Shown here piece by piece: positions 1-64,000 of a stretch of 64,000 nucleotides of DNA. Made by a program: the position numbers and the translations under genes. The DNA lies in assembly GCF_009905735.1 (NCBI RefSeq), contig NZ_JAAALE010000002.1, positions 62,001 to 126,000 of the forward strand. The letters run 5' to 3'. The DNA comes from Porphyrobacter sp. SLTP. Its GTDB lineage: Bacteria; Pseudomonadota; Alphaproteobacteria; Sphingomonadales; Sphingomonadaceae. The number at the start of each line of letters is the position of its first letter. Within the stretch, counting starts at the first letter, position 1. The notes beneath the pieces are model-generated. The model did not search any database. It was not told where the DNA came from and worked only from the letters and a program-made list of their open reading frames with translations.

Positions 1-174
1 ACGGCGGCGAACGGTCACATGCGACACTAAAACCGACGCGAATAAGCTTTTGCCTGCGAAACGCCCTTTAAAAAGGCGGACGTATTTGCGGAGCCCACGG
101 CGTAATTTTTTAGTTGATGCCTCCCTGACTTTGGCGGCCAAAATCCCGAACATTGCAGCAAGAAAGGACACGGC
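1..174. other. Left-edge non-coding stretch
   Basis: No open frame here has a ribosome binding site or family resemblance. It is less GC-rich than the genes and contains a short imperfect hairpin (about 61-77) beside A/T runs, so it may hold a terminator for a gene to the left and the promoter for the small ORF that follows. Low information. Confidence 0.3.
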
Positions 175-318
175 ATGTCTTGTCGTCCCTATGTGCTGCG
201 TTGGATTGACGGTCTTTGTTACTGGGTGGTGCTGTCAAATGACGGCGCTCAGTGCATGTTCCAGTCCTCTGTCGGATTTCTGACAGAGGAGCAGGCAAAG
301 ACTGACATCGCTTGGTAA
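175..318 (+). CDS. Possible small protein, 47 residues
   Basis: ATG-to-TAA frame of 48 codons. A purine-rich AAGAAAGGA ends about six bases before the ATG, and a strong hairpin lies just after the stop. The product begins MSCRPYVLRWIDGLCYWVVL and is rich in Trp, Tyr and Cys. The pattern of a short aromatic strand, an asparagine-centred turn and a C-terminal EEQAKTDI helix loosely resembles YegP/DUF1508-type mini-domains, but this is only an impression. No function is claimed. Support is the start context and the hairpin; a chance ORF is still possible in a frame this short. Confidence 0.4.
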   Translation: MSCRPYVLRWIDGLCYWVVLSNDGAQCMFQSSVGFLTEEQAKTDIAW

Positions 319-325
319 ACCAGGT

Positions 326-368
326 GACCGACGCGAGGAGGCGGGGCATGCCCGCCTCCTCATCGGTC
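326..368 (+). terminator. Long inverted repeat, terminator-like
   Basis: Perfect 11-base arms (335-345 and 351-361) around a 5-base loop, extended by outer GACCGA/TCGGTC arms (326-331 and 363-368). There is no T-run on the plus strand. It lies 8 bases after the small ORF stop and 13 before the rmuC ATG, so it could end the upstream transcript or sit in the rmuC leader. Confidence 0.5.
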
Positions 369-381
369 AATTGGAGCAGTA

Positions 382-1842
382 ATGGACCCTGCGATTCTCT
401 CGATCGTCGCCCTCGTTATCGGCACCGCGCTCGGCTGGTTCCTCGCCTCACGTCCGCTGGCAGACCTGCGCGCGCGGCTCGCTGCGGCCGAGGCGAGCGG
501 GGCCGAGGGGGAGGCGAAATTCGCCCGCGCCATTGCGGAGTTGGGCGAAGCGCGCATTGAAGTCGCCGGGCTGAAGGAACGGGCGGGGCAGGCAGATGGC
601 TTGTTGTCGCGGCTCGATGCCGTGCAGGCCGACCGTGCGGCGCTGGCGGAACGCCTCGCCGCGCTGGAAAGCGCTGCGGCTGAGCGGGAGAAGGCCTTTG
701 CCGAACAGAAGGCGGGCCTGCTCGCCGCGCAGGAGTCCTTGCGCAAGGAGTTTGAAAACGCCGGCAGCCGGGTGCTGGAGCAAGCGCAGAAGGCCTTTCT
801 GGAGCGGGCCGATGCGCGGTTCCGCCAGTCCGAGGAAGCGGGCGAGGCCAAGCTCAAGGCGCTGCTGTCTCCCGTGGGCGACAAGCTGGCGAGCTACGAG
901 CGGCAGGTCGCCGAGCTGGAGGCCAAGCGCACCGATGCCTTCGGGCAGCTCTCCGGCCTGATCCAGTCGATGCGCGACGGGCAGGAACAGGTGCGGCGCG
1001 AGGCGCAGCGGCTCGGCAATTCGCTCACCAACGCCCCCAAAGCGCGCGGGCGCTGGGGGGAGCGGGCCTTGCAGAACGTGCTCGAACAATGCGGGCTGGC
1101 CGAACATACGGATTTCCACCTCGAACAATCGATGGACACTGCCGATGGCCGGTTGCGGCCCGATGCGATCGTCAATGTGCCGGGGCAGAAGAAGCTTGTG
1201 ATCGACGCCAAGGTGTCGCTCAACGCCTATCAGGCCGCGTTCGAGGCCGATGACGAAGGCGAGCGAAAGCGCCACCTCGACCTCCACGCCAAATCGATGC
1301 GCAACCATGTGCAGACGCTGGGTTCGAAAAGCTACCAGAGCCAGTTCGACGACGCGCCCGATTATGTGGTGATGTTTGTGCCGGGCGAGCATTTCGTTGC
1401 CGCCGCGCTCGAACATGATCCCGAATTGTGGGACTTCGCTTTCCGCAACAAGGTGCTGCTGGCGACCCCGACCAACCTCGTCGCGATCGCGCGCACCGTC
1501 GCGCAGGTGTGGCGGCAGGACAAGATGGCGAGCGAAGCGGCGGAGATCGGCCGGATGGGCGCGGAATTGTATGACCGCCTCGCCACCGCAGCCGAGCACC
1601 TCAAGCGCGTCGGCGGCGGGCTCGAAAGCGCGGTCAACAATTACAACAAGTTCGTCGGCAGCTTTGAGCGCAACGTGCTGTCATCCGGACGGCGGCTGGC
1701 CGAGAAGGGCATCGAAATCGGCAAGCGCGAAATCGAGGACGTGCCGCTCGTGGAAAGCGCGCCGCGTTACAATGCGGCTGATGGCGACGCGGTGGACGCC
1801 GAGTACCCGGCACTTGAGGCAAGTAAGGACGCAGCGGAGTAG
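382..1842 (+). CDS. rmuC: DNA recombination protein RmuC
   Basis: 486-residue RmuC family protein, which limits DNA inversions at short repeats and is a predicted nuclease-like factor. One N-terminal hydrophobic segment (residues about 3-20) should anchor it to the inner membrane. A long Ala/Glu-rich coiled coil follows (about 25-200), then the RmuC core (about 215-420) with RGRWGE, VIDAKVSL and the YVVMFVPGEHF and ATPTNLVAIARTVA strings. The D-x-K pattern recalls the PD-(D/E)XK fold. GGAG six bases before the ATG supports the start. The length is normal for the family. It stands alone, with an unrelated broken DUF3291 gene six bases downstream. Confidence 0.93.
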   Translation: MDPAILSIVALVIGTALGWFLASRPLADLRARLAAAEASGAEGEAKFARAIAELGEARIEVAGLKERAGQADGLLSRLDAVQADRAALAERLAALESAAAEREKAFAEQKAGLLAAQESLRKEFENAGSRVLEQAQKAFLERADARFRQSEEAGEAKLKALLSPVGDKLASYERQVAELEAKRTDAFGQLSGLIQSMRDGQEQVRREAQRLGNSLTNAPKARGRWGERALQNVLEQCGLAEHTDFHLEQSMDTADGRLRPDAIVNVPGQKKLVIDAKVSLNAYQAAFEADDEGERKRHLDLHAKSMRNHVQTLGSKSYQSQFDDAPDYVVMFVPGEHFVAAALEHDPELWDFAFRNKVLLATPTNLVAIARTVAQVWRQDKMASEAAEIGRMGAELYDRLATAAEHLKRVGGGLESAVNNYNKFVGSFERNVLSSGRRLAEKGIEIGKREIEDVPLVESAPRYNAADGDAVDAEYPALEASKDAAE

Positions 1843-1847
1843 AGCGG

Positions 1848-2363
1848 ATGGACGGGCAGGGCAGCGGTTGGCAACTGGCGCAGATCAATATCGGCAAGCT
1901 ACTCGCCCCCGAGGGCGATCCGCGGGTGCAGCCCTTCTTCGACGCGCTCGAACGGATCAACGCCATCGCCGATACCTCGCCCGGCTTCATCTGACGGCTG
2001 CAATCGGACAGCGGCAATGCCACTGACTTCGACGTCGCCTCCGATCCGCTGCTGCTGCTCAACATGTCGGTATGGCAGGACGCGGAAAGTCTGTTCGCCT
2101 TCGTCTATCGTTCAGGGCACACCCCCGAAATGGCGCGGCGGCGCGAATACTTCCACCGCTTCGAAGGCGCCTATCAGGCCCTGTGGTGGGTGCCCGCAGG
2201 CCACCGCCCCAGCATCGACGAGGGACTTTCGCGCCTGTGGATGCTGGATCGTTATGGCCCGACCCCGCAGAGCTTCACCTTCAAGGCGCGCTTCCCGCAG
2301 CCCGGGCTGGCCGATCCGCCGGTCGACATGAAGCCTGATCCCTGGTGCATCGGCAACGCGTGA
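1848..2363 (+). pseudogene. DUF3291 family gene interrupted by TGA
   Basis: The frame reads from ATG at 1848 through 48 codons (LAQINIGKLLAPEGDP...ADTSPGFI), meets TGA at 1992-1994, then continues open for 123 codons to the natural stop with the rest of a DUF3291 domain (RLQSDSGNA, LLLLNMSVWQDAESLFAFVY, LWWVPAGHRPSIDEGLSRL). In relatives the residue after PGF[IV] is normally Trp, so the stop looks like a single-base TGG to TGA change. Both halves are in the same frame with no other damage. This suggests a recent nonsense mutation or a sequencing error. DUF3291 proteins resemble small dimeric heme-binding/ABM-like folds; function unknown. Confidence 0.85.
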
Positions 2364-2376
2364 ACGCTGCGCCTGG

Positions 2377-3177
2377 TCAGGCTTCGCCAATCGCCGCCAG
2401 CACCTCGTAAGCCAGCACAGCGCCCGCGACCGCTGCGTTTAGGGAATCCGCGCGGCCCTTCATCGGCATGGTGACGCGCAGATCGCAGGCCGCCTCATAG
2501 TCCTCCGGCAGCCCCTGCGATTCGTTGCCGACCAGAATGAAGCACGGAGCCGCATAGGCCGCCCCGCGATAGGGCACCGCATCGCGCAGGGATGCTGCCA
2601 CCAGCTGGCCTGCGCTACCGCGCAACCACGGCAAAAATTCCTCCCACCGCGCCTGCGCTACGCCCACGGTGAACACCGCGCCCATGCTCGCGCGGACGGC
2701 TTCGGCGCTGAAGGGGTCAGCGCAATCGTCGATCAGGATCAGCCCGCCAGCGCCCACCGCGTCGCAGGTGCGCAGCATCGTGCCGAGATTGCCCGGATCG
2801 CGCAGCGCCTGCGCCGCCAGCCAGATCGGCGCGGCGCTGCGGTCCAGCGTCTCAAGCGCCGTGTCCCATTCGTCGAACACCCCCGCGACGCTCTGGGCAT
2901 TGTCCTTGCCAGTGATCTTGGAGAGGATGTCGGGCGTGGTTTCGATCACCTCACCGCCTGCCGCCACAACGTCAGCCTCAAGCCGGGCGAGCAGCGTGTG
3001 CTCGCGCCCCTCGGCCATCACCAGCGTCTGCGGCACCCGGCCCGAAGCGCGCGCGTCCTCAAGCAGCCGCAGCCCTTCGACCAGAAACTGGCCGGCGCGC
3101 TTGCGATGCTTCTTGTCGCGCAGGGACCGCAGATATTTGACGGTCGGATTGGAAAAGCCGGTGATGTGCTTGCGCAT
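2377..3177 (-). CDS. SpoU/TrmH family RNA 2'-O-methyltransferase
   Basis: SAM-dependent ribose methylation of rRNA or tRNA by a trefoil-knot enzyme. An N-terminal substrate-binding domain (SNPTVKYLRSLRDKKHRK, EGLRLLEDA) is followed by the SPOUT domain with its three motifs: NLGTMLRTCDAVGAGG, LVGNESQGLPEDY and MPMKGRADSLNAAVAGAVLAYE. This gives about 266 residues from the ATG at 3177. A TTG at 3213, overlapping the ptsH stop, would add 12 residues; neither start has a convincing ribosome site. It is the last gene of the ptsH/EIIA/rapZ/hprK/chvGI strand. The RNA target cannot be told from sequence. Confidence 0.85.
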   Translation of the reverse strand: MRKHITGFSNPTVKYLRSLRDKKHRKRAGQFLVEGLRLLEDARASGRVPQTLVMAEGREHTLLARLEADVVAAGGEVIETTPDILSKITGKDNAQSVAGVFDEWDTALETLDRSAAPIWLAAQALRDPGNLGTMLRTCDAVGAGGLILIDDCADPFSAEAVRASMGAVFTVGVAQARWEEFLPWLRGSAGQLVAASLRDAVPYRGAAYAAPCFILVGNESQGLPEDYEAACDLRVTMPMKGRADSLNAAVAGAVLAYEVLAAIGEA

Positions 3178-3209
3178 GGCGGGATCGCTGGCGGTTTGGG
3201 CCGCGCGCG

Positions 3210-3488
3210 TCAATCTTCCCCGAAGCCGCCCGCGACCAGCGCGATCAGATCGGCCAGCACCGCCTCGGCGTTTTCACCCTCAACCGCAACTTCGACCGTG
3301 TCGCCCTTGGCCGCGCCCAGCATCATCAACCCGAGGATCGATCCGCCCGCCGCGCTATGCGGAGCTTTGGTGACGGTGACTTTCACGCCATCGGGCAGGG
3401 TGGCCACCGCGCCGACGAACTTCGCGCTCGCCCGGGCGTGCAGGCCCCGGCGGTTGACGATGGTGACGCTTTGCCGTGCTTCCCCCAC
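3210..3488 (-). CDS. ptsH: Phosphocarrier protein HPr
   Basis: 92-residue HPr, the phosphotransfer protein of the PTS. The EI-phosphorylated histidine is His17 in RRGLHARASAKF. The regulatory serine that HPr kinase modifies is Ser50 in GGSILGLMML. It starts at GTG 11 bases after the EIIA stop. No EI gene or membrane EIIC is in the window. With hprK and an EIIA(man) in the same gene string, a regulatory role (as in other alphaproteobacterial PTS-Ntr-like systems) is more likely than sugar uptake; that part is inference. Confidence 0.95.
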   Translation of the reverse strand: MGEARQSVTIVNRRGLHARASAKFVGAVATLPDGVKVTVTKAPHSAAGGSILGLMMLGAAKGDTVEVAVEGENAEAVLADLIALVAGGFGED

Positions 3489-3499
3489 GCAGCGAGCCT

Positions 3500-3925
3500 T
3501 CAGGCCTTGGCCCGTGCGGGGGCAGTGTCCTGCCCCAGCAATTCGCTGGCGATGGTGATGTAATTGCGCCCGGCGGTCTGCGCAGCGTGGACCGCGGCGG
3601 AGACATCCATCGCCTTGCGCGCACCGGCGAGCCGGATCAGCATCGGCAGATTGATGCCCGCGATCACCTCGACATGCCCGGCATCGAGCAGCGAGATCGC
3701 CAGATTCGACGGGGTGCCGCCGAACAGGTCGGTGAGGATGATGACGCCCTTGCCATTGTCGACCGAAGCAATCGCGTCCGCAATGTCGGCGCGGCGCTGC
3801 TCCATATCGTCACTGGGGCCGATGCAGACCGTGACGATCCCGTCCTGCGGGCCGACCACGTGCTCCATTGCCTCGACAAACTGGTCCGCGAGGCGGCCAT
3901 GGGTTACCAGGATCAAGCCGATCAT
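3500..3925 (-). CDS. PTS EIIA component, mannose family
   Basis: 141-residue soluble EIIA of the mannose/fructose family, which accepts phosphate from HPr. The active histidine is His9 in LILVTHG. DLFGGTPSNLAISLL and the IAGINLPML string complete the EIIA(man) signature. Length matches a single-domain EIIA. No EIIB, EIIC or EIID partner is nearby, so the protein probably works as a phosphorylation-state signal. It lies 110 bases after rapZ and 11 before ptsH in the same direction. The gap before it may hold a promoter of its own. Confidence 0.93.
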   Translation of the reverse strand: MIGLILVTHGRLADQFVEAMEHVVGPQDGIVTVCIGPSDDMEQRRADIADAIASVDNGKGVIILTDLFGGTPSNLAISLLDAGHVEVIAGINLPMLIRLAGARKAMDVSAAVHAAQTAGRNYITIASELLGQDTAPARAKA

Positions 3926-4035
3926 GCGTGAATAGGGGTCCGTTAACTGCCCGCCAAGGGGGCTGCCTTACGCGTTTCTACCTTAACCGACAATGCGTGC
4001 GGGGTGCATTGCGGCGGATTCTACCGTGCCGGGTC

Positions 4036-4950
4036 CTAGCGGCGATCCCGTTCAATGGTATCGGCCGCACGCGAGCCCAGATTGCGGTGCCGGACAGTGG
4101 GCGAAAACCCGGCGGTGCGCAAGGCCTGAGCCATCCGCTCGGTGGTGAAGACCGATCGGTGTCTCCCGCCGGTACAGCCAAAGGCGATATGGACATAGGG
4201 CTTTCCCTGCCGGGCATAGCGCGGGAGCAGCATCAGCAAGAGGTCGCGCATGCGTTCAAACGCTTCGGCAAAGGCGGGGTCTCGCTCGATATGCGCGCCC
4301 ACGGCGGCGTCCTGCCCGGTCTGTTCGCGCAGCTCGGGCACCCAGTGCGGATTGTCGAGGAAGCGCATGTCGAACACCAGATCGGCGAGCGGCGGCATCC
4401 CGCGGGCAAAGCCGAAGCTCGACAGGGTGATCGTCACGCCCGCTTCTTTGCTGGCCGGATCGAACAGCTCGCGGATGCGGGTTTGCAGATCATTGCTGCT
4501 CATCGCCGTGGTGTCGATCATCACCTCGGCCCAGCGGCGCAGGGGTTCGAGCAATTCGCGCTCGGCGGCGATGCCCTCCTGCACAGGGCGTCCGTCAGCC
4601 ATAGGGTGGCGGCGGCGGGTTTCATTGAAGCGGCGTTCAAGCTCGCCCCCGGCGCAGTCGAGAAACAGGAAGGTGAGTGCGATGTCGGGCCGGGCGGCGA
4701 GGTCCTTCATCAGCGCGATGATGTCGGCCGGGACAAAGCCGCGGGTGCGCGAATCGAACCCGATGGCGAGCGGCCCGCGCGCTTCGTCGGGCATGGTGAC
4801 GAGGCGCTTGAGCATCCGCACCGGGAAGTTGTCGATCGTCTCCCAGCCAAGATCCTCCAGCACCGCTAGCGTGGTCGACTTGCCCGCGCCGGCAAGGCCA
4901 GTGACCAGCAGCAGCTGGCGCTGGGGAAGAGGGGCTTCAGGCTCGCTCAT
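4036..4950 (-). CDS. rapZ: RapZ/YvcJ family nucleotide-binding protein
   Basis: 304-residue P-loop protein. Walker A is GLAGAGKST (residues 18-26). The C-terminal half carries the family signature IAFGCTGGRHRSVF. In E. coli RapZ binds GlcNAc-6-P metabolites and sRNAs and directs RNase E to control glmS; in other bacteria YvcJ homologues bind nucleotides. The start ATG overlaps the hprK stop as ATGA, so the two are translationally coupled. The neighbourhood of hprK, EIIA and HPr is a usual one for alphaproteobacteria. glmS is 47 kb away in this window. Confidence 0.92.
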   Translation of the reverse strand: MSEPEAPLPQRQLLLVTGLAGAGKSTTLAVLEDLGWETIDNFPVRMLKRLVTMPDEARGPLAIGFDSRTRGFVPADIIALMKDLAARPDIALTFLFLDCAGGELERRFNETRRRHPMADGRPVQEGIAAERELLEPLRRWAEVMIDTTAMSSNDLQTRIRELFDPASKEAGVTITLSSFGFARGMPPLADLVFDMRFLDNPHWVPELREQTGQDAAVGAHIERDPAFAEAFERMRDLLLMLLPRYARQGKPYVHIAFGCTGGRHRSVFTTERMAQALRTAGFSPTVRHRNLGSRAADTIERDRR

Positions 4951-5423
4951 GCGCTGTCATCTGGCGCGTCTGGGCGGCAAAGGGAAGCGGGTTTGATGTC
5001 GAGACCATGCATGGCGAGCGCCCATTCGGCGCGCGGAGCGGGGGCGATGGTGCCGGAATCGAAGCCGAGTATCGGCACGGCAACCCCGTTGATGATGCGC
5101 CGGGCGAGCGGTGTTTCGGGGAGGCGCTCCGACACCGGGCCGCCCAGCTGAAGGATCAGCGCAACCGGCGCGGGCGGGGCGACGGGGAGGGTGACAAGGC
5201 CGACCCCGCGCACTTCCATAAGCCCGGCAATGTGCGGCGGCGGGCTGGCGATGAGCACGTCGTCTTCCACTGTCAGCGTCACGCCGTCATCGCCGATCAG
5301 CCCCGCGCCGCGATCCACCAATGCCAGCGCGAGGCTGGATTTGCCGCTGCCCGGCGGCCCTTCGATCAGCAGCGCGCGGCCCCCGATCACCACCGCGCTT
5401 GCCTGTATCACGGTCTCGCTCAT
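4947..5423 (-). CDS. hprK: Short-form HPr kinase/phosphorylase
   Basis: 158 residues from the ATG that overlaps the chvG stop (ATGA). It phosphorylates HPr on the regulatory serine. Walker A EGPPGSGKSSLAL is at about 21-33, and MEVRGVGLVTLP is the HprK signature region. It lacks the N-terminal domain of the roughly 310-residue Firmicutes enzyme, as is usual in Alphaproteobacteria. An in-frame ATG nine codons upstream is less likely because it would overlap chvG more. It sits between chvG and rapZ, tying the PTS to the two-component system. Confidence 0.92.
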   Translation of the reverse strand: MSETVIQASAVVIGGRALLIEGPPGSGKSSLALALVDRGAGLIGDDGVTLTVEDDVLIASPPPHIAGLMEVRGVGLVTLPVAPPAPVALILQLGGPVSERLPETPLARRIINGVAVPILGFDSGTIAPAPRAEWALAMHGLDIKPASLCRPDAPDDSA

Positions 5424-6964
5424 GCTGCCGGCAAGCGCAGCCGCAGGCACGCGCCGGGCGCGCCGTCGGGGCGGGCGTCTGCGCTGAGCGTGCCGTCATG
5501 CGCCTCGGCAATCGCGCGGCCGATGGCGAGGCCGAGGCCGGAGTGATTGCCGAAGCTCTCGCCCTCGGGCCGGTCGGAATGGAACCGCCGGAACACTGCC
5601 TCGCGCGCATCGGCGGCGATGCCGGGGCCTTCGTCGCAGACTTCGGTGATGCTCTGGCCCCCGGTCCGGCGGATCGAGACGCTGACCACGCCGTCTGCGG
5701 GCGAGAAGGACACGGCGTTGTCGATCAGGTTTTCGGCCACGCGTTCCAGCTGGGTGGGCACGCCCATCACGATATGGCTGCCCGGTGCCGCGTCGAGCAC
5801 GATCCGCCTGCCGCCGTTCATCCCGCGATCCTCACGGCTGCGGATCAAGTTCGCGAACAGTTCGGCCAGATCGACCCGTTCCAGCGTCGCGCGGCTGATT
5901 TCGGCATCGACCCGGCTGGCGGCGGCGATTTCAGTGACGAGGCGGTCGATCCGGCGCACGTCATGGGTGGCGATCTGGATCAGTTCGGACCGCAGCTCCG
6001 GGTCTTCCACGCGCGGCAGGGTGTCGATCGCACTGCGCAGGGAGGCGAGCGGGTTCTTGATTTCATGCGCCACGTCGGCCGCGAAGGTATCGACCGCGTC
6101 GATCCGCTGCCGGAGCGCGCCGGTCATGTCCGAGACCGCGCGGGCGAGCAGCCCGATCTCGTCACTGCGCTGGGGCAGGCGCGGCACTTCGACCTCGCGG
6201 TCGCGCCCCTGCTTCACCCGCACCGCCGCGCGCGCCAGCAGCCGCAGGGGGGTGACGATGGTCCGCGCCAGAAACAGCGACAAGAGCGCCGAGGCCGCCA
6301 GCAGCAGCACCATCGCAAAGCCCAGCGTGGTGCGCGCCGCGCGCACGCTTTCGGTGATGTCGACCGCGTTGCGCACCGTCAGCAGTGTCGCGCCTTGCAG
6401 GCCGACCGGCACGGCCGCGGTGATGACCGGCGTGCCATCGCGCCAATCATAGAGCCGCACTTGGCTCAGCCCGAGCTCGCGCGCGCGGGCGAGTTCGGGC
6501 CAGGCGTCCGCCTCCTGCGCTTCGGGCTCGACATAGTCCTGCACCGCCTCGGCGCTGACGATGGTGTCGACCGTGCGGTCGAGCCAACGCGAGAAGCGCT
6601 GTTCCCAGTCGTCATCGCTGATGTCATTGAACCGGAAGGACGGCTCGGCCAGCGCGAAGCTGTCGGCGGTCAGTGCGCCTTTGGCATCGAACATCCGCAG
6701 CCGCATCCGCTGTTCCTTGCCGATCTGCACCAGCAGCGCCTCCTGCCGTTCGCGGGTGGCCCCGGCCAGCGCCTCGGCAGTGATCTGCGCTTCGATCCGG
6801 GCGAGCTTGAACCGCTCGTTAATCAGCTGCGTGCGGTACGAATCGAGATAGAGCAGCCCGCCGCCCATGATCAGCAGCGGCAGGATGTTGACCGCCAGAA
6901 TGCGGCCCGTCAGCGCGAACCGCCCGGTGGCGGTCAGCTGCTCACCGCTTGCGCCTTTAGCCAT
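5420..6964 (-). CDS. chvG: ChvG/BvrS-type sensor histidine kinase
   Basis: About 514 residues. An N-terminal transmembrane segment ([18 protein letters not shown]) is followed by a periplasmic sensor region of about 200 residues, a second membrane segment ([21 protein letters not shown], written here as its core only), HAMP, HisKA with [15 protein letters not shown] (His is the phospho-acceptor), and HATPase with [11 protein letters not shown] and [14 protein letters not shown]. It is the partner of ChvI. The start ATG lies inside the chvI end (ATGGCTAA, 8-base overlap). In rhizobia and Caulobacter ChvG responds to acid or envelope stress; the signal here is unknown. Confidence 0.93.
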
Positions 6965-7736
6965 CAGTGAAGCTGTAGCCCGCGCCGTAGAGCGTTTCGA
7001 TGCCGTCGAAGGTGGGATCGACCAACCGGAACTTGCGCCGCATCCGCTTGATATGGCTATCGACCGTGCGATCATCGACGAAGACGTCGTCGGGGTAGGC
7101 CGCGTCCATCAACTGGTTACGGCTCTTGATCACGCCGGGGCGGATCGCGAGGGCTTCAAGGATCAGGAATTCGGTCACGGTGAGGCTGACCGTCTCGCCA
7201 TCCCACATCACCTGATGGCGCGCCGGGTCCATGAACAGGCGGCCGCGGTTGAGCGTCGCGGGCGCTGGTTCGGGCGTGGCGGCGGGGCTGGCCCCTGCCA
7301 CCAGCGGTTCGGCCCGCCGCAGGATCGCGCGGATGCGGGCGATCAGCAGGCGCAGGCTGAACGGCTTGGCGATGTAATCATCCGCGCCCAGTTCCAGCCC
7401 GGCTTCCTCGTCGCTTTCATCATCCTTGCTGGTGAGGAAAATCACCGGCAGCGGCGAATGCGCGCGCAGACGGCGGAGCAGCTCCATCCCGTCCATCTTG
7501 GGCATCTTGATATCGAACACAGCGAGGTCCGGCGGATTGTCGAGCAGCGCTTTCAGCGCGGTCTCGCCATCGGAATAGAGCCGCGTGGCAAAGCCTTCGG
7601 CCTGCAACGCAATCGCCACCGTGGTGAGGATGTTGCGATCATCATCGACCAACGCGATCTGAAGCTTGCGGGCATCCGCGCTGACGGGGTCTGCGGCCGC
7701 GGGCAAGGGGGGCTGTTCGGTGGTGCTGTCGGACAT
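6957..7736 (-). CDS. chvI: ChvI/BvrR-type response regulator
   Basis: 259-residue OmpR-class regulator. The receiver domain has acidic residues DDD31-33, phospho-acceptor Asp75 in [10 protein letters not shown] and Lys in DDYIAKPF; it is followed by a winged-helix DNA-binding domain with [20 protein letters not shown] and [15 protein letters not shown]. The start was chosen at MSDSTTEQ, with AGAGGA about eight bases upstream; frames further upstream lack conservation. It is the first gene of a minus-strand run ending at 2377 and is divergent from pckA across a 354-base region. Control of pckA by ChvI in this layout is plausible but inferred. Confidence 0.94.
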
Positions 7737-8090
7737 GGCGTCTATCCTCTCTGCCCCTGCGATTGCATGGCTGAGGGGGTAGCGCCAAGCTGCGCCAATC
7801 GCAATGCTGGCGCTGGGCGGCGGTAACATACGGGCGGGAAAGCTGCATTTGGCCGCTCCCCAAATTTGCTATGGCGCAGCGCGTTTGACGCCAGGAGGTG
7901 TGCAAACTAAGGCATCGGACCAGGGATCGAACGGCTGCTTGCACGGAACTCCGCCCGTAGTTGCATACGTATGCGCAGATGCTAAGGGGCAGGTGCTACG
8001 GACGTGACGGATGGTTGCGGGGATTCGCTGGGATCAGCCGGTCCGTCACCTGCCGAACACGACCTTGCTGCTGTCCTGCCCAGGAGACGT
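7737..8090. promoter_or_regulatory. chvI-pckA divergent intergenic region
   Basis: 354 bases with no gene. It must hold promoters for both directions. Visible structure: a 12-base palindrome GCATACGTATGC (7963-7974), and an inverted repeat GTGACGGA/TCCGTCAC (8004-8011 and 8042-8049) that would form a hairpin in the pckA leader about 40 bases before the start codon. A purine-rich CCAGGAGGTG occurs at about 7891-7900 with no good ORF after it. Any of these could be operators; none matches a consensus I can name. Confidence 0.5.
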
Positions 8091-9719
<1,629 letters not shown>

Positions 9720-9745
9720 GCCGCATTTCCTGTTGGAGAGGGAGA

Positions 9746-9780
9746 AGCCCCGCCCGGCGTAAGATCGGAGCGGGGCTTTT
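9746..9780 (+). terminator. Intrinsic terminator of pckA
   Basis: AGCCCCGC (9746-9753) pairs with GCGGGGCT (9770-9777) around a 16-base loop, followed by a T-run. It lies 26 bases after the pckA stop. Confidence 0.85.
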
Positions 9781-9841
9781 TCATTGAATCGCCGCGCAGT
9801 TGGCCCACAGTCGCCACAAGAGCGACTCGGAGGAAAACGAC

Positions 9842-10168
9842 ATGAGCATTCTCGACGGCATTCTGAAGAACATCGGCGGCGCGCCGGACGATGTGGTGAA
9901 CCTCGCGGCCAAGATCGGGATCGATCCGGCGATGGCCGGACAGGCGATCGCGGCGCTGGGCAAGACCCATCAGCTTGATGGCGACACGGTGACGCTGGCG
10001 GCGGAAAAGACCGGCCTCAGCCCGGACATTCTCAATCAGATCGTCGACGCTATCGGCGGCGAAGGTTCGCTGAGCAACTTCGCCTCGATCCTCGACCGTG
10101 ATGGCGACGGCAACCCCATCGACGACATCATGGACATGGCGAAGGGCCTGCTGGGCGGCAAGAGCTAA
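9842..10168 (+). CDS. Hypothetical protein, DUF937-like, with DxDGDG loop
   Basis: 108 residues, start ATG preceded by GGAGGAAAACGAC. It is all-helical in appearance with no signal peptide: SILDGILKNIGG, then repeating helices rich in Ala/Leu, then SNFASILDRDGDGNPIDDI. This layout recalls DUF937/YidB-like proteins. The DRDGDGNPIDDI segment (85-96) looks like a calcium-binding EF-hand loop but has Pro at position 8 and no acidic residue at position 12, so binding is uncertain. It has a short independent transcription unit after the pckA terminator and is convergent with the next gene. Confidence 0.75.
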   Translation: MSILDGILKNIGGAPDDVVNLAAKIGIDPAMAGQAIAALGKTHQLDGDTVTLAAEKTGLSPDILNQIVDAIGGEGSLSNFASILDRDGDGNPIDDIMDMAKGLLGGKS

Positions 10169-10189
10169 GGACCGAGCCGAAGCGGGGGC

Positions 10190-11743
10190 TTATTCCCCCG
10201 CCTCCGGCTCGGCAGGCGTATCATCTTCGTCCGCCAAATCTTCAATCGTGATCGCGCCGCCGGGCGGTACCTTGTCGAGCAAGGCGAGTATCTGCTTGGC
10301 CCGCCCCGCCGCTCCGCCACCATGCGGATTGGCCGCAACGGGGGAAAGCAGGTCACGCGCGATCTCCAGCTTGCCCTCTTTGATCAGCATCATCCCGGTG
10401 TTGAGCTGCAAGCCCTGATCGAAGGGCGCCAGCCGCGAGGCGTGTTCCAGCGCCGCGCGGGCGCTTTCAGGCGGTGTTGCGCCGCGTTCGGCGAAACTGC
10501 GGTAGTAATAGATCAGCGGCAGCGGGTGATCATTCTCGATCGCGTTCAGCGCCTCGAACGGCTTCATTGCCGCCTCATAGGCGGCTGCCCTGTCATCAGC
10601 GTCGCCTGCCAACCGGAATAGCGCATAGCCTTTCTGGACATAGGCATTGGTGCGCGAAGGATCGGCCGCAATGGCGCGGTCGGCCGCAGCGATGGCTTCA
10701 GCATTGTTGCCCGCGTCGTATTCCGCTTCGGCCAACGCGGCCAGAACGCCCGCATCATCGGGATACTTCGCAGCGATGGCGCGCACGTCGGGCAGGAGCT
10801 TAGCCGCCTCCTCGGCATCCACACCGCGCTGCGACCGGATCACCAGCGGCATGATGGCGGCCTCTCCGGGGGGCAACTTGCGCAAGACAACGGGGTTGCC
10901 GACGCTCAGCTTTTCGGGTGGCAGGACAAATGTCATGAAACGGCCGCCGCGCAGATAGGCTGCCAATTCACGCTCCAGCACATCAAGATCGCCGAACGCT
11001 GCTTCGCCAGCGGGGAGCGGTGCCATACCATTGAACAGGTTGCGCTGGTATTGTCCCATCTGTCCAACCCGTTCCTTGGAGAAGGTCAGGTAGTGATACA
11101 GCAGCCAGCTCTTGCCGTAGAATGCGTCGAAACGTTTGCCTTTCTGCTTTTCATACAGTTCCGGGTCGAGCAACTCGCGGACGTGGACAGGATCGGCAAA
11201 GACCAGCTCGCCCCCGCGATGCTGCGCCGCCCGGCCGATCAGCAGGCTGCCATCAAGGTTGAAGGTCGCCGCCGCAAAGAATTCCGCCGCACCCTCGTTC
11301 CACCACCGCGGCATCGGAAAGCGCGAGGAGGAAATCAGGAAGTGGTGCGCATATTCGTGCAGCATCACGATGGTTGAGAAATGCGGATAGCCCTTCTGGT
11401 TGCGGATTTCCTGTACGAACGCCCGGCTGCCGCCTGCGCGCGGGATGTAGAAGCCACCGACGCTGCGGCTACCGCTCAACTCACGCATGTCACGCTGGTC
11501 GCCCACCACGAAGATCGTCACCCGGTTCGACGGGCTGGGCTTTTCGATTTTCTGGCCGGTGAGAAATGCCATCGCGCTGTGATAGCGCTCAAGGTTCTCG
11601 GCGAATTTCCGGATGTCGGCTTCTTTGTCATCAGCATAGATGACGAAGTGGTCGCTCGACGCCTCATACCATTCCGCCCGCGCGGGCAGGCTCACCAGCA
11701 AGGCAAGCGTGGCGGCAAGAATGCGGAAAAACGCGGTCATCAT
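10190..11743 (-). CDS. Exported HExxH metallopeptidase-like protein with TPRs
   Basis: 517 residues with a signal peptide (cleaved near LPARA-EW). The N-terminal half has HEYAHH (129-134) followed by WWNEGAAEFF (E150/E154), a gluzincin-type zinc arrangement like the DUF1570/peptidase MA-like group. The C-terminal half (about 300-480) is a series of helical TPR-like repeats (AEYDAGNNAEAIAAADRAI, TNAYVQKGYALFRL). It is likely a periplasmic or envelope protein; substrate unknown. Two adjacent ATG codons could start it (11743 or 11740). It is convergent with the 108-residue gene. The acidic tail DEDDTPAEPEAGE is unusual but not suspicious. Confidence 0.8.
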   Translation of the reverse strand: MMTAFFRILAATLALLVSLPARAEWYEASSDHFVIYADDKEADIRKFAENLERYHSAMAFLTGQKIEKPSPSNRVTIFVVGDQRDMRELSGSRSVGGFYIPRAGGSRAFVQEIRNQKGYPHFSTIVMLHEYAHHFLISSSRFPMPRWWNEGAAEFFAAATFNLDGSLLIGRAAQHRGGELVFADPVHVRELLDPELYEKQKGKRFDAFYGKSWLLYHYLTFSKERVGQMGQYQRNLFNGMAPLPAGEAAFGDLDVLERELAAYLRGGRFMTFVLPPEKLSVGNPVVLRKLPPGEAAIMPLVIRSQRGVDAEEAAKLLPDVRAIAAKYPDDAGVLAALAEAEYDAGNNAEAIAAADRAIAADPSRTNAYVQKGYALFRLAGDADDRAAAYEAAMKPFEALNAIENDHPLPLIYYYRSFAERGATPPESARAALEHASRLAPFDQGLQLNTGMMLIKEGKLEIARDLLSPVAANPHGGGAAGRAKQILALLDKVPPGGAITIEDLADEDDTPAEPEAGE

Positions 11744-11850
11744 GGCAAAGCCCCCCGTGTTCGCAGCGCCAGCGACGGCACTGCAAGTGGCGTGAGATTA
11801 CCCGGATTTCTGCATCTGGCCAGAGGCTTGCGACGAATGGATCGGCTGGG

Positions 11851-13476
11851 TCAGCCGCCAGCCGCCCGCGTATCCTCCAGATATTGCCAGATGCGGCTGA
11901 CCACGACCGACCCTTCGCCCACAGCGCTCGCCACGCGCTTGACCGAGTTGGCGCGCACATCGCCGACCGCGAAGATGCCCGGGGCAGTGGTGGCGTAGTC
12001 GTCCGCCTGCCCAGCCGCAGCGCCCGTCAGCACGAAGCCCTTGTCGTCGGTTTCGGCCATGCCGGACAGCCAGCCCGTGTTGGGCGCAGCGCCGATCATG
12101 ATGAACAGCGCGCGGGTGGCGATCCGCTGCTCGGTGTCCTTGGTGCGCAGGGTGATGGCTTCGAGCCAGCTCTCGCCATGCAGCGCGGTCACGGCGCTGT
12201 GATAGTGGATCGTGATGCGCGGATCGGCCTCCAAACGCTGCGAGAGGTAGCTCGACATGGACGCCGCCAGACTGCCCGATCGCACCACCAGATGCACATG
12301 GCTCGCCGCGCGGCTGAGGAACATCGCGGCTTGCCCCGCCGAATTGCCGCCGCCGATCACCACCGCTTCGGTCTTGCCGCAGAAGCGCGCTTCCATCTCG
12401 GTTGCCGAATAGAAGATGCCCGCGCCTTCCAGTTCCTCCAGATTGTCGAGCGGCAAGCGGCGATATTGCACCCCGGTCGCCACCAGCACTGCGCGGGCGC
12501 ACAGCTCGTCACCATCGTCCAGCGTCGCGCAGAAGGCGCCGTCCGCGCGCCGCGACAGGGCTTCGACCCGGCGCGGCATCACGAAGCGCGTGCCGAACTT
12601 CATCGCCTGCACCTGGCCGCGCCAGGTGAGATCGGTGCCGCTGATGCCGGTGGGAAAGCCCATGTAATTCTCGATCCGGCTCGACGTGCCAGCCTGCCCG
12701 CCGACAGCGGTATCCTCCACCACCAGCGCCGGGATCCCCTCAGAGCCCGCATAGACCGCCGCCGCGACGCCTGCCGGGCCGCCGCCGACGATCAGCAGCT
12801 CGTAGGTCCGTTCGGCACAGATGCCGAGGTCCATGCCGAGATATTGCGCGACCTTGCGCGGGGTGGGGTCGTCCAGCCGCGTGTCCGCGCCGACGATGAC
12901 CCCTGGCGTGTGCCCGATCAGGCTGCACACCGACGCGGTTTCACGGTCGGTCGCGTCCATATCATAGCTCTGGAACGGAATGCGGTTGCGCGACAGGAAG
13001 CGCTCGACCGCCTGCACCTTCGGATCGCGGTCCGCGCCGATCACCTTGATCGTGTCATTGCGCGCCTCGAACTGCTTGCGCCGCCGCGCGGCGAACACGG
13101 TGATGAGATGGTCGGACAGTTCCGGCACCCGGCTCATCAGTTCGAGCATCGCTTCGCGTGGCGCTTCGATCACGCGGGTGTCGACCGAGGCGCGCATCCG
13201 CATGATGTTGGTGCCGCGGTTGAGGAACCCGATCTCGCCCAGAAATTGCGTCGGCCCGAGCGAGGACGGCAGCATCCGTTCGCCCGTATAGGGATCGACC
13301 ACCTCGATATCGCCTTCGAGGACATAGATGAACCGGTCCATCGGCTCACCAATGTCCATGACGATCGCACCGGCGGGGTAGAACACCTCGCCCCCGATCG
13401 CGCAGATGGCATCGACATGCGCGGGCGCCAGCGGCACCCGGCGCATGGTTTCAAGGTCTTGTCCTAAGGTTTCCAT
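11851..13476 (-). CDS. cNMP-binding domain/thioredoxin reductase-like fusion
   Basis: 541 residues, AGGAGG upstream of ATG. Domains: a cyclic nucleotide-binding fold (about 15-135, VMDIGEPMDRFIYVLEGDIEV, FLGEIGFLNRG), a linker of thioredoxin-like character (about 150-215), then a TrxR-like FAD/NAD(P)H oxidoreductase (about 225-535) with LLIVGGGPAGVAAAVYA, VVIGGGNSAGQAAMFL and GIFAVGDVR. Where bacterial thioredoxin reductase has the CATC redox centre, this protein reads YSATEMEARFC, so the active-site disulfide is absent. It is therefore probably a flavin oxidoreductase gated or localised by the sensor domain rather than a thioredoxin reductase. It stands alone. Confidence 0.85.
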   Translation of the reverse strand: METLGQDLETMRRVPLAPAHVDAICAIGGEVFYPAGAIVMDIGEPMDRFIYVLEGDIEVVDPYTGERMLPSSLGPTQFLGEIGFLNRGTNIMRMRASVDTRVIEAPREAMLELMSRVPELSDHLITVFAARRRKQFEARNDTIKVIGADRDPKVQAVERFLSRNRIPFQSYDMDATDRETASVCSLIGHTPGVIVGADTRLDDPTPRKVAQYLGMDLGICAERTYELLIVGGGPAGVAAAVYAGSEGIPALVVEDTAVGGQAGTSSRIENYMGFPTGISGTDLTWRGQVQAMKFGTRFVMPRRVEALSRRADGAFCATLDDGDELCARAVLVATGVQYRRLPLDNLEELEGAGIFYSATEMEARFCGKTEAVVIGGGNSAGQAAMFLSRAASHVHLVVRSGSLAASMSSYLSQRLEADPRITIHYHSAVTALHGESWLEAITLRTKDTEQRIATRALFIMIGAAPNTGWLSGMAETDDKGFVLTGAAAGQADDYATTAPGIFAVGDVRANSVKRVASAVGEGSVVVSRIWQYLEDTRAAGG

Positions 13477-13561
13477 GCGGCCCTCCTGCCCATCTGCCTA
13501 CCTGCCATGCGCGCGTTGCAACATGGGGTCAGGGGTGGGGGATTGCAATTCGTCCTTCGGC

Positions 13562-15412
13562 TTACCCCTTGGCCCCCGAGATGTAGCGGCTGACTGTGTT
13601 CGCCATCACCGAAAGCGGGGCGTTGCCGCCCAGCACCAAGGCGGTATTGAATTCGCGCATGTCGTACTTGCCGCCCAGTTCCGCCTTGGCGCGTTCGCGT
13701 TGGCGCAGGATCTGGCTGTGGCCGATCTTGTAGCCGCAGGCCTGTCCCGGCCAGCTGCAATAGCGGTCGACCTCGGAGGCGACTTCCTCGACCTTGGAGC
13801 CGTTGCGTTCGACAAAGAAGGCGCGGCCCTGTTCGCGGGTCCACTGCTTGGAGTGCAGCCCGGTGTCGACCACCAGGCGGCAGGCGCGGAAGGCGAGGGA
13901 CTGGAGGAAGCCCAGCCGCCCGACTTCAAAGCCCTTGTAAGCGCCGAGTTCGTCCGCGAGCTGCTCGGCATAGAGCGCCCAGCCTTCGCTGAAGGCGTTG
14001 AAGGCGAGGATTGAGCGGATCAGCGGGAGGCGGTTGGAGAACTCGCCCTCCCACACGTGGCCGGGGATCGCCTCGTGGAAGGTGAGGTCCGCGAGGTCAT
14101 AGCGGCGGTGCAGATCCGTGGTTCTGAGGTTGATCCAGAACCGCCCCGGAATGCTGCCATCCTTGCTGCCCGCCCCGCCGTAAGCGCCGGGCGCGCCGGG
14201 CTCTTCTGACAGCGGCAGACGCACCACTTCCATGCGCGGATTGACGACCTGCGTGAAGGCGCGCGGCATCTGCGATTTGATCCAGGTGAGGCGCTCTTCG
14301 ATGAAGGCGAAGATCTCCTTGCGGCCCGGATCGCCCTCGGCAAACTGGTAGCGCGGATCATCGGCCAGCGCCCGCATCCGTTCGCCAACGCTGCCCTTGG
14401 AGTAGCCGATCTTCTTGAGGATCGGGTCCATCTTGCCGTGGAGTTCGTCGAGCTCGGCGAGGCCCTGACGGTGGATTTCGTCGGGCTTGAGATTGGTGGT
14501 GGTCGATGCGCCCAGCGACCAGGCGTAATATTCCTCGCCCATCGGCTGCGCCCAGATCCCGGCGGAATCCTTGGCGGACGCGCGCTGGGTCTTAAGTTCG
14601 GCGAGCTGGCGTTCGAGCGCGGGGACGATCCCGCGCTTGGCAATGCGGGCGGCCTGTGCGGCGGCAGACTTGGCCTCCGCCAATTCGGAGCCTTCGAGCG
14701 GCCCGGCATAGGCCTCGGTCGCGCCTGCGATGCTCGCTTCCATCTGGGCGATGGCCTTGTCGAGCAGGAAGGCTGGCGGCACCACGCCCATCGCGCGGGC
14801 GGCGGTGATCCGCTCACGCTCACCATCGAGGATCGCGGGGACTTCGATCAGCCGGTCGAGATAGGGGCCGACATCATCGGCGGTCGCGAGCGGCTGGGTC
14901 GAGGAGAAGAAGCGCGGCATGTCAATATAGCCGCCGACATTCTGGATCACCACGTAAGGCGCATTGCGCCAGCTGCCGACCGCGACATCGCCGTAGGGCT
15001 TGGCCATGCCTTCGATGGCGCGGGAGAAGGCGGTTTCGACCACTTCGAAGCCGATCTGCTGGTCGCTGGTCAGCCCATCCTTGGGGTAGGCGCGGACCTC
15101 GGCGACCATCTCTTTCAGGCTGGCGGCATAGGCCTGCCGTCCGACTTCGCCCGGCGTGCCGAAGGTCGATCGCCACGCGGCATATTCGCCGGTGTCGACG
15201 CCCGCGCCGGTCGCGCGGCCCGGTTCATGCGCGAGCATCCGGTAAGCGATCCGGTCGAGCGCGGCATCGGGGTCGAGCCCGGCAATCGGGCCGCCGGCGG
15301 GCGGTGCATCGCTCGCCGCGCGTGCGGCGGCGGGGAGCAAAGCCAGGGTGGAAACACCGCCCAGCGCAGCAAGCGTCCGGCGGCGGGTGAATTGGGTAAA
15401 TCTCTCTCTCAT
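13562..15412 (-). CDS. Tat-exported DUF885 family protein
   Basis: 616 residues from MRERFTQFTRRRTLAALGG, a twin-arginine signal peptide ending near AAARA. The body is DUF885, a family thought to be zinc metallopeptidase-like, with LTFHEAIPGHVWEGEF carrying an HExxxH-like motif and WALYAEQLADELG downstream as a second glutamate site. A longer frame exists upstream but reads through the region of the opposite-strand 70-residue gene and has poor composition. Substrate is unknown. It is likely a periplasmic peptidase or carboxypeptidase. It has its own transcription unit, divergent from the small membrane protein at 15485. Confidence 0.86.
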   Translation of the reverse strand: MRERFTQFTRRRTLAALGGVSTLALLPAAARAASDAPPAGGPIAGLDPDAALDRIAYRMLAHEPGRATGAGVDTGEYAAWRSTFGTPGEVGRQAYAASLKEMVAEVRAYPKDGLTSDQQIGFEVVETAFSRAIEGMAKPYGDVAVGSWRNAPYVVIQNVGGYIDMPRFFSSTQPLATADDVGPYLDRLIEVPAILDGERERITAARAMGVVPPAFLLDKAIAQMEASIAGATEAYAGPLEGSELAEAKSAAAQAARIAKRGIVPALERQLAELKTQRASAKDSAGIWAQPMGEEYYAWSLGASTTTNLKPDEIHRQGLAELDELHGKMDPILKKIGYSKGSVGERMRALADDPRYQFAEGDPGRKEIFAFIEERLTWIKSQMPRAFTQVVNPRMEVVRLPLSEEPGAPGAYGGAGSKDGSIPGRFWINLRTTDLHRRYDLADLTFHEAIPGHVWEGEFSNRLPLIRSILAFNAFSEGWALYAEQLADELGAYKGFEVGRLGFLQSLAFRACRLVVDTGLHSKQWTREQGRAFFVERNGSKVEEVASEVDRYCSWPGQACGYKIGHSQILRQRERAKAELGGKYDMREFNTALVLGGNAPLSVMANTVSRYISGAKG

Positions 15413-15484
15413 GCCGAAAGGTTTGGCGGGGCAGGCACCCCAAGTCAATTGCACCGGGCCGCGAAGGCGGGTTAGGAGCGGGGC

Positions 15485-15697
15485 ATGACCGATATTGTGC
15501 TTTCGATCGTGATGCTGGCGGCGCTTGCGCTGGTGGCCGGGGCCTTCGTCCTGTGGCGGCGGACGGGCGAGGTGAAAAACCCGGCGCTGATGGTGCTGCT
15601 CGCCGTGATCGCGGTGATCAACGTGCTGATCTGGACCATCCCGACCGAGGGGGGCGAGGCCCCGATCACGCAATTGAAGGCCGCCGGAGAAGGCTAG
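15485..15697 (+). CDS. Small two-helix membrane protein
   Basis: 70 residues, with AGGAG eight bases before ATG. There are two transmembrane helices (about 3-22 and 34-52) separated by a basic turn WRRTGEVKNP, then a short polar tail. This is a common uncharacterised small membrane protein type in sphingomonads. It is divergent from the DUF885 gene and convergent with the TonB-like gene. The function is not known. Confidence 0.72.
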   Translation: MTDIVLSIVMLAALALVAGAFVLWRRTGEVKNPALMVLLAVIAVINVLIWTIPTEGGEAPITQLKAAGEG

Positions 15698-15727
15698 GGC
15701 AAACCCTCCCCGGCGGGCCTCGTCGGC

Positions 15728-16414
15728 TTACTCGGGGATTCGCCAGGTGATCGTGCCGCTGTAGCTGCCCGCTACCGGCTTGCCATTGCCGTCCCGCGCG
15801 GCTTCGAACCGGGCGCGCTTGGTCACGAGGTCGCAGGTCGCCGCATCGAGCGGGGCATGGCCGGTCGAGCGGGTGACGGTGCAGCCGGTCACCTTCCCGC
15901 TGGCGTCGATCGCGAGGGTGAAGCGCGCTGTGCCCGAAAGCTCCTCCATGATCCAGCGCGAGCGGTAGTCGTTGTTCGTCACCCACTTGCCCGGATTGCC
16001 GCGCGGGCGCGCGCCGACCGGATCGAAGGGCGATGCGCTCGGGCCGGGGATGGGGAACCCGATCTCGCCCATCCCGGTGCCGGTTCCCGCAGGGGTGCCG
16101 GTGACGGGAAAGTTGAATACCGTCTCGCCAAGGTTGATGTCGGTTGGCAGTTCGGCAGGCCGCGGCGCGTCCGGGATGGGCGTGGTGGTGGTGGACGTGG
16201 TTTTCTGATCCGGCTGCGGCTTGTCGGGTGTGGGCGGCGGCGGGGGCAGGATGGTTTCGGTGATAATCTCGCCTTTGATCCGGGGTCCGGCAGGCTTGGT
16301 CGCCACCGTCACCGCAAGGCCCACCACCAGCAGTGCGCCGAAGGCACCGGGAATGCCAAGCGCGCCGACAAGGGCAGCGGGGTTGGGACGGCGATTGGCA
16401 GAAGCATAGTTCAT
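15728..16414 (-). CDS. TonB family energy-transduction protein
   Basis: 228 residues from MNYASANRRP. One N-terminal membrane anchor (about 16-38) is followed by a proline-rich periplasmic stretch (PPPPPTPDKPQP) and a C-terminal TonB-like domain (about 140-228) with ARFTLAIDASGKVTGCTVTRSTGHAPLDAATC. It would couple ExbBD proton flow to an outer-membrane receptor, or be one of the accessory TonB-like proteins common in this order; no exbB/exbD is nearby. GAGGAG lies about ten bases upstream of the chosen ATG. Longer upstream frames have no coding character. Confidence 0.82.
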   Translation of the reverse strand: MNYASANRRPNPAALVGALGIPGAFGALLVVGLAVTVATKPAGPRIKGEIITETILPPPPPTPDKPQPDQKTTSTTTTPIPDAPRPAELPTDINLGETVFNFPVTGTPAGTGTGMGEIGFPIPGPSASPFDPVGARPRGNPGKWVTNNDYRSRWIMEELSGTARFTLAIDASGKVTGCTVTRSTGHAPLDAATCDLVTKRARFEAARDGNGKPVAGSYSGTITWRIPE

Positions 16415-16861
16415 CGCAAGGGGGCTCCTCTCTCCATCTACGTGGGAGCAGTGGCCGGAGTGCGAATGACACCAACGCTGTGAGCAAAACCCTCCGGCCC
16501 CGCTCGGGATCGAAGGTACTATGCTTTTTACTAGGGACGAAGAACTTTCGCGTTGTTTTTCAGGACTGTAATTTTTGCAACTGAATTGGTAGAGAAAGGT
16601 GAGGGAAAACAATCGCTCTGCTGCGCCTGCGATCAAGCCGTTCATCTGGCGGACAGGAATACGGCCAACGATGCCCCCGTCCCGGGCTCGACCCGCGGGA
16701 ACGAACGGCGCCGAGGACCGTGTTCAACAGTCACGCAGCCCGTCACCCCCGCGCAGGCGGGGGTCTAGCGGACTTCAATGGTCTAGAGTGACGAGCTGGA
16801 TCCCCGCCTGCGCGGGGATGACGGTTTTCCTAAGCTCGCTTTCGCTCGCTAACGAAAACCG
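16415..16861. other. 447-base intergenic region with palindromic element
   Basis: No gene seen. The left part (16415-16600) is relatively AT-rich and probably carries the promoter of the minus-strand TonB-like gene. The right part holds the inverted-repeat element listed at 16741-16823, followed by a second small inverted repeat near 16823-16862 (GGTTTTC...GAAAACC) abutting the end of the hydrolase gene and able to act as its terminator. Confidence 0.5.
16741..16823. repeat. Dispersed inverted-repeat element, family B
   Basis: Starts CGTCACCCCCGCGCAGGCGG and ends with the inverted counterpart CCCCGCCTGCGCGGGGATGA followed by CGG. The arms are themselves palindromic and flank a unique core of about 38 bases. 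A second copy with diverged core and slightly altered arms is at 30637-30716. The layout is REP/MITE-like, and no ORF is present. Confidence 0.8.
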
Positions 16862-17518
16862 TCACTTAATCGGGCAATCGGGCGAGAGCCGGAAGTCCAG
16901 ATAATTGTCCACCGACTTCATCAATTCCTCAAGCTCGTTCTCGAAGAAGTGGTTGGCGCGGGGGATTTCCTCGTGGTGGATCGTGATGTGCTTCTGGGTG
17001 CGCAGCTTGTCGACCAGCTTCTGCACCGCATTGGGCTGCACCACCGTATCGGCTGCGCCCTGCACGAAGATGCCGCTGGCGGGGCAGGGGGCGAGGAAGC
17101 TGAAATCATACATGTTGGCGGGCGGCGCGACCGAGATGAAACCGCGCACTTCCGGGCGGCGCATCAGCAATTGCATCCCGATCAGCGCGCCGAAGCTGTA
17201 GCCCGCGATCCAGGTGCTCTGCGCTTCGGGATGGATCGACTGGACCCAATCGAGCGCGCTCGCCGCATCGGAAAGTTCGCCGATGCCGGAATCGAAGCTC
17301 CCCTGCGAACGTCCCACGCCGCGGAAGTTGAAGCGCAGGGTGGCAAAGCCGCGGTCGGCAAAGGTCTTGTAGAGCCGCTGCACGATCCGGTCGTTCATCG
17401 TGCCGCCGCCTTCAGGGTGCGGGTGCAGGATCATCGCCACCGGCGCACGCGGGCGCGGCGGGGGCGAGAAACGGCCTTCGAGACGGCCTTCCGGGCCGGG
17501 GAAGATGACTGAGGGCAT
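16862..17518 (-). CDS. Alpha/beta hydrolase
   Basis: 218-residue single-domain serine hydrolase. It has LHPHPEGGGTMND (oxyanion region), the nucleophile elbow GYSFGAL, and a late ANHFFENELEEL carrying the catalytic His. It resembles a widespread alphaproteobacterial cytosolic family of dienelactone-hydrolase-like enzymes of unknown substrate. No signal peptide. It is divergent from the cysteine desulfurase at 17608; the short gap holds a perfect 16-base palindrome. Confidence 0.82.
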   Translation of the reverse strand: MPSVIFPGPEGRLEGRFSPPPRPRAPVAMILHPHPEGGGTMNDRIVQRLYKTFADRGFATLRFNFRGVGRSQGSFDSGIGELSDAASALDWVQSIHPEAQSTWIAGYSFGALIGMQLLMRRPEVRGFISVAPPANMYDFSFLAPCPASGIFVQGAADTVVQPNAVQKLVDKLRTQKHITIHHEEIPRANHFFENELEELMKSVDNYLDFRLSPDCPIK

Positions 17519-17568
17519 CGGTAAACCTTGTGATCGAGGAGCCGCGCCGGGTGGCGCTGTAAATTGCG

Positions 17569-17584
17569 GTGCCTATATAGGCAC
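17569..17584. promoter_or_regulatory. 16-base perfect palindrome, candidate operator
   Basis: GTGCCTATATAGGCAC lies 24 bases before the GTG start of the first cysteine desulfurase and 50 bases before the divergent hydrolase start. It has the size and place of a dimeric repressor operator, or it may overlap a promoter because of its TATAT core. It does not match the IscR/Rrf2 pattern I know. Confidence 0.5.
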
Positions 17585-17607
17585 ACTCGCGCAAATCGCA
17601 ATTTTTT

Positions 17608-18660
17608 GTGAGGACTTCCGCTATCCCCGACCGGGTCTATCTCGATCATGCCGCCACCTCGCCGCTGCGCCCCGAAGCGCGCGCGGCGATGGAGGAGGGC
17701 TTCCGGCTGTGGGCCAACCCCTCGTCCCCCCACGCCGAGGGCCGCAAAGCCCGCGCCGCGCTCGAAGATGCGCGCGAGCGGATCAAGCGCGCGCTGGGGT
17801 GGGATGGCGAGCTGATCTACACCAGCGGGGCGAGTGAGGCCCTGTGGATCGCGCTCAACCGGGCGAAGGTGAAGCGGCGGATTGTCAGTGCGGTGGAGCA
17901 TGACGCGGTGTTCCGCGCGGCGCCCGATGCGGAGGTGGTGCAGCCTTTCGACGGAACGTTCGATCCCGATGAGCTGCCTGACTGCTCAGGGGCGCTGGTA
18001 GCTTTGCAGCACGTCAACTCGGAAACGGGGACGATCATGCAGCCTTACAAGGGCGGCACTCTGGCTGCGATGATCCGCAATACGAGGAGCGTCCTGCTGA
18101 CCGATGCATCGCAAAGTGCGGGCAAGCTGCCATTGCCGGACGCCGATATGATCGTGGTCAGCGCCCACAAGTTCGGAGGGCCGATTGGGATTGGGGCGCT
18201 GCTCGTGCGGGATTTCAACCTGCTAGAGCCGAGTGGTGGGCACGAACGCGGCTATCGGCAGGGAACCGAGAACCTGCCCGGCGCCATCGGCATGGCAGCA
18301 GCGCTGGAAGCAGGCGGAATGGAAAGCTGGTCGAGTCAGCGGGCCGACCACATGGCATTTGCCACTGCGCTAGGGCTGTCCGGCCAGATTATCGCTCCAG
18401 GGGCTCAGGCAGATAACATCATCGCCGTTGCGCATCCCACCATGAGTGCCCAGGCCCTGCTCATCCGCCTCGACGGACAAGGCTTTGCCGTCTCCGCCGG
18501 GAGCGCCTGTTCATCGGGGACGCTCAAGAAAAGCCGGGTGCTCGATGCCTTTGGCGTGCCCGATGATGTCGCGGCGCGGACGATCCGGGTGAGTTTGGGG
18601 TGGAACACCACGCCCGAGGAACTGGAGCGGTTTGCCGAGGCCTGGGCTGCGCTATGCTGA
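17608..18660 (+). CDS. Cysteine desulfurase family aminotransferase (class V), first copy
   Basis: 350 residues starting at GTG. It is a PLP enzyme releasing sulfur from cysteine for Fe-S cluster or thio-cofactor assembly. YLDHAATSPLRPEA, TSGASEALWIAL, HVNSETGT, the PLP lysine in VSAHKFGGPIG, the arginine-rich RGYRQGTENLPG, and the catalytic Cys loop SAGSACSSGTLKKS are all present. The internal region is a little shorter than in IscS (about 400). The next gene is a second desulfurase, with a palindromic repeat between them. Whether it serves Fe-S or another thiolation route is unknown. Confidence 0.88.
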   Translation: MRTSAIPDRVYLDHAATSPLRPEARAAMEEGFRLWANPSSPHAEGRKARAALEDARERIKRALGWDGELIYTSGASEALWIALNRAKVKRRIVSAVEHDAVFRAAPDAEVVQPFDGTFDPDELPDCSGALVALQHVNSETGTIMQPYKGGTLAAMIRNTRSVLLTDASQSAGKLPLPDADMIVVSAHKFGGPIGIGALLVRDFNLLEPSGGHERGYRQGTENLPGAIGMAAALEAGGMESWSSQRADHMAFATALGLSGQIIAPGAQADNIIAVAHPTMSAQALLIRLDGQGFAVSAGSACSSGTLKKSRVLDAFGVPDDVAARTIRVSLGWNTTPEELERFAEAWAALC

Positions 18661-18662
18661 TT

Positions 18663-18762
18663 CGTCATTGCGAGCGTAGCGCAGCAATCCATGATCAGAC
18701 CTTTCGCCCGGACGCGACGGCAGGCCATGGATTGCCGCGTCGCTCCGCTCCTCGCAATGACG
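18663..18762. repeat. Dispersed inverted-repeat element, family A
   Basis: Begins CGTCATTGCGAGCG and ends with its inverse CTCGCAATGACG; inner arms CAATCCATG...CCATGGATTG also pair. It fills the gap between the two cysteine desulfurase genes. A related copy is at 26633-26749. Confidence 0.85.
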
Positions 18763-18781
18763 AGGGTGTGAGCGTGAACCC

Positions 18782-19876
18782 ATGATCTACCTCGACTACC
18801 AGGCCACCACCCCGCTTGCCACCGAAGCGCGGGAGGCCATGCTCAGGTGGCTGGGCGGGCCGGAGAGCGACACTTTCGGCAATCCCCATTCCCCCCACCG
18901 TATGGGCCGCATGGCCGCCGCCGCCGTCGAAACCGCGCGCGAGCGGGTTGCGGCGCTGCTCCCGGCAGGCGGCAAGCTGATCTTCACCTCCGGCGCGACC
19001 GAGGCGATCAACACCGTGATCCTCGGCACCCCCGGCGATGTCATCACCTTCGCGACCGAACACGCCGCCGTGCTTGATTGCCGTCCCGCCGTCGAAGCGC
19101 AGGGGCGGCGCTTCACTGTGCTGCCGGTGCTGCCCGATGGCCGCGCAGATGTCGGCGCATTGGCCGATCATGTCACGTCATCGACGGGTCTTGTCGTGGT
19201 CATGGCAATCAATAACGAGATCGGGGTGCGCAATCCGCTCAGCGCCGTGGTCGAGATCGCCCGCCAGGTCGGGGCCAGGGTGCTGGTCGATGCGGTGCAG
19301 GCCTATGGCCGGGTGCCGGTCGAGGTCGCGGCGGATTTCATCGCGATCTCCGCTCACAAGTGCCATGGGCCCAAGGGCATCGGCGCCTTGTGGTTGGGTG
19401 GTGGCGCAGTCGTTGCCCCCTTGTTGCTGGGTGGTGGGCAGGAAGGGGGCTTGCGTTCCGGCACCCTCTCACCCGCCCTGTGTGCCGGCTTCGGCGCGGC
19501 GGCACAGGTGGCGGAAGAAGGGTTGAGCGAGCAAATGTTTCACGTGGAACATTTGTGGAACACGGCGCGGGAGGCGTTTGCGGACTGGGACTTGAACGGC
19601 AGCGCGGTGGATCGCTGGCACGGCAATCTCAACATCCGCCGCGAAGGCCTGGACGTCGCCCGGCTGATGAGCGATTGCCGCAACGTGATGTTCTCCGCCG
19701 GGAGCGCCTGCGCCAGCGGATCGGGGCGGCCGAGCCATGTGCTCAAGGCCATCGGGCTCAGTGACCGCGCGGCAAAGTCCTCTATTCGCCTCGGATTTGG
19801 ACGCTATACAAGTCTTCAGGATATTGCAGACGCCGCCGCGATCATCAACGCCGCCGTCAGGGAGCAGGGCTTGTGA
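18782..19876 (+). CDS. Cysteine desulfurase, second copy
   Basis: 364-residue PLP-dependent cysteine desulfurase (IscS/NifS class). YLDYQATTPLATEA, TSGATEAIN, ATEHAAVLDC, AINNEIG, the PLP lysine in ISAHKCHGPKG, RSGTLSPALCAGFG and the catalytic Cys loop SAGSACASGSGRPSHVL are complete. It overlaps the downstream ferredoxin by four bases (GTGA), indicating a coupled pair for Fe-S assembly. Its residues QMFHVEHL (about 252-259) are encoded by a parS-like site, so part of this protein sequence is constrained by a DNA signal. It shares only family-level likeness with the first copy. Confidence 0.93.
   Translation: MIYLDYQATTPLATEAREAMLRWLGGPESDTFGNPHSPHRMGRMAAAAVETARERVAALLPAGGKLIFTSGATEAINTVILGTPGDVITFATEHAAVLDCRPAVEAQGRRFTVLPVLPDGRADVGALADHVTSSTGLVVVMAINNEIGVRNPLSAVVEIARQVGARVLVDAVQAYGRVPVEVAADFIAISAHKCHGPKGIGALWLGGGAVVAPLLLGGGQEGGLRSGTLSPALCAGFGAAAQVAEEGLSEQMFHVEHLWNTAREAFADWDLNGSAVDRWHGNLNIRREGLDVARLMSDCRNVMFSAGSACASGSGRPSHVLKAIGLSDRAAKSSIRLGFGRYTSLQDIADAAAIINAAVREQGL
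19536..19551. other. parS: parS site inside cysteine desulfurase gene
   Basis: TGTTTCACGTGGAACA, the exact reverse complement of the classical parS consensus TGTTCCACGTGAAACA. Bases on both sides extend the symmetry (AAATG...CATTT). It is recognised by ParB, which spreads around it for chromosome segregation. Its position inside a coding region is common for parS. Confidence 0.9.
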
Positions 19877-20208
19877 GCATCACCATCACCTTCGTTGACC
19901 CGCGCGGGCGTCCGGTGGCGGTGACGGCCGAACCGGGAGAAAATCTGCTGCGCGCAGGCCAGGCGGCGGGCTTGCCACTGGAAGGTACCTGCGAGGGGCA
20001 GATGGCCTGCTCGACCTGCCACGTGATCGTCGCCGCCGAGTGGTTTGACCGCCTCCTCCCCGCGTCCGAGGAGGAGGAAGACATGCTCGATTTCGCGGCT
20101 GGCGCGCGCCGCACCTCCCGCCTGTCCTGCCAGATCGAGCTGACGGACGAGATGGATGGCTTGACCGTCAGCGTGCCGTCAGAGAGCAGCGACGCGCGCC
20201 GGATGTAA
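19873..20208 (+). CDS. fdx: 2Fe-2S ferredoxin, adrenodoxin type
   Basis: 111 residues. The cluster ligands are Cys40, Cys46, Cys49 (CEGQMACSTC) and Cys86 (RLSCQI). It has the length and layout of the Isc-type vertebrate-like ferredoxins, which donate electrons in Fe-S cluster assembly. Start GTG overlaps the desulfurase stop (GTGA), so it is co-translated with that gene. It is convergent with a DJ-1/PfpI gene whose stop lies one base away. Confidence 0.93.
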   Translation: MSITITFVDPRGRPVAVTAEPGENLLRAGQAAGLPLEGTCEGQMACSTCHVIVAAEWFDRLLPASEEEEDMLDFAAGARRTSRLSCQIELTDEMDGLTVSVPSESSDARRM

Positions 20209-20209
20209 T

Positions 20210-20746
20210 CTAGGCCTCGGCCGCTTCCATGTTGAGCGCGGCCATCAGCGCTTCGGTGAAGGCGGGGATGTCGTCCGGCTTGCGGCTGGTAATGAGATTA
20301 CCGTCGACCACCACCGCTTCGTCCACCACGGCGGCGCCCGCATTGGCAAGATCGGTGCGGATCGAAGGCCAGCTGGTGACGGTGCGCCCCTCGATCAGGT
20401 CGGCTTCAGCCAGCAGCCACGGCGCGTGGCAGATTGCCGCGATCGGCTTGCCCGCTGCGTCGAATTCGCGGATCAGTTCGATCACCGCGCGCTGGGTGCG
20501 CAGGACGTCAGGGTTGATCTGCCCGCCGGGAAGCAGGAGCGCGTCGTAATCCTCGGCCGAGACATTCCCGACCAGGAGGTCGACGGCGACGCTCTCTCCC
20601 CAGTTTTCCTGATCCCAGCCGCGGATTTCGCCGGGTCGCAGGCTGCCGACGGTGACTTCCGCCCCGGCCGCTTCGAGCAGGCGCTTGGGCTCCATCAGTT
20701 CGGATTGTTCGAAACCGTCGGTAGCGATGATGAGGACGCGCTGCAT
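20210..20746 (-). CDS. DJ-1/PfpI family protein
   Basis: 178-residue class I glutamine amidotransferase-like fold of the DJ-1/PfpI superfamily. The nucleophile is Cys106 in AICHAPWLL, with Glu14-type acid in DGFEQSEL. Members include intracellular peptidases, chaperones and glyoxalase III/deglycases for methylglyoxal; the exact activity is not clear from sequence. It is closest in style to YhbO/PfpI stress proteins (GRTVTSWPSIRTDL, VDGNLITSRKPDD). It has its own transcription unit. Confidence 0.9.
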   Translation of the reverse strand: MQRVLIIATDGFEQSELMEPKRLLEAAGAEVTVGSLRPGEIRGWDQENWGESVAVDLLVGNVSAEDYDALLLPGGQINPDVLRTQRAVIELIREFDAAGKPIAAICHAPWLLAEADLIEGRTVTSWPSIRTDLANAGAAVVDEAVVVDGNLITSRKPDDIPAFTEALMAALNMEAAEA

Positions 20747-20853
20747 TGTGGTCTCCTGTGGTTGATGACCACGGGACTAGCCCCCCGCGCGCCGCCATGT
20801 TCCGCCGGGCAAGGCCAAGCGGGAGCAGCGCGCGGTGGGCCGTTATTGCGCGC

Positions 20854-21738
20854 CTATTGCGGGCCGGGTGCAGGGGCGGCGAGGCGGCGGCGGATCGCCC
20901 GGTTCGCCCACCACACCCCGCCTGCGGGCAGTGCCACCGCTCCGGCAAGAATCAGCAATGCGACGATCCAGCCAAAGATCGTCCCCAGCGATCCCAGCGC
21001 GCCGCTGACGGGCCCGAGGAAGTCACGCGCTGCCGGGGTGCCGGTCTCGTAATGCACCGTAACGCGGCTGTAAGCGACGCGGCCCTCCATCTCCTTGAGC
21101 CAGCTGCGCGCCTGATCGATCTCCTCGTTCACCGCGGCGACACTGCGTTCGGCCTCAATCAGTTCTTCCACCGAGCCCTTGCGGGTGCGCAAGACCTGTT
21201 GCAGCCGGTCGCGCAATTGCTTGCGGGCTTCCAGCCGCGCTTCGGTGTCGACCAGTTGCTTGGAGAGTTCTTCCGAGGCGATTTCGGCGGCCACCTGCTC
21301 GGCTCCGGCATCCAGCGCCTCATCCTCCAGCAGTGCACCGAACGCCCGGGCCTGCCGCGTGGCAACCGCCATTTCGAGCTGGCCCGCAACCTCGCCTTCA
21401 AGCTCGCCGATCTTGGTCATGCCGAGGATCTGGCAGACGGCGGGACCCTGCTGTTCGCACAGGGTCGCATGGCGGCGCTGGAGCCCGCCGATTGCCTCTG
21501 CCGCCATGCGCCAGCGGAAATCATAGACATAGGCCAATTGCGGCAGGTTGACCGGGATGGAGTCGAGCTTTGGCAGGGCGGTGCTGGTCTGTGCGGCGTT
21601 GGCGGGAGCAGGCTCGGCCACGATGGCCTCATTCACGGCAACATCGGCGGCTTCGCTGGCGGCGGTGTCGTTATCGGCGCGGCTGCAAGCAGCAAGGGCC
21701 AGTGTGGCGGTGGCAGAAAGAATCAAGGGCTTACGCAT
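20854..21738 (-). CDS. DUF4349 lipoprotein
   Basis: 294 residues. Lipoprotein signal with lipobox LAAC (Cys about 17) after MRKPLILSATATLALAAC. The DUF4349 domain follows, with long helices forming a coiled coil (about 95-235, ARLEARKQLRDRLQQVL, EELIEAERSVAAVNEEIDQA) and a short beta piece (SRVTVHYET). The C-terminal membrane helix (about 250-275) is preceded by Gly/Pro and followed by basic residues. It is probably an inner-membrane or periplasmic scaffold protein; function unknown. Confidence 0.82.
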   Translation of the reverse strand: MRKPLILSATATLALAACSRADNDTAASEAADVAVNEAIVAEPAPANAAQTSTALPKLDSIPVNLPQLAYVYDFRWRMAAEAIGGLQRRHATLCEQQGPAVCQILGMTKIGELEGEVAGQLEMAVATRQARAFGALLEDEALDAGAEQVAAEIASEELSKQLVDTEARLEARKQLRDRLQQVLRTRKGSVEELIEAERSVAAVNEEIDQARSWLKEMEGRVAYSRVTVHYETGTPAARDFLGPVSGALGSLGTIFGWIVALLILAGAVALPAGGVWWANRAIRRRLAAPAPGPQ

Positions 21739-21931
21739 GTTTCTCTCTCCTCGTGAGGCGGAGCGGCGGGGCGCGACTCGCGACGCCCGCGTCAGCCTCG
21801 CCGCAATGATGCCTTATTTTTGCCATAATTAAACCGCAATTTCGCCACATTCTGCCGCGCGTGCCACGATCCGGCGATTTTCAACCCTGTGGAAACCCCT
21901 CTCCCGGCACAGCCCGCAGGTTGCTAGACGG

Positions 21932-24247
21932 ATGGCCATGTCCGATCCCGTCACCACCGAGCCAGCCGATGACGGCTTCGACGCCATCGTCGATGCCCCC
22001 TTCGATGCCGCCCTGTCCGAGCGCTATCTGGTCTATGCGCTGTCGACGATCACCGCGCGTTCGCTGCCCGATCTGCGCGACGGGCTGAAGCCGGTCCACC
22101 GCCGCCTGCTGTGGGGCATGCGCCAGCTGCGCGTGACGCCCGACAGCGCCTTCAAGAAATGCGCCCGCGTGGTCGGCGATGTGATGGGCAAGTACCACCC
22201 GCACGGGAACCTCGCGCTCTATGACGCGCTGGTGCGCCTCGCGCAGCCGTTCATGCTGCGCTATCCGCTGATCGAGGGGCAGGGGAACTTCGGCAATATC
22301 GACGGCGATAACGCCGCGGCGGACCGCTACACCGAATGCCGCCTGACGCGCACCGCGATGGAGCTGATGTCGGGGCTGGACGAAGGCACGGTCGACTTCA
22401 TCCCGACCTATAACAACGAGGAGGAAGAGCCGGTTATCTTCCCCGGCTTGTTCCCCAACCTGCTCGCCAATGGCTCGAGTGGGATCGCGGTCGGCATGGC
22501 GACGAGCATCCCTAGCCACAATGTCGCGGAGATCATCGACGCGACCCTGGAGCTGATCGACAACCCGTCTGTCACCCATGACCGGCTGATGGAGCTGTTC
22601 CACGGCCCGGATTTCGCCACCGGCGGGCAGGTGGTCGACAGCGCCGCCGCCATCACTGAAGCCTATCGCACCGGGCGAGGGTCCTTCCGCCTGCGCGGCC
22701 GCTTCCACGCGCCCGAGGCCAAGGAGCCTGACGACATCGCCGCCGGGATCGAACGGCTCGGCGGCGGGCAGTGGCAGCTGGTTATCTCGGAAATCCCGTA
22801 TCAGGTGCCCAAAGGTAAGCTGATCGAGCAGATCGCCGCCGCCATCGCCGATCGCAAGCTGCCGATCCTCGAAGACGTGCGCGATGAAAGCGACGAAGCG
22901 ATCCGCATTGTGATCGTGCCCAAGAGCCGCAATGTCGATCCCGAGCTGCTGAAGGAAAGCCTCTACAAGCTGACCGACCTCGAAACGCGGTTCAGCCTCA
23001 ACCTGAACGTGCTCGACGAACGCCCCGGCTTTGGCCGCACGCCGATGGTGATGGGGCTGAAGGAACTGCTGGAAAGCTGGACCTTCGCGCAAATCGACAT
23101 TCTCCAGCGCCGTTCGCGCCACCGGCTCGCGCAGATTGCCAAGCGGCTGGAACTGGTGCGCGGCTATATCATCGCCTACCTCAACCTTGACCGGGTGATC
23201 GCGATCATCCGCGCGGAGGACGAGCCCAAGCCGGTGCTGATCGCCGAGTTCGATCTGACCGATGTGCAGGCCGAAGCGATCCTCAACATGCGGCTGCGGT
23301 CCTTGCGCAAGCTGGAGGAAATGCAGCTGCGCAAGGAGCAGGACGCGCTGCTGGCGGAAGAGGCCGAATTGCAGGCCCTGCTGGAAAGCCCGGCCAAGCA
23401 GCGCACCCGGCTGAAGCGCGATCTGCGCGCCCTGCGCAAGACCTATGCCGAGGACACGCCGCTCGGCGCGCGCCGCACGCTGATTGCCGAGGCCGCGCCG
23501 ACCGCGGTGTTCAGCATGGACGCGATGATCGAGAAGGCGCCCGTCACTGTGATCCTCAGCCAGAAGGGCTGGATCCGCGCGGCGAGCGGCCATGTGCCGC
23601 TGGATCAGGAGTTCAAATACAAGGAGGGCGATGCGCTCGCCTTCATCCTCCACGCGCAGACCACCGACAAGCTGCTGCTGGCCGCGTCAGACGGGCGGTT
23701 CTACACGCTTGGCTGCGACAAGCTGCCCGGCGCGCGCGGCTTTGGTGAGCCGGTGCGCACGATGGTCGATCTGGAAAGCGACGCCAATGTCAGCGCGATG
23801 ATGGTGCACCGTCCGGGCGGGCGGCTGCTGCTCGCCTCCAGCCACGGCAAGGGCTTTGTCGCGGAAATGAACGAGCTCTTGGCCGAGACCCGAAAAGGCC
23901 GGCAGGTGGTAAACCTGAAGGATGGCGCGAAGCTGCAAGTGATCCGCCAGATTGCTGACAACCACGACCACGTCGCCTGCGTGGGCGACAACCGCAAGCT
24001 GGTGGTGTTCAATCTGGAAGAACTCCCCGTGATGACGCGCGGGCAGGGGGTGCAATTGCAGCGGTATCGCGACGGCGGAATGTCGGACGCGATCACCTTT
24101 GTGCTGGCCGATGGCCTCAGCTGGCAGATGGGCGGATCGGGCGAACGCACGCGCACCGAGACCGAAATCCGCATGTGGAAGGTCGCGCGCGGCGCGGCGG
24201 GGCGGATGCCGCCGCAGGGCTTCCCGAAGTCGGGCCGGTTCGACTAG
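21932..24247 (+). CDS. parC: DNA topoisomerase IV subunit A
   Basis: 771 residues. With ParE it decatenates daughter chromosomes. The N-terminal breakage-reunion domain has SERYLVYALSTITARSLPDL, the catalytic tyrosine in AADRYTECRLTRTAM, KYHPHGNLALYDALVRLAQ and FPNLLANGSSGIAVGMAT; the C-terminal beta-pinwheel begins near 500. FARDGLKPV-type QRDR residues look intact (DGLKPVHRR; GKYHPHGNLALYD). The ATG at 21932 or the second ATG two codons later may start it. It is convergent with, and overlaps, the CCA gene by four bases. No parE is in the window. Confidence 0.95.
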   Translation: MAMSDPVTTEPADDGFDAIVDAPFDAALSERYLVYALSTITARSLPDLRDGLKPVHRRLLWGMRQLRVTPDSAFKKCARVVGDVMGKYHPHGNLALYDALVRLAQPFMLRYPLIEGQGNFGNIDGDNAAADRYTECRLTRTAMELMSGLDEGTVDFIPTYNNEEEEPVIFPGLFPNLLANGSSGIAVGMATSIPSHNVAEIIDATLELIDNPSVTHDRLMELFHGPDFATGGQVVDSAAAITEAYRTGRGSFRLRGRFHAPEAKEPDDIAAGIERLGGGQWQLVISEIPYQVPKGKLIEQIAAAIADRKLPILEDVRDESDEAIRIVIVPKSRNVDPELLKESLYKLTDLETRFSLNLNVLDERPGFGRTPMVMGLKELLESWTFAQIDILQRRSRHRLAQIAKRLELVRGYIIAYLNLDRVIAIIRAEDEPKPVLIAEFDLTDVQAEAILNMRLRSLRKLEEMQLRKEQDALLAEEAELQALLESPAKQRTRLKRDLRALRKTYAEDTPLGARRTLIAEAAPTAVFSMDAMIEKAPVTVILSQKGWIRAASGHVPLDQEFKYKEGDALAFILHAQTTDKLLLAASDGRFYTLGCDKLPGARGFGEPVRTMVDLESDANVSAMMVHRPGGRLLLASSHGKGFVAEMNELLAETRKGRQVVNLKDGAKLQVIRQIADNHDHVACVGDNRKLVVFNLEELPVMTRGQGVQLQRYRDGGMSDAITFVLADGLSWQMGGSGERTRTETEIRMWKVARGAAGRMPPQGFPKSGRFD

Positions 24248-24252
24248 TCGAA
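24239..24252. other. Palindromic shared end of parC and cca
   Basis: TTCGACTAGTCGAA is a perfect 14-base palindrome. Each strand reads Phe-Asp-stop, so both convergent genes terminate in the same four-base CTAG. Confidence 0.85.
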
Positions 24253-25437
24253 CTTGAAGGCGCTCGTTCCCAATTCCTCGGCGAGCATCTGGTTCACCCG
24301 GTCGTTCGAGGGAAAGCCCTCGGCTACCCAGCGGGCTTCGATTTTCTGGAGCAGCTTTGCGACCTCGGGCCCGGCGGTGATCCCGCGGGCGACGATGGCG
24401 CCGCCTTTGAGCGGGAAGACTGGCACCGTCCAGCCATCGAGCACGCGGGCGTCGTGGCCCGTCAGCAGCAGTCGGTCGATCGCCAGCGGCAGGCTCAGGC
24501 GATAGGCGAGCGCCTGCGGGTCGGCTCCATCGCTCGCCCCGCGCTCGGCGGCGCTGACCAGCCGGGTGCGCTGGGCTTTGGAGAGACGCAGGCGGGCAGC
24601 AACGGTCTCGGCGATCTCGGGGGAGGGCGGCAGTAGCGCGGCCAATCGCCGCACCGGATCGGCGGCGATACCTTGCGCCGCTTCGGCAGCGATCACCTTG
24701 GCCAGCAGAGCGACCTGGGGTGGGCAGGCCTCGGGCAGGATCACGCCGAGCACGCCACGTTGACGCATCCGGGCGATGGTGGGGTGCGGATCGGGCAAGG
24801 CAAGCAAGTTGAGCAATTCCGCCGCGATCCGTTCCCGGCTCAGGCCCTTCAGCGTGTGGGCAAGTTCAGCGCAGGCATCCTCGGCCGTCTCGTCCAGCGC
24901 GGCGCCGAAGCGGGTCTGGAAGCGGTAGTAGCGCAGGATGCGCAGGTGATCCTCCGCGATGCGTTGGCGCGCATCGCCGATAAAGCGCACGCGGCCCTCG
25001 CGCAGATCGTCGAGGCCGCCGAACCAGTCGTCGATCTTGAGCGTTTCGGGGTGGGCGTAGAGCGCATTGATGGTGAAATCGCGCCGCGCGGCATCTTCGG
25101 GCCAGTCCTGCGCGAAGGCGATAGTGGCCCGCCGCCCATCGGTGGCGACATCGCGGCGCAGGGTCGTGACTTCGACCGGGCCGTCCTTGAGGATCACGGT
25201 TACTGTCCCGTGGTCGATCCCGGTCGGCACGGTGCGCAGCCCCGCGCGCTTGCAGGCGGCGATCACCTCTTCGGGCAGCAGCGTCGTGGCGCAATCGACA
25301 TCGTGGACGGGCACGCCGAGCAAGCCGTCGCGTACCGCGCCGCCAACCCAGCGGATATTCTCGGCCCCCAGCGCTGCGGTCAGCGCGGCCAGCCCCGCGC
25401 GGCGGGTCCAGTCGGCCTCGGCAAGGTCACGCAGCAT
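24244..25437 (-). CDS. cca: CCA tRNA nucleotidyltransferase
   Basis: 397 residues from MLRDLAEADWTRR. Class II nucleotidyltransferase: IRWVGGAVRDGLLG, the catalytic D-x-D in HDVDCATTL, EVTTLRRDVATDGRR and RRDFTINALYAHPE. The C-terminal RNA-binding domain has ERIAAELLNLLALPDP and is without an HD domain. It adds or repairs the 3' CCA of tRNAs (tRNA-Phe in this window already encodes CCA). The start overlaps the Nudix gene end by 11 bases, and the stop shares a palindrome with the parC stop. Confidence 0.92.
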   Translation of the reverse strand: MLRDLAEADWTRRAGLAALTAALGAENIRWVGGAVRDGLLGVPVHDVDCATTLLPEEVIAACKRAGLRTVPTGIDHGTVTVILKDGPVEVTTLRRDVATDGRRATIAFAQDWPEDAARRDFTINALYAHPETLKIDDWFGGLDDLREGRVRFIGDARQRIAEDHLRILRYYRFQTRFGAALDETAEDACAELAHTLKGLSRERIAAELLNLLALPDPHPTIARMRQRGVLGVILPEACPPQVALLAKVIAAEAAQGIAADPVRRLAALLPPSPEIAETVAARLRLSKAQRTRLVSAAERGASDGADPQALAYRLSLPLAIDRLLLTGHDARVLDGWTVPVFPLKGGAIVARGITAGPEVAKLLQKIEARWVAEGFPSNDRVNQMLAEELGTSAFKFD

Positions 25438-26035
25438 CGCGCAAAGCCTCCAGCGTGATCCGCCGCGACAGGTTGGCGATGATCGCCGCGGTGACGCCCC
25501 AGATGCGGAAACCCTGCCATTCCAGTTCGAGATAGCGCCGGTTCGCCCCGCGCCAGAACACCTCGTTGGTGGTCCAGCTGGCGGGGTCGAGCAGCGTGGC
25601 AAGCGGCGCTTCAAACCACGCTTCGACCTCGGTCGGGCTGGGGATGAGGGGGAGGCCGTGCGGCACCAGCCCCACCACCGGCGTCACCAGAAAGCCGGTG
25701 CCGGTGTGATAGATGTCGCTGGTGCCGATCACCCGCACCGCTTCGCGCGGCAACGCCAGCTCCTCCTCGGCCTCGCGCAGGGCGGCGGTGATAGCGTCCT
25801 CGCCCGGATCGATCTTGCCGCCCGGAAAGGCGACCTGCCCCGGATGGTCGCGCATCGCGCGGGGGCGCTGGGTGAGGATCACCTGCGGATCATGCGGCAC
25901 ATCGGTGATTGCGATCAGCACCGCAGCGGGCGTCGCGCGGCCATCGCGGGCGAAATGCGCATCGCTCAACAGATCGGGGACCTCGCGCGCATGGCCTGCC
26001 GCAAAGGCCTGAGCGAGCGGCTCGTACAGGCTCAT
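25427..26035 (-). CDS. Nudix hydrolase, CoA pyrophosphatase type
   Basis: 202 residues. The Nudix box is GGKIDPGEDAITAALREAEEEL (given here as its first 20: GGKIDPGEDAITAALREAEE), with RPRAMRDHPGQVAFPGG before it, the extra motif typical of CoA diphosphatases (NudL/YeaB). It likely removes 3',5'-ADP from CoA derivatives. ATG overlaps the DUF1285 stop (ATGA), and its stop lies inside the cca start, so DUF1285-nudix-cca form one coupled unit. Confidence 0.9.
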   Translation of the reverse strand: MSLYEPLAQAFAAGHAREVPDLLSDAHFARDGRATPAAVLIAITDVPHDPQVILTQRPRAMRDHPGQVAFPGGKIDPGEDAITAALREAEEELALPREAVRVIGTSDIYHTGTGFLVTPVVGLVPHGLPLIPSPTEVEAWFEAPLATLLDPASWTTNEVFWRGANRRYLELEWQGFRIWGVTAAIIANLSRRITLEALRDAA

Positions 26036-26586
26036 GGCAGCAAGGAGAACGTCGCGCCATGGCTGGTGACCTGCCAGCCATTGTCCTGCGCCCCTTCGGC
26101 CAGTGCGATCTCCGCAAGCTGCGCCCAGGTGGACCGGTTGAGCCGCGCCTCGCACCCGCGCCGGACGTGGAGATAGAGCGCGGGCTCCTCCGCCGTGCCT
26201 GCCGCGCGCAAGGGATGGTCCGGCCCGGCAATCACGATGTCATCGGTGTTCAGCCGGAACGCCAGCGCGCCGTCCGCCCGCACGCAATCGGTGGCGATGA
26301 AGGCGGCATCCTCGACTTCGATGGCGAGCTTCTCGAACGGGGTGACGAGCCAGTGGTGCCCCTCCGCATCCCGGGTCAGCAGGCCCGCAAAGGCCCGCAC
26401 CATCGCCTCGCGCCGGATCACGCCGCCTTCATGGAACCACGTGCCATCGGCGGCGATCACCATGTGGCTTTCGCCGATGACCTTCGGCGCCCAGCCTTCA
26501 ACCGGCGGCAGCTTGCGATCCGCAACCAGCGCGGCGATTTCGGCCAGCGTCAGGCTGGCGAGGTAGGGGGGCGGTTCGTAGGGCAT
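26032..26586 (-). CDS. DUF1285 family protein
   Basis: 184 residues, no signal peptide. Family features: WHPK-like GTWFHEGGVIRREAMVRAFAGLL, HHWLVTPFEKLAIEVEDAAF, and a C-terminal domain of beta strands (FRLNTDDIVIAGPDHPL, LYLHVRRGCEARLNR). DUF1285 folds into two small beta-rich domains; no enzymatic role is established. First gene of the coupled DUF1285-nudix-cca unit. It is preceded by a family A repeat. Confidence 0.85.
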   Translation of the reverse strand: MPYEPPPYLASLTLAEIAALVADRKLPPVEGWAPKVIGESHMVIAADGTWFHEGGVIRREAMVRAFAGLLTRDAEGHHWLVTPFEKLAIEVEDAAFIATDCVRADGALAFRLNTDDIVIAGPDHPLRAAGTAEEPALYLHVRRGCEARLNRSTWAQLAEIALAEGAQDNGWQVTSHGATFSLLP

Positions 26587-26632
26587 GGTTTCAGGGGGAT
26601 GGCAGATGGAGGGCTGAAGGTGAACCTCAATT

Positions 26633-26749
26633 CGTCATTGCGAGCGACTGTAAGGAGCGCGGCAATCCATGGCCCAACCAATGAATGTTGTGCAGCGTGA
26701 ACGGCCAAGTCCATGGATTGCTTCGTCGCTGACGCTCCTCGCAATGACG
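26633..26749. repeat. Dispersed inverted-repeat element, family A, second copy
   Basis: Begins CGTCATTGCGAGCGACTG, ends with the inverse GACGCTCCTCGCAATGACG, with inner arms GCAATCCATGG...TCCATGGATTGC. The core differs from the copy at 18663. It lies between the DUF1285 start and the GNAT stop. Confidence 0.85.
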
Positions 26750-26759
26750 AGATGAGACG

Positions 26760-27290
26760 TTACCCCTCCCAAGGCCCCAGCATTCCCTCGGCCGGCATGG
26801 CGGCAAGGCCGTGGCCGCGCGCCAGCAAGCGGTGCTGTTCATAGGGACCGGGGCAGCGCCAACCACCCGTCAGCGCGGCGGAAAAGCCCCAGCGCCCGTA
26901 GTATTCTGCATCCCCGATCAGCACTTGCGGAAGCGCACGGCCTCCCGAGGCCGCCAGCCGCGCATCCTCGGCGATCATGGCGCTCATCAGGCCCACGCCA
27001 AAGCCTTCGCCCTGCCGTTCGGGCACCACGGCTACCGGGCCGACCATCACCAGGGGCACCTGACCCTGCTTGGTCTGCAACCCAATCGGCCAGCACTGGA
27101 TCGTGGCGACCAGCATGTCATTTTCGTCCAGCGCGGCGAGGCTGAGGCCGGGCAGCCATGCCATCCCCTCACGGATGCGGTAAGCGGTGCGCGCATGGCG
27201 GTCCGGCCCGAAGGCGCGGTCCAGCACCTCCTCGATCATGGCCGGGTCGACCGCCTCAAGCGGGATCAGCGTGGCAGTGGTCGCAGCCAT
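26760..27290 (-). CDS. GNAT family N-acetyltransferase
   Basis: 176 residues. Acetyl-CoA-binding motif VAVVPERQGEGFGVGLM, with a preceding beta strand VPLVMVGP. The C-terminal AEYYGRWGFSAAL string is common in the YhbS-like subgroup. Substrate unknown. Its ATG shares one base with the stop of the upstream sugar dehydrogenase (TGATG), so the pair is translationally coupled. Confidence 0.87.
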   Translation of the reverse strand: MAATTATLIPLEAVDPAMIEEVLDRAFGPDRHARTAYRIREGMAWLPGLSLAALDENDMLVATIQCWPIGLQTKQGQVPLVMVGPVAVVPERQGEGFGVGLMSAMIAEDARLAASGGRALPQVLIGDAEYYGRWGFSAALTGGWRCPGPYEQHRLLARGHGLAAMPAEGMLGPWEG

Positions 27291-28453
27291 CAGCGCGCGG
27301 TGAGCTTCAGCAGCTTGGCGCCCTTGCCATCCTGCGCCACCCACAGCGCGCCGTCCGGCCCCTGCGCGATCGAGCGCAGGCGCGCGTCGAATTCGTGGCG
27401 GGTGACTTCGCGGGCAGCTTCGCCCTCGATCGCGACATCGACGATGGCTTGCGAGGCGAGGCCTGCCATGAGCGCATGGCCCTTCCAGGCGGCGAACATG
27501 TCGCCGGTGTAGATCAGCATATCACCCGGCGCGATCACCGGGTTCCAGCTGGTCGCGGGCTGGGCGAAGCCGTCATCGGCGGCGTGATCGGGGATCGGGT
27601 CGCCGTTGTAATGTTCGCCGTTGGAGCGGATCGGCCAGCCATAATTGGCGGCAGGCTTCACCAGGTTCAGCTCGTCACCGCCCGCCGGGCCATGCTCGAC
27701 TTCCCACAACCGGCCCTGCGCATCCCAGTCCATGCCAAGGATGTTGCGGTGGCCATAGGACCAGATTTCCGCCGTCACGCCGCCCTTGTCAGCCATCGGA
27801 TTGCCAGCCGCAGGCGTGCCATCAAGGTTGAGGCGCACGATCTTGCCCAGTGTGACGCTGGTATCCTGCGCGGGCTGCATCTTCTGGCGTTCGCCGCTGG
27901 CGACAAACAGATATTTGCCATCGGGCGACACCGCCAGCCGGTGCGAATAATGCCCCCGGCCGGTGACCTTGGGTGTCTGCCGCCAGATCACGGAAAGGCC
28001 CTCGATGGCGCACGTGGTTGCGGCGGAGCAAACCAGCGTTCCCTTGCCGACCACAGCGCCGCGGGTGTCAGCTTCGCCCGCTTCGGCCCAGCTCAGATAG
28101 ATCGTGCGCTTGCCCAGGCTTTCCGAAGCCTCGGCGGGCAGGAAGGCGACATCGCCCAACCCGCCCTGACCGCCGTAATCGACGTTCGGAACCCCGCTGA
28201 CCGTGCCGATCTGGCCGCTCGCGGTGTCGATGAACTTCAGGGTTCCGGCCTTCTCGGTCACGAACAGCGTCGCGGTGCCGGGTGCAAAGGCAATCGCCCA
28301 GGGTTCTTCGAAGGTCGCGACCTCCGTCACCGCAAACGGCATGGCCGAAGCCGCGGCGGGCGGGGCGGTTTCCCCACTTTCGGCATTCGCGCAGCTTGCC
28401 AGCGCCAGTGTGGAGACGGAAAGAGCAGCGAACAAACGGGCAGAACGGATCAT
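27290..28453 (-). CDS. PQQ-dependent aldose sugar dehydrogenase-like lipoprotein
   Basis: 387 residues with lipobox LASC (about 20) after a short signal. Six-bladed beta-propeller of the soluble glucose dehydrogenase/YliI family: EEPWAIAFAPGTATLFVTEK, DYGGQGGLGDVAFLP, GHYSHRLAVSPDGKYLFVASG, NILGMDWDAQGRLWEVEHGP and GDELNLVKPAANYGWP. These enzymes oxidise aldoses with PQQ in the periplasm. No PQQ biosynthesis gene is in the window. The start ATG lies on the minus strand of a CATG whose plus strand gives the rnhB start. Confidence 0.88.
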   Translation of the reverse strand: MIRSARLFAALSVSTLALASCANAESGETAPPAAASAMPFAVTEVATFEEPWAIAFAPGTATLFVTEKAGTLKFIDTASGQIGTVSGVPNVDYGGQGGLGDVAFLPAEASESLGKRTIYLSWAEAGEADTRGAVVGKGTLVCSAATTCAIEGLSVIWRQTPKVTGRGHYSHRLAVSPDGKYLFVASGERQKMQPAQDTSVTLGKIVRLNLDGTPAAGNPMADKGGVTAEIWSYGHRNILGMDWDAQGRLWEVEHGPAGGDELNLVKPAANYGWPIRSNGEHYNGDPIPDHAADDGFAQPATSWNPVIAPGDMLIYTGDMFAAWKGHALMAGLASQAIVDVAIEGEAAREVTRHEFDARLRSIAQGPDGALWVAQDGKGAKLLKLTAR

Positions 28454-29075
28454 GCTAGGGGTCACTCCGGGTTTCAGGCACGCAGGCAAGGCGATCGTCA
28501 TTGGGGTTGACGAGGCTGGCCGCGGACCGCTGGCCGGGCCGGTGGTGGCCGCGGCGGTGGTTCTGGGGGAGGCGATACCTGCGGGGCTCGATGATTCCAA
28601 GCGCCTTTCGGCAAAGCGCCGCGCGGTGCTCGACACGGCGATCCGGGGTAGCTGCGGCTGGGCGGTGGCGGTGGTCGAGCCCGACGAGATCGACCGGGTC
28701 AACATCTTCATGGCGACCATGCTGGCGATGACGCGTGCGGTTGGCAGCCTCACCGCGGCGCTTGGGGCGGAACCGGGCGACGTGCTGATCGATGGCAATA
28801 TGACGCCCCACGGCCGCTGTCCCGACTGGTGCTGGCCCGCCCGCGCGATTGTCGGCGGCGACGGGATCGAACCTTGCATCTCCGCCGCCTCGATCATCGC
28901 CAAGGAATGGCGCGACCGGATGATGCTGGAAGCCGCCGCCGCCCACCCGCACTACGGGTGGGAGCGCAACAAGGGTTACGGCACGGCGGAACATATGGAA
29001 GCGCTGCGCGTGCATGGCGCGACCCCGCTGCATCGCCGCAGCTTCGCACCGGTGGCGCAGCTGGTGCTGATTTGA
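28452..29075 (+). CDS. rnhB: Ribonuclease HII
   Basis: 207 residues. It removes RNA from RNA-DNA hybrids and single ribonucleotides. The active-site carboxylates are in IGVDEAGRGPLAGPV, with LDDSKRLSAKRR, and GDGIEPCISAASIIAKEWRD. The chosen ATG overlaps the start codon of the divergent sugar dehydrogenase by two bases within CATG; there is no clear ribosome site, so an upstream start inside the neighbour, or non-ATG initiation, cannot be excluded. It is followed by a family D repeat and then ccrM, a common order in Alphaproteobacteria. Confidence 0.9.
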   Translation: MLGVTPGFRHAGKAIVIGVDEAGRGPLAGPVVAAAVVLGEAIPAGLDDSKRLSAKRRAVLDTAIRGSCGWAVAVVEPDEIDRVNIFMATMLAMTRAVGSLTAALGAEPGDVLIDGNMTPHGRCPDWCWPARAIVGGDGIEPCISAASIIAKEWRDRMMLEAAAAHPHYGWERNKGYGTAEHMEALRVHGATPLHRRSFAPVAQLVLI

Positions 29076-29093
29076 TTCTGCATTCCTGAATTT

Positions 29094-29211
29094 CGTCGCC
29101 CCATGTTTGACACGGGGCTTGACTATTCTTGCAGCAGGTGCGGCGTCTGCCGGCTCAAAGCTTCGCATGTGGACCGAAGAAGCCAAGCCCCGTGTCGAGC
29201 ACGGGGCGACG
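29094..29211. repeat. Inverted-repeat element, family D
   Basis: Outer arms CGTCGCCCCATGTTTGACAC / GTGTCGAGCACGGGGCGACG, with inner CGGGGCTTG/CAAGCCCCG also pairing. The core of about 60 bases is unrelated to the A-C families. No other full copy is seen in the window. Confidence 0.8.
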
Positions 29212-29427
29212 GTGAGGATAGTGGTGGGACCGAAGGCAGGGGCAAGCAAAATCTTCTCAGCAACGATGGCTTTCGTTGTGAGTCCTCCCCGCCACACCCC
29301 TGCATCTGGAGTCCCGTCGCAGCCGCGGGACTCAACATCTTGTGCCGGTCTCGCTTCGTTCCGCGCAACCGGTGGGAGCTAAACCCCCTGTCAACCATAA
29401 CAGCCACAAAATTAGCCGCTTGACGCG

Positions 29428-29443
29428 GACTCTTCAAAGACTC
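29428..29443. promoter_or_regulatory. Two GANTC sites in the ccrM promoter
   Basis: GACTC at 29428-29432 and 29439-29443, eleven bases apart and about 50 bases before the ccrM start. CcrM methylates GANTC, and in Caulobacter methylation of sites in the ccrM promoter shuts the gene off after replication. The same feedback here is inference from position. Confidence 0.6.
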
Positions 29444-29457
29444 ATGCCTGTGGATAA

Positions 29458-30630
<1,173 letters not shown>

Positions 30631-30636
30631 TTTTTG

Positions 30637-30716
30637 CGTGAGTCCCCGCGAAGGCGGGGACCTTGTTCGGCAAAGAGCCAGATTGCGGGCGGTCCCCGCC
30701 TGCGCGGGGAATCACG
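30637..30716. repeat. Inverted-repeat element, family B, second copy
   Basis: CGTGAGTCCCCGCGAAGGCG at the left, inverted GTCCCCGCCTGCGCGGGGAA followed by TCACG at the right, core about 30 bases. It shares the right arm with the 16741 copy. It sits between ccrM and folP; its right end is seven bases before the folP ATG, so it may replace the normal ribosome-site context. Confidence 0.8.
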
Positions 30717-30723
30717 AACTGGT

Positions 30724-31836
30724 ATGACGGATAAAGTCTATCTCCATCCCCTGACGCTCGTCCCCGGCCCGCAGGCCGTGGAGGGCGAGGCGGTGCGGCT
30801 TGGCGGGTCGATGGCCTATGCGCGTGAGTTTGCGCTGGTGGTTCGCGATGGCCGGGCGGTGTCCGAACGGATTGTCGGCACGCCCAAGGCCATCGAGGCG
30901 GCGCTGGCGCGGCTGTCAGGCACACTTGCGCAGGATGCGGCGGCGCAATGGGCCAATCTCGCCAAATCTCATCCCCCGTTGCAACTGGGCAGCCGGACGA
31001 TCCGGCTTGATCAGCCCCAGATCATGGGCATCCTCAACGTCACACCCGATAGCTTCTCCGACGGCGGCCAACACGACGCCATCGAAGCGGGCCGCGCCCA
31101 CGCCGCCGCTATGCTCGAAGCGGGCGCCGCGATCATCGACATCGGCGGGGAGAGCACCCGTCCCGGCGCTGCGGCCACATTTGAGGATGAGGAGATTCGC
31201 CGGGTCGTCCCCGCCGTCGAATATTGCGCCAGCATGGGCGCCGCGATCAGCCTTGATACACGCCGCGCAGGCGTGCTCGCCGCCGGGCTTGCGGCAGGCG
31301 CGCATATGGCGAACGACGTTTCGGCCCTCCGCTACGACCCACGCAGCATCGAAGTCGTCGCCAGCGCTGCTTGCCCTGTCATTCTGATGCACGCACCCGG
31401 AGCGGGCGAGGATCTCCACGCTGGCGGCACCTACGCCGACGTGGTGAGCGACGTCTTCGACTTCCTCAAGGCTGCTCGCGCCCGTGCCATTGCCGCCGGT
31501 ATCGCCGAGGATCGCATCATCCTCGACCCCGGCATCGGCTTCGGCAAATCGCTGGCCGAGAACCTCGCCTTGCTGAACGCCCTGCCGCTGTTCCACGCGC
31601 TCGGCAGCCCGCTGATGCTGGGGGCGAGCCGCAAGCGGATGATCGGTGCGCTGTCGGTGGAGGAAGCCGCAGACCAGCGCCTCGCCGGATCCATCGCCTT
31701 GGCGGTGAAGGGCACGGAGGCCGGCGTCCACCTGCTGCGCGTCCATGACGTGGCCGAGACCGTGCAGGCGCGCAATGTCTGGCGCGGACTGCGCGATGCG
31801 GCGCTGACCGATTTCAGCGCGCTGCCGACAACCTGA
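30724..31836 (+). CDS. folP: Dihydropteroate synthase
   Basis: 370 residues. It condenses p-aminobenzoate with dihydropterin pyrophosphate in folate synthesis. The TIM-barrel starts at about residue 100: IMGILNVTPDSFSDGG, DIGGESTRPGA, SLDTRR, ANDVSALRYDP, LMHAPG, ILDPGIGFGKSLAENLALL, MLGASRKRMIGAL, and the C-terminal LRVHDVAETVQA. The first 98 residues are an extra N-terminal domain found in many alphaproteobacterial FolP. The start codon follows the repeat element with no clear Shine-Dalgarno. Confidence 0.94.
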   Translation: MTDKVYLHPLTLVPGPQAVEGEAVRLGGSMAYAREFALVVRDGRAVSERIVGTPKAIEAALARLSGTLAQDAAAQWANLAKSHPPLQLGSRTIRLDQPQIMGILNVTPDSFSDGGQHDAIEAGRAHAAAMLEAGAAIIDIGGESTRPGAAATFEDEEIRRVVPAVEYCASMGAAISLDTRRAGVLAAGLAAGAHMANDVSALRYDPRSIEVVASAACPVILMHAPGAGEDLHAGGTYADVVSDVFDFLKAARARAIAAGIAEDRIILDPGIGFGKSLAENLALLNALPLFHALGSPLMLGASRKRMIGALSVEEAADQRLAGSIALAVKGTEAGVHLLRVHDVAETVQARNVWRGLRDAALTDFSALPTT

Positions 31837-31915
31837 ACCCGCTTCCCAAGTTGCCACAGTTCTGTCACGCAGCGACGCCAAAGCCATCCATGACTCACGC
31901 TTCCGAGGAGCCTCC

Positions 31916-33088
31916 ATGCGCCTGTCCCTGCTCGCTGCCACAGCCCTAGCTGCCGCCATCCCGGCTATCGCGCATGATGATGAGCCTGCGCCTACCAAGG
32001 CGGTGCCGGTCGCAGTCAGCGTCACGCCCGATCAGCTGCTCGCCCCCTATTACGAGGCGCTGCGCCAGCAGGTTGTGATGCCGGTCGCAGGACCGAACCC
32101 CACGCTCGCCGCCAACACTACGCTGACCCGCATCGCGGTGGGCAGTTGCAACCACCAGAATGCGCCGCAGCACATGTGGGCGCAGATCGCCTCGGCCAAT
32201 CCGCAGCTGTTCCTGATGATCGGCGACAATGTCTATGGTGACAATGGCTGGGATGCCGATGCGGGGTTGGAGAGCCTGCGTTCGGCCTACGCCTTGCAGG
32301 CCTCGCATCCGGAATTTGCGGGCTTCCGCGCCAAGGTGCCGATGATGGCGACCTGGGACGATCACGATTTCGGTCTCAACGACGCGGGCGGCAATTTCCC
32401 GATGCGCCGCTGGGGCGAGACGCTGTTCGAGACCTTCTGGGGATCGTCCGACGCCGTCCGCTCGCGCCCCGGCGTTTACGAGAGCAACATCACCGGCCCG
32501 GAAGGCAAGCGGGTGCAGGTCATCCTGCTCGACACGCGCTTCTTCCGGTCTGATCTGAAGCGCGCCGCCTGGACCAAGGACCGTCCGCCGCTCGGCAGCT
32601 ATGTGCCGGACGAGAGCCTCGACAAGACCATGCTGGGCGAGGCGCAGTGGGCGTGGCTGGAGCAGGAGCTGGCCAAGCCGGCCGATCTGCGGATCGTGGT
32701 GTCCTCGACCCAGGTGATCACCACGGCGCACCAGTTCGAAGGCTGGACCAATATGCCGGTAGAACGCAACCGGCTGCTGGAAATGCTCAAGAACCGCGAA
32801 GCGAGCGGGCTGGTGATCCTGTCGGGCGATCGCCACGCGGCGGGCATCTACAAGACCGCGCACAAGGGCGAGACGATGTGGGAGCTGACCAGTTCCTCGC
32901 TCAACCTGTCATTTGGCAGCGACAATGATCGCAGCACCGCGCGGGAACCCGATGCTGCGCGGGTAACGAAGTTCTTCTCGGAGGAGAATTACGGCCTTGT
33001 CGATATCGACTGGAAGGCCAAGCGCCTGACCATGACGCTCAAGAACAACACCAGCGCGACGCTGGCTGAGCAGTCTTTCAACTGGTGA
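31916..33088 (+). CDS. PhoD-like alkaline phosphatase
   Basis: 390 residues with a Sec signal peptide (cleavage near AIAHD). It is a metallophosphatase of the PhoD type: RIAVGSCNHQN, FLMIGDNVYGDNGWD, PMMATWDDHDFGLNDAG, RVQVILLDTRFF and LVILSGDRHAAGIY carry the Fe/Ca-binding Asp, Asn and His residues. It lacks the separate N-terminal PhoD Fn3-like domain. GAGGAGCC before the ATG supports the start. It likely hydrolyses phosphodiesters or phosphomonoesters in the periplasm for phosphate scavenging. A parS site follows 11 bases after the stop. Confidence 0.9.
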   Translation: MRLSLLAATALAAAIPAIAHDDEPAPTKAVPVAVSVTPDQLLAPYYEALRQQVVMPVAGPNPTLAANTTLTRIAVGSCNHQNAPQHMWAQIASANPQLFLMIGDNVYGDNGWDADAGLESLRSAYALQASHPEFAGFRAKVPMMATWDDHDFGLNDAGGNFPMRRWGETLFETFWGSSDAVRSRPGVYESNITGPEGKRVQVILLDTRFFRSDLKRAAWTKDRPPLGSYVPDESLDKTMLGEAQWAWLEQELAKPADLRIVVSSTQVITTAHQFEGWTNMPVERNRLLEMLKNREASGLVILSGDRHAAGIYKTAHKGETMWELTSSSLNLSFGSDNDRSTAREPDAARVTKFFSEENYGLVDIDWKAKRLTMTLKNNTSATLAEQSFNW

Positions 33089-33099
33089 TGTTCTCGCTA

Positions 33100-33115
33100 T
33101 GTTTCACGTGAAACA
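33100..33115. other. parS: parS site, intergenic
   Basis: TGTTTCACGTGAAACA, a perfect 16-base palindrome and a canonical ParB binding site. It lies between the phoD-like gene and the SDR gene, 13.5 kb from the other site at 19536. Confidence 0.93.
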
Positions 33116-33156
33116 TTTTCATCCCTGTTGGATTTGCGTAAAAAAATCACGTAAAT

Positions 33157-33930
33157 TCAAAGGGTAAATCCGCCATCCGACACCATCACATGGCCGGTGA
33201 TGTTGGAAGCGGCGTCGCTGAGCAGGTAGAGGATACTGTCTGCCATTTCCTCGGACGAGGCAAAGCGGCCCAAGGGCGTGGTCTTGGCCATCGCCTTCAG
33301 TGTCGCCTCTCGCCCGATGGCGGCGACGGAGCGCTGAAAATCCTCGCCGCTTTCCCAGATCGCGGTATCGACTCCGCCGGGCGCTATCGCATTGACGCGG
33401 ATGCCCTTGCGCGCATTCTCCGCCGCAGCGATGCGCGCCATATGGGCGACGGCCGCCTTGGCGACGCCATAGGGCCCGATGCCGGGAACTGGCTTGAGAC
33501 CAGTGGTCGACGACACGACAACCACGCTGCCACGATCGGGTTCGGCCTTGGCCTCCATCGCCCGCAGCGCGGTGGCAAGTGTCAGGAACGCCCCGTCGAG
33601 ATTGACCGCCATGACCCGCCGCCATTCGGCCAGCGAGATCGCGGAAATGGGCCCGCCCGAACCGATGCCTGCGTTGACAACCGCATGGTCAAGACCTGTC
33701 AACGACCCGGCAACGGCCTGCCAAAGACCTTCATCCGCCACGCTGCCGACCACACGTTCGACGTCGCACGCACCAAGGTCGAGCGCATCCAGCCCGGGCC
33801 CGTCGACATCGACCAGCACCAGCCGCGCCGCACCCCTTGCTGCCAAGGCCCGCGCGCAGGCCGCGCCGATTCCCGATGCGGCACCGGTGACGAGCGCCGA
33901 GCGTCCGGCGAAATCCTGAATTGCTGTCAT
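33157..33930 (-). CDS. Short-chain dehydrogenase/reductase
   Basis: 257 residues from MTAIQDFAGRSALVTG. Classical SDR: NAD(P)-binding TGAASGIGAACARAL, NAGIGSGG (NAG motif), catalytic Ser in VVVVSSTTG, YGVAK (Tyr-x-x-x-Lys), VNAIAPGGVDTAIW, and the C-terminal GHVMVSDGGFTL. An Asp after the second beta strand (LVDVDG) points to NAD rather than NADP. Substrate unknown. A frame upstream to 33966 would overlap the next gene and is not preferred. Confidence 0.9.
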   Translation of the reverse strand: MTAIQDFAGRSALVTGAASGIGAACARALAARGAARLVLVDVDGPGLDALDLGACDVERVVGSVADEGLWQAVAGSLTGLDHAVVNAGIGSGGPISAISLAEWRRVMAVNLDGAFLTLATALRAMEAKAEPDRGSVVVVSSTTGLKPVPGIGPYGVAKAAVAHMARIAAAENARKGIRVNAIAPGGVDTAIWESGEDFQRSVAAIGREATLKAMAKTTPLGRFASSEEMADSILYLLSDAASNITGHVMVSDGGFTL

Positions 33931-33962
33931 GGGCCAGCGGCTAGTCCCGCAAACCCCGCCGA

Positions 33963-35408
33963 TCAAGCCGCGTTGTCGATCCCGAGATCGGAAAGCTTGC
34001 GGTAGAGCGTCGAGCGCCCGATCCCCAGGCGCCGTGCGACTTCGGTCATGCGCCCGCGATAGTGGCCGATGGCGAGGCGGATCACGTCAGCTTCGATCTC
34101 TTCGAGCGGACGCAGATTGCCGTCGTCGGTGTAGAGCATGATGCCCACACCTTCATGCGCACTCGCGACAGTGACGCTGCCCTGTTCGCCGAGCATTTCG
34201 GACAATTGCGGGAAGCTGTCGGCACTCAGCGAATTGCTCTCGCAATAGACCGCCGCGCGAAACAGCACGGATTGCAGCTGGCGGACATTGCCCGGCCAGT
34301 CATAGGCAGCCAGCAGCGCCAGCGCGCTGTCCGACACCGAAAGGTGATTGAGACCCGGCTGCTCGCCAATGCGAGCGAGGAAGTGGCGGGTCAGCGCCGG
34401 GATGTCGCCCGTTCGCTCGCGCAGAGGCGGCAACACGATGCGGGTCGCGCCCAGCTTGGCGGCGAGGCCTGCATCGAATTGTCCGGCGGCGACCATGCGC
34501 TCAAGCCCGACATTGCTTGTCACCAGCAGGCGCACATCGACGCGGAAACCGTAGCTTGCGCCGACTGGGCGAATGATCCCGCTGTCGAGCGCCTCGGCGA
34601 GGCGTTGTTGCAGCACGGGCGTCAGGCGGTCGATCTCGTCGAGGATCAGCGTCCCGCCGTCGCAATGCTGGAACGCGCCGATCTGGCGGTCGAAGGCACC
34701 GGGGAAGCTGCCGGGTTCATGCCCGAACAGCACAGAATCGATCGATCCGGGTGGGACCGAGGCAAGGTTGATGGTCCGCAGGGGTTCTTTCGAGCGCGGG
34801 GATGCGCCGTGCATCGCGCGCATCAGCATTTCCTTGCCGGTGCCGGTTTCGCCCTCGATCAGGACATGCCCATGCCCGCGCGCAGCCTTGGCGGCCTGCG
34901 CCAGTGCCGCGCGGAATTGCGGAGCGGTGCCGATCATCGCGTCGAAATCGAGGCTGGCGGACATTTTCTCGGTCAGCGGCGCGAGTTCATCGCGCGGCGC
35001 TTCGCGGGTGGTGACCGTCCGCAGCGCCTCCATCAGGCGGTCGGGGGAGACGGGCTTCACCAGATAATCGCTCGCGCCCGCCCGCATGGCTTCCACGGCC
35101 AGCAAGGGGGAAGCGCTGGTGGTCAGCATCAGGATCGGCAAGGCCGGGCGGCGCGATTTCAACTCGGCGATGAGGGCGCAGGCATCATCACCCGGCACCC
35201 ATTGGTCGAGCAGGATCGCGGAGAGCTGCATCCCTTCACGCGTGCCGAGCATCGCAATCGCGGTCTCGGCATCCGGGGCGACGATCGTGCGCCAGCCATC
35301 ACGCGCGGCAATCGCGGTGATGAGACGCGACTGCGCCGGCTCGTCATCGATGAGCATGACGATTCGCGCGTCTTCCTGCGCTTCGGGGTGGCAATCAATA
35401 TCCGCCAT
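33963..35408 (-). CDS. NtrC-family response regulator with degenerate sigma-54 loop
   Basis: 481 residues from MADIDCHPEAQED. A receiver domain (about 15-130, Asp68 in LLDQWVPGDD, Lys in DYLVKPV) is followed by an AAA+ domain (about 155-390, Walker A GETGTGKE, Walker B TLILDEID, GSFPGA where GAFTGA is expected, sensor II-like RERTGDIPAL) and a Fis-type HTH (TEVARRLGIGRSTLYRKL). The GAFTGA loop contacts sigma-54; its threonine is Pro here, so activation of sigma-54 promoters is doubtful. It could be a DNA-binding repressor or a sigma-70 regulator. No partner kinase is adjacent. Confidence 0.87.
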   Translation of the reverse strand: MADIDCHPEAQEDARIVMLIDDEPAQSRLITAIAARDGWRTIVAPDAETAIAMLGTREGMQLSAILLDQWVPGDDACALIAELKSRRPALPILMLTTSASPLLAVEAMRAGASDYLVKPVSPDRLMEALRTVTTREAPRDELAPLTEKMSASLDFDAMIGTAPQFRAALAQAAKAARGHGHVLIEGETGTGKEMLMRAMHGASPRSKEPLRTINLASVPPGSIDSVLFGHEPGSFPGAFDRQIGAFQHCDGGTLILDEIDRLTPVLQQRLAEALDSGIIRPVGASYGFRVDVRLLVTSNVGLERMVAAGQFDAGLAAKLGATRIVLPPLRERTGDIPALTRHFLARIGEQPGLNHLSVSDSALALLAAYDWPGNVRQLQSVLFRAAVYCESNSLSADSFPQLSEMLGEQGSVTVASAHEGVGIMLYTDDGNLRPLEEIEADVIRLAIGHYRGRMTEVARRLGIGRSTLYRKLSDLGIDNAA

Positions 35409-35583
35409 CGGTCCTGCCGCTCGCTTTCCCTTGTCCTGCCGGGCCTTGCTGGGCTCGGTCCGACACAAGCCCTCTGCCTAAGGCGGGGAGGTAAAAACGG
35501 GATTAAGACTGTACCGCGGCGGGACAGGCAGGGGAGGCGGTGGAAACGTGCCTCTCACTAAAGGTGACTTGAGATAGCGGGGC

Positions 35584-35669
35584 TGCTCCGATACGGGAGC
35601 ATCGCAGGGGCCTTGCGGCCCGACGCATATTTAACGCAACCATTCGGCAACCAATCGCACTTCGGTGCG
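35584..35669 (+). promoter_or_regulatory. Hairpin-rich leader upstream of the coxIV-like/pnt operon
   Basis: Three small hairpins in series: TGCTCC/GGAGCA (35584-35601), GGGCC-TTGC-GGCCC (35608-35621) and CGCAC-TTCG-GTGCG (35656-35669, UUCG tetraloop). A likely -10-like TATTTAA sits near 35628. It may be an mRNA leader; no known riboswitch is recognised. Confidence 0.4.
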
Positions 35670-35697
35670 TTCGATAGCCCAAGGGGAATTACGACCA

Positions 35698-35820
35698 ATG
35701 ACTGTTCACGACATGGAAAAGGCCACGGCCACCTACAGCGGGTTCATGGCGACGCTCAAATGGGCTGTCCCGGTGATCGCGGTGATCGCGTTTGCCGTTG
35801 TCGCTGCGATCGCCAGCTAA
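35698..35820 (+). CDS. aa3-type cytochrome c oxidase subunit IV-like peptide
   Basis: 40 residues beginning MTVHDMEKATATYSGF, with one transmembrane helix (about 20-39). AAGGGGAA precedes the ATG. The sequence fits the bacterial COX4-like family, a tiny subunit bound to aa3 cytochrome oxidase in Alphaproteobacteria. Its gene lies 12 bases before pntAA, although no other oxidase subunit is nearby, so its partner in this operon is not obvious: it may still be the oxidase subunit, made with the transhydrogenase. Confidence 0.8.
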   Translation: MTVHDMEKATATYSGFMATLKWAVPVIAVIAFAVVAAIAS

Positions 35821-35832
35821 GCCGGCGCCCAC

Positions 35833-36954
35833 GTGAAAATCGCCATCCTGAAAGAGCGCGCCTCAGGCGAGACGCGCGTCGCCGCTTCGCCGGAAACGGT
35901 CAAGAAGTTCGCAGCCTTGGGCTGTTCGGTCGCGGTTGAGGCCGGGGCGGGGGTGATCGCTTCGATCACCGACGCTGCCTATGCCGAAGCCGGTGCGACC
36001 ATCGCCGACGCGGCGGCGACGGTGAAGGATGCTGATATCGTGCTCGGGATCCAGGCGCCCGATGTGGCGCTGCTGGCTGGCGCAAAGCCGGGCGCGATGG
36101 TGGCGGCGCTGTTCGATCCTTTCACCAAGCGTGATGTGGTCGATGCCTATGCCGCCGCCGGTTACGAGGCGCTGAGCATGGAGTTCATGCCGCGTATCAC
36201 CCGCGCGCAATCGATGGACGTGCTGTCCTCGCAGTCGAACCTTGCCGGTTACAAGGCGGTGCTGGCGGCAGCGGACGCCTATGGCCGCGCCTTCCCGATG
36301 ATGATGACCGCTGCCGGTACGGTACAGGCTGCGCGGGCCTTCATCATGGGCGTGGGTGTTGCGGGGCTTCAGGCGATTGCGACCGCACGGCGTCTCGGTG
36401 CACAGGTTTCGGCGACTGACGTGCGCTCGGCCACCAAGGAGCAGATCCAGTCGCTCGGCGCCAAGCCGATCTTCGTCGAGAACGTCGCGGGGATCGAAGG
36501 CGAAGGTTCGGGCGGCTATGCCACCGAAATGAGCCCGGAATACCAGAAGGCGCAGGCCGAACTGGTGAGCTCGCACATCGCCAAGCAGGACATCGTCATC
36601 ACCACCGCGCTGATTCCGGGCCGCGCTGCGCCCCGGCTGATCACCGACGAACAGATCGCGACGATGAAGCCGGGCAGCGTGATCTTCGACCTTGCGGTTG
36701 CGCAGGGCGGGAATGTCGAAGGCTCGGTGGCGGATGAAGTCGTGATCAAGCACGGCGTCAAGATCATCGGCTATTCGAACACGCCCGCGCAGCTTCCCGC
36801 TGACGCTTCGGCGCTGTTTGCGCGCAACCACTACAACTTCCTCAGCGCCTTCTGGGACAAGGAGCAGGGCAAGCCCGTGCTCGACGAGGAAATCGGCACT
36901 GCGATCCGCCTGACGCAGGGCGGCAAGGTCGTGAACGAGCGGCTGCTTGGTTAA
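35833..36954 (+). CDS. pntAA: Proton-translocating NAD(P) transhydrogenase, alpha subunit part 1
   Basis: 373 residues, GTG start. Soluble NAD(H)-binding domain I: LKERASGETRVAASPETVKK, RAQSMDVLSSQSNLAGYKAV, the nucleotide site VGVAGLQAIATARRLGAQV (about 177-196) and VITTALIPGRAAPRLI. With PntAB and PntB it transfers hydride from NADH to NADP using the proton gradient. It is the split-subunit form of the enzyme. A PH-domain gene follows four bases later instead of pntAB directly. Confidence 0.94.
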   Translation: MKIAILKERASGETRVAASPETVKKFAALGCSVAVEAGAGVIASITDAAYAEAGATIADAAATVKDADIVLGIQAPDVALLAGAKPGAMVAALFDPFTKRDVVDAYAAAGYEALSMEFMPRITRAQSMDVLSSQSNLAGYKAVLAAADAYGRAFPMMMTAAGTVQAARAFIMGVGVAGLQAIATARRLGAQVSATDVRSATKEQIQSLGAKPIFVENVAGIEGEGSGGYATEMSPEYQKAQAELVSSHIAKQDIVITTALIPGRAAPRLITDEQIATMKPGSVIFDLAVAQGGNVEGSVADEVVIKHGVKIIGYSNTPAQLPADASALFARNHYNFLSAFWDKEQGKPVLDEEIGTAIRLTQGGKVVNERLLG

Positions 36955-36958
36955 CCCG

Positions 36959-37324
36959 ATGGGTCTGATCAACGCCACTGTCTGGGATGCCGAGGACGCG
37001 GCCGAAGACCTCGCCTATGCGCTGGCGCATGGTGAAGTGGTGCGCTTCGCGTTCAAGCTGGTGCGGGATTCGATCATCTTTACGGATCGCCGGATCCTGA
37101 TGATCGATATTCAGGGGCTGACGGGATCGAAAAAGCGGTTCCTGACGATCCCTTATCGCGCCATCACCACCTTCACGCTGGAAAGCGCGGGCCATTTCGA
37201 TCTTGATACCGAACTCACGCTGACCGTTTCGGGCAGTGCGCCGATAGCGTTCAATGTCAGCCGCGGTGCGGATGTGCCGGGACTGGTGACGCTGCTCACC
37301 GAATATCTTGCGCCGGGGAAATAG
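36959..37324 (+). CDS. Bacterial PH-domain protein within the pnt operon
   Basis: 121 residues, whole-length match to the bPH_1/YvbH-type fold: alternating beta strands VRFAFKLVRDSIIFTDRRILMID, SKKRFLTIPYRAITTFTLE, TELTLTVSG, AFNVSRG and a C-terminal helix VTLLTEYLA (the first run is described here as its core VRDSIIFTDRRILMID). It has no signal or membrane segment, so it is cytoplasmic or membrane-peripheral. It lies between pntAA and pntAB with four and nine bases to its neighbours, so it is co-transcribed. No function is known for it with transhydrogenase. Confidence 0.86.
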   Translation: MGLINATVWDAEDAAEDLAYALAHGEVVRFAFKLVRDSIIFTDRRILMIDIQGLTGSKKRFLTIPYRAITTFTLESAGHFDLDTELTLTVSGSAPIAFNVSRGADVPGLVTLLTEYLAPGK

Positions 37325-37333
37325 GGGCGATCC

Positions 37334-37615
37334 ATGGACTTCATTTCAATTCTCAGCATCTTCGTACTGGCCTGCTTTGTGGGCTATTACGTCGTATGGT
37401 CGGTGACCCCGGCGCTGCACACCCCGCTGATGGCGGTGACCAATGCGATTTCCTCGGTGATCATCGTCGGCGCGCTGATCGCGGCGGCTGAGGCCAACAG
37501 CCCGATTGCCAAATATCTCGGCCTGTTCGGCGTGGTGCTCGCCAGCATCAACATCTTCGGCGGGTTCGCTGTCACGCAGCGTATGCTCGCGATGTACAAG
37601 AAGAAGGGGAAGTAA
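37334..37615 (+). CDS. pntAB: NAD(P) transhydrogenase, alpha subunit part 2
   Basis: 93 residues, three transmembrane helices (about 3-22, 31-50, 58-83), with the loop VTPALHTPLMAVTNAISSV conserved in this family. It forms part of the proton channel domain II between PntAA and PntB. A clear member of the small separate PntAB type. It is located after the PH-domain gene and three bases before pntB. Confidence 0.95.
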   Translation: MDFISILSIFVLACFVGYYVVWSVTPALHTPLMAVTNAISSVIIVGALIAAAEANSPIAKYLGLFGVVLASINIFGGFAVTQRMLAMYKKKGK

Positions 37616-37618
37616 GAG

Positions 37619-39076
<1,458 letters not shown>

Positions 39077-39089
39077 GGCGAGGCCTACC

Positions 39090-39431
39090 ATGCGCAAGCT
39101 CATCATCGGCCTTCTGCTGATCATCCTGCTGGCGGGCGGGGCGGTGTTCACCGGCCTCGCCAACCCGCTGGTCGAAATGCAGGTCAAAGGCGCGCTGGTG
39201 GAATCCGGCATTGGCGAAAAGCGCGCGGCCTGCATGGCCGAACGTATGGTCGACCGTCTGACGATCCCGCAGCTTTGGAAGTTGCGCCAGGGCATGGCGG
39301 CGCAGGACGGCGAGCCTGAGGAAGGCTATGGCCTCGGCGAGCTGATCAAGCGGCTCGACCGGGTGGATGATAGCGAGGCGGTGGCGGTATTGACCACCTC
39401 TGCCGGACTGTGCGCCATCGGCCTCGGGTAA
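39090..39431 (+). CDS. Hypothetical anchored protein after pntB
   Basis: 113 residues from MRKLIIGLLLIILLAGGAVF, an N-terminal membrane anchor or uncleaved signal. The rest (about 25-113) is a small soluble region with two Cys (ACMAERMVDRL and GLCAIGLG), probably periplasmic. It starts 13 bases after pntB and is likely in the same operon. Not recognised. It could be a periplasmic helper or a chance passenger. A repeat element follows. Confidence 0.72.
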   Translation: MRKLIIGLLLIILLAGGAVFTGLANPLVEMQVKGALVESGIGEKRAACMAERMVDRLTIPQLWKLRQGMAAQDGEPEEGYGLGELIKRLDRVDDSEAVAVLTTSAGLCAIGLG

Positions 39432-39432
39432 T

Positions 39433-39566
39433 CACCCCTCCGATAGTCCTGCGGGCTGCCACCTCCCCATCCCTTCGGGACAGGGAGGGATTGGGCGCGA
39501 TAAAGTCCCTCCCCGTTGCGAAGCAATGGGGAGGTGGCAGCGCCGTAGGGCGCTGACGGAGGGGTA
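39433..39566. repeat. Inverted-repeat element, family C
   Basis: Outer arms CACCCCTCCG / CGGAGGGGT, inner GCTGCCACCTCCCCAT / ATGGGGAGGTGGCAGC, and CGACAGGGAGGGA/TCCCTCCCCG-type pairing near the middle. It would fold into one large multi-branched hairpin about 134 bases long. No other copy was seen in the window. It separates the pnt operon from the beta-helix cassette. Confidence 0.8.
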
Positions 39567-39637
39567 AGAAGCCATGCTCCCCGCTTGCATTCCCTCCCCC
39601 CAATGCGCCACAGTGCGGGGCGGAGAGGGAGAATATC

Positions 39638-40843
39638 ATGAACCGAATGGCACTTGCCGCCGTGTTGCTGGCCACAGCAGCGCCGCTCGCCGCCGAAACC
39701 CACCGGGTTGAACCGGGCGAGGGTGCGGCCGAACGCTTGCAGGAGGCACTGATCCTCGCCGCGCCGGGCGATGTGATCGAGTTGGGAGCGGGACGCTTCG
39801 TCCTGACCGATGGCCTCAGCCTCGACGTTGACGGCGTGACGCTGCGCGGGACCGGGATGGAAGGAGGGAGCGCCAGCGTGCTCGACTTCACCGGTCAGCA
39901 AGGCGCGGGCGAGGGGCTGCTCGTCACTTCCGACAATGTCACCTTGCGCGATTTCGCGGTGGAGAACCCCAAAGGCGACGGGATCAAGTCCAAGGGCGCT
40001 GATAACATCATCTACAGCGGCATCCGGGTCACATGGACCGGCGGGCCCAAGGCGAGCAATGGTGCCTATGGCATCTACCCGGTTGAGAGCACCGGCGTGC
40101 TGGTGACGAATTCCAAGGTCTCGGGCGCGTCTGATGCGGGCATCTATGTCGGTCAGAGCCGCGACATCACGGTTCGCCAGAATATCGTCGAATACAATGT
40201 GGCCGGGATCGAGATCGAGAACAGTCGCAATGCGCTCGTCACCGAGAACATCGCCACCCGCAACACCGGCGGGTTGTTGGTGTTCGATCTGCCCGGCCTG
40301 CCGGTGATGAACGGCGGCAACGTGATCCTGCGCCGGAACGTCGTGGCGGATAACGACACCCCGAACTTTGCGCCACCCGGCAACATCGTCGCCAGCGTCC
40401 GCCGCGGCACGGGCGTGCTGGTCATGGCGAATGACGGCGTGCTGATCGATGAAAACGCCTTCGAGAACAACCCGACCGCGCACATCATGGTGGTCGCTTA
40501 CACCCAGCCTTTCACCGACGCCCGCTACAATCCCTATGCCCGCAATGTGATCGTCGGCTTCAACGCCTTCGGGCGCGGCGGCGATGATCCGCAGCTTGAT
40601 GGCAAGGAGCAATTGTTGGCCGCTTTCGGCGGCACGCTGCCGCCGGTGCTGTGGGACGGGATCGTCGAGAAGGATAACGGGCTGAAGATTGCCACGGGCG
40701 TGACTGGCTGGTCGCTCAATCTGTCCAAGCCGGGGCAGAGCCTTGCCGAAGCGCAGCCCGGGCCGCTGATGCTGACCCCGGTTGAAAGCTGGGAGTTCCC
40801 TGAAGTCGGCGCCCCCGCAGCGCTGGAGGCGCGGTTGAAGTGA
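39638..40843 (+). CDS. Exported parallel beta-helix protein
   Basis: 401 residues with a signal peptide (AAPLAA-ETH). The beta-helix region (about 40-310) shows repeated rungs: NVTLRDFAVENPKGDGIKSKG, STGVLVTNSKVSGASDAGIY, NIVEYNVAGIEIENSRNALV, NIATRNTGGLLVF (first and third given in part). It matches a family (TIGR03805-like) that is usually paired with a diheme cytochrome gene, as here. No catalytic residues of known polysaccharide lyases are evident. The GTGA overlap with the next gene shows translational coupling. Probably periplasmic; function unknown. Confidence 0.87.
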   Translation: MNRMALAAVLLATAAPLAAETHRVEPGEGAAERLQEALILAAPGDVIELGAGRFVLTDGLSLDVDGVTLRGTGMEGGSASVLDFTGQQGAGEGLLVTSDNVTLRDFAVENPKGDGIKSKGADNIIYSGIRVTWTGGPKASNGAYGIYPVESTGVLVTNSKVSGASDAGIYVGQSRDITVRQNIVEYNVAGIEIENSRNALVTENIATRNTGGLLVFDLPGLPVMNGGNVILRRNVVADNDTPNFAPPGNIVASVRRGTGVLVMANDGVLIDENAFENNPTAHIMVVAYTQPFTDARYNPYARNVIVGFNAFGRGGDDPQLDGKEQLLAAFGGTLPPVLWDGIVEKDNGLKIATGVTGWSLNLSKPGQSLAEAQPGPLMLTPVESWEFPEVGAPAALEARLK

Positions 40844-41871
40844 AGCGGCGGAGTCTCGGCCTTCTGGCTTTGGCCTGCGCCACGTTCGGCGCTGCGCTCA
40901 GCCATGCGACGGTGATCGCGCCTGAGCCGGTCAACGATGCGGCGATCATCGGCGCAGCCTTCCCCAAGGCGCTGAGCGAGTTCGCGTTCTTTCAGGATGC
41001 GCGCGAGCAGCACCCGAGCGCGCGTGTGCACCCCTATGCGCTCAACACGCCGCTGTGGTCGGACGGGGCGGAGAAGCTGCGCTTCATCTATCTGCCCGAA
41101 GGCACGCAGCTTGTGGCGGATGGCGCCGAGAATTCCGGGGGCCTGCTGCAATTCCCGGTCGGCGCGGCGATCATCAAGACCTTTGCCTTTGGCGAGGGCG
41201 CGGACCGCCGCCTGATCGAAACCCGCGTGCTGCTCCACCGCGCGGACGGCTGGGTGGCACTGCCCTATCGCTGGAATGCCGAGCAGACCGAGGCAACGCT
41301 GGCCTTGGCTGGCGGGCGGATCGATCTCGTCACGCCGGCGGGCGAGACGATTTCCTATGCCATTCCGAACAAGAACCAGTGCAAGGGCTGTCACGCCAAG
41401 GACGGGCAGGTGATCCCCATCGGCCCCAAGGCGCGCAACCTCTCGGTCAAGTGGATGGCGCAGATGCTGGAGGGCGGCGCGCTCGACCGGCTGCCTCCGG
41501 GCGGGGCGACAATGCCGGTCTGGGCGGGTTACACGGATAAAGCGCCTGCCGAGCGCTTCGCCCGCGCCTATCTCGATGTGAACTGCGCCCATTGCCACCA
41601 GCCCGGCGGCGGTGCGTCCAATTCCGGGCTCGACCTGCGATGGGAGCAAGCCGATCCCCACGCCATCGGGATCATGAAACGCCCGGTCGCGGCGGGTCGC
41701 GGGGCGGGGGGGCATGACTTCTCGGTGCTCCCCGGCCAGCCCGATAAGTCGATCCTGCTCTACCGGATGGACAGCGCCGAACCCGGCATCGCCATGCCTG
41801 AACTGGGTAAAGCCAGCGTTGACAAGCAAGGCGTCGCCGTCGTGCGGCGCTGGATTGCGGAGATGAAATGA
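40840..41871 (+). CDS. Diheme c-type cytochrome, SO2930/HNE_0200-like
   Basis: 343 residues, GTG start overlapping the beta-helix stop. N-terminal signal segment (LLALACATFGAALSHA). Two heme c motifs, CKGCH (Cys181) and CAHCH (Cys249), with FPKALSEFAFFQDAREQHPS and YALNTPLWSDGAEKLRFIYL at the N-terminus. It fits the TIGR03806-type family that is found next to the beta-helix protein; neither has a proven role. Expected to be periplasmic, with heme attached by the cytochrome c maturation system. Coupled to the hydrolase gene by an ATGA overlap. Confidence 0.88.
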   Translation: MKRRSLGLLALACATFGAALSHATVIAPEPVNDAAIIGAAFPKALSEFAFFQDAREQHPSARVHPYALNTPLWSDGAEKLRFIYLPEGTQLVADGAENSGGLLQFPVGAAIIKTFAFGEGADRRLIETRVLLHRADGWVALPYRWNAEQTEATLALAGGRIDLVTPAGETISYAIPNKNQCKGCHAKDGQVIPIGPKARNLSVKWMAQMLEGGALDRLPPGGATMPVWAGYTDKAPAERFARAYLDVNCAHCHQPGGGASNSGLDLRWEQADPHAIGIMKRPVAAGRGAGGHDFSVLPGQPDKSILLYRMDSAEPGIAMPELGKASVDKQGVAVVRRWIAEMK

Positions 41872-42851
41872 TGAAGTGGGTCTGGCGCGGTTTGCTCGCG
41901 CTTCTGGGCGTCTTGGTGATCGCCTTCCTGATCTTCCGCACCCCCGATACGGACGCCGCCGAAATGCGCGCCAAGTATGGCGGGCCGCCGTCGCAATTCG
42001 TCGCAATCGGCGGCGGTGTGACCGTGCACCTGCGTGACGAGGGACCGAAAGATGCGCCCGCAATTGTGTTGCTCCACGGCTCTAATGCCGATCTGCACAC
42101 CTGGGAGCCGTGGGTCGCGGCGCTCAAGAGCCAATACCGGGTGATCCGCTTCGATCAGGTCGGCCACGGTCTGACCGGGCCTGATCCCAAGGATGATTAC
42201 AGCCGCGACAATTACGTTGCCGATATCCTCGAAGTGGCGGACAGGCTGGGACTGAAGCAGTTCATCCTCGGCGGCAATTCGATGGGCGGCAAGCACGCGC
42301 TGGCCTTTGCGATCGCTCACCCTGAGCGGCTGACCGGCCTTGTGCTCGTCGACGGCAGCGGCGGGCCGATGCTCAAGCTCGATACCAAGAAGGACGACGA
42401 CAGCGGCAATATCGGCTTCAAGATTGCGCAGACGCCGGGGGTCAACCTGCTAGTCGAGCAGATCACGCCCCGCAGCCTGATCCAGCAAAGCCTCGAACAA
42501 TCGGTCTCGGTCAAATCCGTGGCAAGCGAGGCAGCCGTGACGCGGTACTGGGAGCTGCTGCGCTACCCCGGCAACCGCCGTGCGACCTTGAAGCGTTTCG
42601 GCTACCCCTATGATCCGCTGGCCGAGGCGGATATCGCCGCAGTCACCACGCCGACGCTGATCCTGTGGGGCGAAGGGGATCGCGTGATCCCGGTCGAAGC
42701 GGGCAAGTGGCTCGCCAAGACCCTGCCGAACAACACGCTGGTGATCTATCCCAAAATTGGCCACCTCCCGCACGAGGAAGCGCCCGAGGCCACGCTTGGC
42801 GATCTGCAACCGTGGCTTGCCGAGCACGCCTTGGCGGCAAAACCGGAGTAA
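41868..42851 (+). CDS. Membrane-anchored alpha/beta hydrolase
   Basis: 327 residues. N-terminal membrane segment (about 5-23, LLALLGVLVIAFLIF), then an alpha/beta hydrolase fold: HLRDEGPKDAPAIVLLHGSN, FDQVGHGLTGP, nucleophile elbow GGNSMGGKHAL (Ser-containing), LILWGEGDRVIP and IGHLPHEEAP with the catalytic His. It starts at either ATG of ATGATG; the first overlaps the cytochrome stop. As the third gene of a coupled unit, it suggests a hydrolytic step on a substrate handled by the beta-helix/cytochrome pair; this is inference. Confidence 0.87.
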   Translation: MMKWVWRGLLALLGVLVIAFLIFRTPDTDAAEMRAKYGGPPSQFVAIGGGVTVHLRDEGPKDAPAIVLLHGSNADLHTWEPWVAALKSQYRVIRFDQVGHGLTGPDPKDDYSRDNYVADILEVADRLGLKQFILGGNSMGGKHALAFAIAHPERLTGLVLVDGSGGPMLKLDTKKDDDSGNIGFKIAQTPGVNLLVEQITPRSLIQQSLEQSVSVKSVASEAAVTRYWELLRYPGNRRATLKRFGYPYDPLAEADIAAVTTPTLILWGEGDRVIPVEAGKWLAKTLPNNTLVIYPKIGHLPHEEAPEATLGDLQPWLAEHALAAKPE

Positions 42852-42944
42852 CCCCCGCCCGCACGCCCGCGCCCACTGGACGCCAAGGTTGCTTGCACCC
42901 TACACCCTTTCGCACTTGCACACAGAATCGAAAGGCTGGCGGCA

Positions 42945-43649
42945 TTGCGCAAACTCGGGATCATCGGCGGCATGAGCTGGGTGTCGACCGCGACCTATTA
43001 TGATCGCATCAACCGCATCGTCCAGAAACGCGCCGCCCCGATGGCAAGCGCGCCGCTGCTGATCGAGAGCCTGGATTTCTGCCAGCTCTACGCCTTGCGC
43101 GAAGAACGTGACTGGCAGCGTGCGGCAAGCGTGCTGATCGAGAGTGCCAAACGGCTTGAGGGTGCGGGCGCGGAGGGTCTCATCATTGGGGCCAATTCGA
43201 TGCACCGGCTGTTTGACGACGTGGCGGCCAGCGTGAACATCCCGATCCTGCACATCGCCGAATATGTCGGCATCGCCATGAAGCGCGCGGGGGTTACCAG
43301 CGCGGCGCTGCTGGGCACCCGCAATGTGATGACCGAGAGCTTCTATCGCAAGCGTTTGGTGGCCCACGGGATCGACTTGCTGCCGCCCAACCTCGAATAT
43401 GTCGAGATGCTCGACCGGATCATCTATGACGAGCTGATGGTCGGGAAGGTCACACGCGAGGCCGAGCGGACGCTGAAGACCATCATCACCAACAAGGCCC
43501 AGGAAGGCGCCAGCGCCGTGGTGCTGGCCTGCACCGAACTGGATCTGGTGGTCGATGTCGATGCCAATGTTCTGCCGATCTTCGATAGCACCCGCATCCA
43601 TTGCGAAGCGGCTGCGGACTGGATTTTGCATGAGGAAGCCGAGGGTTAG
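42945..43649 (+). CDS. Aspartate/glutamate racemase family protein
   Basis: 234 residues, TTG start with AAAGG about ten bases before. IIGGMSWVSTATYYDRIN, LESLDFCQL, VLACTELDLVV and the LIIGANSMHRLFDD string match the Asp/Glu racemase fold. The C-terminal catalytic cysteine (ACTEL) is present; the N-terminal position usually Cys or Thr (in CNT/TNTMH) reads ANSMH, so two-base chemistry may be altered. It acts on D/L-Asp or Glu or a related substrate; specificity cannot be told. It is 93 bases after the hydrolase and may or may not belong to that operon. Confidence 0.83.
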   Translation: MRKLGIIGGMSWVSTATYYDRINRIVQKRAAPMASAPLLIESLDFCQLYALREERDWQRAASVLIESAKRLEGAGAEGLIIGANSMHRLFDDVAASVNIPILHIAEYVGIAMKRAGVTSAALLGTRNVMTESFYRKRLVAHGIDLLPPNLEYVEMLDRIIYDELMVGKVTREAERTLKTIITNKAQEGASAVVLACTELDLVVDVDANVLPIFDSTRIHCEAAADWILHEEAEG

Positions 43650-43689
43650 CTATCGACTCATCGGGTAAGTCATGCAGTTGGTCGATTAG

Positions 43690-43850
43690 CTGGGTTGCAA
43701 GGGGTGCAACCGGTTAATGTTTCCGCCTATGGCGCGCTCGGATTTTGTCACGGAAACGTAATGGCATTATCCGGGTCTTCGGGTCGCACCGATTGGCCCT
43801 TGGGGCCGCTTTCCTCCCCCCAATCACCGGAAGGCGGCCCCATAATTTTT
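43690..43850 (+). ncRNA. Candidate structured RNA ending in a terminator
   Basis: In a gene-free gap, three hairpins follow one another on the plus strand: GGTTGCA/TGCAACC (43693-43711), GTTTCCG/CGGAAAC (43719-43757) and the strong 13-base stem at 43802-43841 ending ATAATTTTT. No good ORF explains it; a 78-codon frame covering it has no ribosome site and runs through the terminator. It could be a small RNA, or a long 3' end of the racemase message. It is unlike any RNA family I recognise. Confidence 0.4.
43802..43850 (+). terminator. Strong intrinsic terminator
   Basis: GGGGCCGCTTTCC (43802-43814) pairs with GGAAGGCGGCCCC (43829-43841; one G-T pair) around a 14-base loop, followed by ATAATTTTT. 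It is 150 bases beyond the racemase stop and 95 before dgt. Confidence 0.8.
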
Positions 43851-43945
43851 CTGACCCAACCGGCTGTTTTCTGGCCATTTTTGCGGTGTTCTCGCCTCGT
43901 TCCGGTTGAGAAGCCCGTCCGGCTCGCCTAGGCGCTCGACCTGTG

Positions 43946-45109
43946 ATGACCCGCGCCCCCTATGCTGCCGACCCCGAGGCCCACGGGCCGCGCGAATTTG
44001 GCGGCGCTGGCGATGGCGAGCGGCGCGGTCCGCGCAGTGCCTTCCAGCGCGATCGAGACCGGATCATCCATTCGATGAGCTTCCGGCGGCTGAAATCCAA
44101 GACCCAGGTGTTCATCGCCCCCGATGGCGATCATTACCGCACGCGGCTGACTCACAGCCTTGAAGTCGCGCAAATCGGACGGGTGATCGCGCGCGCGCTG
44201 GGGCTGGACGAAGATCTGACCGAAGCCCTGTGCCTTGCCCATGATCTCGGCCACCCGCCGTTCGGCCATGCGGGGGAAGCGGCGCTTTCCGCGGCGATGG
44301 AGCGCCATGGCGGGTTCGATCACAATGCGCAGGCGCTGCGCACGGTGATGCGGATCGAGTGCCCTTATCCCGCGCATGACGGGCTCAACCTCACCTGGGA
44401 TCTGCTGGAAGGTCTGGCCAAGCACAACGGCCCGGTAACCGCGCCGAACTGGGCACTGGCGGAATTGGACGAAGCGTTCCCGCTGATGCTCGGCACCTGG
44501 CCCTCGCTTGAGGCGCAGGTCGCGGCGGTGGCGGACGACATTGCCTATGACAATCACGACATTGACGATGGGTTGCGCGCCGGGTTTCTGAGCCTTGACG
44601 ATTTGCTCGCCCTCGATTTCCTCGCAGACCAGTGGCGTAGCGTCGAAAAGCGCTTCCCCCATGCCCCGCGGGAGCGTTTGCTCCGCGAGATGATACGCGA
44701 CCAGATCGGGCTGATGGTGAATGATGTGATCGCGCACACTGCGGCGCAGGTGAAGGGCCTGCGCTCTGTCGCAGACGTGCGCGAGGCGGGGCGCCAGCTC
44801 GCCGGGTTCTCGCCCGCGATGGCCGCGCAGGAACGGCGGCTGAAGACCTTCATGTACGAACGGCTCTACTACCACCCCGAACAGATCGCGGCGGCCGAGC
44901 GTGCGCGTGATGTCGTGGCGCGGCTCTACGCCGCCTATGCACAGGACGCGCGCCTGATGCCGGAGGACTGGCAGGCACGCCTGCCGCAACGCGATCCGAG
45001 CCGTGCGCGGGTGATCGCCGATTTCATCGCCGGCATGAGCGACCGGTTTGCGATGCAGGCGGTGAGCAAGATCTATGGCGAGCGTCCCTCGGGTTTGATC
45101 AATGTCTGA
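43946..45109 (+). CDS. dgt: dGTPase-like HD hydrolase
   Basis: 387 residues. dNTP triphosphohydrolase of the HD superfamily, which lowers dNTP pools and is often regulated allosterically. The metal-binding motif is TRLTHSLEVAQIGR (His), AHDLGHPPFGHAGE (His-Asp) and a later VADDIAYDNHDIDDG (Asp). FRRLKSKTQVF at the start matches the family. An ATG at 43946 was taken; a GTG one codon before is possible. It overlaps the next gene by eight bases. Confidence 0.93.
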   Translation: MTRAPYAADPEAHGPREFGGAGDGERRGPRSAFQRDRDRIIHSMSFRRLKSKTQVFIAPDGDHYRTRLTHSLEVAQIGRVIARALGLDEDLTEALCLAHDLGHPPFGHAGEAALSAAMERHGGFDHNAQALRTVMRIECPYPAHDGLNLTWDLLEGLAKHNGPVTAPNWALAELDEAFPLMLGTWPSLEAQVAAVADDIAYDNHDIDDGLRAGFLSLDDLLALDFLADQWRSVEKRFPHAPRERLLREMIRDQIGLMVNDVIAHTAAQVKGLRSVADVREAGRQLAGFSPAMAAQERRLKTFMYERLYYHPEQIAAAERARDVVARLYAAYAQDARLMPEDWQARLPQRDPSRARVIADFIAGMSDRFAMQAVSKIYGERPSGLINV

Positions 45110-45824
45110 ACCACGCAGCATCGGCCCGGTACGCATCGCTCTGGTCGGAGCCACCGGGCTGGTCGGCCGCCGCGTGATCGAGCTTGCCAGCGCAGGCGAT
45201 GACGTGCGGATCGTCGGCATCGCCCGGCGCGAGGTTCCGCTGCCCCCCGGCGCGCGGATGGAGATGTTCGTGGCAGAGCCCGCCAAATGGGGCGAAGTCC
45301 TCGACGCGGTCCGCCCGCGCGCTCTGATCTGTGCGCTTGGCACAACCTGGAAGAAGGCAGGGCGTGATGAAGCGGCGTTCCGCGCGGTCGATTACGATCT
45401 GGTGCTCGCCACCGCCGACATGGCCAAACGGGCTGGGGTGCCCAATATGGTGGTGGTCAGTGCCGCAGGCGCCGACGCCCATTCCAAGAGCCTCTATATG
45501 CGTGTGAAGGGCGAGACCGAGGAAGCGCTGTCACGCGTCGGGTTCAAGCGGCTCGATATCCTCCATCCCGGCCTGCTGCGCGGGACGCGGACGGACGACC
45601 TGCGCTTTGCCGAACGTGCGGCAATCATTGCCGCGCCGCTGATTGATCCGCTCTTGTCGGGTTCATGGCAGCGGTTCCGCTCGATCGATGCGGGACTCGT
45701 GGCCGAGGCCGCGCTGGGGCTCGCACTGCGCCGGGCCGGTGGGCGCTTTACGCACGACAACGAAGCAATGCGCCGCGCCGCGCGCGAATGGCGCCGCTTG
45801 GGCGAGACGGGAGAAGCGCAATGA
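45102..45824 (+). CDS. NAD(P)-binding atypical SDR (HTATIP2/NmrA-like)
   Basis: 240 residues. Rossmann nucleotide-binding start VRIALVGATGLVGRRVIELA, then VVVSAAGADAHSKSLYMRVKGETEEAL (the active Tyr/Lys pair is YMRVK), and LDILHPGLLRG. It resembles atypical SDRs of the HTATIP2/NmrA type that act as oxidoreductases or redox sensors. It overlaps dgt by eight bases and the ABA4-like gene by four, so the three are coupled. Substrate unknown. Confidence 0.86.
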   Translation: MSEPRSIGPVRIALVGATGLVGRRVIELASAGDDVRIVGIARREVPLPPGARMEMFVAEPAKWGEVLDAVRPRALICALGTTWKKAGRDEAAFRAVDYDLVLATADMAKRAGVPNMVVVSAAGADAHSKSLYMRVKGETEEALSRVGFKRLDILHPGLLRGTRTDDLRFAERAAIIAAPLIDPLLSGSWQRFRSIDAGLVAEAALGLALRRAGGRFTHDNEAMRRAAREWRRLGETGEAQ

Positions 45825-46273
45825 TCGACTGGAATGCGTGGTTCAGCATGGTCAACCTGCTGGCGCTGATCGCGTGGACGGGGTTGATCCTGCTGCCGCG
45901 TTGGCCGGCGCTCCTGTCCGGCATCCTCTATCTCGGCATTGGCCTGCTGTGCCTGATCTACGCCACCGGGCTGATCGGCTTGGTGAGCGGGCTGATCCCC
46001 AATCCGCAGGGCGGCGGAGCGAATTTCACGACCATCGAAGGGGTCCGCGCGATCTTCGGTTCGGACGGCGGAGTCACGATCGGCTGGACGCATTACCTCG
46101 CCTTCGATCTCTTCGTCGGCCTGTGGATCGCCCGCGATGGCGATGCGAAGAACATCTCGCGCCTCATTCAGGCACCGGTTTTGCTGGCGACCTTCATGGC
46201 CGGGCCGCTTGGCCTGCTGGTGTGGCTGGGCTTGCGCGAGCCGATTGCGCGGCGGCAGGGGCGGTTTCGCTAG
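45821..46273 (+). CDS. ABA4-like membrane protein (DUF4281)
   Basis: 150 residues, four transmembrane helices (about 6-26, 32-50, 85-105, 115-135). MVNLLALIAWTGLILLPRWP and GWTHYLAFDLFVGLWIARD (WxHYLAFDLFxG) are the DUF4281 signature shared with plant ABA4, which is needed for neoxanthin formation. In bacteria its role is not known, though carotenoid producers of this order often carry it. Start ATG overlaps the upstream stop (ATGA). Confidence 0.86.
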   Translation: MIDWNAWFSMVNLLALIAWTGLILLPRWPALLSGILYLGIGLLCLIYATGLIGLVSGLIPNPQGGGANFTTIEGVRAIFGSDGGVTIGWTHYLAFDLFVGLWIARDGDAKNISRLIQAPVLLATFMAGPLGLLVWLGLREPIARRQGRFR

Positions 46274-46333
46274 ACCAGCGCGCGGGCTTGCGCTTAACCT
46301 CTCCCCAAACAGCTTTTGGGAGAGAGCAGCGCC

Positions 46334-47896
46334 ATGGCGAGAAACGCCTATCACGACTTTTCGACCTTCGATGCGATCTTGCACTTCTGGGCCAAGGAGC
46401 GTCCTGACGGACCTGCCTTCGATCAAGACGGACGGGTCACGAGCTATGCCGAGGCCGATCTCCTCACCCGCCAGCTGATCGCATTGCTGCACGCCCGCGG
46501 GATCGGCGCGGGGGACAGGATCGCGTGGCTCGGCAAGAATCGCGATACCTATTTCCTGCTCTATATCGCCGCGGCTCGGATGGGCGCGGTGATGGTGCCG
46601 ATTGGCTGGCGGCTCGCCCCGCGCGAGATTGCCTATATCCTCGGCGATACCGAGGCCAAGCTGCTGTTCGCCGACGCGGACTTCATCGAGACGGCGCACA
46701 CAGTCGCAGGCGAAGTTCCCGCCAATCCCGAAGTGATCGAGGCGGAAGCCGCGCGCACGGCAGCGGCGGGCTTCGAACCGGCGGACTATACGCCGCCGGG
46801 GCCGCATGATCCGGTGTTGCAGCTCTATACTTCGGGGACGACCGGCAATCCCAAGGGCGCGATGCTAACCAACACCAATCTGCTCGGCCTGAGGAATGCG
46901 GGCAATGAAGCGGGGCTGGACTGGCAGTTCTATGAGCCCGGTGATTGCATGCTGATCGCCATGCCCTGCGCGCATATTGGCGGCACGGGTCTGGTGAATA
47001 TCGCGATTGCCAATGGCGTGCGCTCGCTGGTGCAGGCGGAGTTCTCGCCCGTCGGCGTGCTCGAAGCGATCGAGGCCGGGGCGACGCATATGTTCATCGT
47101 GCCCGCCGCGCTCCAGATGGTGGTGCAGCACCCCCGCGCGGCGACCACGGATTTCAGCAACCTCAAATACCTGATGTATGGCGCGGCGCCCATGCCCTTG
47201 GAACTGCTCAAGGAAGCGGTGCGGACCATGCCAACCACCCGGTTCCTGCAAGCCTATGGCATGACCGAAACGTCCGGCACGATCTCGATCCTCCCGCCCG
47301 AGGATCACGCGCTTGAAGGCAATCAGCGGATGCGTTCGGCTGGCAAGGCTTGCCCCGGCGTCAGCATCGAAGTGCGCGGGCCGGACAATGTCGAGGTGCC
47401 ACGCGGCGCAATCGGCGAGGTTTGCATTCTCTCACCCAGCAATACGCCCGGATACTGGAAGCTGCCTGAAGCGACCACCAAGACGATTGACCCCGATGGC
47501 TGGCTCCACACCGGGGACGCGGGCGTGATGGACGATGATGGCTATGTCTATATCCAGGACCGCATCAAGGACATGATCATCTCGGGCGGCGAGAACGTCT
47601 ATCCTGCCGAAGTGGAGAGCGCGATCTACGGCCACCCCGCCATCGCCGAGGTCGCGGTGATCGGCGTGCCGAGCGCCAAGTGGGGCGAGGAGGTCAAGGC
47701 CTGCGTCGTCGCCAAGCCAGGCATGGAAGTGGACGAGGCAGACGTCATCGCCTGGACGCGCGAACGTATTGCGGCGTTCAAGGCGCCCAAGAGCGTCGAT
47801 GTGATCCCGCTGATGCCGCGCAATGCCAGCGGCAAGATCCTGCGCCGCGAACTGCGCGCGCCGTACTGGGAAGGCCAAGAGCGACAGGTAAGCTAG
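46334..47896 (+). CDS. Acyl-CoA synthetase (AMP-forming)
   Basis: 520 residues. ANL-superfamily ligase: the P-loop-like LQLYTSGTTGNPKGAMLTN, QAYGMTETSGTISIL, GYWKLPEATTK, DGWLHTGDAG, RIKDMIISGGENVYPAEVE and the catalytic lysine in NASGKILRREL. It activates a fatty or aromatic acid to its CoA ester; the acyl chain is not identifiable. GGAGAGAG precedes the ATG. It is followed after 16 bases by the DUF938 methyltransferase, likely in the same operon. Confidence 0.92.
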   Translation: MARNAYHDFSTFDAILHFWAKERPDGPAFDQDGRVTSYAEADLLTRQLIALLHARGIGAGDRIAWLGKNRDTYFLLYIAAARMGAVMVPIGWRLAPREIAYILGDTEAKLLFADADFIETAHTVAGEVPANPEVIEAEAARTAAAGFEPADYTPPGPHDPVLQLYTSGTTGNPKGAMLTNTNLLGLRNAGNEAGLDWQFYEPGDCMLIAMPCAHIGGTGLVNIAIANGVRSLVQAEFSPVGVLEAIEAGATHMFIVPAALQMVVQHPRAATTDFSNLKYLMYGAAPMPLELLKEAVRTMPTTRFLQAYGMTETSGTISILPPEDHALEGNQRMRSAGKACPGVSIEVRGPDNVEVPRGAIGEVCILSPSNTPGYWKLPEATTKTIDPDGWLHTGDAGVMDDDGYVYIQDRIKDMIISGGENVYPAEVESAIYGHPAIAEVAVIGVPSAKWGEEVKACVVAKPGMEVDEADVIAWTRERIAAFKAPKSVDVIPLMPRNASGKILRRELRAPYWEGQERQVS

Positions 47897-47912
47897 CGGC
47901 AGGTCTCCTGAC

Positions 47913-48512
47913 ATGAAACAGCACGCCCCCGCCACAGAACGCAACCGCGCGCCGATTGCCGAAGTGCTGGCGCGCGAATTGCCCGCCAGCGGCACGGTGC
48001 TCGAAATCGCGGCCGGCACCGGAGAACACGCAGTGTTCTTCGCTGAGGCGTTCCCTGCACACACGTGGCAGCCGACCGACCCTTCGCCCGAGGCGCTCGC
48101 GTCGATCGCTGCCTATCGCGCGGACTATGCCGGTGACAATCTCGCCGCTCCGTTGTTGCTCGATGCGGCTGCGCCTGACGCGTGGCCGGTCGCCCAGGCT
48201 GCTGCAATCCTGTGCATCAACATGGTCCATATCAGCCCCTGGGAAGCGACCCTCGGGCTGTTCCGGGGCGCCGCCCACGTGTTGCGCACCAGCGGTGCGC
48301 CGCTGATCCTCTACGGCCCCTATATCGAACAGGGCGTGGAAACGGCGGCCTCCAACCTCGATTTCGATGCCAGCCTGAAAGCCCGCAACCCGCTTTGGGG
48401 TCTGCGCAAGGCAGAGACTTTGGATGCGCTCGCTGCCACGCATGGTATGCGGCGGACCGCGCGCCACGCGCTGCCCGCCAACAATATCATGCTGATTTAT
48501 CGCAAGATCTAG
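47913..48512 (+). CDS. DUF938 family SAM-dependent methyltransferase-like protein
   Basis: 199 residues. Class I methyltransferase fold: VLEIAAGTGEHAVFFAEAFP is the SAM-binding motif I, AAAILCINMVHISPWEAT is motif IV, LILYGPYIEQG motif VI. DUF938 includes MTs of unknown target (ApaG neighbours in some genomes). The stop TAG overlaps the stop of the small lipoprotein gene on the other strand (CTAG). Confidence 0.87.
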   Translation: MKQHAPATERNRAPIAEVLARELPASGTVLEIAAGTGEHAVFFAEAFPAHTWQPTDPSPEALASIAAYRADYAGDNLAAPLLLDAAAPDAWPVAQAAAILCINMVHISPWEATLGLFRGAAHVLRTSGAPLILYGPYIEQGVETAASNLDFDASLKARNPLWGLRKAETLDALAATHGMRRTARHALPANNIMLIYRKI

Positions 48513-48640
48513 TCAATCGCGCGCTTGCCGGCCTGACCGACCGACTTGATGTCATCGCCGATGCCGTCAACCGTGTTGCAGGCAGAGGCAGTCAGCGCGA
48601 GAGCGGCGAGGGCGGCGGCAGTCAGCACATTGCGAATCAT
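48509..48640 (-). CDS. Entericidin-like small lipoprotein, copy 1
   Basis: 43 residues. Lipoprotein signal with lipobox ASAC (Cys21), then NTVDGIGDDIKSVGQAGKRAI. AAAGGA lies about eight bases before ATG. Entericidin A/B-type proteins are tiny stress-related envelope lipoproteins; a role as a toxin/antidote pair is known only for the E. coli proteins. A paralogue follows on the same strand at 48738. Confidence 0.85.
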   Translation of the reverse strand: MIRNVLTAAALAALALTASACNTVDGIGDDIKSVGQAGKRAID

Positions 48641-48737
48641 CAGATCACATCCTTTATGCGAAGGCATGGAAGTTCAACGCTCGACCCTGCATAAATTTTC
48701 CTGACAATTCCATGAAGCATCCCGCCGCCGCGTCGGC

Positions 48738-48869
48738 TCAGATTTCTTCTTCGACTTCTTTCGATGCCGATTTGAGGTCGTCGCCCACTCCGTCAACCGT
48801 GTTGCATGCGGTGGACGCCAGCAGAGCTGGCACGGCGACGAGTGCGAGAAGCAGATTACGAGTGGTCAT
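48738..48869 (-). CDS. Entericidin-like small lipoprotein, copy 2
   Basis: 43 residues from MTTRNLLLALVAVPALLAST, lipobox STAC (Cys22), then NTVDGVGDDLKSASKEVEEEI. AAAGGAG lies ten bases before the ATG. The mature N-terminus CNTVDG(I/V)GDD(I/L)KS is shared with copy 1, but the tail is acidic where copy 1 is basic. This is a tandem duplicate 98 bases apart. A frame extending upstream to 48986 is not used. Confidence 0.85.
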   Translation of the reverse strand: MTTRNLLLALVAVPALLASTACNTVDGVGDDLKSASKEVEEEI

Positions 48870-48933
48870 GGCGGGGTGCTCCTTTGAATGGACCCTATCG
48901 CGCGTACCTGCGCGGGGCGCATAAAGGTCCATG

Positions 48934-49845
48934 CTATTCGCCAGAGTGCACCCGGGATCGGGCAAGCTGCCGTTCGCGCCACGCAATCAACAGCCCGGCG
49001 GCGATAATCAATGGCGCGCCGAGCCACAGGCTGGCAGGCGCGGCCCGGTCAAAAATGGTGTAGCCATAGAAGCTCGCCCAGAGCAGCGCGGTGTAATCCA
49101 TCAGCAGGATCACTGCGGCAGACCCGAACCTCAGCGAGGTGGTCAGCAGCATCTGTGCGCCAGCGCCAACCAGTCCCATGCCGAGGATCAGCGCCCAGGT
49201 CACGGGATCATGGCTCGCCATCACGAAGGGCAGGGCCATGGCCGCAATCGGCGTGGTCAGCGCGCTGAACCAGAAGACGATGCTCCACGGGTTCTCGGTG
49301 GTGTTGAGGTCCTGAAGCTGGAAACTGATCAGCGCCACCATGAAAGGCGCGACCAGTCCGACCGCGACACCGGCCAGGGTCACGCCTTCGTGCAGGCCGG
49401 AAAAGGGCTGCATCACAACGATCACCCCGGCAAAGCCCATCGCCACTGCACCCCAGCGGTAAGGGCCAATCCGCTCGCGAAACAGCACGATGGCGATCAG
49501 CACGGCGAACACCGGCGCGGTGAAGCCTAACGTCGTCGCCTCGGTCAGTGGCAGCAGCAAGACCGCGCCATAGGTGAAGATCATGCCGAACAAACCGCTC
49601 GCTGCGCGCCGGGCGTGGGCCGGGAGGCGTTTGGTCCTGAGCAAGGCCAGCTTGCCGGTCAGCGCCAAGCCTGCGCCGAGCAGCACGACGGTGAGCAATT
49701 GCCGCCAGAAGATCAGCTCGATCAGATGCGCACCGCGTGTCCCTGCCAGCTTGACCAGCATACCCATCGTCGCCAGCGCAAGCGCGGCCAGCAATCGGAC
49801 GCCGAGCGCAAGCAAGGGGCGGGGGCGGGCGATCGAGCCATCCAT
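48934..49845 (-). CDS. EamA/DMT family transporter
   Basis: 303 residues with about ten transmembrane helices in two EamA halves (about 8-135 and 150-290). The first half has LIFWRQLLTVVLLG and ATTLGFTAPVFAVLIA; the second has PFMVALISFQLQDLN and DYTALLWASFYGYTIF. A putative exporter of small metabolites; the substrate is not predictable. An upstream in-frame start at 49899 is possible but would overlap the divergent gene promoter. It is divergent from the 80-residue gene. Confidence 0.87.
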   Translation of the reverse strand: MDGSIARPRPLLALGVRLLAALALATMGMLVKLAGTRGAHLIELIFWRQLLTVVLLGAGLALTGKLALLRTKRLPAHARRAASGLFGMIFTYGAVLLLPLTEATTLGFTAPVFAVLIAIVLFRERIGPYRWGAVAMGFAGVIVVMQPFSGLHEGVTLAGVAVGLVAPFMVALISFQLQDLNTTENPWSIVFWFSALTTPIAAMALPFVMASHDPVTWALILGMGLVGAGAQMLLTTSLRFGSAAVILLMDYTALLWASFYGYTIFDRAAPASLWLGAPLIIAAGLLIAWRERQLARSRVHSGE

Positions 49846-49910
49846 CGCGGGACGGCTTGGCCGAGGCGAGAGGGTTGCGCAAGCAGTGCGCGCACCCACA
49901 TAGCGCCCCG

Positions 49911-50153
49911 ATGGACATTCTCGCCCAATTCGAACTGCTGAGCGATGCCGCGCAGCTTGCGTGGACCGGCGCGGGTTTGTGGGTGCTCGCTGGCATTGCC
50001 GCGGTCATGGAACGGCGGCGGGCGAAGCGGCGCGATGTCGCGCGGCTGGAGCAGGTTGGCTGGGTACCGTGGACCAGCCTGTTCATGCTGGCAGCGATTG
50101 CGGGCGGCGGTTGCCTTGCGATGAGCCTGCCGGTTGTTCTCGGGGGACTTTAG
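49911..50153 (+). CDS. Small two-helix membrane protein
   Basis: 80 residues from MDILAQFELLSDAAQ. Two transmembrane helices (about 16-34 and 58-78) with a basic loop ERRRAKRRDVARLEQ between them. No recognised family. It is divergent from the EamA gene and convergent with cpaF. Confidence 0.65.
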   Translation: MDILAQFELLSDAAQLAWTGAGLWVLAGIAAVMERRRAKRRDVARLEQVGWVPWTSLFMLAAIAGGGCLAMSLPVVLGGL

Positions 50154-50208
50154 GCCGTCGAATCAATGTCAGCAGCAAACGAACCCGCAAGGGTTCGCAA
50201 GGCCGACT

Positions 50209-50232
50209 GCACCGGGTCGGACGGCCCGGTGC
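50209..50232 (-). terminator. Hairpin after cpaF
   Basis: GCACCGGG (50209-50216) pairs with CCCGGTGC (50225-50232), seven bases past the cpaF stop on its strand. A second hairpin CGAACCC/GGGTTCG is at 50180-50197. No T-run, so it may be a rho-independent-like stem or only an RNA-stabilising structure. Confidence 0.5.
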
Positions 50233-50238
50233 GGTGTG

Positions 50239-51762
50239 TCAGAGACACGCCTCCAGATACGCCTGATCGAAGCCGAACTGGCGCGCCTTTTCCAGTGTGT
50301 AGGGGCGCAGGCCCGAGGCGCGGAATTCGCCGAGGATCTTTCCGTCCTCGCTCTCGTCCAGATACTCGAACTTGAACAGTTCCTGCGTCACGATCACGTC
50401 GCCTTCCATCCCGATCACCTCGGTGATGTTGGTGGTGCGGCGTGAACCGTCGCGCAGACGCTTTACCTGCACGATGAGATCGACCGATTCGGCGATCTGG
50501 CGGCTGATGGCTTCCTTGGGAATCTTGATGTCGCCCATCAGGATCATGTTTTCCATACGGCCAAGGCATTCGCGCGGGCTGTTGGCGTGGAGGGTACACA
50601 TCGAACCATCGTGACCGGTGTTCATCGCCGCGAGGAGATCGAAACACTCCGCGCCGCGAATTTCCCCGAGGATGATCCGGTCCGGACGCATACGCAGAGC
50701 GTTCTTCACGAGGTCTCCGATGGTGATCGCGCCCTGGCCTTCAAGGTTCGGCGGGCGGGTTTCGAGCGGAAGCCAGTGCGGCTGCTGCAAGCGAAGTTCC
50801 GCCGCGTCTTCGATGGTCAGCACGCGCTCGCCCGGGTCGATCATCTTCGAAAGGGCGTTGAGCATGGTCGTCTTACCCGAACCGGTACCGCCCGAGATAA
50901 CGATGTTCATCCGGCTCGCGCCCGCAATCTTGAGCGCGGTTGCCATCTTGTCCGACATCGAGCCGAAATCGCGCAGCATGTCGATGGTGATCGGCTTTTC
51001 GGAAAACTTACGAATCGAGATCGCGGTGCCGCGCAGGCTGAGCGGCGGCACGATCACGTTCACACGCGAACCGTCTTTCAAGCGGGCGTCGGCGAGCGGG
51101 GTGGTCTGGTCGACGCGGCGGCCGACCTGGTTCACGATCCGCTGCGCGATCTGAAACAGATGCTGTTCATCACGGAACCGGATCGGGGCGAGGGTCAGCT
51201 TGCCCTTCTTTTCGATGTAGGTCTGATCCGGGCCGTTGACCATGATATCGGTCACGTCGGGATCGTTCAGCAGCTCTTCGAGCGGGCCGAAGCCGAGCAA
51301 CTCGTCGATCAGCACCTTTTCCAGCGCGAACTGTTCGCGCCGGTTGAGCGTGACCTTCAGCTCGGCCAGCACTTCCATGATGATCGGGCGGAATTCCTCG
51401 GACAGCTCCTCCTTCGAGAGGGTCGCCGCCGCTTCGGGATCGACACGTTCGAGCAGGCGCGGCAGCACCTGTTCCTTGATCTTGTGGACGCTGGCTTCAA
51501 AGCCGCCGACCTCGGAGTCGCCCGTATTGACGGCCGCCATGCGCTCGTTGAGGCGCTCCATCGCCTCGGCCGTGGACGTGGGTTTGGCAAGCGAAGGCGC
51601 CGGTGCCGGACGCGGGGGAGGGGCTTCACCCGGGATGGGCGGGAACTGTTCGCCCCCGCGCGGACCTGCGCCCGCACCCTTCATAGGCCGCGCGACACCG
51701 AAGGCGGGCCGTGAGCCCGGCTTCATTCCGCCAGCATTGCCCTTTTTTCCGAATGCGCTCAT
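50239..51762 (-). CDS. cpaF: CpaF family pilus assembly ATPase
   Basis: 507 residues. Secretion ATPase for Flp/Tad pili. A proline-rich N-terminus (about 1-60), then the Type II/IV secretion ATPase core: LEKVLIDELLGFGPLEELL, DITDIMVNG-like VTDIMVNGPDQTYIE, Walker A ISGGTGSGKTTMLNALS (about 289-305), AAELRLQQPHWLPLETRPP, LRMRPDRIILGEIRG (Walker B) and HANSPRECLGRMENM. The rest of the cpa/tad cluster is not adjacent on either side, so it is either an orphan or the cluster is elsewhere. It is divergent from glmS. Confidence 0.93.
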   Translation of the reverse strand: MSAFGKKGNAGGMKPGSRPAFGVARPMKGAGAGPRGGEQFPPIPGEAPPPRPAPAPSLAKPTSTAEAMERLNERMAAVNTGDSEVGGFEASVHKIKEQVLPRLLERVDPEAAATLSKEELSEEFRPIIMEVLAELKVTLNRREQFALEKVLIDELLGFGPLEELLNDPDVTDIMVNGPDQTYIEKKGKLTLAPIRFRDEQHLFQIAQRIVNQVGRRVDQTTPLADARLKDGSRVNVIVPPLSLRGTAISIRKFSEKPITIDMLRDFGSMSDKMATALKIAGASRMNIVISGGTGSGKTTMLNALSKMIDPGERVLTIEDAAELRLQQPHWLPLETRPPNLEGQGAITIGDLVKNALRMRPDRIILGEIRGAECFDLLAAMNTGHDGSMCTLHANSPRECLGRMENMILMGDIKIPKEAISRQIAESVDLIVQVKRLRDGSRRTTNITEVIGMEGDVIVTQELFKFEYLDESEDGKILGEFRASGLRPYTLEKARQFGFDQAYLEACL

Positions 51763-51956
51763 TCTCAGCCCCCGAGGCTCTCTAAAACCCTGCGCACCTC
51801 GCCTGAAGGAAGCGAAGGCTGCGTCTCGAAAAATGGTGAATAAGCAGGAAAGGTTGTTTTTTTCCTAAGCTCGCCCGGACTGCGCAATCGGGGGGCTTGC
51901 TGTTCACTTTAGGGCAGCTAGAGCGGCGGAAACGACAGCGAGGGAACAGCCAGGCA

Positions 51957-53792
51957 ATGTGCGGCATTATCGGGATCGTGGGAAGTGCCAGCGTCGCTGA
52001 CCGGCTGGTCGACGGGCTGAAGCGGATGGAATACCGGGGCTATGACAGCTCGGGGATTTGCACGCTGCATGACGGCGCCCTTGTGCGGAGGCGCGCGGAG
52101 GGGCGGCTTGGCAATCTGGTGACAGTGCTCGCCAACGATCCGGCACCCGGGGACGTCGGCATAGCGCACACGCGGTGGGCCACCCACGGGGCGCCGACAG
52201 CGGCCAATGCCCACCCGCACGCGACCGCCGAAGTCGCGATCGTTCACAACGGCATCATCGAAAACTTCAAGGAATTGCGCGCCGAACTCGCCGCCAAGGG
52301 CCGCGTGTTCGAGAGCGAGACCGACAGCGAGGTGGTTGCGCACCTGATCTCTGCCGAGGTCGAAGCCGGGGCCGACCCGGTCGCCGCCGTGCGCACTGTC
52401 TTGCCGCGCCTGCGCGGTGCCTTTGCCCTGGCGATTGCGTTCCGTGCGCATCCTGAGCTGCTGATCGGCGCGCGATTGGGTTCGCCGCTGGTGCTGGGCT
52501 ATGGGCCGGAAGGCGAGGACGCAGAGATGTATCTCGGTTCCGACGCGCTGGCGCTCGCCCCGCTGACGCAGCGTATCACCTATCTCGAAGAAGGTGACTG
52601 GGTGGTGCTCCGGCGCGACGGCGCGCAGATCTATGACGTCCAGAACACCCCCGTCGCCCGCGAGATCCGCCCCTCGGGCGCTTCGGCGGCGGCGGTGGAG
52701 AAGGGCAATTACCGCCACTTCATGCAGAAGGAGATCTTCGAGCAGCCCACCGTGGTGGCCCAGACGCTCGCTTCCTATCTGCGGCGCTCGGACAATTCGG
52801 TGGCGCTGCCGCAGATCGACTTCGATCTGTCGAGCATCCGCCGCCTGACCATCGTGGCCTGCGGCACGTCCTACTATGCCGGGATGGTGGCGAAGTACTG
52901 GTTCGAGCAGTTTGCCCGCGTCCCGGTCGACATCGATGTCGCGTCGGAATTCCGTTACCGTGACCCCGTGCTGGAAGACGGCGGGCTGGCGCTGTTCATC
53001 TCGCAGAGCGGAGAGACGGCGGACACGCTGGCCGCGCTGCGTCACTGCAAGGCCAACGGGCAGACCATCGGCGTGGTCGTCAACGTGCCGACCAGCACGA
53101 TGGCGCGCGAGGCTGATTTGCTGCTGCCGACCCACGCCGGGCCGGAAATTGGTGTCGCCTCGACCAAGGCCTTCACCTGCCAGCTGGCCGTATTGGCCGC
53201 GCTGGCGGCGCATATGGCGGTGAAGAAGGGCCGTCTCAGCCGCGATCAGGAATCCGAGATCGTGCGCCACCTGCTGGAAGCGCCCGCTGCGCTGAACGCG
53301 GCGCTCGATCATGATGATGATATTGCCGCTATGGCGCACCTGATCGCCCCGGCGCGCGATGTGCTCTATCTGGGCCGCGGGCAGGATTATCCGCTGGCGC
53401 TGGAAGGCGCGCTGAAGCTCAAGGAAATCAGTTACATCCATGCCGAAGGCTATGCCGCGGGCGAAATGAAGCACGGGCCGATCGCGCTGATCGACGATGC
53501 GGTGCCCGTGGTGGTGATCGCGCCTTCAGGCCCGCTGTTCGAAAAGACCGTCTCCAATATGGAAGAGGTGCGCGCGCGCGGCGGGCAGGTGGTGCTGATC
53601 TCTGACGCCAAAGGCATTGCCGAGGCGGGCGAGGGCTGTATCGCCACGATCGAGATGCCTGTCGTCCACCCGCTGATTGTGCCGATGGTCTATGCCGTTC
53701 CGGTGCAGCTGCTGGCCTACCATGTCGCTGTGGTCAAAGGCACGGATGTCGATCAGCCCCGCAACCTCGCCAAATCGGTGACGGTCGAATAG
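51957..53792 (+). CDS. glmS: Glucosamine-6-phosphate synthase
   Basis: 611 residues. L-glutamine:fructose-6-phosphate amidotransferase, first step of UDP-GlcNAc synthesis. The N-terminal Ntn-type glutaminase begins at the catalytic Cys (MCGIIGIVG). Two SIS isomerase domains follow with VACGTSYYAGMVA, ISQSGETADTLAAL, and YLGRGQDYPLALEGALKLKE; HAEGYAAGEMKHGPIALI and the C-terminal DQPRNLAKSVTVE are typical. No glmS ribozyme is expected in this phylum, and RapZ in the window could be its regulator. A start upstream at 51897 is rejected because Cys must follow Met. Confidence 0.96.
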   Translation: MCGIIGIVGSASVADRLVDGLKRMEYRGYDSSGICTLHDGALVRRRAEGRLGNLVTVLANDPAPGDVGIAHTRWATHGAPTAANAHPHATAEVAIVHNGIIENFKELRAELAAKGRVFESETDSEVVAHLISAEVEAGADPVAAVRTVLPRLRGAFALAIAFRAHPELLIGARLGSPLVLGYGPEGEDAEMYLGSDALALAPLTQRITYLEEGDWVVLRRDGAQIYDVQNTPVAREIRPSGASAAAVEKGNYRHFMQKEIFEQPTVVAQTLASYLRRSDNSVALPQIDFDLSSIRRLTIVACGTSYYAGMVAKYWFEQFARVPVDIDVASEFRYRDPVLEDGGLALFISQSGETADTLAALRHCKANGQTIGVVVNVPTSTMAREADLLLPTHAGPEIGVASTKAFTCQLAVLAALAAHMAVKKGRLSRDQESEIVRHLLEAPAALNAALDHDDDIAAMAHLIAPARDVLYLGRGQDYPLALEGALKLKEISYIHAEGYAAGEMKHGPIALIDDAVPVVVIAPSGPLFEKTVSNMEEVRARGGQVVLISDAKGIAEAGEGCIATIEMPVVHPLIVPMVYAVPVQLLAYHVAVVKGTDVDQPRNLAKSVTVE

Positions 53793-53949
53793 CCCCCTGC
53801 AAGGGCACAGGTGCGAGCGGCGGGTTAACTATTGTCAGGCGGCGGCTTCTCGCGCTCCTTTACCGCAATCTAACCATTGGCCGTTAAGCCTGCTGTCAGT
53901 GGCCAAGCAATCCGCCTCCTTATCGCCGCCTCCAGCGGTCGAATTGCCG

Positions 53950-56253
53950 ATGTCCGATATTCTCGGATTATCGAGCAATCCGGCGTTCGATCCCACGCGC
54001 CTGCGGGGCGACGAATATGCCGAACTGGCGAAAGCGAGCCGTAACCGGATGCTCGCCAATGCGCTGGTGGTGGCGTTTGTCGCTTCGATCTTCGCGCCGC
54101 TGATCGGCTTGCTGATTGTCACACCTTGGGCGGCGCTGCTCGCCTTCATCCTCTACCGGTCGCGGCAGACCGATCTGCTGCTGGTCGATCCGACATACCG
54201 CGCCGGTCCCGCCGCCATTGCGCGCACGCAGAACGTCAACGCCATTGCCTCAGCCTTCTGCTGGGTGGCCGCACTTATCGCCTTTCCGCTGCTGGCCGAT
54301 GGGGCCCAGGCGACCGCGATGCTGCTGATCGTGATGGTGATGATGGTCTCTTCGACCTTCGTTTTCTCAACCTCGCCGCTCAGCGTGCTGATCTACATCG
54401 GCATTCTCGGGGTCGGAGCGATTGTTTCGCTTGCTTTGCAAGGTGAGTGGCAGGCTGTCTGCGCGGCGATCCTGTTCACGATTGCGAACCTCGTGGCGAC
54501 GGTTCAGATCCGTTCGACCTTCGTCAAGGCGCGGCTGGCCGAGGCGGCGGTGATCGAGAAAGAAGCCGTGGTTTCCTTGCTGCTGCGCGAGTTCGAAGAG
54601 AACGAGGCCGACTGGCTGTGGGAAGTCGATCCAGCGCGCCGTCTTCGCTCGGTTTCGCCGCGCTTCGCCTTCGCGCTGGGCCGCTCGCAGCCTGATGTCG
54701 AAGGCAAGCCGCTGCTTGAGATGATCTCGGGCCGCAACTGGGAAAGCGGGCAATTCCCGGCAAGCCTCCACGATCTGGCCGAGCGGCTGAAGAACCGCGA
54801 GAACTTCTCGAACATGCTGGTGCAGGTGTTGATCCTCGGCGAGGAGCGCTGGTGGGAGCTGTCCGGCACGCCGATGCGCGACGAGCAGGGGCGCTTCACC
54901 GGCTTCCGGGGCGTTGGCTCGGACGTGACCGAACAGCGCAAGTCCTCTGAAAAGATCGCCTATCTGGCGCGTTACGACACGCTGACGCAGCTGCCCAATC
55001 GCCTGCACCTGACCGAAGCGTTGGGCGAGGCGCTGCGTTACTCGGTGCAGTGGCGCACCCGCTGCGCGCTGCTGATGGTCGACCTCGACCGGTTCAAGGC
55101 GATCAATGATTCGCTCGGCCACATGACCGGTGACAAGCTGCTCGGCCAGGTCTCGGCCCGCCTGCAAGCCCTGATGGGCGAGAACCAGATGTGCGGGCGA
55201 CTGGGCGGGGATGAATTCGCGATCGTGATCCGCGATGCGAGCACACCGGGCGTGATTCGCAATCTTGCCCGGCAGGTGATCGATCGCCTGTCCGAACCCT
55301 ATCAGGTCGACCACCATACGCTCTATGTCGGCGCCAGCGTCGGTTCCGCCGAGGGGCCGCGCGATGGCAACAGCGTTGAGGAAATGATGCGCAACGCCGA
55401 CCTTGCGCTCTACCGCGCGAAGGACATGGGCGGGGGCGAACATTGCCGGTTCGAGCAGGAGCTCCACGCCTCGGCTGAGGAACGCCGCTCGCTCGAAGCG
55501 TCGCTGCGCAAGGCCCTGGGCCGCGACGAGATGATCCTGCATTATCAGCCTGTGGTCGACGCCCGCAGCGAGAAGGTGGTCGGCTTCGAGGCTCTGGTGC
55601 GCTGGAACAGTGCCGAGCATGGCTTTGTCAGCCCGGGCAAGTTCATTCCGCTCGCCGAGGACACCCGCCTGATCGTGCCCATCGGGCAGTGGGTGATGCG
55701 ACAGGCCTGCCACGAAGCGCGCAACTGGCCCGAGGACATCAAGGTCAACGTCAACGTTTCGCCCGAGCAGCTGCTTGAGCCCGGCTTCCATGAGGAAGTG
55801 GTGCAGGCGCTGGCGGTGACCGGCCTCCGCCCTGAACGGCTCGAGATCGAAGTGACTGAAAGCATCTTCCTGCGCGATGCCAGCGTGGCTCGCAACGCGC
55901 TCGAACAGGTGATGGCGCTGGGCTGTTCGGTCGCGCTGGACGATTTCGGGACCGGCTATTCCTCACTGGGCTACCTGCGCAAACTGCGCTTCTCGACCAT
56001 CAAGGTTGATCGCACTTTCGTGCAGGGCGCAGCGCAGGGCAGTGCGGAAAGCCTCGCGATCATCAACGCGGTGGTGGCGATGGCCCAGAGCCTCAAGATG
56101 ACCACGACCGCAGAGGGCGTAGAGACGGTCGAAGAGGCCGAACTCATCCGCAATCTCGGCTGCGACAAGATCCAGGGCTTCTACTTCGGCCGACCGATGA
56201 CCGCAGACGATGCGCGCGGGCTGTTCCGCCAAATCAGCGAGCGCCGCGCCTGA
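53950..56253 (+). CDS. Membrane GGDEF-EAL protein with a PAS domain
   Basis: About 767 residues. About six transmembrane helices at the N-terminus (MLANALVVAFVASIF..., CAAILFTIANLVATVQ), then a PAS-like sensor (about 210-330), a GGDEF domain with GRLGGDEFAIVI intact (diguanylate cyclase), and an EAL domain with GFEALVRWNS, DDFGTGYSSLGYL and an intact EAL signature (c-di-GMP phosphodiesterase). Both halves look catalytically competent. A GTG 51 bases upstream (53899) is an alternative start. It is a single gene, with purQ convergent. Confidence 0.9.
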   Translation: MSDILGLSSNPAFDPTRLRGDEYAELAKASRNRMLANALVVAFVASIFAPLIGLLIVTPWAALLAFILYRSRQTDLLLVDPTYRAGPAAIARTQNVNAIASAFCWVAALIAFPLLADGAQATAMLLIVMVMMVSSTFVFSTSPLSVLIYIGILGVGAIVSLALQGEWQAVCAAILFTIANLVATVQIRSTFVKARLAEAAVIEKEAVVSLLLREFEENEADWLWEVDPARRLRSVSPRFAFALGRSQPDVEGKPLLEMISGRNWESGQFPASLHDLAERLKNRENFSNMLVQVLILGEERWWELSGTPMRDEQGRFTGFRGVGSDVTEQRKSSEKIAYLARYDTLTQLPNRLHLTEALGEALRYSVQWRTRCALLMVDLDRFKAINDSLGHMTGDKLLGQVSARLQALMGENQMCGRLGGDEFAIVIRDASTPGVIRNLARQVIDRLSEPYQVDHHTLYVGASVGSAEGPRDGNSVEEMMRNADLALYRAKDMGGGEHCRFEQELHASAEERRSLEASLRKALGRDEMILHYQPVVDARSEKVVGFEALVRWNSAEHGFVSPGKFIPLAEDTRLIVPIGQWVMRQACHEARNWPEDIKVNVNVSPEQLLEPGFHEEVVQALAVTGLRPERLEIEVTESIFLRDASVARNALEQVMALGCSVALDDFGTGYSSLGYLRKLRFSTIKVDRTFVQGAAQGSAESLAIINAVVAMAQSLKMTTTAEGVETVEEAELIRNLGCDKIQGFYFGRPMTADDARGLFRQISERRA

Positions 56254-56262
56254 GGCACGGCG

Positions 56263-56952
56263 TTACGCGGTGGCGAAGTTCGCCAGAATGTTCTCGAACA
56301 GGCGCCGCCCGTCAGCCCCGCCCAGCGCCGCCACGGCCGCAGGTTCGATCGCACGTTCGGGGTGGGGCATCATGCCGAGCACGCGGCCATTGGCGCTAAG
56401 CACCCCGGCAATATCGCGCGCCGATCCGTTGACAGCCTCGGCATAGCGGAAGGCGACGCGGCCTTCGCTCTCCAACTGATCGAGTGTTTCAGCGTCGGCG
56501 AAGTAATTGCCGTCATGGTGGGCGACGGGCACGCGGATCGTCTCACCCGCAGCAAAGCCCGCGGTGAAGGGCGAGGCAGTGTTCTCTACCGTCAAGGCCA
56601 CGGTGCGGCAGACGAACCGCTGGCCGGCATTGCGCAGCAGAGCGCCCGGCAGCAGGCCGGCTTCGGTCAACACTTGGAAGCCGTTGCATACGCCGAGCAC
56701 CGGCACGCCGCGCTCTGCCGCCGTAATGACCGCCCGCATGATCGGGCTGGTTGCCGCCATCGCGCCCGAACGCAGATAGTCGCCATAGGAAAAACCGCCC
56801 GGCAGCGCGATCAGATCGAGCCGGTCCGGCAGATCGGCATCGGCATGCCACACCCGCAGCGCGGGCTGGCCCGACACCGCTTCGAGTGCGCTGGCCATGT
56901 CCCGGTCGCAGTTGGAGCCGGGGAAGGTGATGACCGCCGCCCGGAACGCCAT
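56263..56952 (-). CDS. purQ: FGAM synthase glutaminase subunit PurQ
   Basis: 229 residues. Class I glutamine amidotransferase subunit of FGAM synthase in purine synthesis. The nucleophile is Cys89 in [18 protein letters not shown] at the start and MMPHPERA with the catalytic His-Glu late in the protein are typical. ATG overlaps the last base of the purS stop. It needs PurL, not in this window. Confidence 0.95.
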
Positions 56953-57194
56953 CAGCCTTGCGCTCCTGCGGTTTCGATCGTGAAGCTCTCAATCACAGTG
57001 TTGGCGAGCAGCTTTTCACACATCGCCTTGATCGTATCGTGATCGGTGCCGTCGGCCACATCGAGTTCGATCAACCGGCCGATCCGCACATCCTCCACCC
57101 CGGCAAAGCCGAGGCCTTCGAGTGCGTGATGCACGGCACGGCCTTGCGGATCGAGCACGCCGGGCTTCAATCGGACGAGGACGCGCACTTGCAT
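56952..57194 (-). CDS. purS: FGAM synthase small subunit PurS
   Basis: 80 residues from [18 protein letters not shown], with [14 protein letters not shown] and [10 protein letters not shown] small bridging subunit of the FGAM synthase complex (PurS-PurQ-PurL). Its start is chosen at the MQVRVL that matches the family; an upstream start to 57281 adds unlike sequence. The gene before it in this strand would normally be purC, but a TonB receptor and an M16 peptidase separate them here. Confidence 0.95.
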
Positions 57195-57484
57195 GGCTGA
57201 TGCTCCAATATGGGGGGCTGTCTTGGCGCCGCTATAGCGTTCCAGCCCGCACACGCAATCGCACTGATCGTGCTTGTGCACTACGCGCAGGGGCGAATCC
57301 CTGTCACAAGCCGGTCGTCAATAGCCTAGGATTGTAACCTTGGTGCAACATCTCGTCAGAGAACGCCTCGCGAGCGTCGTTTTGACGCAACATTGATGGC
57401 CACTCGCCTCGCGCGAATCGGACAAAAATGTCACGGGCAAGTCACCCACTCTCCATCCGATTACACCAAAAAGGGGGCCGTCTG
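57195..57484. other. Divergent purS/TonB-receptor intergenic region
   Basis: 290 bases with no gene. It must contain the purS promoter to the left and the receptor promoter to the right. It has a GCGTC/GACGC hairpin near 57374-57388 and an AT-rich stretch (CCTAGGATTGTAACC, 57328 on). No Fur-like box was recognised. Confidence 0.45.
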
Positions 57485-59716
57485 ATGTCTCACCGTTACT
57501 CCGCATTTCGTGCTGTCTGGGCCGGTTCGACCGCGCTCGCTGCCGCCGCTACTGTCAGCATTGCCGCTCCTGCCGCCGCGCAGGACAGCGAAACCGCCGA
57601 GGCCACCGAAGGCCAGCTGGCGACCATCATCGTCACCGCCAACCGCCGCGAGGAAAACCTCCAGGACGTGCCCGTATCTGCCGACATTCTGGATCAGGAA
57701 CGCATCGGTGCGATCTTTAGCGGGGCGGGTGACATCACCGCGCTGGCCGGCACCGCGCCGGGCCTCAACGTCGAAAGCTCGAACGGCCGCGTCGCGCCGC
57801 GCTTCTACATCCGCGGCCTTGGCAACACCGATTTCGATCTCGCCGCCTCGCAGCCCGTGTCGGTGCTGCTTGACGATGTCGTGATGGAAAACGTCACCCT
57901 CAAGAGCTTCCCGATCTTCGATGTCGAGCGGGTTGAAGTCCTGCGCGGGCCGCAGGGCACGCTGTTCGGCCGCAACACCCCGGCGGGGATCGTCAAGATC
58001 GATTCGATCAAGCCGAGCCACGACACCAGCGTCGTTGCCGGCCTGTCGTTCGGCAGCCTCGATACGATCTCGCTCAATGGCGCGGTCGGCGGATCGATCG
58101 TCAAGGACGTGCTGGCGTTTCGCGTCGCAGCGCAGATGCAGAAGCGGGGCGATTGGATCAGCAACGGCTTCACCAATCAGGACAACGCGCTGGGCGGCTA
58201 TGCCGATTTCGCGGTGCGCGGCCAGTTGCTGTTCACGCCGAACGACCGGACGAGCATCAATGCCGCGGTCAATTTCCGCGACCTTCAGGGTTCCTCGACC
58301 TTCTTCCGCGCCAATATTCTTGGCCCGGGCAACAACAAGCTGAACGCCAATTACGACCGTGACACGGTGTTCTATGATGCAGGCGGCGGCAACGAGGCGG
58401 ATTACCAGCAGTTCGGTGCCACGCTGACTGCGGCCTATGAATTTGACGGCGCGACGCTGACCTCGATCACCAGCCACTGGACCAGCGAAGGCTCAAGCCG
58501 GGGCGATGTCGATGGCGGCTTCGGTGCGGTGTTTCTGCCGGGCGGGGGTGGCCCCGGCCTGATCCCGTTCCCCTCGGACACGCAGGATTCGATCGACCTC
58601 AAGCAGACAACCCAGGAAATCCGCCTCGCCTCGACCGGCGAAGGTCCGCTGAGCTGGCAGGTCGGCGGCTTCTACTTCGAAAGCGATTTCGATGTGACAA
58701 CCGTCGGCTTCACCTTCCCGCCGCCGGTCACGGTCAACCACACCAACGAAGCCTGGGCGCTGTTCGGGCAGGTCGGCTATCAGCTGACCGAAAAGCTGCG
58801 CGTCACCGGCGGCCTGCGCTACACCGATGACCAGAAGGATTTCTTCGTCCGTTCGGGCGCGGCCCCGCAGCCGCGCAGTGTGGGTGACGACCAGTTCGAT
58901 TGGGATATCAGCATCTTCGGCGATGTGTCCGAAGATGCCAGCGTCTATGCCAAGATCGCCAACTCGTTCCGCGGGCCGACGATTCAGGGCCGCGATGTCG
59001 CCTTCTTCAACCCGCCCTCGGTCGCGCAGTCGGAGAACATCACCTCCTACGAAGTCGGCTTCAAGAGCGAACTGGCGGATCGTACCGTGCGCCTCAACGG
59101 TGCGGCCTATTACTACACGGTTGAAGACCCTCAGTTCACCGCTGTGGGCGGTGCGGGCAACCTTGTGCAGTTGATCAACGCCAACAAGGGCGAGGCCTGG
59201 GGCCTTGAATTCGACGGTGCCTTCCAGGTGTCGCCGCAGTTCCTCGTGACCCTCGGCGTGGCTTACAACAACACCGCGATCAAGGATTCGACCCTTGCCG
59301 TCGGCATCTGTGCGCAGTGCACCGTCACCGATCCCACTCGTGTGATCAGCGGCAGCACCCGCGCGCTGATCAACAACAACCCCTTCCCCAACGCACCGGA
59401 GTGGAGCGGCGATTTCACCGCCCGCTACAGCATCCCGGTGGGCAATACGGGTGAGTTCTTCATCTTCACTGACTGGGTATTCCTCGGCGATACCAACTTC
59501 CTGCTTTACGAAAGCCGCGAATTCAACGCCAAGAGCCGCATCGAAGGCGGTCTCAAGGTCGGCTATTCGGGTGACGATGGCCAGTGGGAAGTCGCCGCCT
59601 TCGCGCGCAACATCACCGATGAAGACAACGTCCTTGGCGTGGTCGACTTCAACAACAACACCGCCTTCGTCAACGATCCGCGCATCATCGGCGTGATGTT
59701 CGGCGTGAAGTACTGA
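57485..59716 (+). CDS. TonB-dependent outer-membrane receptor
   Basis: 743 residues from MSHRYSAFRAVWAGSTALAA, with a signal peptide ending at AAPAAA-QD. A TonB box-like IIVTANRREENLQDVPVS follows, then the plug domain (about 60-170, RGLGNTDFDL, VERVEVLRGPQGTLFGRNT) and a 22-strand barrel to the C-terminal aromatic end RIIGVMFGVKY. Cargo unknown; the sequence type is that of the FecA-like receptors abundant in sphingomonads. It starts a unit that ends in a strong terminator; the next gene lies on the other strand. Confidence 0.93.
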   Translation: MSHRYSAFRAVWAGSTALAAAATVSIAAPAAAQDSETAEATEGQLATIIVTANRREENLQDVPVSADILDQERIGAIFSGAGDITALAGTAPGLNVESSNGRVAPRFYIRGLGNTDFDLAASQPVSVLLDDVVMENVTLKSFPIFDVERVEVLRGPQGTLFGRNTPAGIVKIDSIKPSHDTSVVAGLSFGSLDTISLNGAVGGSIVKDVLAFRVAAQMQKRGDWISNGFTNQDNALGGYADFAVRGQLLFTPNDRTSINAAVNFRDLQGSSTFFRANILGPGNNKLNANYDRDTVFYDAGGGNEADYQQFGATLTAAYEFDGATLTSITSHWTSEGSSRGDVDGGFGAVFLPGGGGPGLIPFPSDTQDSIDLKQTTQEIRLASTGEGPLSWQVGGFYFESDFDVTTVGFTFPPPVTVNHTNEAWALFGQVGYQLTEKLRVTGGLRYTDDQKDFFVRSGAAPQPRSVGDDQFDWDISIFGDVSEDASVYAKIANSFRGPTIQGRDVAFFNPPSVAQSENITSYEVGFKSELADRTVRLNGAAYYYTVEDPQFTAVGGAGNLVQLINANKGEAWGLEFDGAFQVSPQFLVTLGVAYNNTAIKDSTLAVGICAQCTVTDPTRVISGSTRALINNNPFPNAPEWSGDFTARYSIPVGNTGEFFIFTDWVFLGDTNFLLYESREFNAKSRIEGGLKVGYSGDDGQWEVAAFARNITDEDNVLGVVDFNNNTAFVNDPRIIGVMFGVKY

Positions 59717-59762
59717 CAGGCCTCGCGTCCCCGCCGCGCGCGGGGACCTCGCTGAACATGAA

Positions 59763-59798
59763 GGGGCTGGCAGGCGATGACCTGTCAGCCCCTTTTTT
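59763..59798. terminator. Bidirectional terminator between receptor and M16 gene
   Basis: GGGGCTGGCAGG (59763-59774) pairs with CCTGTCAGCCCC (59781-59792; one G-T pair) around a six-base loop, followed by a six-T run on the plus strand. The stop of the minus-strand peptidase touches the T-run. Confidence 0.85.
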
Positions 59799-62668
59799 CA
59801 TTCCGCGGCCACTGATGCTTCGGGCACGACCACGAACTCGACCGCGCCCTCGGGGACGAGGTATTTCAGGGCCATCTGGTGGATGTCTTCGGGTGTGATG
59901 GCCCCCATGATCCCCGGCGCGTTGAAGTAATCATCCAGCTCCGCCGGGTCGCTCTGGGCGTCTGCTGCCAAGGCCAGCCAGCCTCCCAGGTCTTTCAGGT
60001 AATTATTATAGGCCTCGAAATACGGCTTGCGGGCGCGCTCGATGATGTCGGCATCAAGCGGGGCCTGACGCAAGTCAGCCACCAGCTGTTTCAGCGCTTC
60101 GCGGCTGGGTTCGACCTGATCGACCGCCACTGACGTGCTGATCGTGAACGTCCCGAACCCGGGATAGTCGTCGCTGGTGTCGGACGCGGCCGAGGGCGAA
60201 TAGGCCTGACCAAGCTTTTCGCGCAGACGGTCGGTCAGTTCGAGCCGCACGATTCGCGCCAAAAGGTTCAGTCGCATCGATTCGGCCAGGTCACTGTCAT
60301 CGGTTGTTGGCCAGACCCAGTGGAGCAATGCCTGATCGGGCTCACCCTTGTGGGTCAGCACCCGCTGACCGCGTTCGGCGGTGAATGTCACCACCCGCGC
60401 TTCGTCACGAGGATTGAATTCAGCCTCGCGCGCGGGGAGGGCGCCGAAGGTTGAGGCGACCGCCGCAATCGCTTCCGCCTCGTCCAGATCGCCGACCAGC
60501 GCGATCTCGATCGCGCCGGATGCCAGACGGTCTCCGATCACATCGCGCAACTGCTGGAAATCGAGCGCGAAGAACGCCTCCTTGGGCTGGAGGGCGAAGC
60601 GCGGGTCATTTTCGTGAATGATGCCGCCCTGCGCTGCGGCGAGCGCGCGGCCCGGCGTGGAATCGAGCGTCTTGTAGAAATTCTCGATGCCCTTGCGGAA
60701 CTGCTCGACCGCCTCAGGGCGGTATCCCGGGTCGGTGATCAGCGCGGCCATCACCTGCATCTGAAGCGTCAGGTCGCGCGGGGTGGTGACGGCGGATGCT
60801 GTGAAGGCATCGATGCCGCGCCCCAATCCGAACGCAACGCTGCGACCGGCAAGCATGGTGGTGAGCTCGTCCCGGCTGTGCTTGCCCAAACCGCCGGCTT
60901 CCAGCGACCCGGCCAGATAGGTGCGCAGCGGCGCTTCCTTGGTGTTCATCAGGTTGCCGCCGTCGAGCGCGAAGGAAAAGGCGATGCGATCCTTGCGCAC
61001 ATCGGTCTTTTTGAGCGTCAGCCTGACACCGTTGGCGAAACGGATTTGGCGCAGGCCGAGCCGCGGCTCGACGGTATCGGACACCACAGTCCCGGCGGGC
61101 CCGAAGTCGGTGTAGCCAAAGGCCAGCGGCCCTTTGTCGACCGGTGCGGTGATCGGCTGGGCCATCCCTTCTGCAAAGGCCATGCGCAACGCCGCCTCAC
61201 CGCCTTCGGGTGCGGTGCGGCCCTCGAAGCGGATCAGCGGATCGGCCAGCGGTGCAGCATCGGCTGTCACCGCTTGCCACAGGGCCTGCGGGGTCATTTC
61301 CGGGGCAACACGCTCGAATTCGGCGAGCTGCCATTCGGGCGTGGTTGGCACGCGCTCATCGCTGGCCAGCGCCAGCGCCGCGCCAGCGAAGACGGCATTG
61401 CTGCGGGTGTCAGCGGACTTGACCCCATTCTCCAGCGATGTGCGGATATTGGCGAGCTGTTCGTCAACCTCGGCCTGCGTGAAGCCATAGGTGAGCGCCT
61501 GATTGACCTCGCGGGTGGCGGCAAGCACGCCCTTCTTCCACTCGCCATCAACGCTGCTGACGCTGAGGCTGGTGATCCGCGCCTCTTCGAAGATATCGCC
61601 CGAGCCGAAGCTGGCGCCCCGAAATGGCGCGTCGGCGCTGCGGGTCAGCCGCGCGAGCCGGCGGTTGATGATGGCGTAGCCGACGCCGCGCAGGAACGCT
61701 GCCTTGCGATTGGCGATCGTGTCGGGCTCGTCGCGCCACGGGGCGAGGCGGCTGATGGTGACGCTCTCGCTCAAGGCCGGATCGAGATGGATGTCGGTGA
61801 TCCCCTTGCGGGTCACATCGATGGGCCCTGCCTCGGGCTCAGCCGGGGCGGGGGCAGGGGCCCAATCAGAAAAGCGGGTGCGGATCGCGGCCTCGACCAC
61901 CTCGACCGGAAAGTCGCCGACCAACACCAATACGGTGTTCGATGGCCTGTATGTGCGTTGGTAGAGCGCGCGGATCTGGTCTGCGGTCGCGCCTTCCAGC
62001 ACCTCAAGCGTGCCGATCGGGATGCGATCGCCATAGCGCGCCTCGGGGGCGAGGAAGGCGACATTGTCCTCGAAATTGCGCTGCTGGAATCCCGCGCGGT
62101 CACGCCGTTCAGCCAGGATCACCCCGCGTTCGCGCTCCACCGCGTCTTGCGAAATGGTCAGCTCGCTTGCCGTTTCGCGCATCAGCATCAGGGCCGTGCC
62201 AAGCAGCGCTTCATCATTGCGCGGCAGATTGAGCATGTAGGTGATATTGTCGAACCCGGTCGAAGCATTGGTGTCAGCGCCGAAGGCAAGGCCTTCGCGT
62301 TCGAGCAGCTTGATCATCTCGCCTTCGGGGATGCCCTTCGACCCATTGAAGGCCATATGTTCGAGATAGTGGGACAACCCGCGCTCGGTATCGGTCTCCT
62401 CCAGCGCGCCGGAATCGATCCGCATCCGCACCAGCGCGGTGCCGGCGGGCGTTGCGTTCTGGCGGATGATGTAGCGCATCCCGTTGGGAAGCTGACCGAA
62501 GGTGTATCCGGTGTCGACCGGGACGTCGCTGTCCTCGAAGGCCCAGACAGGCGCGGGCGCTTGAGTGGTGGCTTCGGCAGCGGGGGCATCCTGCGCGGCG
62601 AGCGCGGTGGTGAAGGCAAGCGGCGACAGCGCCAGCAAGAGGCTGGCAGCAAGGGGGAAATTCCGCAT
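59798..62668 (-). CDS. M16 family zinc metallopeptidase
   Basis: 956 residues with a signal peptide (FTTALA-AQDA). The N-terminal peptidase domain has the inverted zinc motif HYLEH in RGLSHYLEHMAFNGS, with the distant glutamate in the ERERGVILAERRDR helix. A pseudo-symmetric second half (about 500-950) lacks the zinc motif. It resembles pitrilysin-like exported M16 enzymes that degrade peptides in the periplasm. It lies between a TonB receptor and purC, running with purC; the receptor terminator is convergent with it. Confidence 0.92.
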   Translation of the reverse strand: MRNFPLAASLLLALSPLAFTTALAAQDAPAAEATTQAPAPVWAFEDSDVPVDTGYTFGQLPNGMRYIIRQNATPAGTALVRMRIDSGALEETDTERGLSHYLEHMAFNGSKGIPEGEMIKLLEREGLAFGADTNASTGFDNITYMLNLPRNDEALLGTALMLMRETASELTISQDAVERERGVILAERRDRAGFQQRNFEDNVAFLAPEARYGDRIPIGTLEVLEGATADQIRALYQRTYRPSNTVLVLVGDFPVEVVEAAIRTRFSDWAPAPAPAEPEAGPIDVTRKGITDIHLDPALSESVTISRLAPWRDEPDTIANRKAAFLRGVGYAIINRRLARLTRSADAPFRGASFGSGDIFEEARITSLSVSSVDGEWKKGVLAATREVNQALTYGFTQAEVDEQLANIRTSLENGVKSADTRSNAVFAGAALALASDERVPTTPEWQLAEFERVAPEMTPQALWQAVTADAAPLADPLIRFEGRTAPEGGEAALRMAFAEGMAQPITAPVDKGPLAFGYTDFGPAGTVVSDTVEPRLGLRQIRFANGVRLTLKKTDVRKDRIAFSFALDGGNLMNTKEAPLRTYLAGSLEAGGLGKHSRDELTTMLAGRSVAFGLGRGIDAFTASAVTTPRDLTLQMQVMAALITDPGYRPEAVEQFRKGIENFYKTLDSTPGRALAAAQGGIIHENDPRFALQPKEAFFALDFQQLRDVIGDRLASGAIEIALVGDLDEAEAIAAVASTFGALPAREAEFNPRDEARVVTFTAERGQRVLTHKGEPDQALLHWVWPTTDDSDLAESMRLNLLARIVRLELTDRLREKLGQAYSPSAASDTSDDYPGFGTFTISTSVAVDQVEPSREALKQLVADLRQAPLDADIIERARKPYFEAYNNYLKDLGGWLALAADAQSDPAELDDYFNAPGIMGAITPEDIHQMALKYLVPEGAVEFVVVPEASVAAE

Positions 62669-62742
62669 GGAAATCAGGCGTCTCTCTCAGGTCATTTGCG
62701 ACGTCTGAGAGACTAGCGCGTCAATCCGGGCTGTCAGCCTAT

Positions 62743-62769
62743 TTCTTGAGTGGCTTACTTCTTGAGTGG
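62743..62769. repeat. Tandem copy of the purC 3' end
   Basis: TTCTTGAGTGG occurs at 62743-62753 and 62759-62769, a 16-base period. It duplicates the codons for the purC C-terminal Pro-Leu-Lys-Lys; the copy nearer the gene supplies the TAA actually used, and the other copy would give the same tail followed by TAG. Confidence 0.75.
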
Positions 62770-63558
62770 TGGCGGCCCACGCAGGCGCGAGCGGGCGTGG
62801 GACAGGTCGAACACTTCGCCCGGGCTATTGTCCTCACCATTGAGCAGGCCAAGCCGGCGCGCGACTTCGCGGTAGGCTTCTTCCTCACCGCCCAGATCGC
62901 GGCGGAAGCGGTCCTTGTCGAGCTTTTCGCCCGTCGCCATGTCCCACAACCGGCAGCCATCGGGGCTGATCTCGTCGGCGAGGATCACGCGGCTGTAATC
63001 GCCATCGTAAAGCCGCCCGAATTCGAGCTTGAAGTCCACCAGACGGATGTCGATCGCGGCGAACATCCCGCACAGGAAATCATTGATGCGGATCGCCATC
63101 GAGGAAATGTCATGCATCTCCTCGTTCGACGCCCAGTTGAAGCAGGCGATGTGCTCTTCGGCGACCAGCGGATCGCCCAGGGCATCGTCCTTGTAGTAAT
63201 ATTCGATCAGAGTATGCGGCAGCGGCTCGCCTTCCTCGATGCCGAGGCGCTTGCTGATGGAACCGGCGGCGACATTGCGCAGCACCACTTCGAGCGGAAT
63301 GATGTCGACCTGCCGGATCAGCTGCTCGCGCATGTTGAGGCGGCGGATAAAATGGGTCGGGATGCCGATATGGGCGAGGCGGGTGAACACATGCTCGCTG
63401 ATGCGATTGTTGATCACGCCCTTGCCGTTGATCGTGCCCTTCTTCTCGGCATTGAAGGCCGTCGCGTCATCCTTGAAATACTGGATAAGCGTGCCCGGTT
63501 CAGGACCCTCATAGAGGATCTTGGCCTTGCCTTCGTAGATCTTGGTGCGGCGGGACAT
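62755..63558 (-). CDS. purC: SAICAR synthetase
   Basis: 267 residues. It joins CAIR and aspartate with ATP to give SAICAR in purine synthesis. [68 protein letters not shown] and [15 protein letters not shown] are conserved. Its natural companion purS/purQ is 5.5 kb downstream, past the M16 peptidase and TonB receptor. The end of the gene carries an 11-base duplication. The ATG lies 41 bases from tRNA-Phe. Confidence 0.95.
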
Positions 63559-63598
63559 CAGGTCGGCACTCCCAGCTCGCCTTTAGGCCTTTAGCGAA

Positions 63599-63673
63599 TG
63601 GTGCCCGGGGGCGGATTTGAACCACCGACACGCGGATTTTCAATCCGCTGCTCTACCCCTGAGCTACCCGGGC
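63599..63673 (-). tRNA. tRNA-Phe (GAA)
   Basis: 75 bases including an encoded CCA (72 without). Acceptor GCCCGGG/CCCGGGC, D-arm GCTC/GAGC, anticodon stem GCGGA/TCCGC with loop TTGAAAA (anticodon GAA, Phe), variable loop of five bases, T-arm GGTGG-TTCAAAT-CCGCC. All arms pair. Confidence 0.97.
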
Positions 63674-63802
63674 ATTCGCTGCGAGCGACGGGATCGAGCC
63701 ATGTGGCTGCCCCGGCGAGCAAATGAGAGCGGCCCTATGGCGAAGGCGGCGGGGGTTGGCAAGTAGGTTTTGTGAAAGCCGCGCAGGATTATTGCGCCGC
63801 CA

Positions 63803-63991
63803 TCAATCCTGCTCGCGCCAGTCTTCGGACGCCAGCGTTTCCGGGTCGGCTGGCGCACCGGGCAGGGCGTAGGAATCGGAGAACCAACGCGCCAGATCGC
63901 GGTCCTTGCAGCGCTGCGAGCAGAAGGGGTGGAACGTCTCCGACCGCGGCTTGCGGCAGATCGGGCAGGGCTTGCTGGCAGAGAAGGTCAT
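63803..63991 (-). CDS. yacG: YacG zinc-finger protein
   Basis: 62 residues. Zinc ligands Cys9, Cys12, Cys24 and Cys28 (CPICRKP...FCSQRC) and the DLARWFSDSY helix identify YacG/DUF329, an inhibitor of DNA gyrase binding in E. coli. The stop is at 63803 and the start is 10 bases from the window edge, so upstream context is not visible. It follows a tRNA gap with no other gene. Confidence 0.92.
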   Translation of the reverse strand: MTFSASKPCPICRKPRSETFHPFCSQRCKDRDLARWFSDSYALPGAPADPETLASEDWREQD

Positions 63992-64000
63992 CGCACGATA

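Follow-up and report, generated by a model that had tools for sequence, protein, structure and literature searches.

Within a window of 64,000 nucleotides of Porphyrobacter sp. SLTP DNA (the whole stretch that was analyzed), two adjacent genes, BH and CYT, are best explained as one functional unit. Together, their products would make up a heme enzyme of two parts that is exported to the cell envelope: CYT would supply a catalytic and a relay heme, and the beta-helix of BH would hold the substrate. We assign a probability of about 0.5 to this explanation as a whole. The features of the locus are listed in Table 1.

Table 1. Features of the BH-CYT locus (nucleotide positions refer to the window, residues to CYT)
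Feature	Position	Strand	Remarks
BH, predicted exported right-handed beta-helix protein, TIGR03805	39638..40843	+	401 aa; TIGR03805 score, model, folds
CYT, diheme c-type cytochrome, TIGR03806	40840..41871	+	343 aa; GTG start
CYT N-terminal domain, putatively P460/c'-beta-like	residues ~39-202	+	fold ranking, heme-free profile alignments
Arg81, aligned with the strand-1 Arg/His position of P460	41080..41082	+	profile alignments; 140/140
Lys113, aligned with the cross-linking lysine of P460	41176..41178	+	profile alignments; 140/140
Glu127, candidate counterpart of the distal carboxylate of P460	41218..41220	+	strand order only; 140/140
CKGCH, heme 1 site, end of the P460-like domain	41380..41394	+	residues 181-185
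CYT C-terminal cytochrome c domain	residues 241-280 (Pfam Cytochrom_C)	+	
CAHCH, heme 2 site, C-terminal domain	41584..41598	+	residues 249-253
HYD, alpha/beta hydrolase, predicted membrane-anchored	41868..42851	+	327 aa; local neighbor, not an obligate part
Asp/Glu racemase family protein	42945..43649	+	part of the surrounding locus, outside the BH-CYT pair

A check of the sequence found the three ORFs where the first-pass annotation had placed them, with BH and CYT joined by a GTGA overlap and CYT and HYD by an ATGA overlap. In-frame NTGA overlaps recur in relatives, between BH and CYT in 61 of 79 loci and between CYT and the hydrolase gene in 19 of 27, and are therefore more than a product of chance; they suggest that the genes are translationally coupled, as had been proposed. 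The racemase gene begins after a gap of 93 bases downstream of HYD. Signal peptides on BH and CYT and an N-terminal anchor on HYD are predicted from reading the sequences by eye. The promoter scan found no promoter-like site on the plus strand, the terminator scan gave no excess over shuffled sequence, and no matches to PHROGs were obtained.

Both members of the pair belong to curated families: BH scored 416.6 bits against TIGR03805 (parallel beta-helix domain protein; cut-off 141.5) and CYT 348 bits against TIGR03806 (SO2930 family diheme c-type cytochrome; cut-off 313.3). They are neighbors in the same order as in the known TIGR03805/TIGR03806 pair, and the earlier view that the two travel together was borne out in the sampled relatives, where the two are adjacent or fused in 35 of 39 gene-called loci; at six sampled loci both form one lipoprotein-type chain. 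TIGR03806 was present in 91 of 100 genomes of the genus and in 46 of 398 genomes of a phylum-wide sample (37 above the cut-off). One of the locus sets took in the 80 top-ranked loci from at least 575 and leans toward close kin, and one gene-picked sample was compiled without L074, L076, L078 and L152 (gene picker) and without L064, L070, L089, L091, L097, L103 and L177. The literature search found no role assigned to the pair. Outside the close family, a scan of 128 of 144 direct neighbors found no conserved wider third gene; among the families listed (25 of 148), the commonest were TetR (10), TonB receptor (8) and DUF2147 (8), and none was an alpha/beta hydrolase.

The conservation of CYT was examined in a set of 140 non-identical sequences, each 250 aa or longer, which came from 179 matches and included many close relatives. 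In all 140, the cysteines and the histidine of both CXXCH motifs are retained, in agreement with the two CXXCH typical of TIGR03806. Arg81, Lys113 and Glu127 are each invariant as well (140/140); a further sequence, outside this count because of its length, has His at the Arg81 position (L163). Met319, kept in 139 of the 140 sequences, is a possible axial ligand of heme 2. The P460-like domain would make CYT more than the plain diheme cytochrome of the first-pass annotation.

A relationship of the N-terminal domain of CYT to cytochrome P460/c'-beta is indicated, weakly by the predicted fold and also by a heme-free sequence signal that exceeds shuffled controls. The 13 top-ranked structural entries for CYT were all P460 or c'-beta proteins (Z 5.0-6.8 over 113-133 aligned residues; next entry 3.9), where values of Z <8 may reflect a common arrangement. 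Foldseek alone returned nothing significant for CYT, its best match having an E-value of 0.18. In an hhalign comparison from which the heme motif had been taken out, the score was 28.0; the 150 column-shuffled controls averaged 11.0 (sd 2.3, maximum 17.5), and the reversed profile gave 11.9. The repeat with 141 CYT and 43 P460 rows gave 28.3, compared with 200 shuffles (mean 10.4, sd 2.1, maximum 21.1) and 14.1 for the reversed profile. These heme-free matches are short, covering 33 and 38 columns in strands 1-2 at a probability of only ~42%. When a heme-free P460 profile was searched against 141 CYT N-domains mixed with 2108 other proteins, the CYT domains took all of the first 30 places, 48 of the first 50 and 86 of the first 100 (best hmmsearch E-value 0.0012).

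In favor of the relationship, the Pfam profile PF16694 reached 11 of 43 CYT relatives at E<=10 (best 9.5e-4). It did not match the CYT studied here at E<=0.001 or at E<=10; as the protein falls short of the curated P460 cut-off, we call it P460-like and not a member of the family. Several other searches were negative: a profile of four NeP460-like sequences alone failed against CYT (probability 2.8), phmmer with the CYT N-domain against the PDB gave one unrelated match at 0.85, and the A2 profile gave 0 matches to the PDB at 0.1.

In the alignments, Lys113 occupies the position of the P460 cross-linking lysine. The invariant Glu127 is a candidate for the distal carboxylate (Glu96 in NeP460), lies on the next strand and is aligned with low confidence. 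Among 43 P460-family rows (from 48 loci, five being dropped as they had no usable CXXCH frame), Glu or Asp was found at the carboxylate column in 19 of 26 rows with the lysine, compared with 1 of 17 without it. With the P460/c'-beta superfamily as reviewed in PMC11928373, CYT would share the fold of residues 39-202, the CXXCH at the end of the domain, the lysine at the cross-link position, the Arg/His of strand 1 and the Glu of the next strand. It differs in having extra strands ahead of heme 1, a second c-type domain and a beta-helix partner, and in scoring below the Pfam cut-off. The main text of that review contains no wording on fused, diheme or multidomain P460, and we found no link between TIGR03806 and P460 in the open-access literature. 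None of the neighbor families listed clearly points to nitrogen oxides, which counts against the P460 reading.

In the mechanism that we infer for the pair, CYT would be no plain electron shuttle. Heme 1 would be held five-coordinate in the N-terminal P460-like domain, surrounded by the invariant lysine and arginine and probably by the glutamate, as in cytochrome P460, and possibly cross-linked to the lysine. Heme 2, probably His/Met-ligated in the C-terminal domain, would act as an electron relay that connects heme 1 with the respiratory chain. BH would dock on CYT and present or confine the substrate. HYD would be an esterase anchored in the membrane, and its presence at the locus in Erythrobacteraceae would have causes unrelated to the pair.

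A possible, if less favored, explanation is that CYT is solely an electron acceptor whose P460-like domain serves as a structural heme holder, and that its partner carries out the oxidation: BH at this locus, a PQQ sugar dehydrogenase in fused relatives. In two distant relatives (L161 and L162), the CYT domain forms one chain with a PQQ glucose/sorbosone dehydrogenase (GSDH) domain, an arrangement in which a pure acceptor role is easy to imagine. In addition, the Shewanella diheme protein SO2931, which we infer to be a relative from the name of the TIGR03806 family and from locus L139, is listed in the literature as an outer-membrane electron-transfer cytochrome (PMC5955497, PMC12175506, PMC5357785, PMC5829830). 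Against this explanation, no redox enzyme was recognizable by title among the 50 structural matches listed for BH, and the strict invariance of Lys113, Arg81 and Glu127 seems to go beyond the needs of a plain carrier. The retention of Arg81, Lys113, Glu127 and both CXXCH motifs in L161 and L162 speaks for the two-part enzyme.

The reverse assignment, in which BH is a catalytic polysaccharide-active enzyme (an AlgE-like epimerase or lyase) with CYT serving just as its anchor or regulator, appears unlikely. The predicted model of BH (pLDDT 93.4) does have the modules of the mannuronan C-5 epimerases AlgE4 and AlgE6 as its nearest solved folds, and it matches these and an alginate epimerase/lyase with Z ~33 over 285-299 residues, at 18-20% identity to the AlgE modules. 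The catalytic residues of AlgE are Tyr149, Asp152 and His154 (PMC7385640). Judged by spacing alone, these would correspond to Tyr144, Tyr147 and Val149 in BH, which thus appears to carry a Tyr where AlgE has its Asp and a Val where it has its His, and to lack the Y-x-x-D-x-H arrangement. The motif YGxDPH occurred in 0 of 133 BH sequences, while 118 of the 133 carried YGxYPV. A NosD-like copper function of BH was also rejected: TIGR04247 scored 43.9 bits against a cut-off of 300, and the structural match to NosD ranks below those to AlgE.

HYD is an alpha/beta hydrolase (Abhydrolase_1, 2.5e-30), and no curated NCBIfam cut-off was reached among the matches listed (25 of 36). Within the genus, the position of the hydrolase behind the pair is well conserved: its gene lies directly after CYT in 82 of the 88 genomes that have both, with a largest gap of 51 bases. 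Nevertheless, the pntB-dgt locus retains the hydrolase without the pair in eight genus genomes, and the pair without the hydrolase in nine relatives (G071 and eight further loci, in which CYT runs directly into the racemase gene). No hydrolase match was found within five genes on each side in 39 gene-called loci, distant relatives included; apart from Erythrobacteraceae, a hydrolase following the pair was seen just in two MAGs that carry no family name (L054 and L059). We therefore rejected it as an obligate third part, and it looks like a local neighbor rather than a working partner of the pair.

The best solved match of HYD is 6i8w (residues 7-317, E 1.9e-24), which we take to be PlaF, the membrane-anchored phospholipase A of Pseudomonas aeruginosa; GNSMGG, an alpha/beta hydrolase fold and, by eye, an N-terminal membrane anchor are shared. 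A poly(3-hydroxybutyrate) depolymerase follows closely (E 1.2e-20), and the likeness to PlaF therefore does not fix the substrate of HYD. The terms 6i8w and PlaF both occur in PMC9132575. The proposal that the three genes form a cassette, in which the hydrolase would act, at the envelope, on an ester or lactone formed by an oxidation, is very improbable: the frequent adjacency and overlap of its gene with CYT speak for it, and the closest solved match, which is no lactonase, together with the separability of hydrolase and pair, speaks against it. The racemase gene was likewise rejected as part of the unit; six of the eight loci that lack the pair still have it between pntB and dgt, and eight others have it upstream of the pair (L061, L063, L066, L087, L090, L101, L105, L106).

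Two of the three characterized P460 proteins in the table of the review cited above oxidize hydroxylamine (PMC11928373). A bolder version of the two-part enzyme, which we regard as rather doubtful, is that TIGR03806 represents an unrecognized, lysine-cross-linked branch of P460 with a built-in relay heme, present in many heterotrophic proteobacteria. At the envelope, the beta-helix protein would present hydroxylamine or another N-O compound to it for oxidation, and the electrons would go to respiration. If this is true, P460-type chemistry would occur in a far wider set of bacteria than the ammonia oxidizers and methanotrophs. A cross-linked heme of the P460 type has a visible absorption signature, and the P460 link makes a concrete and inexpensive test of the TIGR03805/TIGR03806 pair possible.

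The three genes lie as the first-pass annotation had described them, with BH (exported beta-helix protein), CYT (diheme cytochrome) and HYD (membrane-anchored alpha/beta hydrolase) joined by GTGA and ATGA overlaps. BH and CYT were confirmed as the TIGR03805/TIGR03806 pair, both scoring over the curated cut-offs (416.6 and 348 bits, respectively), and each family has a single match in this genome. HYD was assigned to the alpha/beta hydrolases by family search, with no curated cut-off reached among the 25 of 36 NCBIfam matches listed; aligned from the anchor onward, its best solved match was 6i8w (E 1.9e-24), which we take to be PlaF. The closest named relative of CYT (78%), among the best 80 of at least 575 loci, is from Erythrobacter colymbi, and on this basis we place the genome in Erythrobacteraceae. 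Counting both strands, the inverted-repeat element that precedes BH has 48 matches in this genome, full-length or partial, and it represents a REP- or MITE-like family.

Features of the window and of related loci (G, genus genomes; L, loci of relatives)
Feature	Position	Remarks
pntB-type gene	37619-39076	upstream of BH; 558.7 bits, below the equivalog cut-off of 689
Inverted-repeat element	39460-39548	intergenic, 89 bases, just before BH
BH	39638-40843	TIGR03805
CYT	40840-41871	TIGR03806
HYD	41868-42851	alpha/beta hydrolase
Racemase gene	42945-43649	downstream of HYD
Presumed dgt	43943-45109	downstream of the racemase gene
CYT match in two pieces	G031:C1:1598439-1599357	either decay or sequencing error
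BH match in two pieces	G012:C1:787274-788189	either decay or sequencing error
Region with fused BH-CYT gene	L139:7123-16164	another TIGR03806 protein comes next and, farther along, a Lipase_bact_N protein
GSDH fusion	L161:6869-10456	TIGR03806-like and PQQ glucose/sorbosone dehydrogenase (GSDH) domains
GSDH fusion	L162:7383-13496	as L161, with additional F5/8 type C and ThuA domains
Compact gene run	L169:4070-10576	small alphaproteobacterial genome; FAD oxidoreductase, NmrA-type protein, cytochrome P450, pair, GFA protein; gene lengths similar in L170

HYD had been proposed as the third member of a cassette processing an ester or lactone at the envelope, and its conservation with the pair holds inside the genus. 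Among 100 genus genomes, CYT and HYD were both present in 88, and in 82 of these HYD lay no more than 51 bases after CYT; of the other six, one is split over contigs (G034) and five have the two genes apart (G002, G005, G044, G089, G098). Three genomes, G054, G071 and G083, have CYT but no HYD, and of these G071 alone has a listed completeness of 100%; the reverse, HYD but no CYT, occurs in G004, G073 and G078. The pntB-dgt locus (L199-L207) provides natural experiments: in eight genomes (G002, G004, G005, G044, G073, G078, G089, G098) HYD stands in the pntB-dgt interval, which lacks the pair, while G071 has the order pntB-BH-CYT-racemase-dgt without HYD. A divergent pair (BH 46%, CYT 40-41%) is found elsewhere in G002, G044 and G089, with no HYD match nearby in the stretch examined.

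In the set of 80 named loci (the best 80 of at least 575 matches, thus leaning to close kin), 27 carry HYD behind the pair. By genus placement or family name, we take 25 of these to be Erythrobacteraceae; the other two are MAGs named only to phylum and order (L054, L059). In eight named loci (L034, L042, L053, L055-L058, L060) CYT runs into the racemase gene, and in 39 distant loci the five genes listed on either side include no HYD match. Since loci retain either HYD or the pair by itself, neither needs the other: HYD is a stable companion of the pair inside the genus.

The proposed functional unit is the BH-CYT pair. TIGR03806 was present in 91 of the 100 genus genomes (89 over cut-off) and TIGR03805 in 93 (92 over cut-off); TIGR03806 occurred in 14/289 genomes of the class sample (12 over cut-off) and 46/398 of the phylum sample (37 over cut-off). 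BH was detected in all 80 named loci (partial in L070) and CYT in 79, L043 being cut. In the distant loci with a gene-called CYT, BH adjoins or is fused to CYT in 35 of 39, the exceptions being L161, L162, L163 and the Sandaracinus plasmid L108. Outside the close family, neighbourhoods of the pair are mixed, including TonB receptors and TetR and AraC regulators.

In six loci (L139, L140, L177, L158, L159, L160) BH and CYT form one open frame, and all six fused proteins carry an N-terminal lipobox, as judged by eye. The L139 gene order presumably resembles the Shewanella SO_2930-SO_2934 region; its fused protein matches TIGR03805 at 67-402 and TIGR03806 at 541-875. Ahead of CYT, 41 of 136 sequences match a crude lipobox pattern; many of these hits are false, the one in the window included. 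Shewanella SO2931, inferred to be a TIGR03806 member, is described as an outer-membrane diheme lipoprotein (PMC5357785).

The AlphaFold model of CYT (pLDDT 87.7) gave no significant Foldseek match. With a second structural aligner, 13 P460 or c'-beta entries ranked highest (Z 5.0-6.8; next row 3.9), scores that alone could be due to chance, and therefore sequence comparisons were performed. CYT and P460 profiles matched over 85 columns with the heme motif kept (probability 64.6). With the motif removed, scores were 28.0 (33 columns; maximum 17.5 in 150 column shuffles) and 28.3 (38 columns; maximum 21.1 in 200 shuffles), each with a probability of ~42%. The P460 profile without its heme motif placed CYT N-domains in all of the first 30 places among 2249 proteins (best E 0.0012).

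In the heme-free alignments, Arg81 of CYT falls opposite the P460 strand-1 Arg/His and Lys113 opposite the cross-link lysine. In NeP460, according to the review PMC11928373, Lys70 forms the cross-link, Glu96 is the proton acceptor and Arg44 assists cross-linking; the same review reports the lysine link as missing from c'-beta proteins and a His in NsP460 at the position matching Arg81. His also occupies this position in L163, which is too short for the 140-sequence count. Among the 140 CYT relatives, Arg81, Lys113, Glu127 and both CXXCH motifs are invariant, and Met319 is present in 139. By strand order, Glu127 is a candidate distal carboxylate. We call CYT P460-like rather than P460, since the Pfam P460 model did not recover it.

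The BH model (pLDDT 93.4) superimposes on AlgE epimerase modules with Z about 33. The catalytic residues of AlgE include Asp152 and His154 (PMC7385640), positions that by spacing would read Tyr and Val in BH. YGxYPV occurs in 118 of 133 BH sequences and YGxDPH in none; BH thus has an AlgE-like scaffold, but carries a different conserved motif.

The GSDH fusions of L161 and L162, which keep Arg81, Lys113, Glu127 and both CXXCH motifs, count against catalysis by CYT and suggest a role as acceptor instead. As to a catalytic role, heme 1, in the N-terminal P460-like domain, is probably five-coordinate, and heme 2, in the C-terminal cytochrome c domain, probably has His/Met ligation; the two together have the architecture expected of a diheme enzyme and not of a carrier. 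Heme 1 would then be the predicted catalytic site and heme 2 the relay, while BH would dock and present the substrate.
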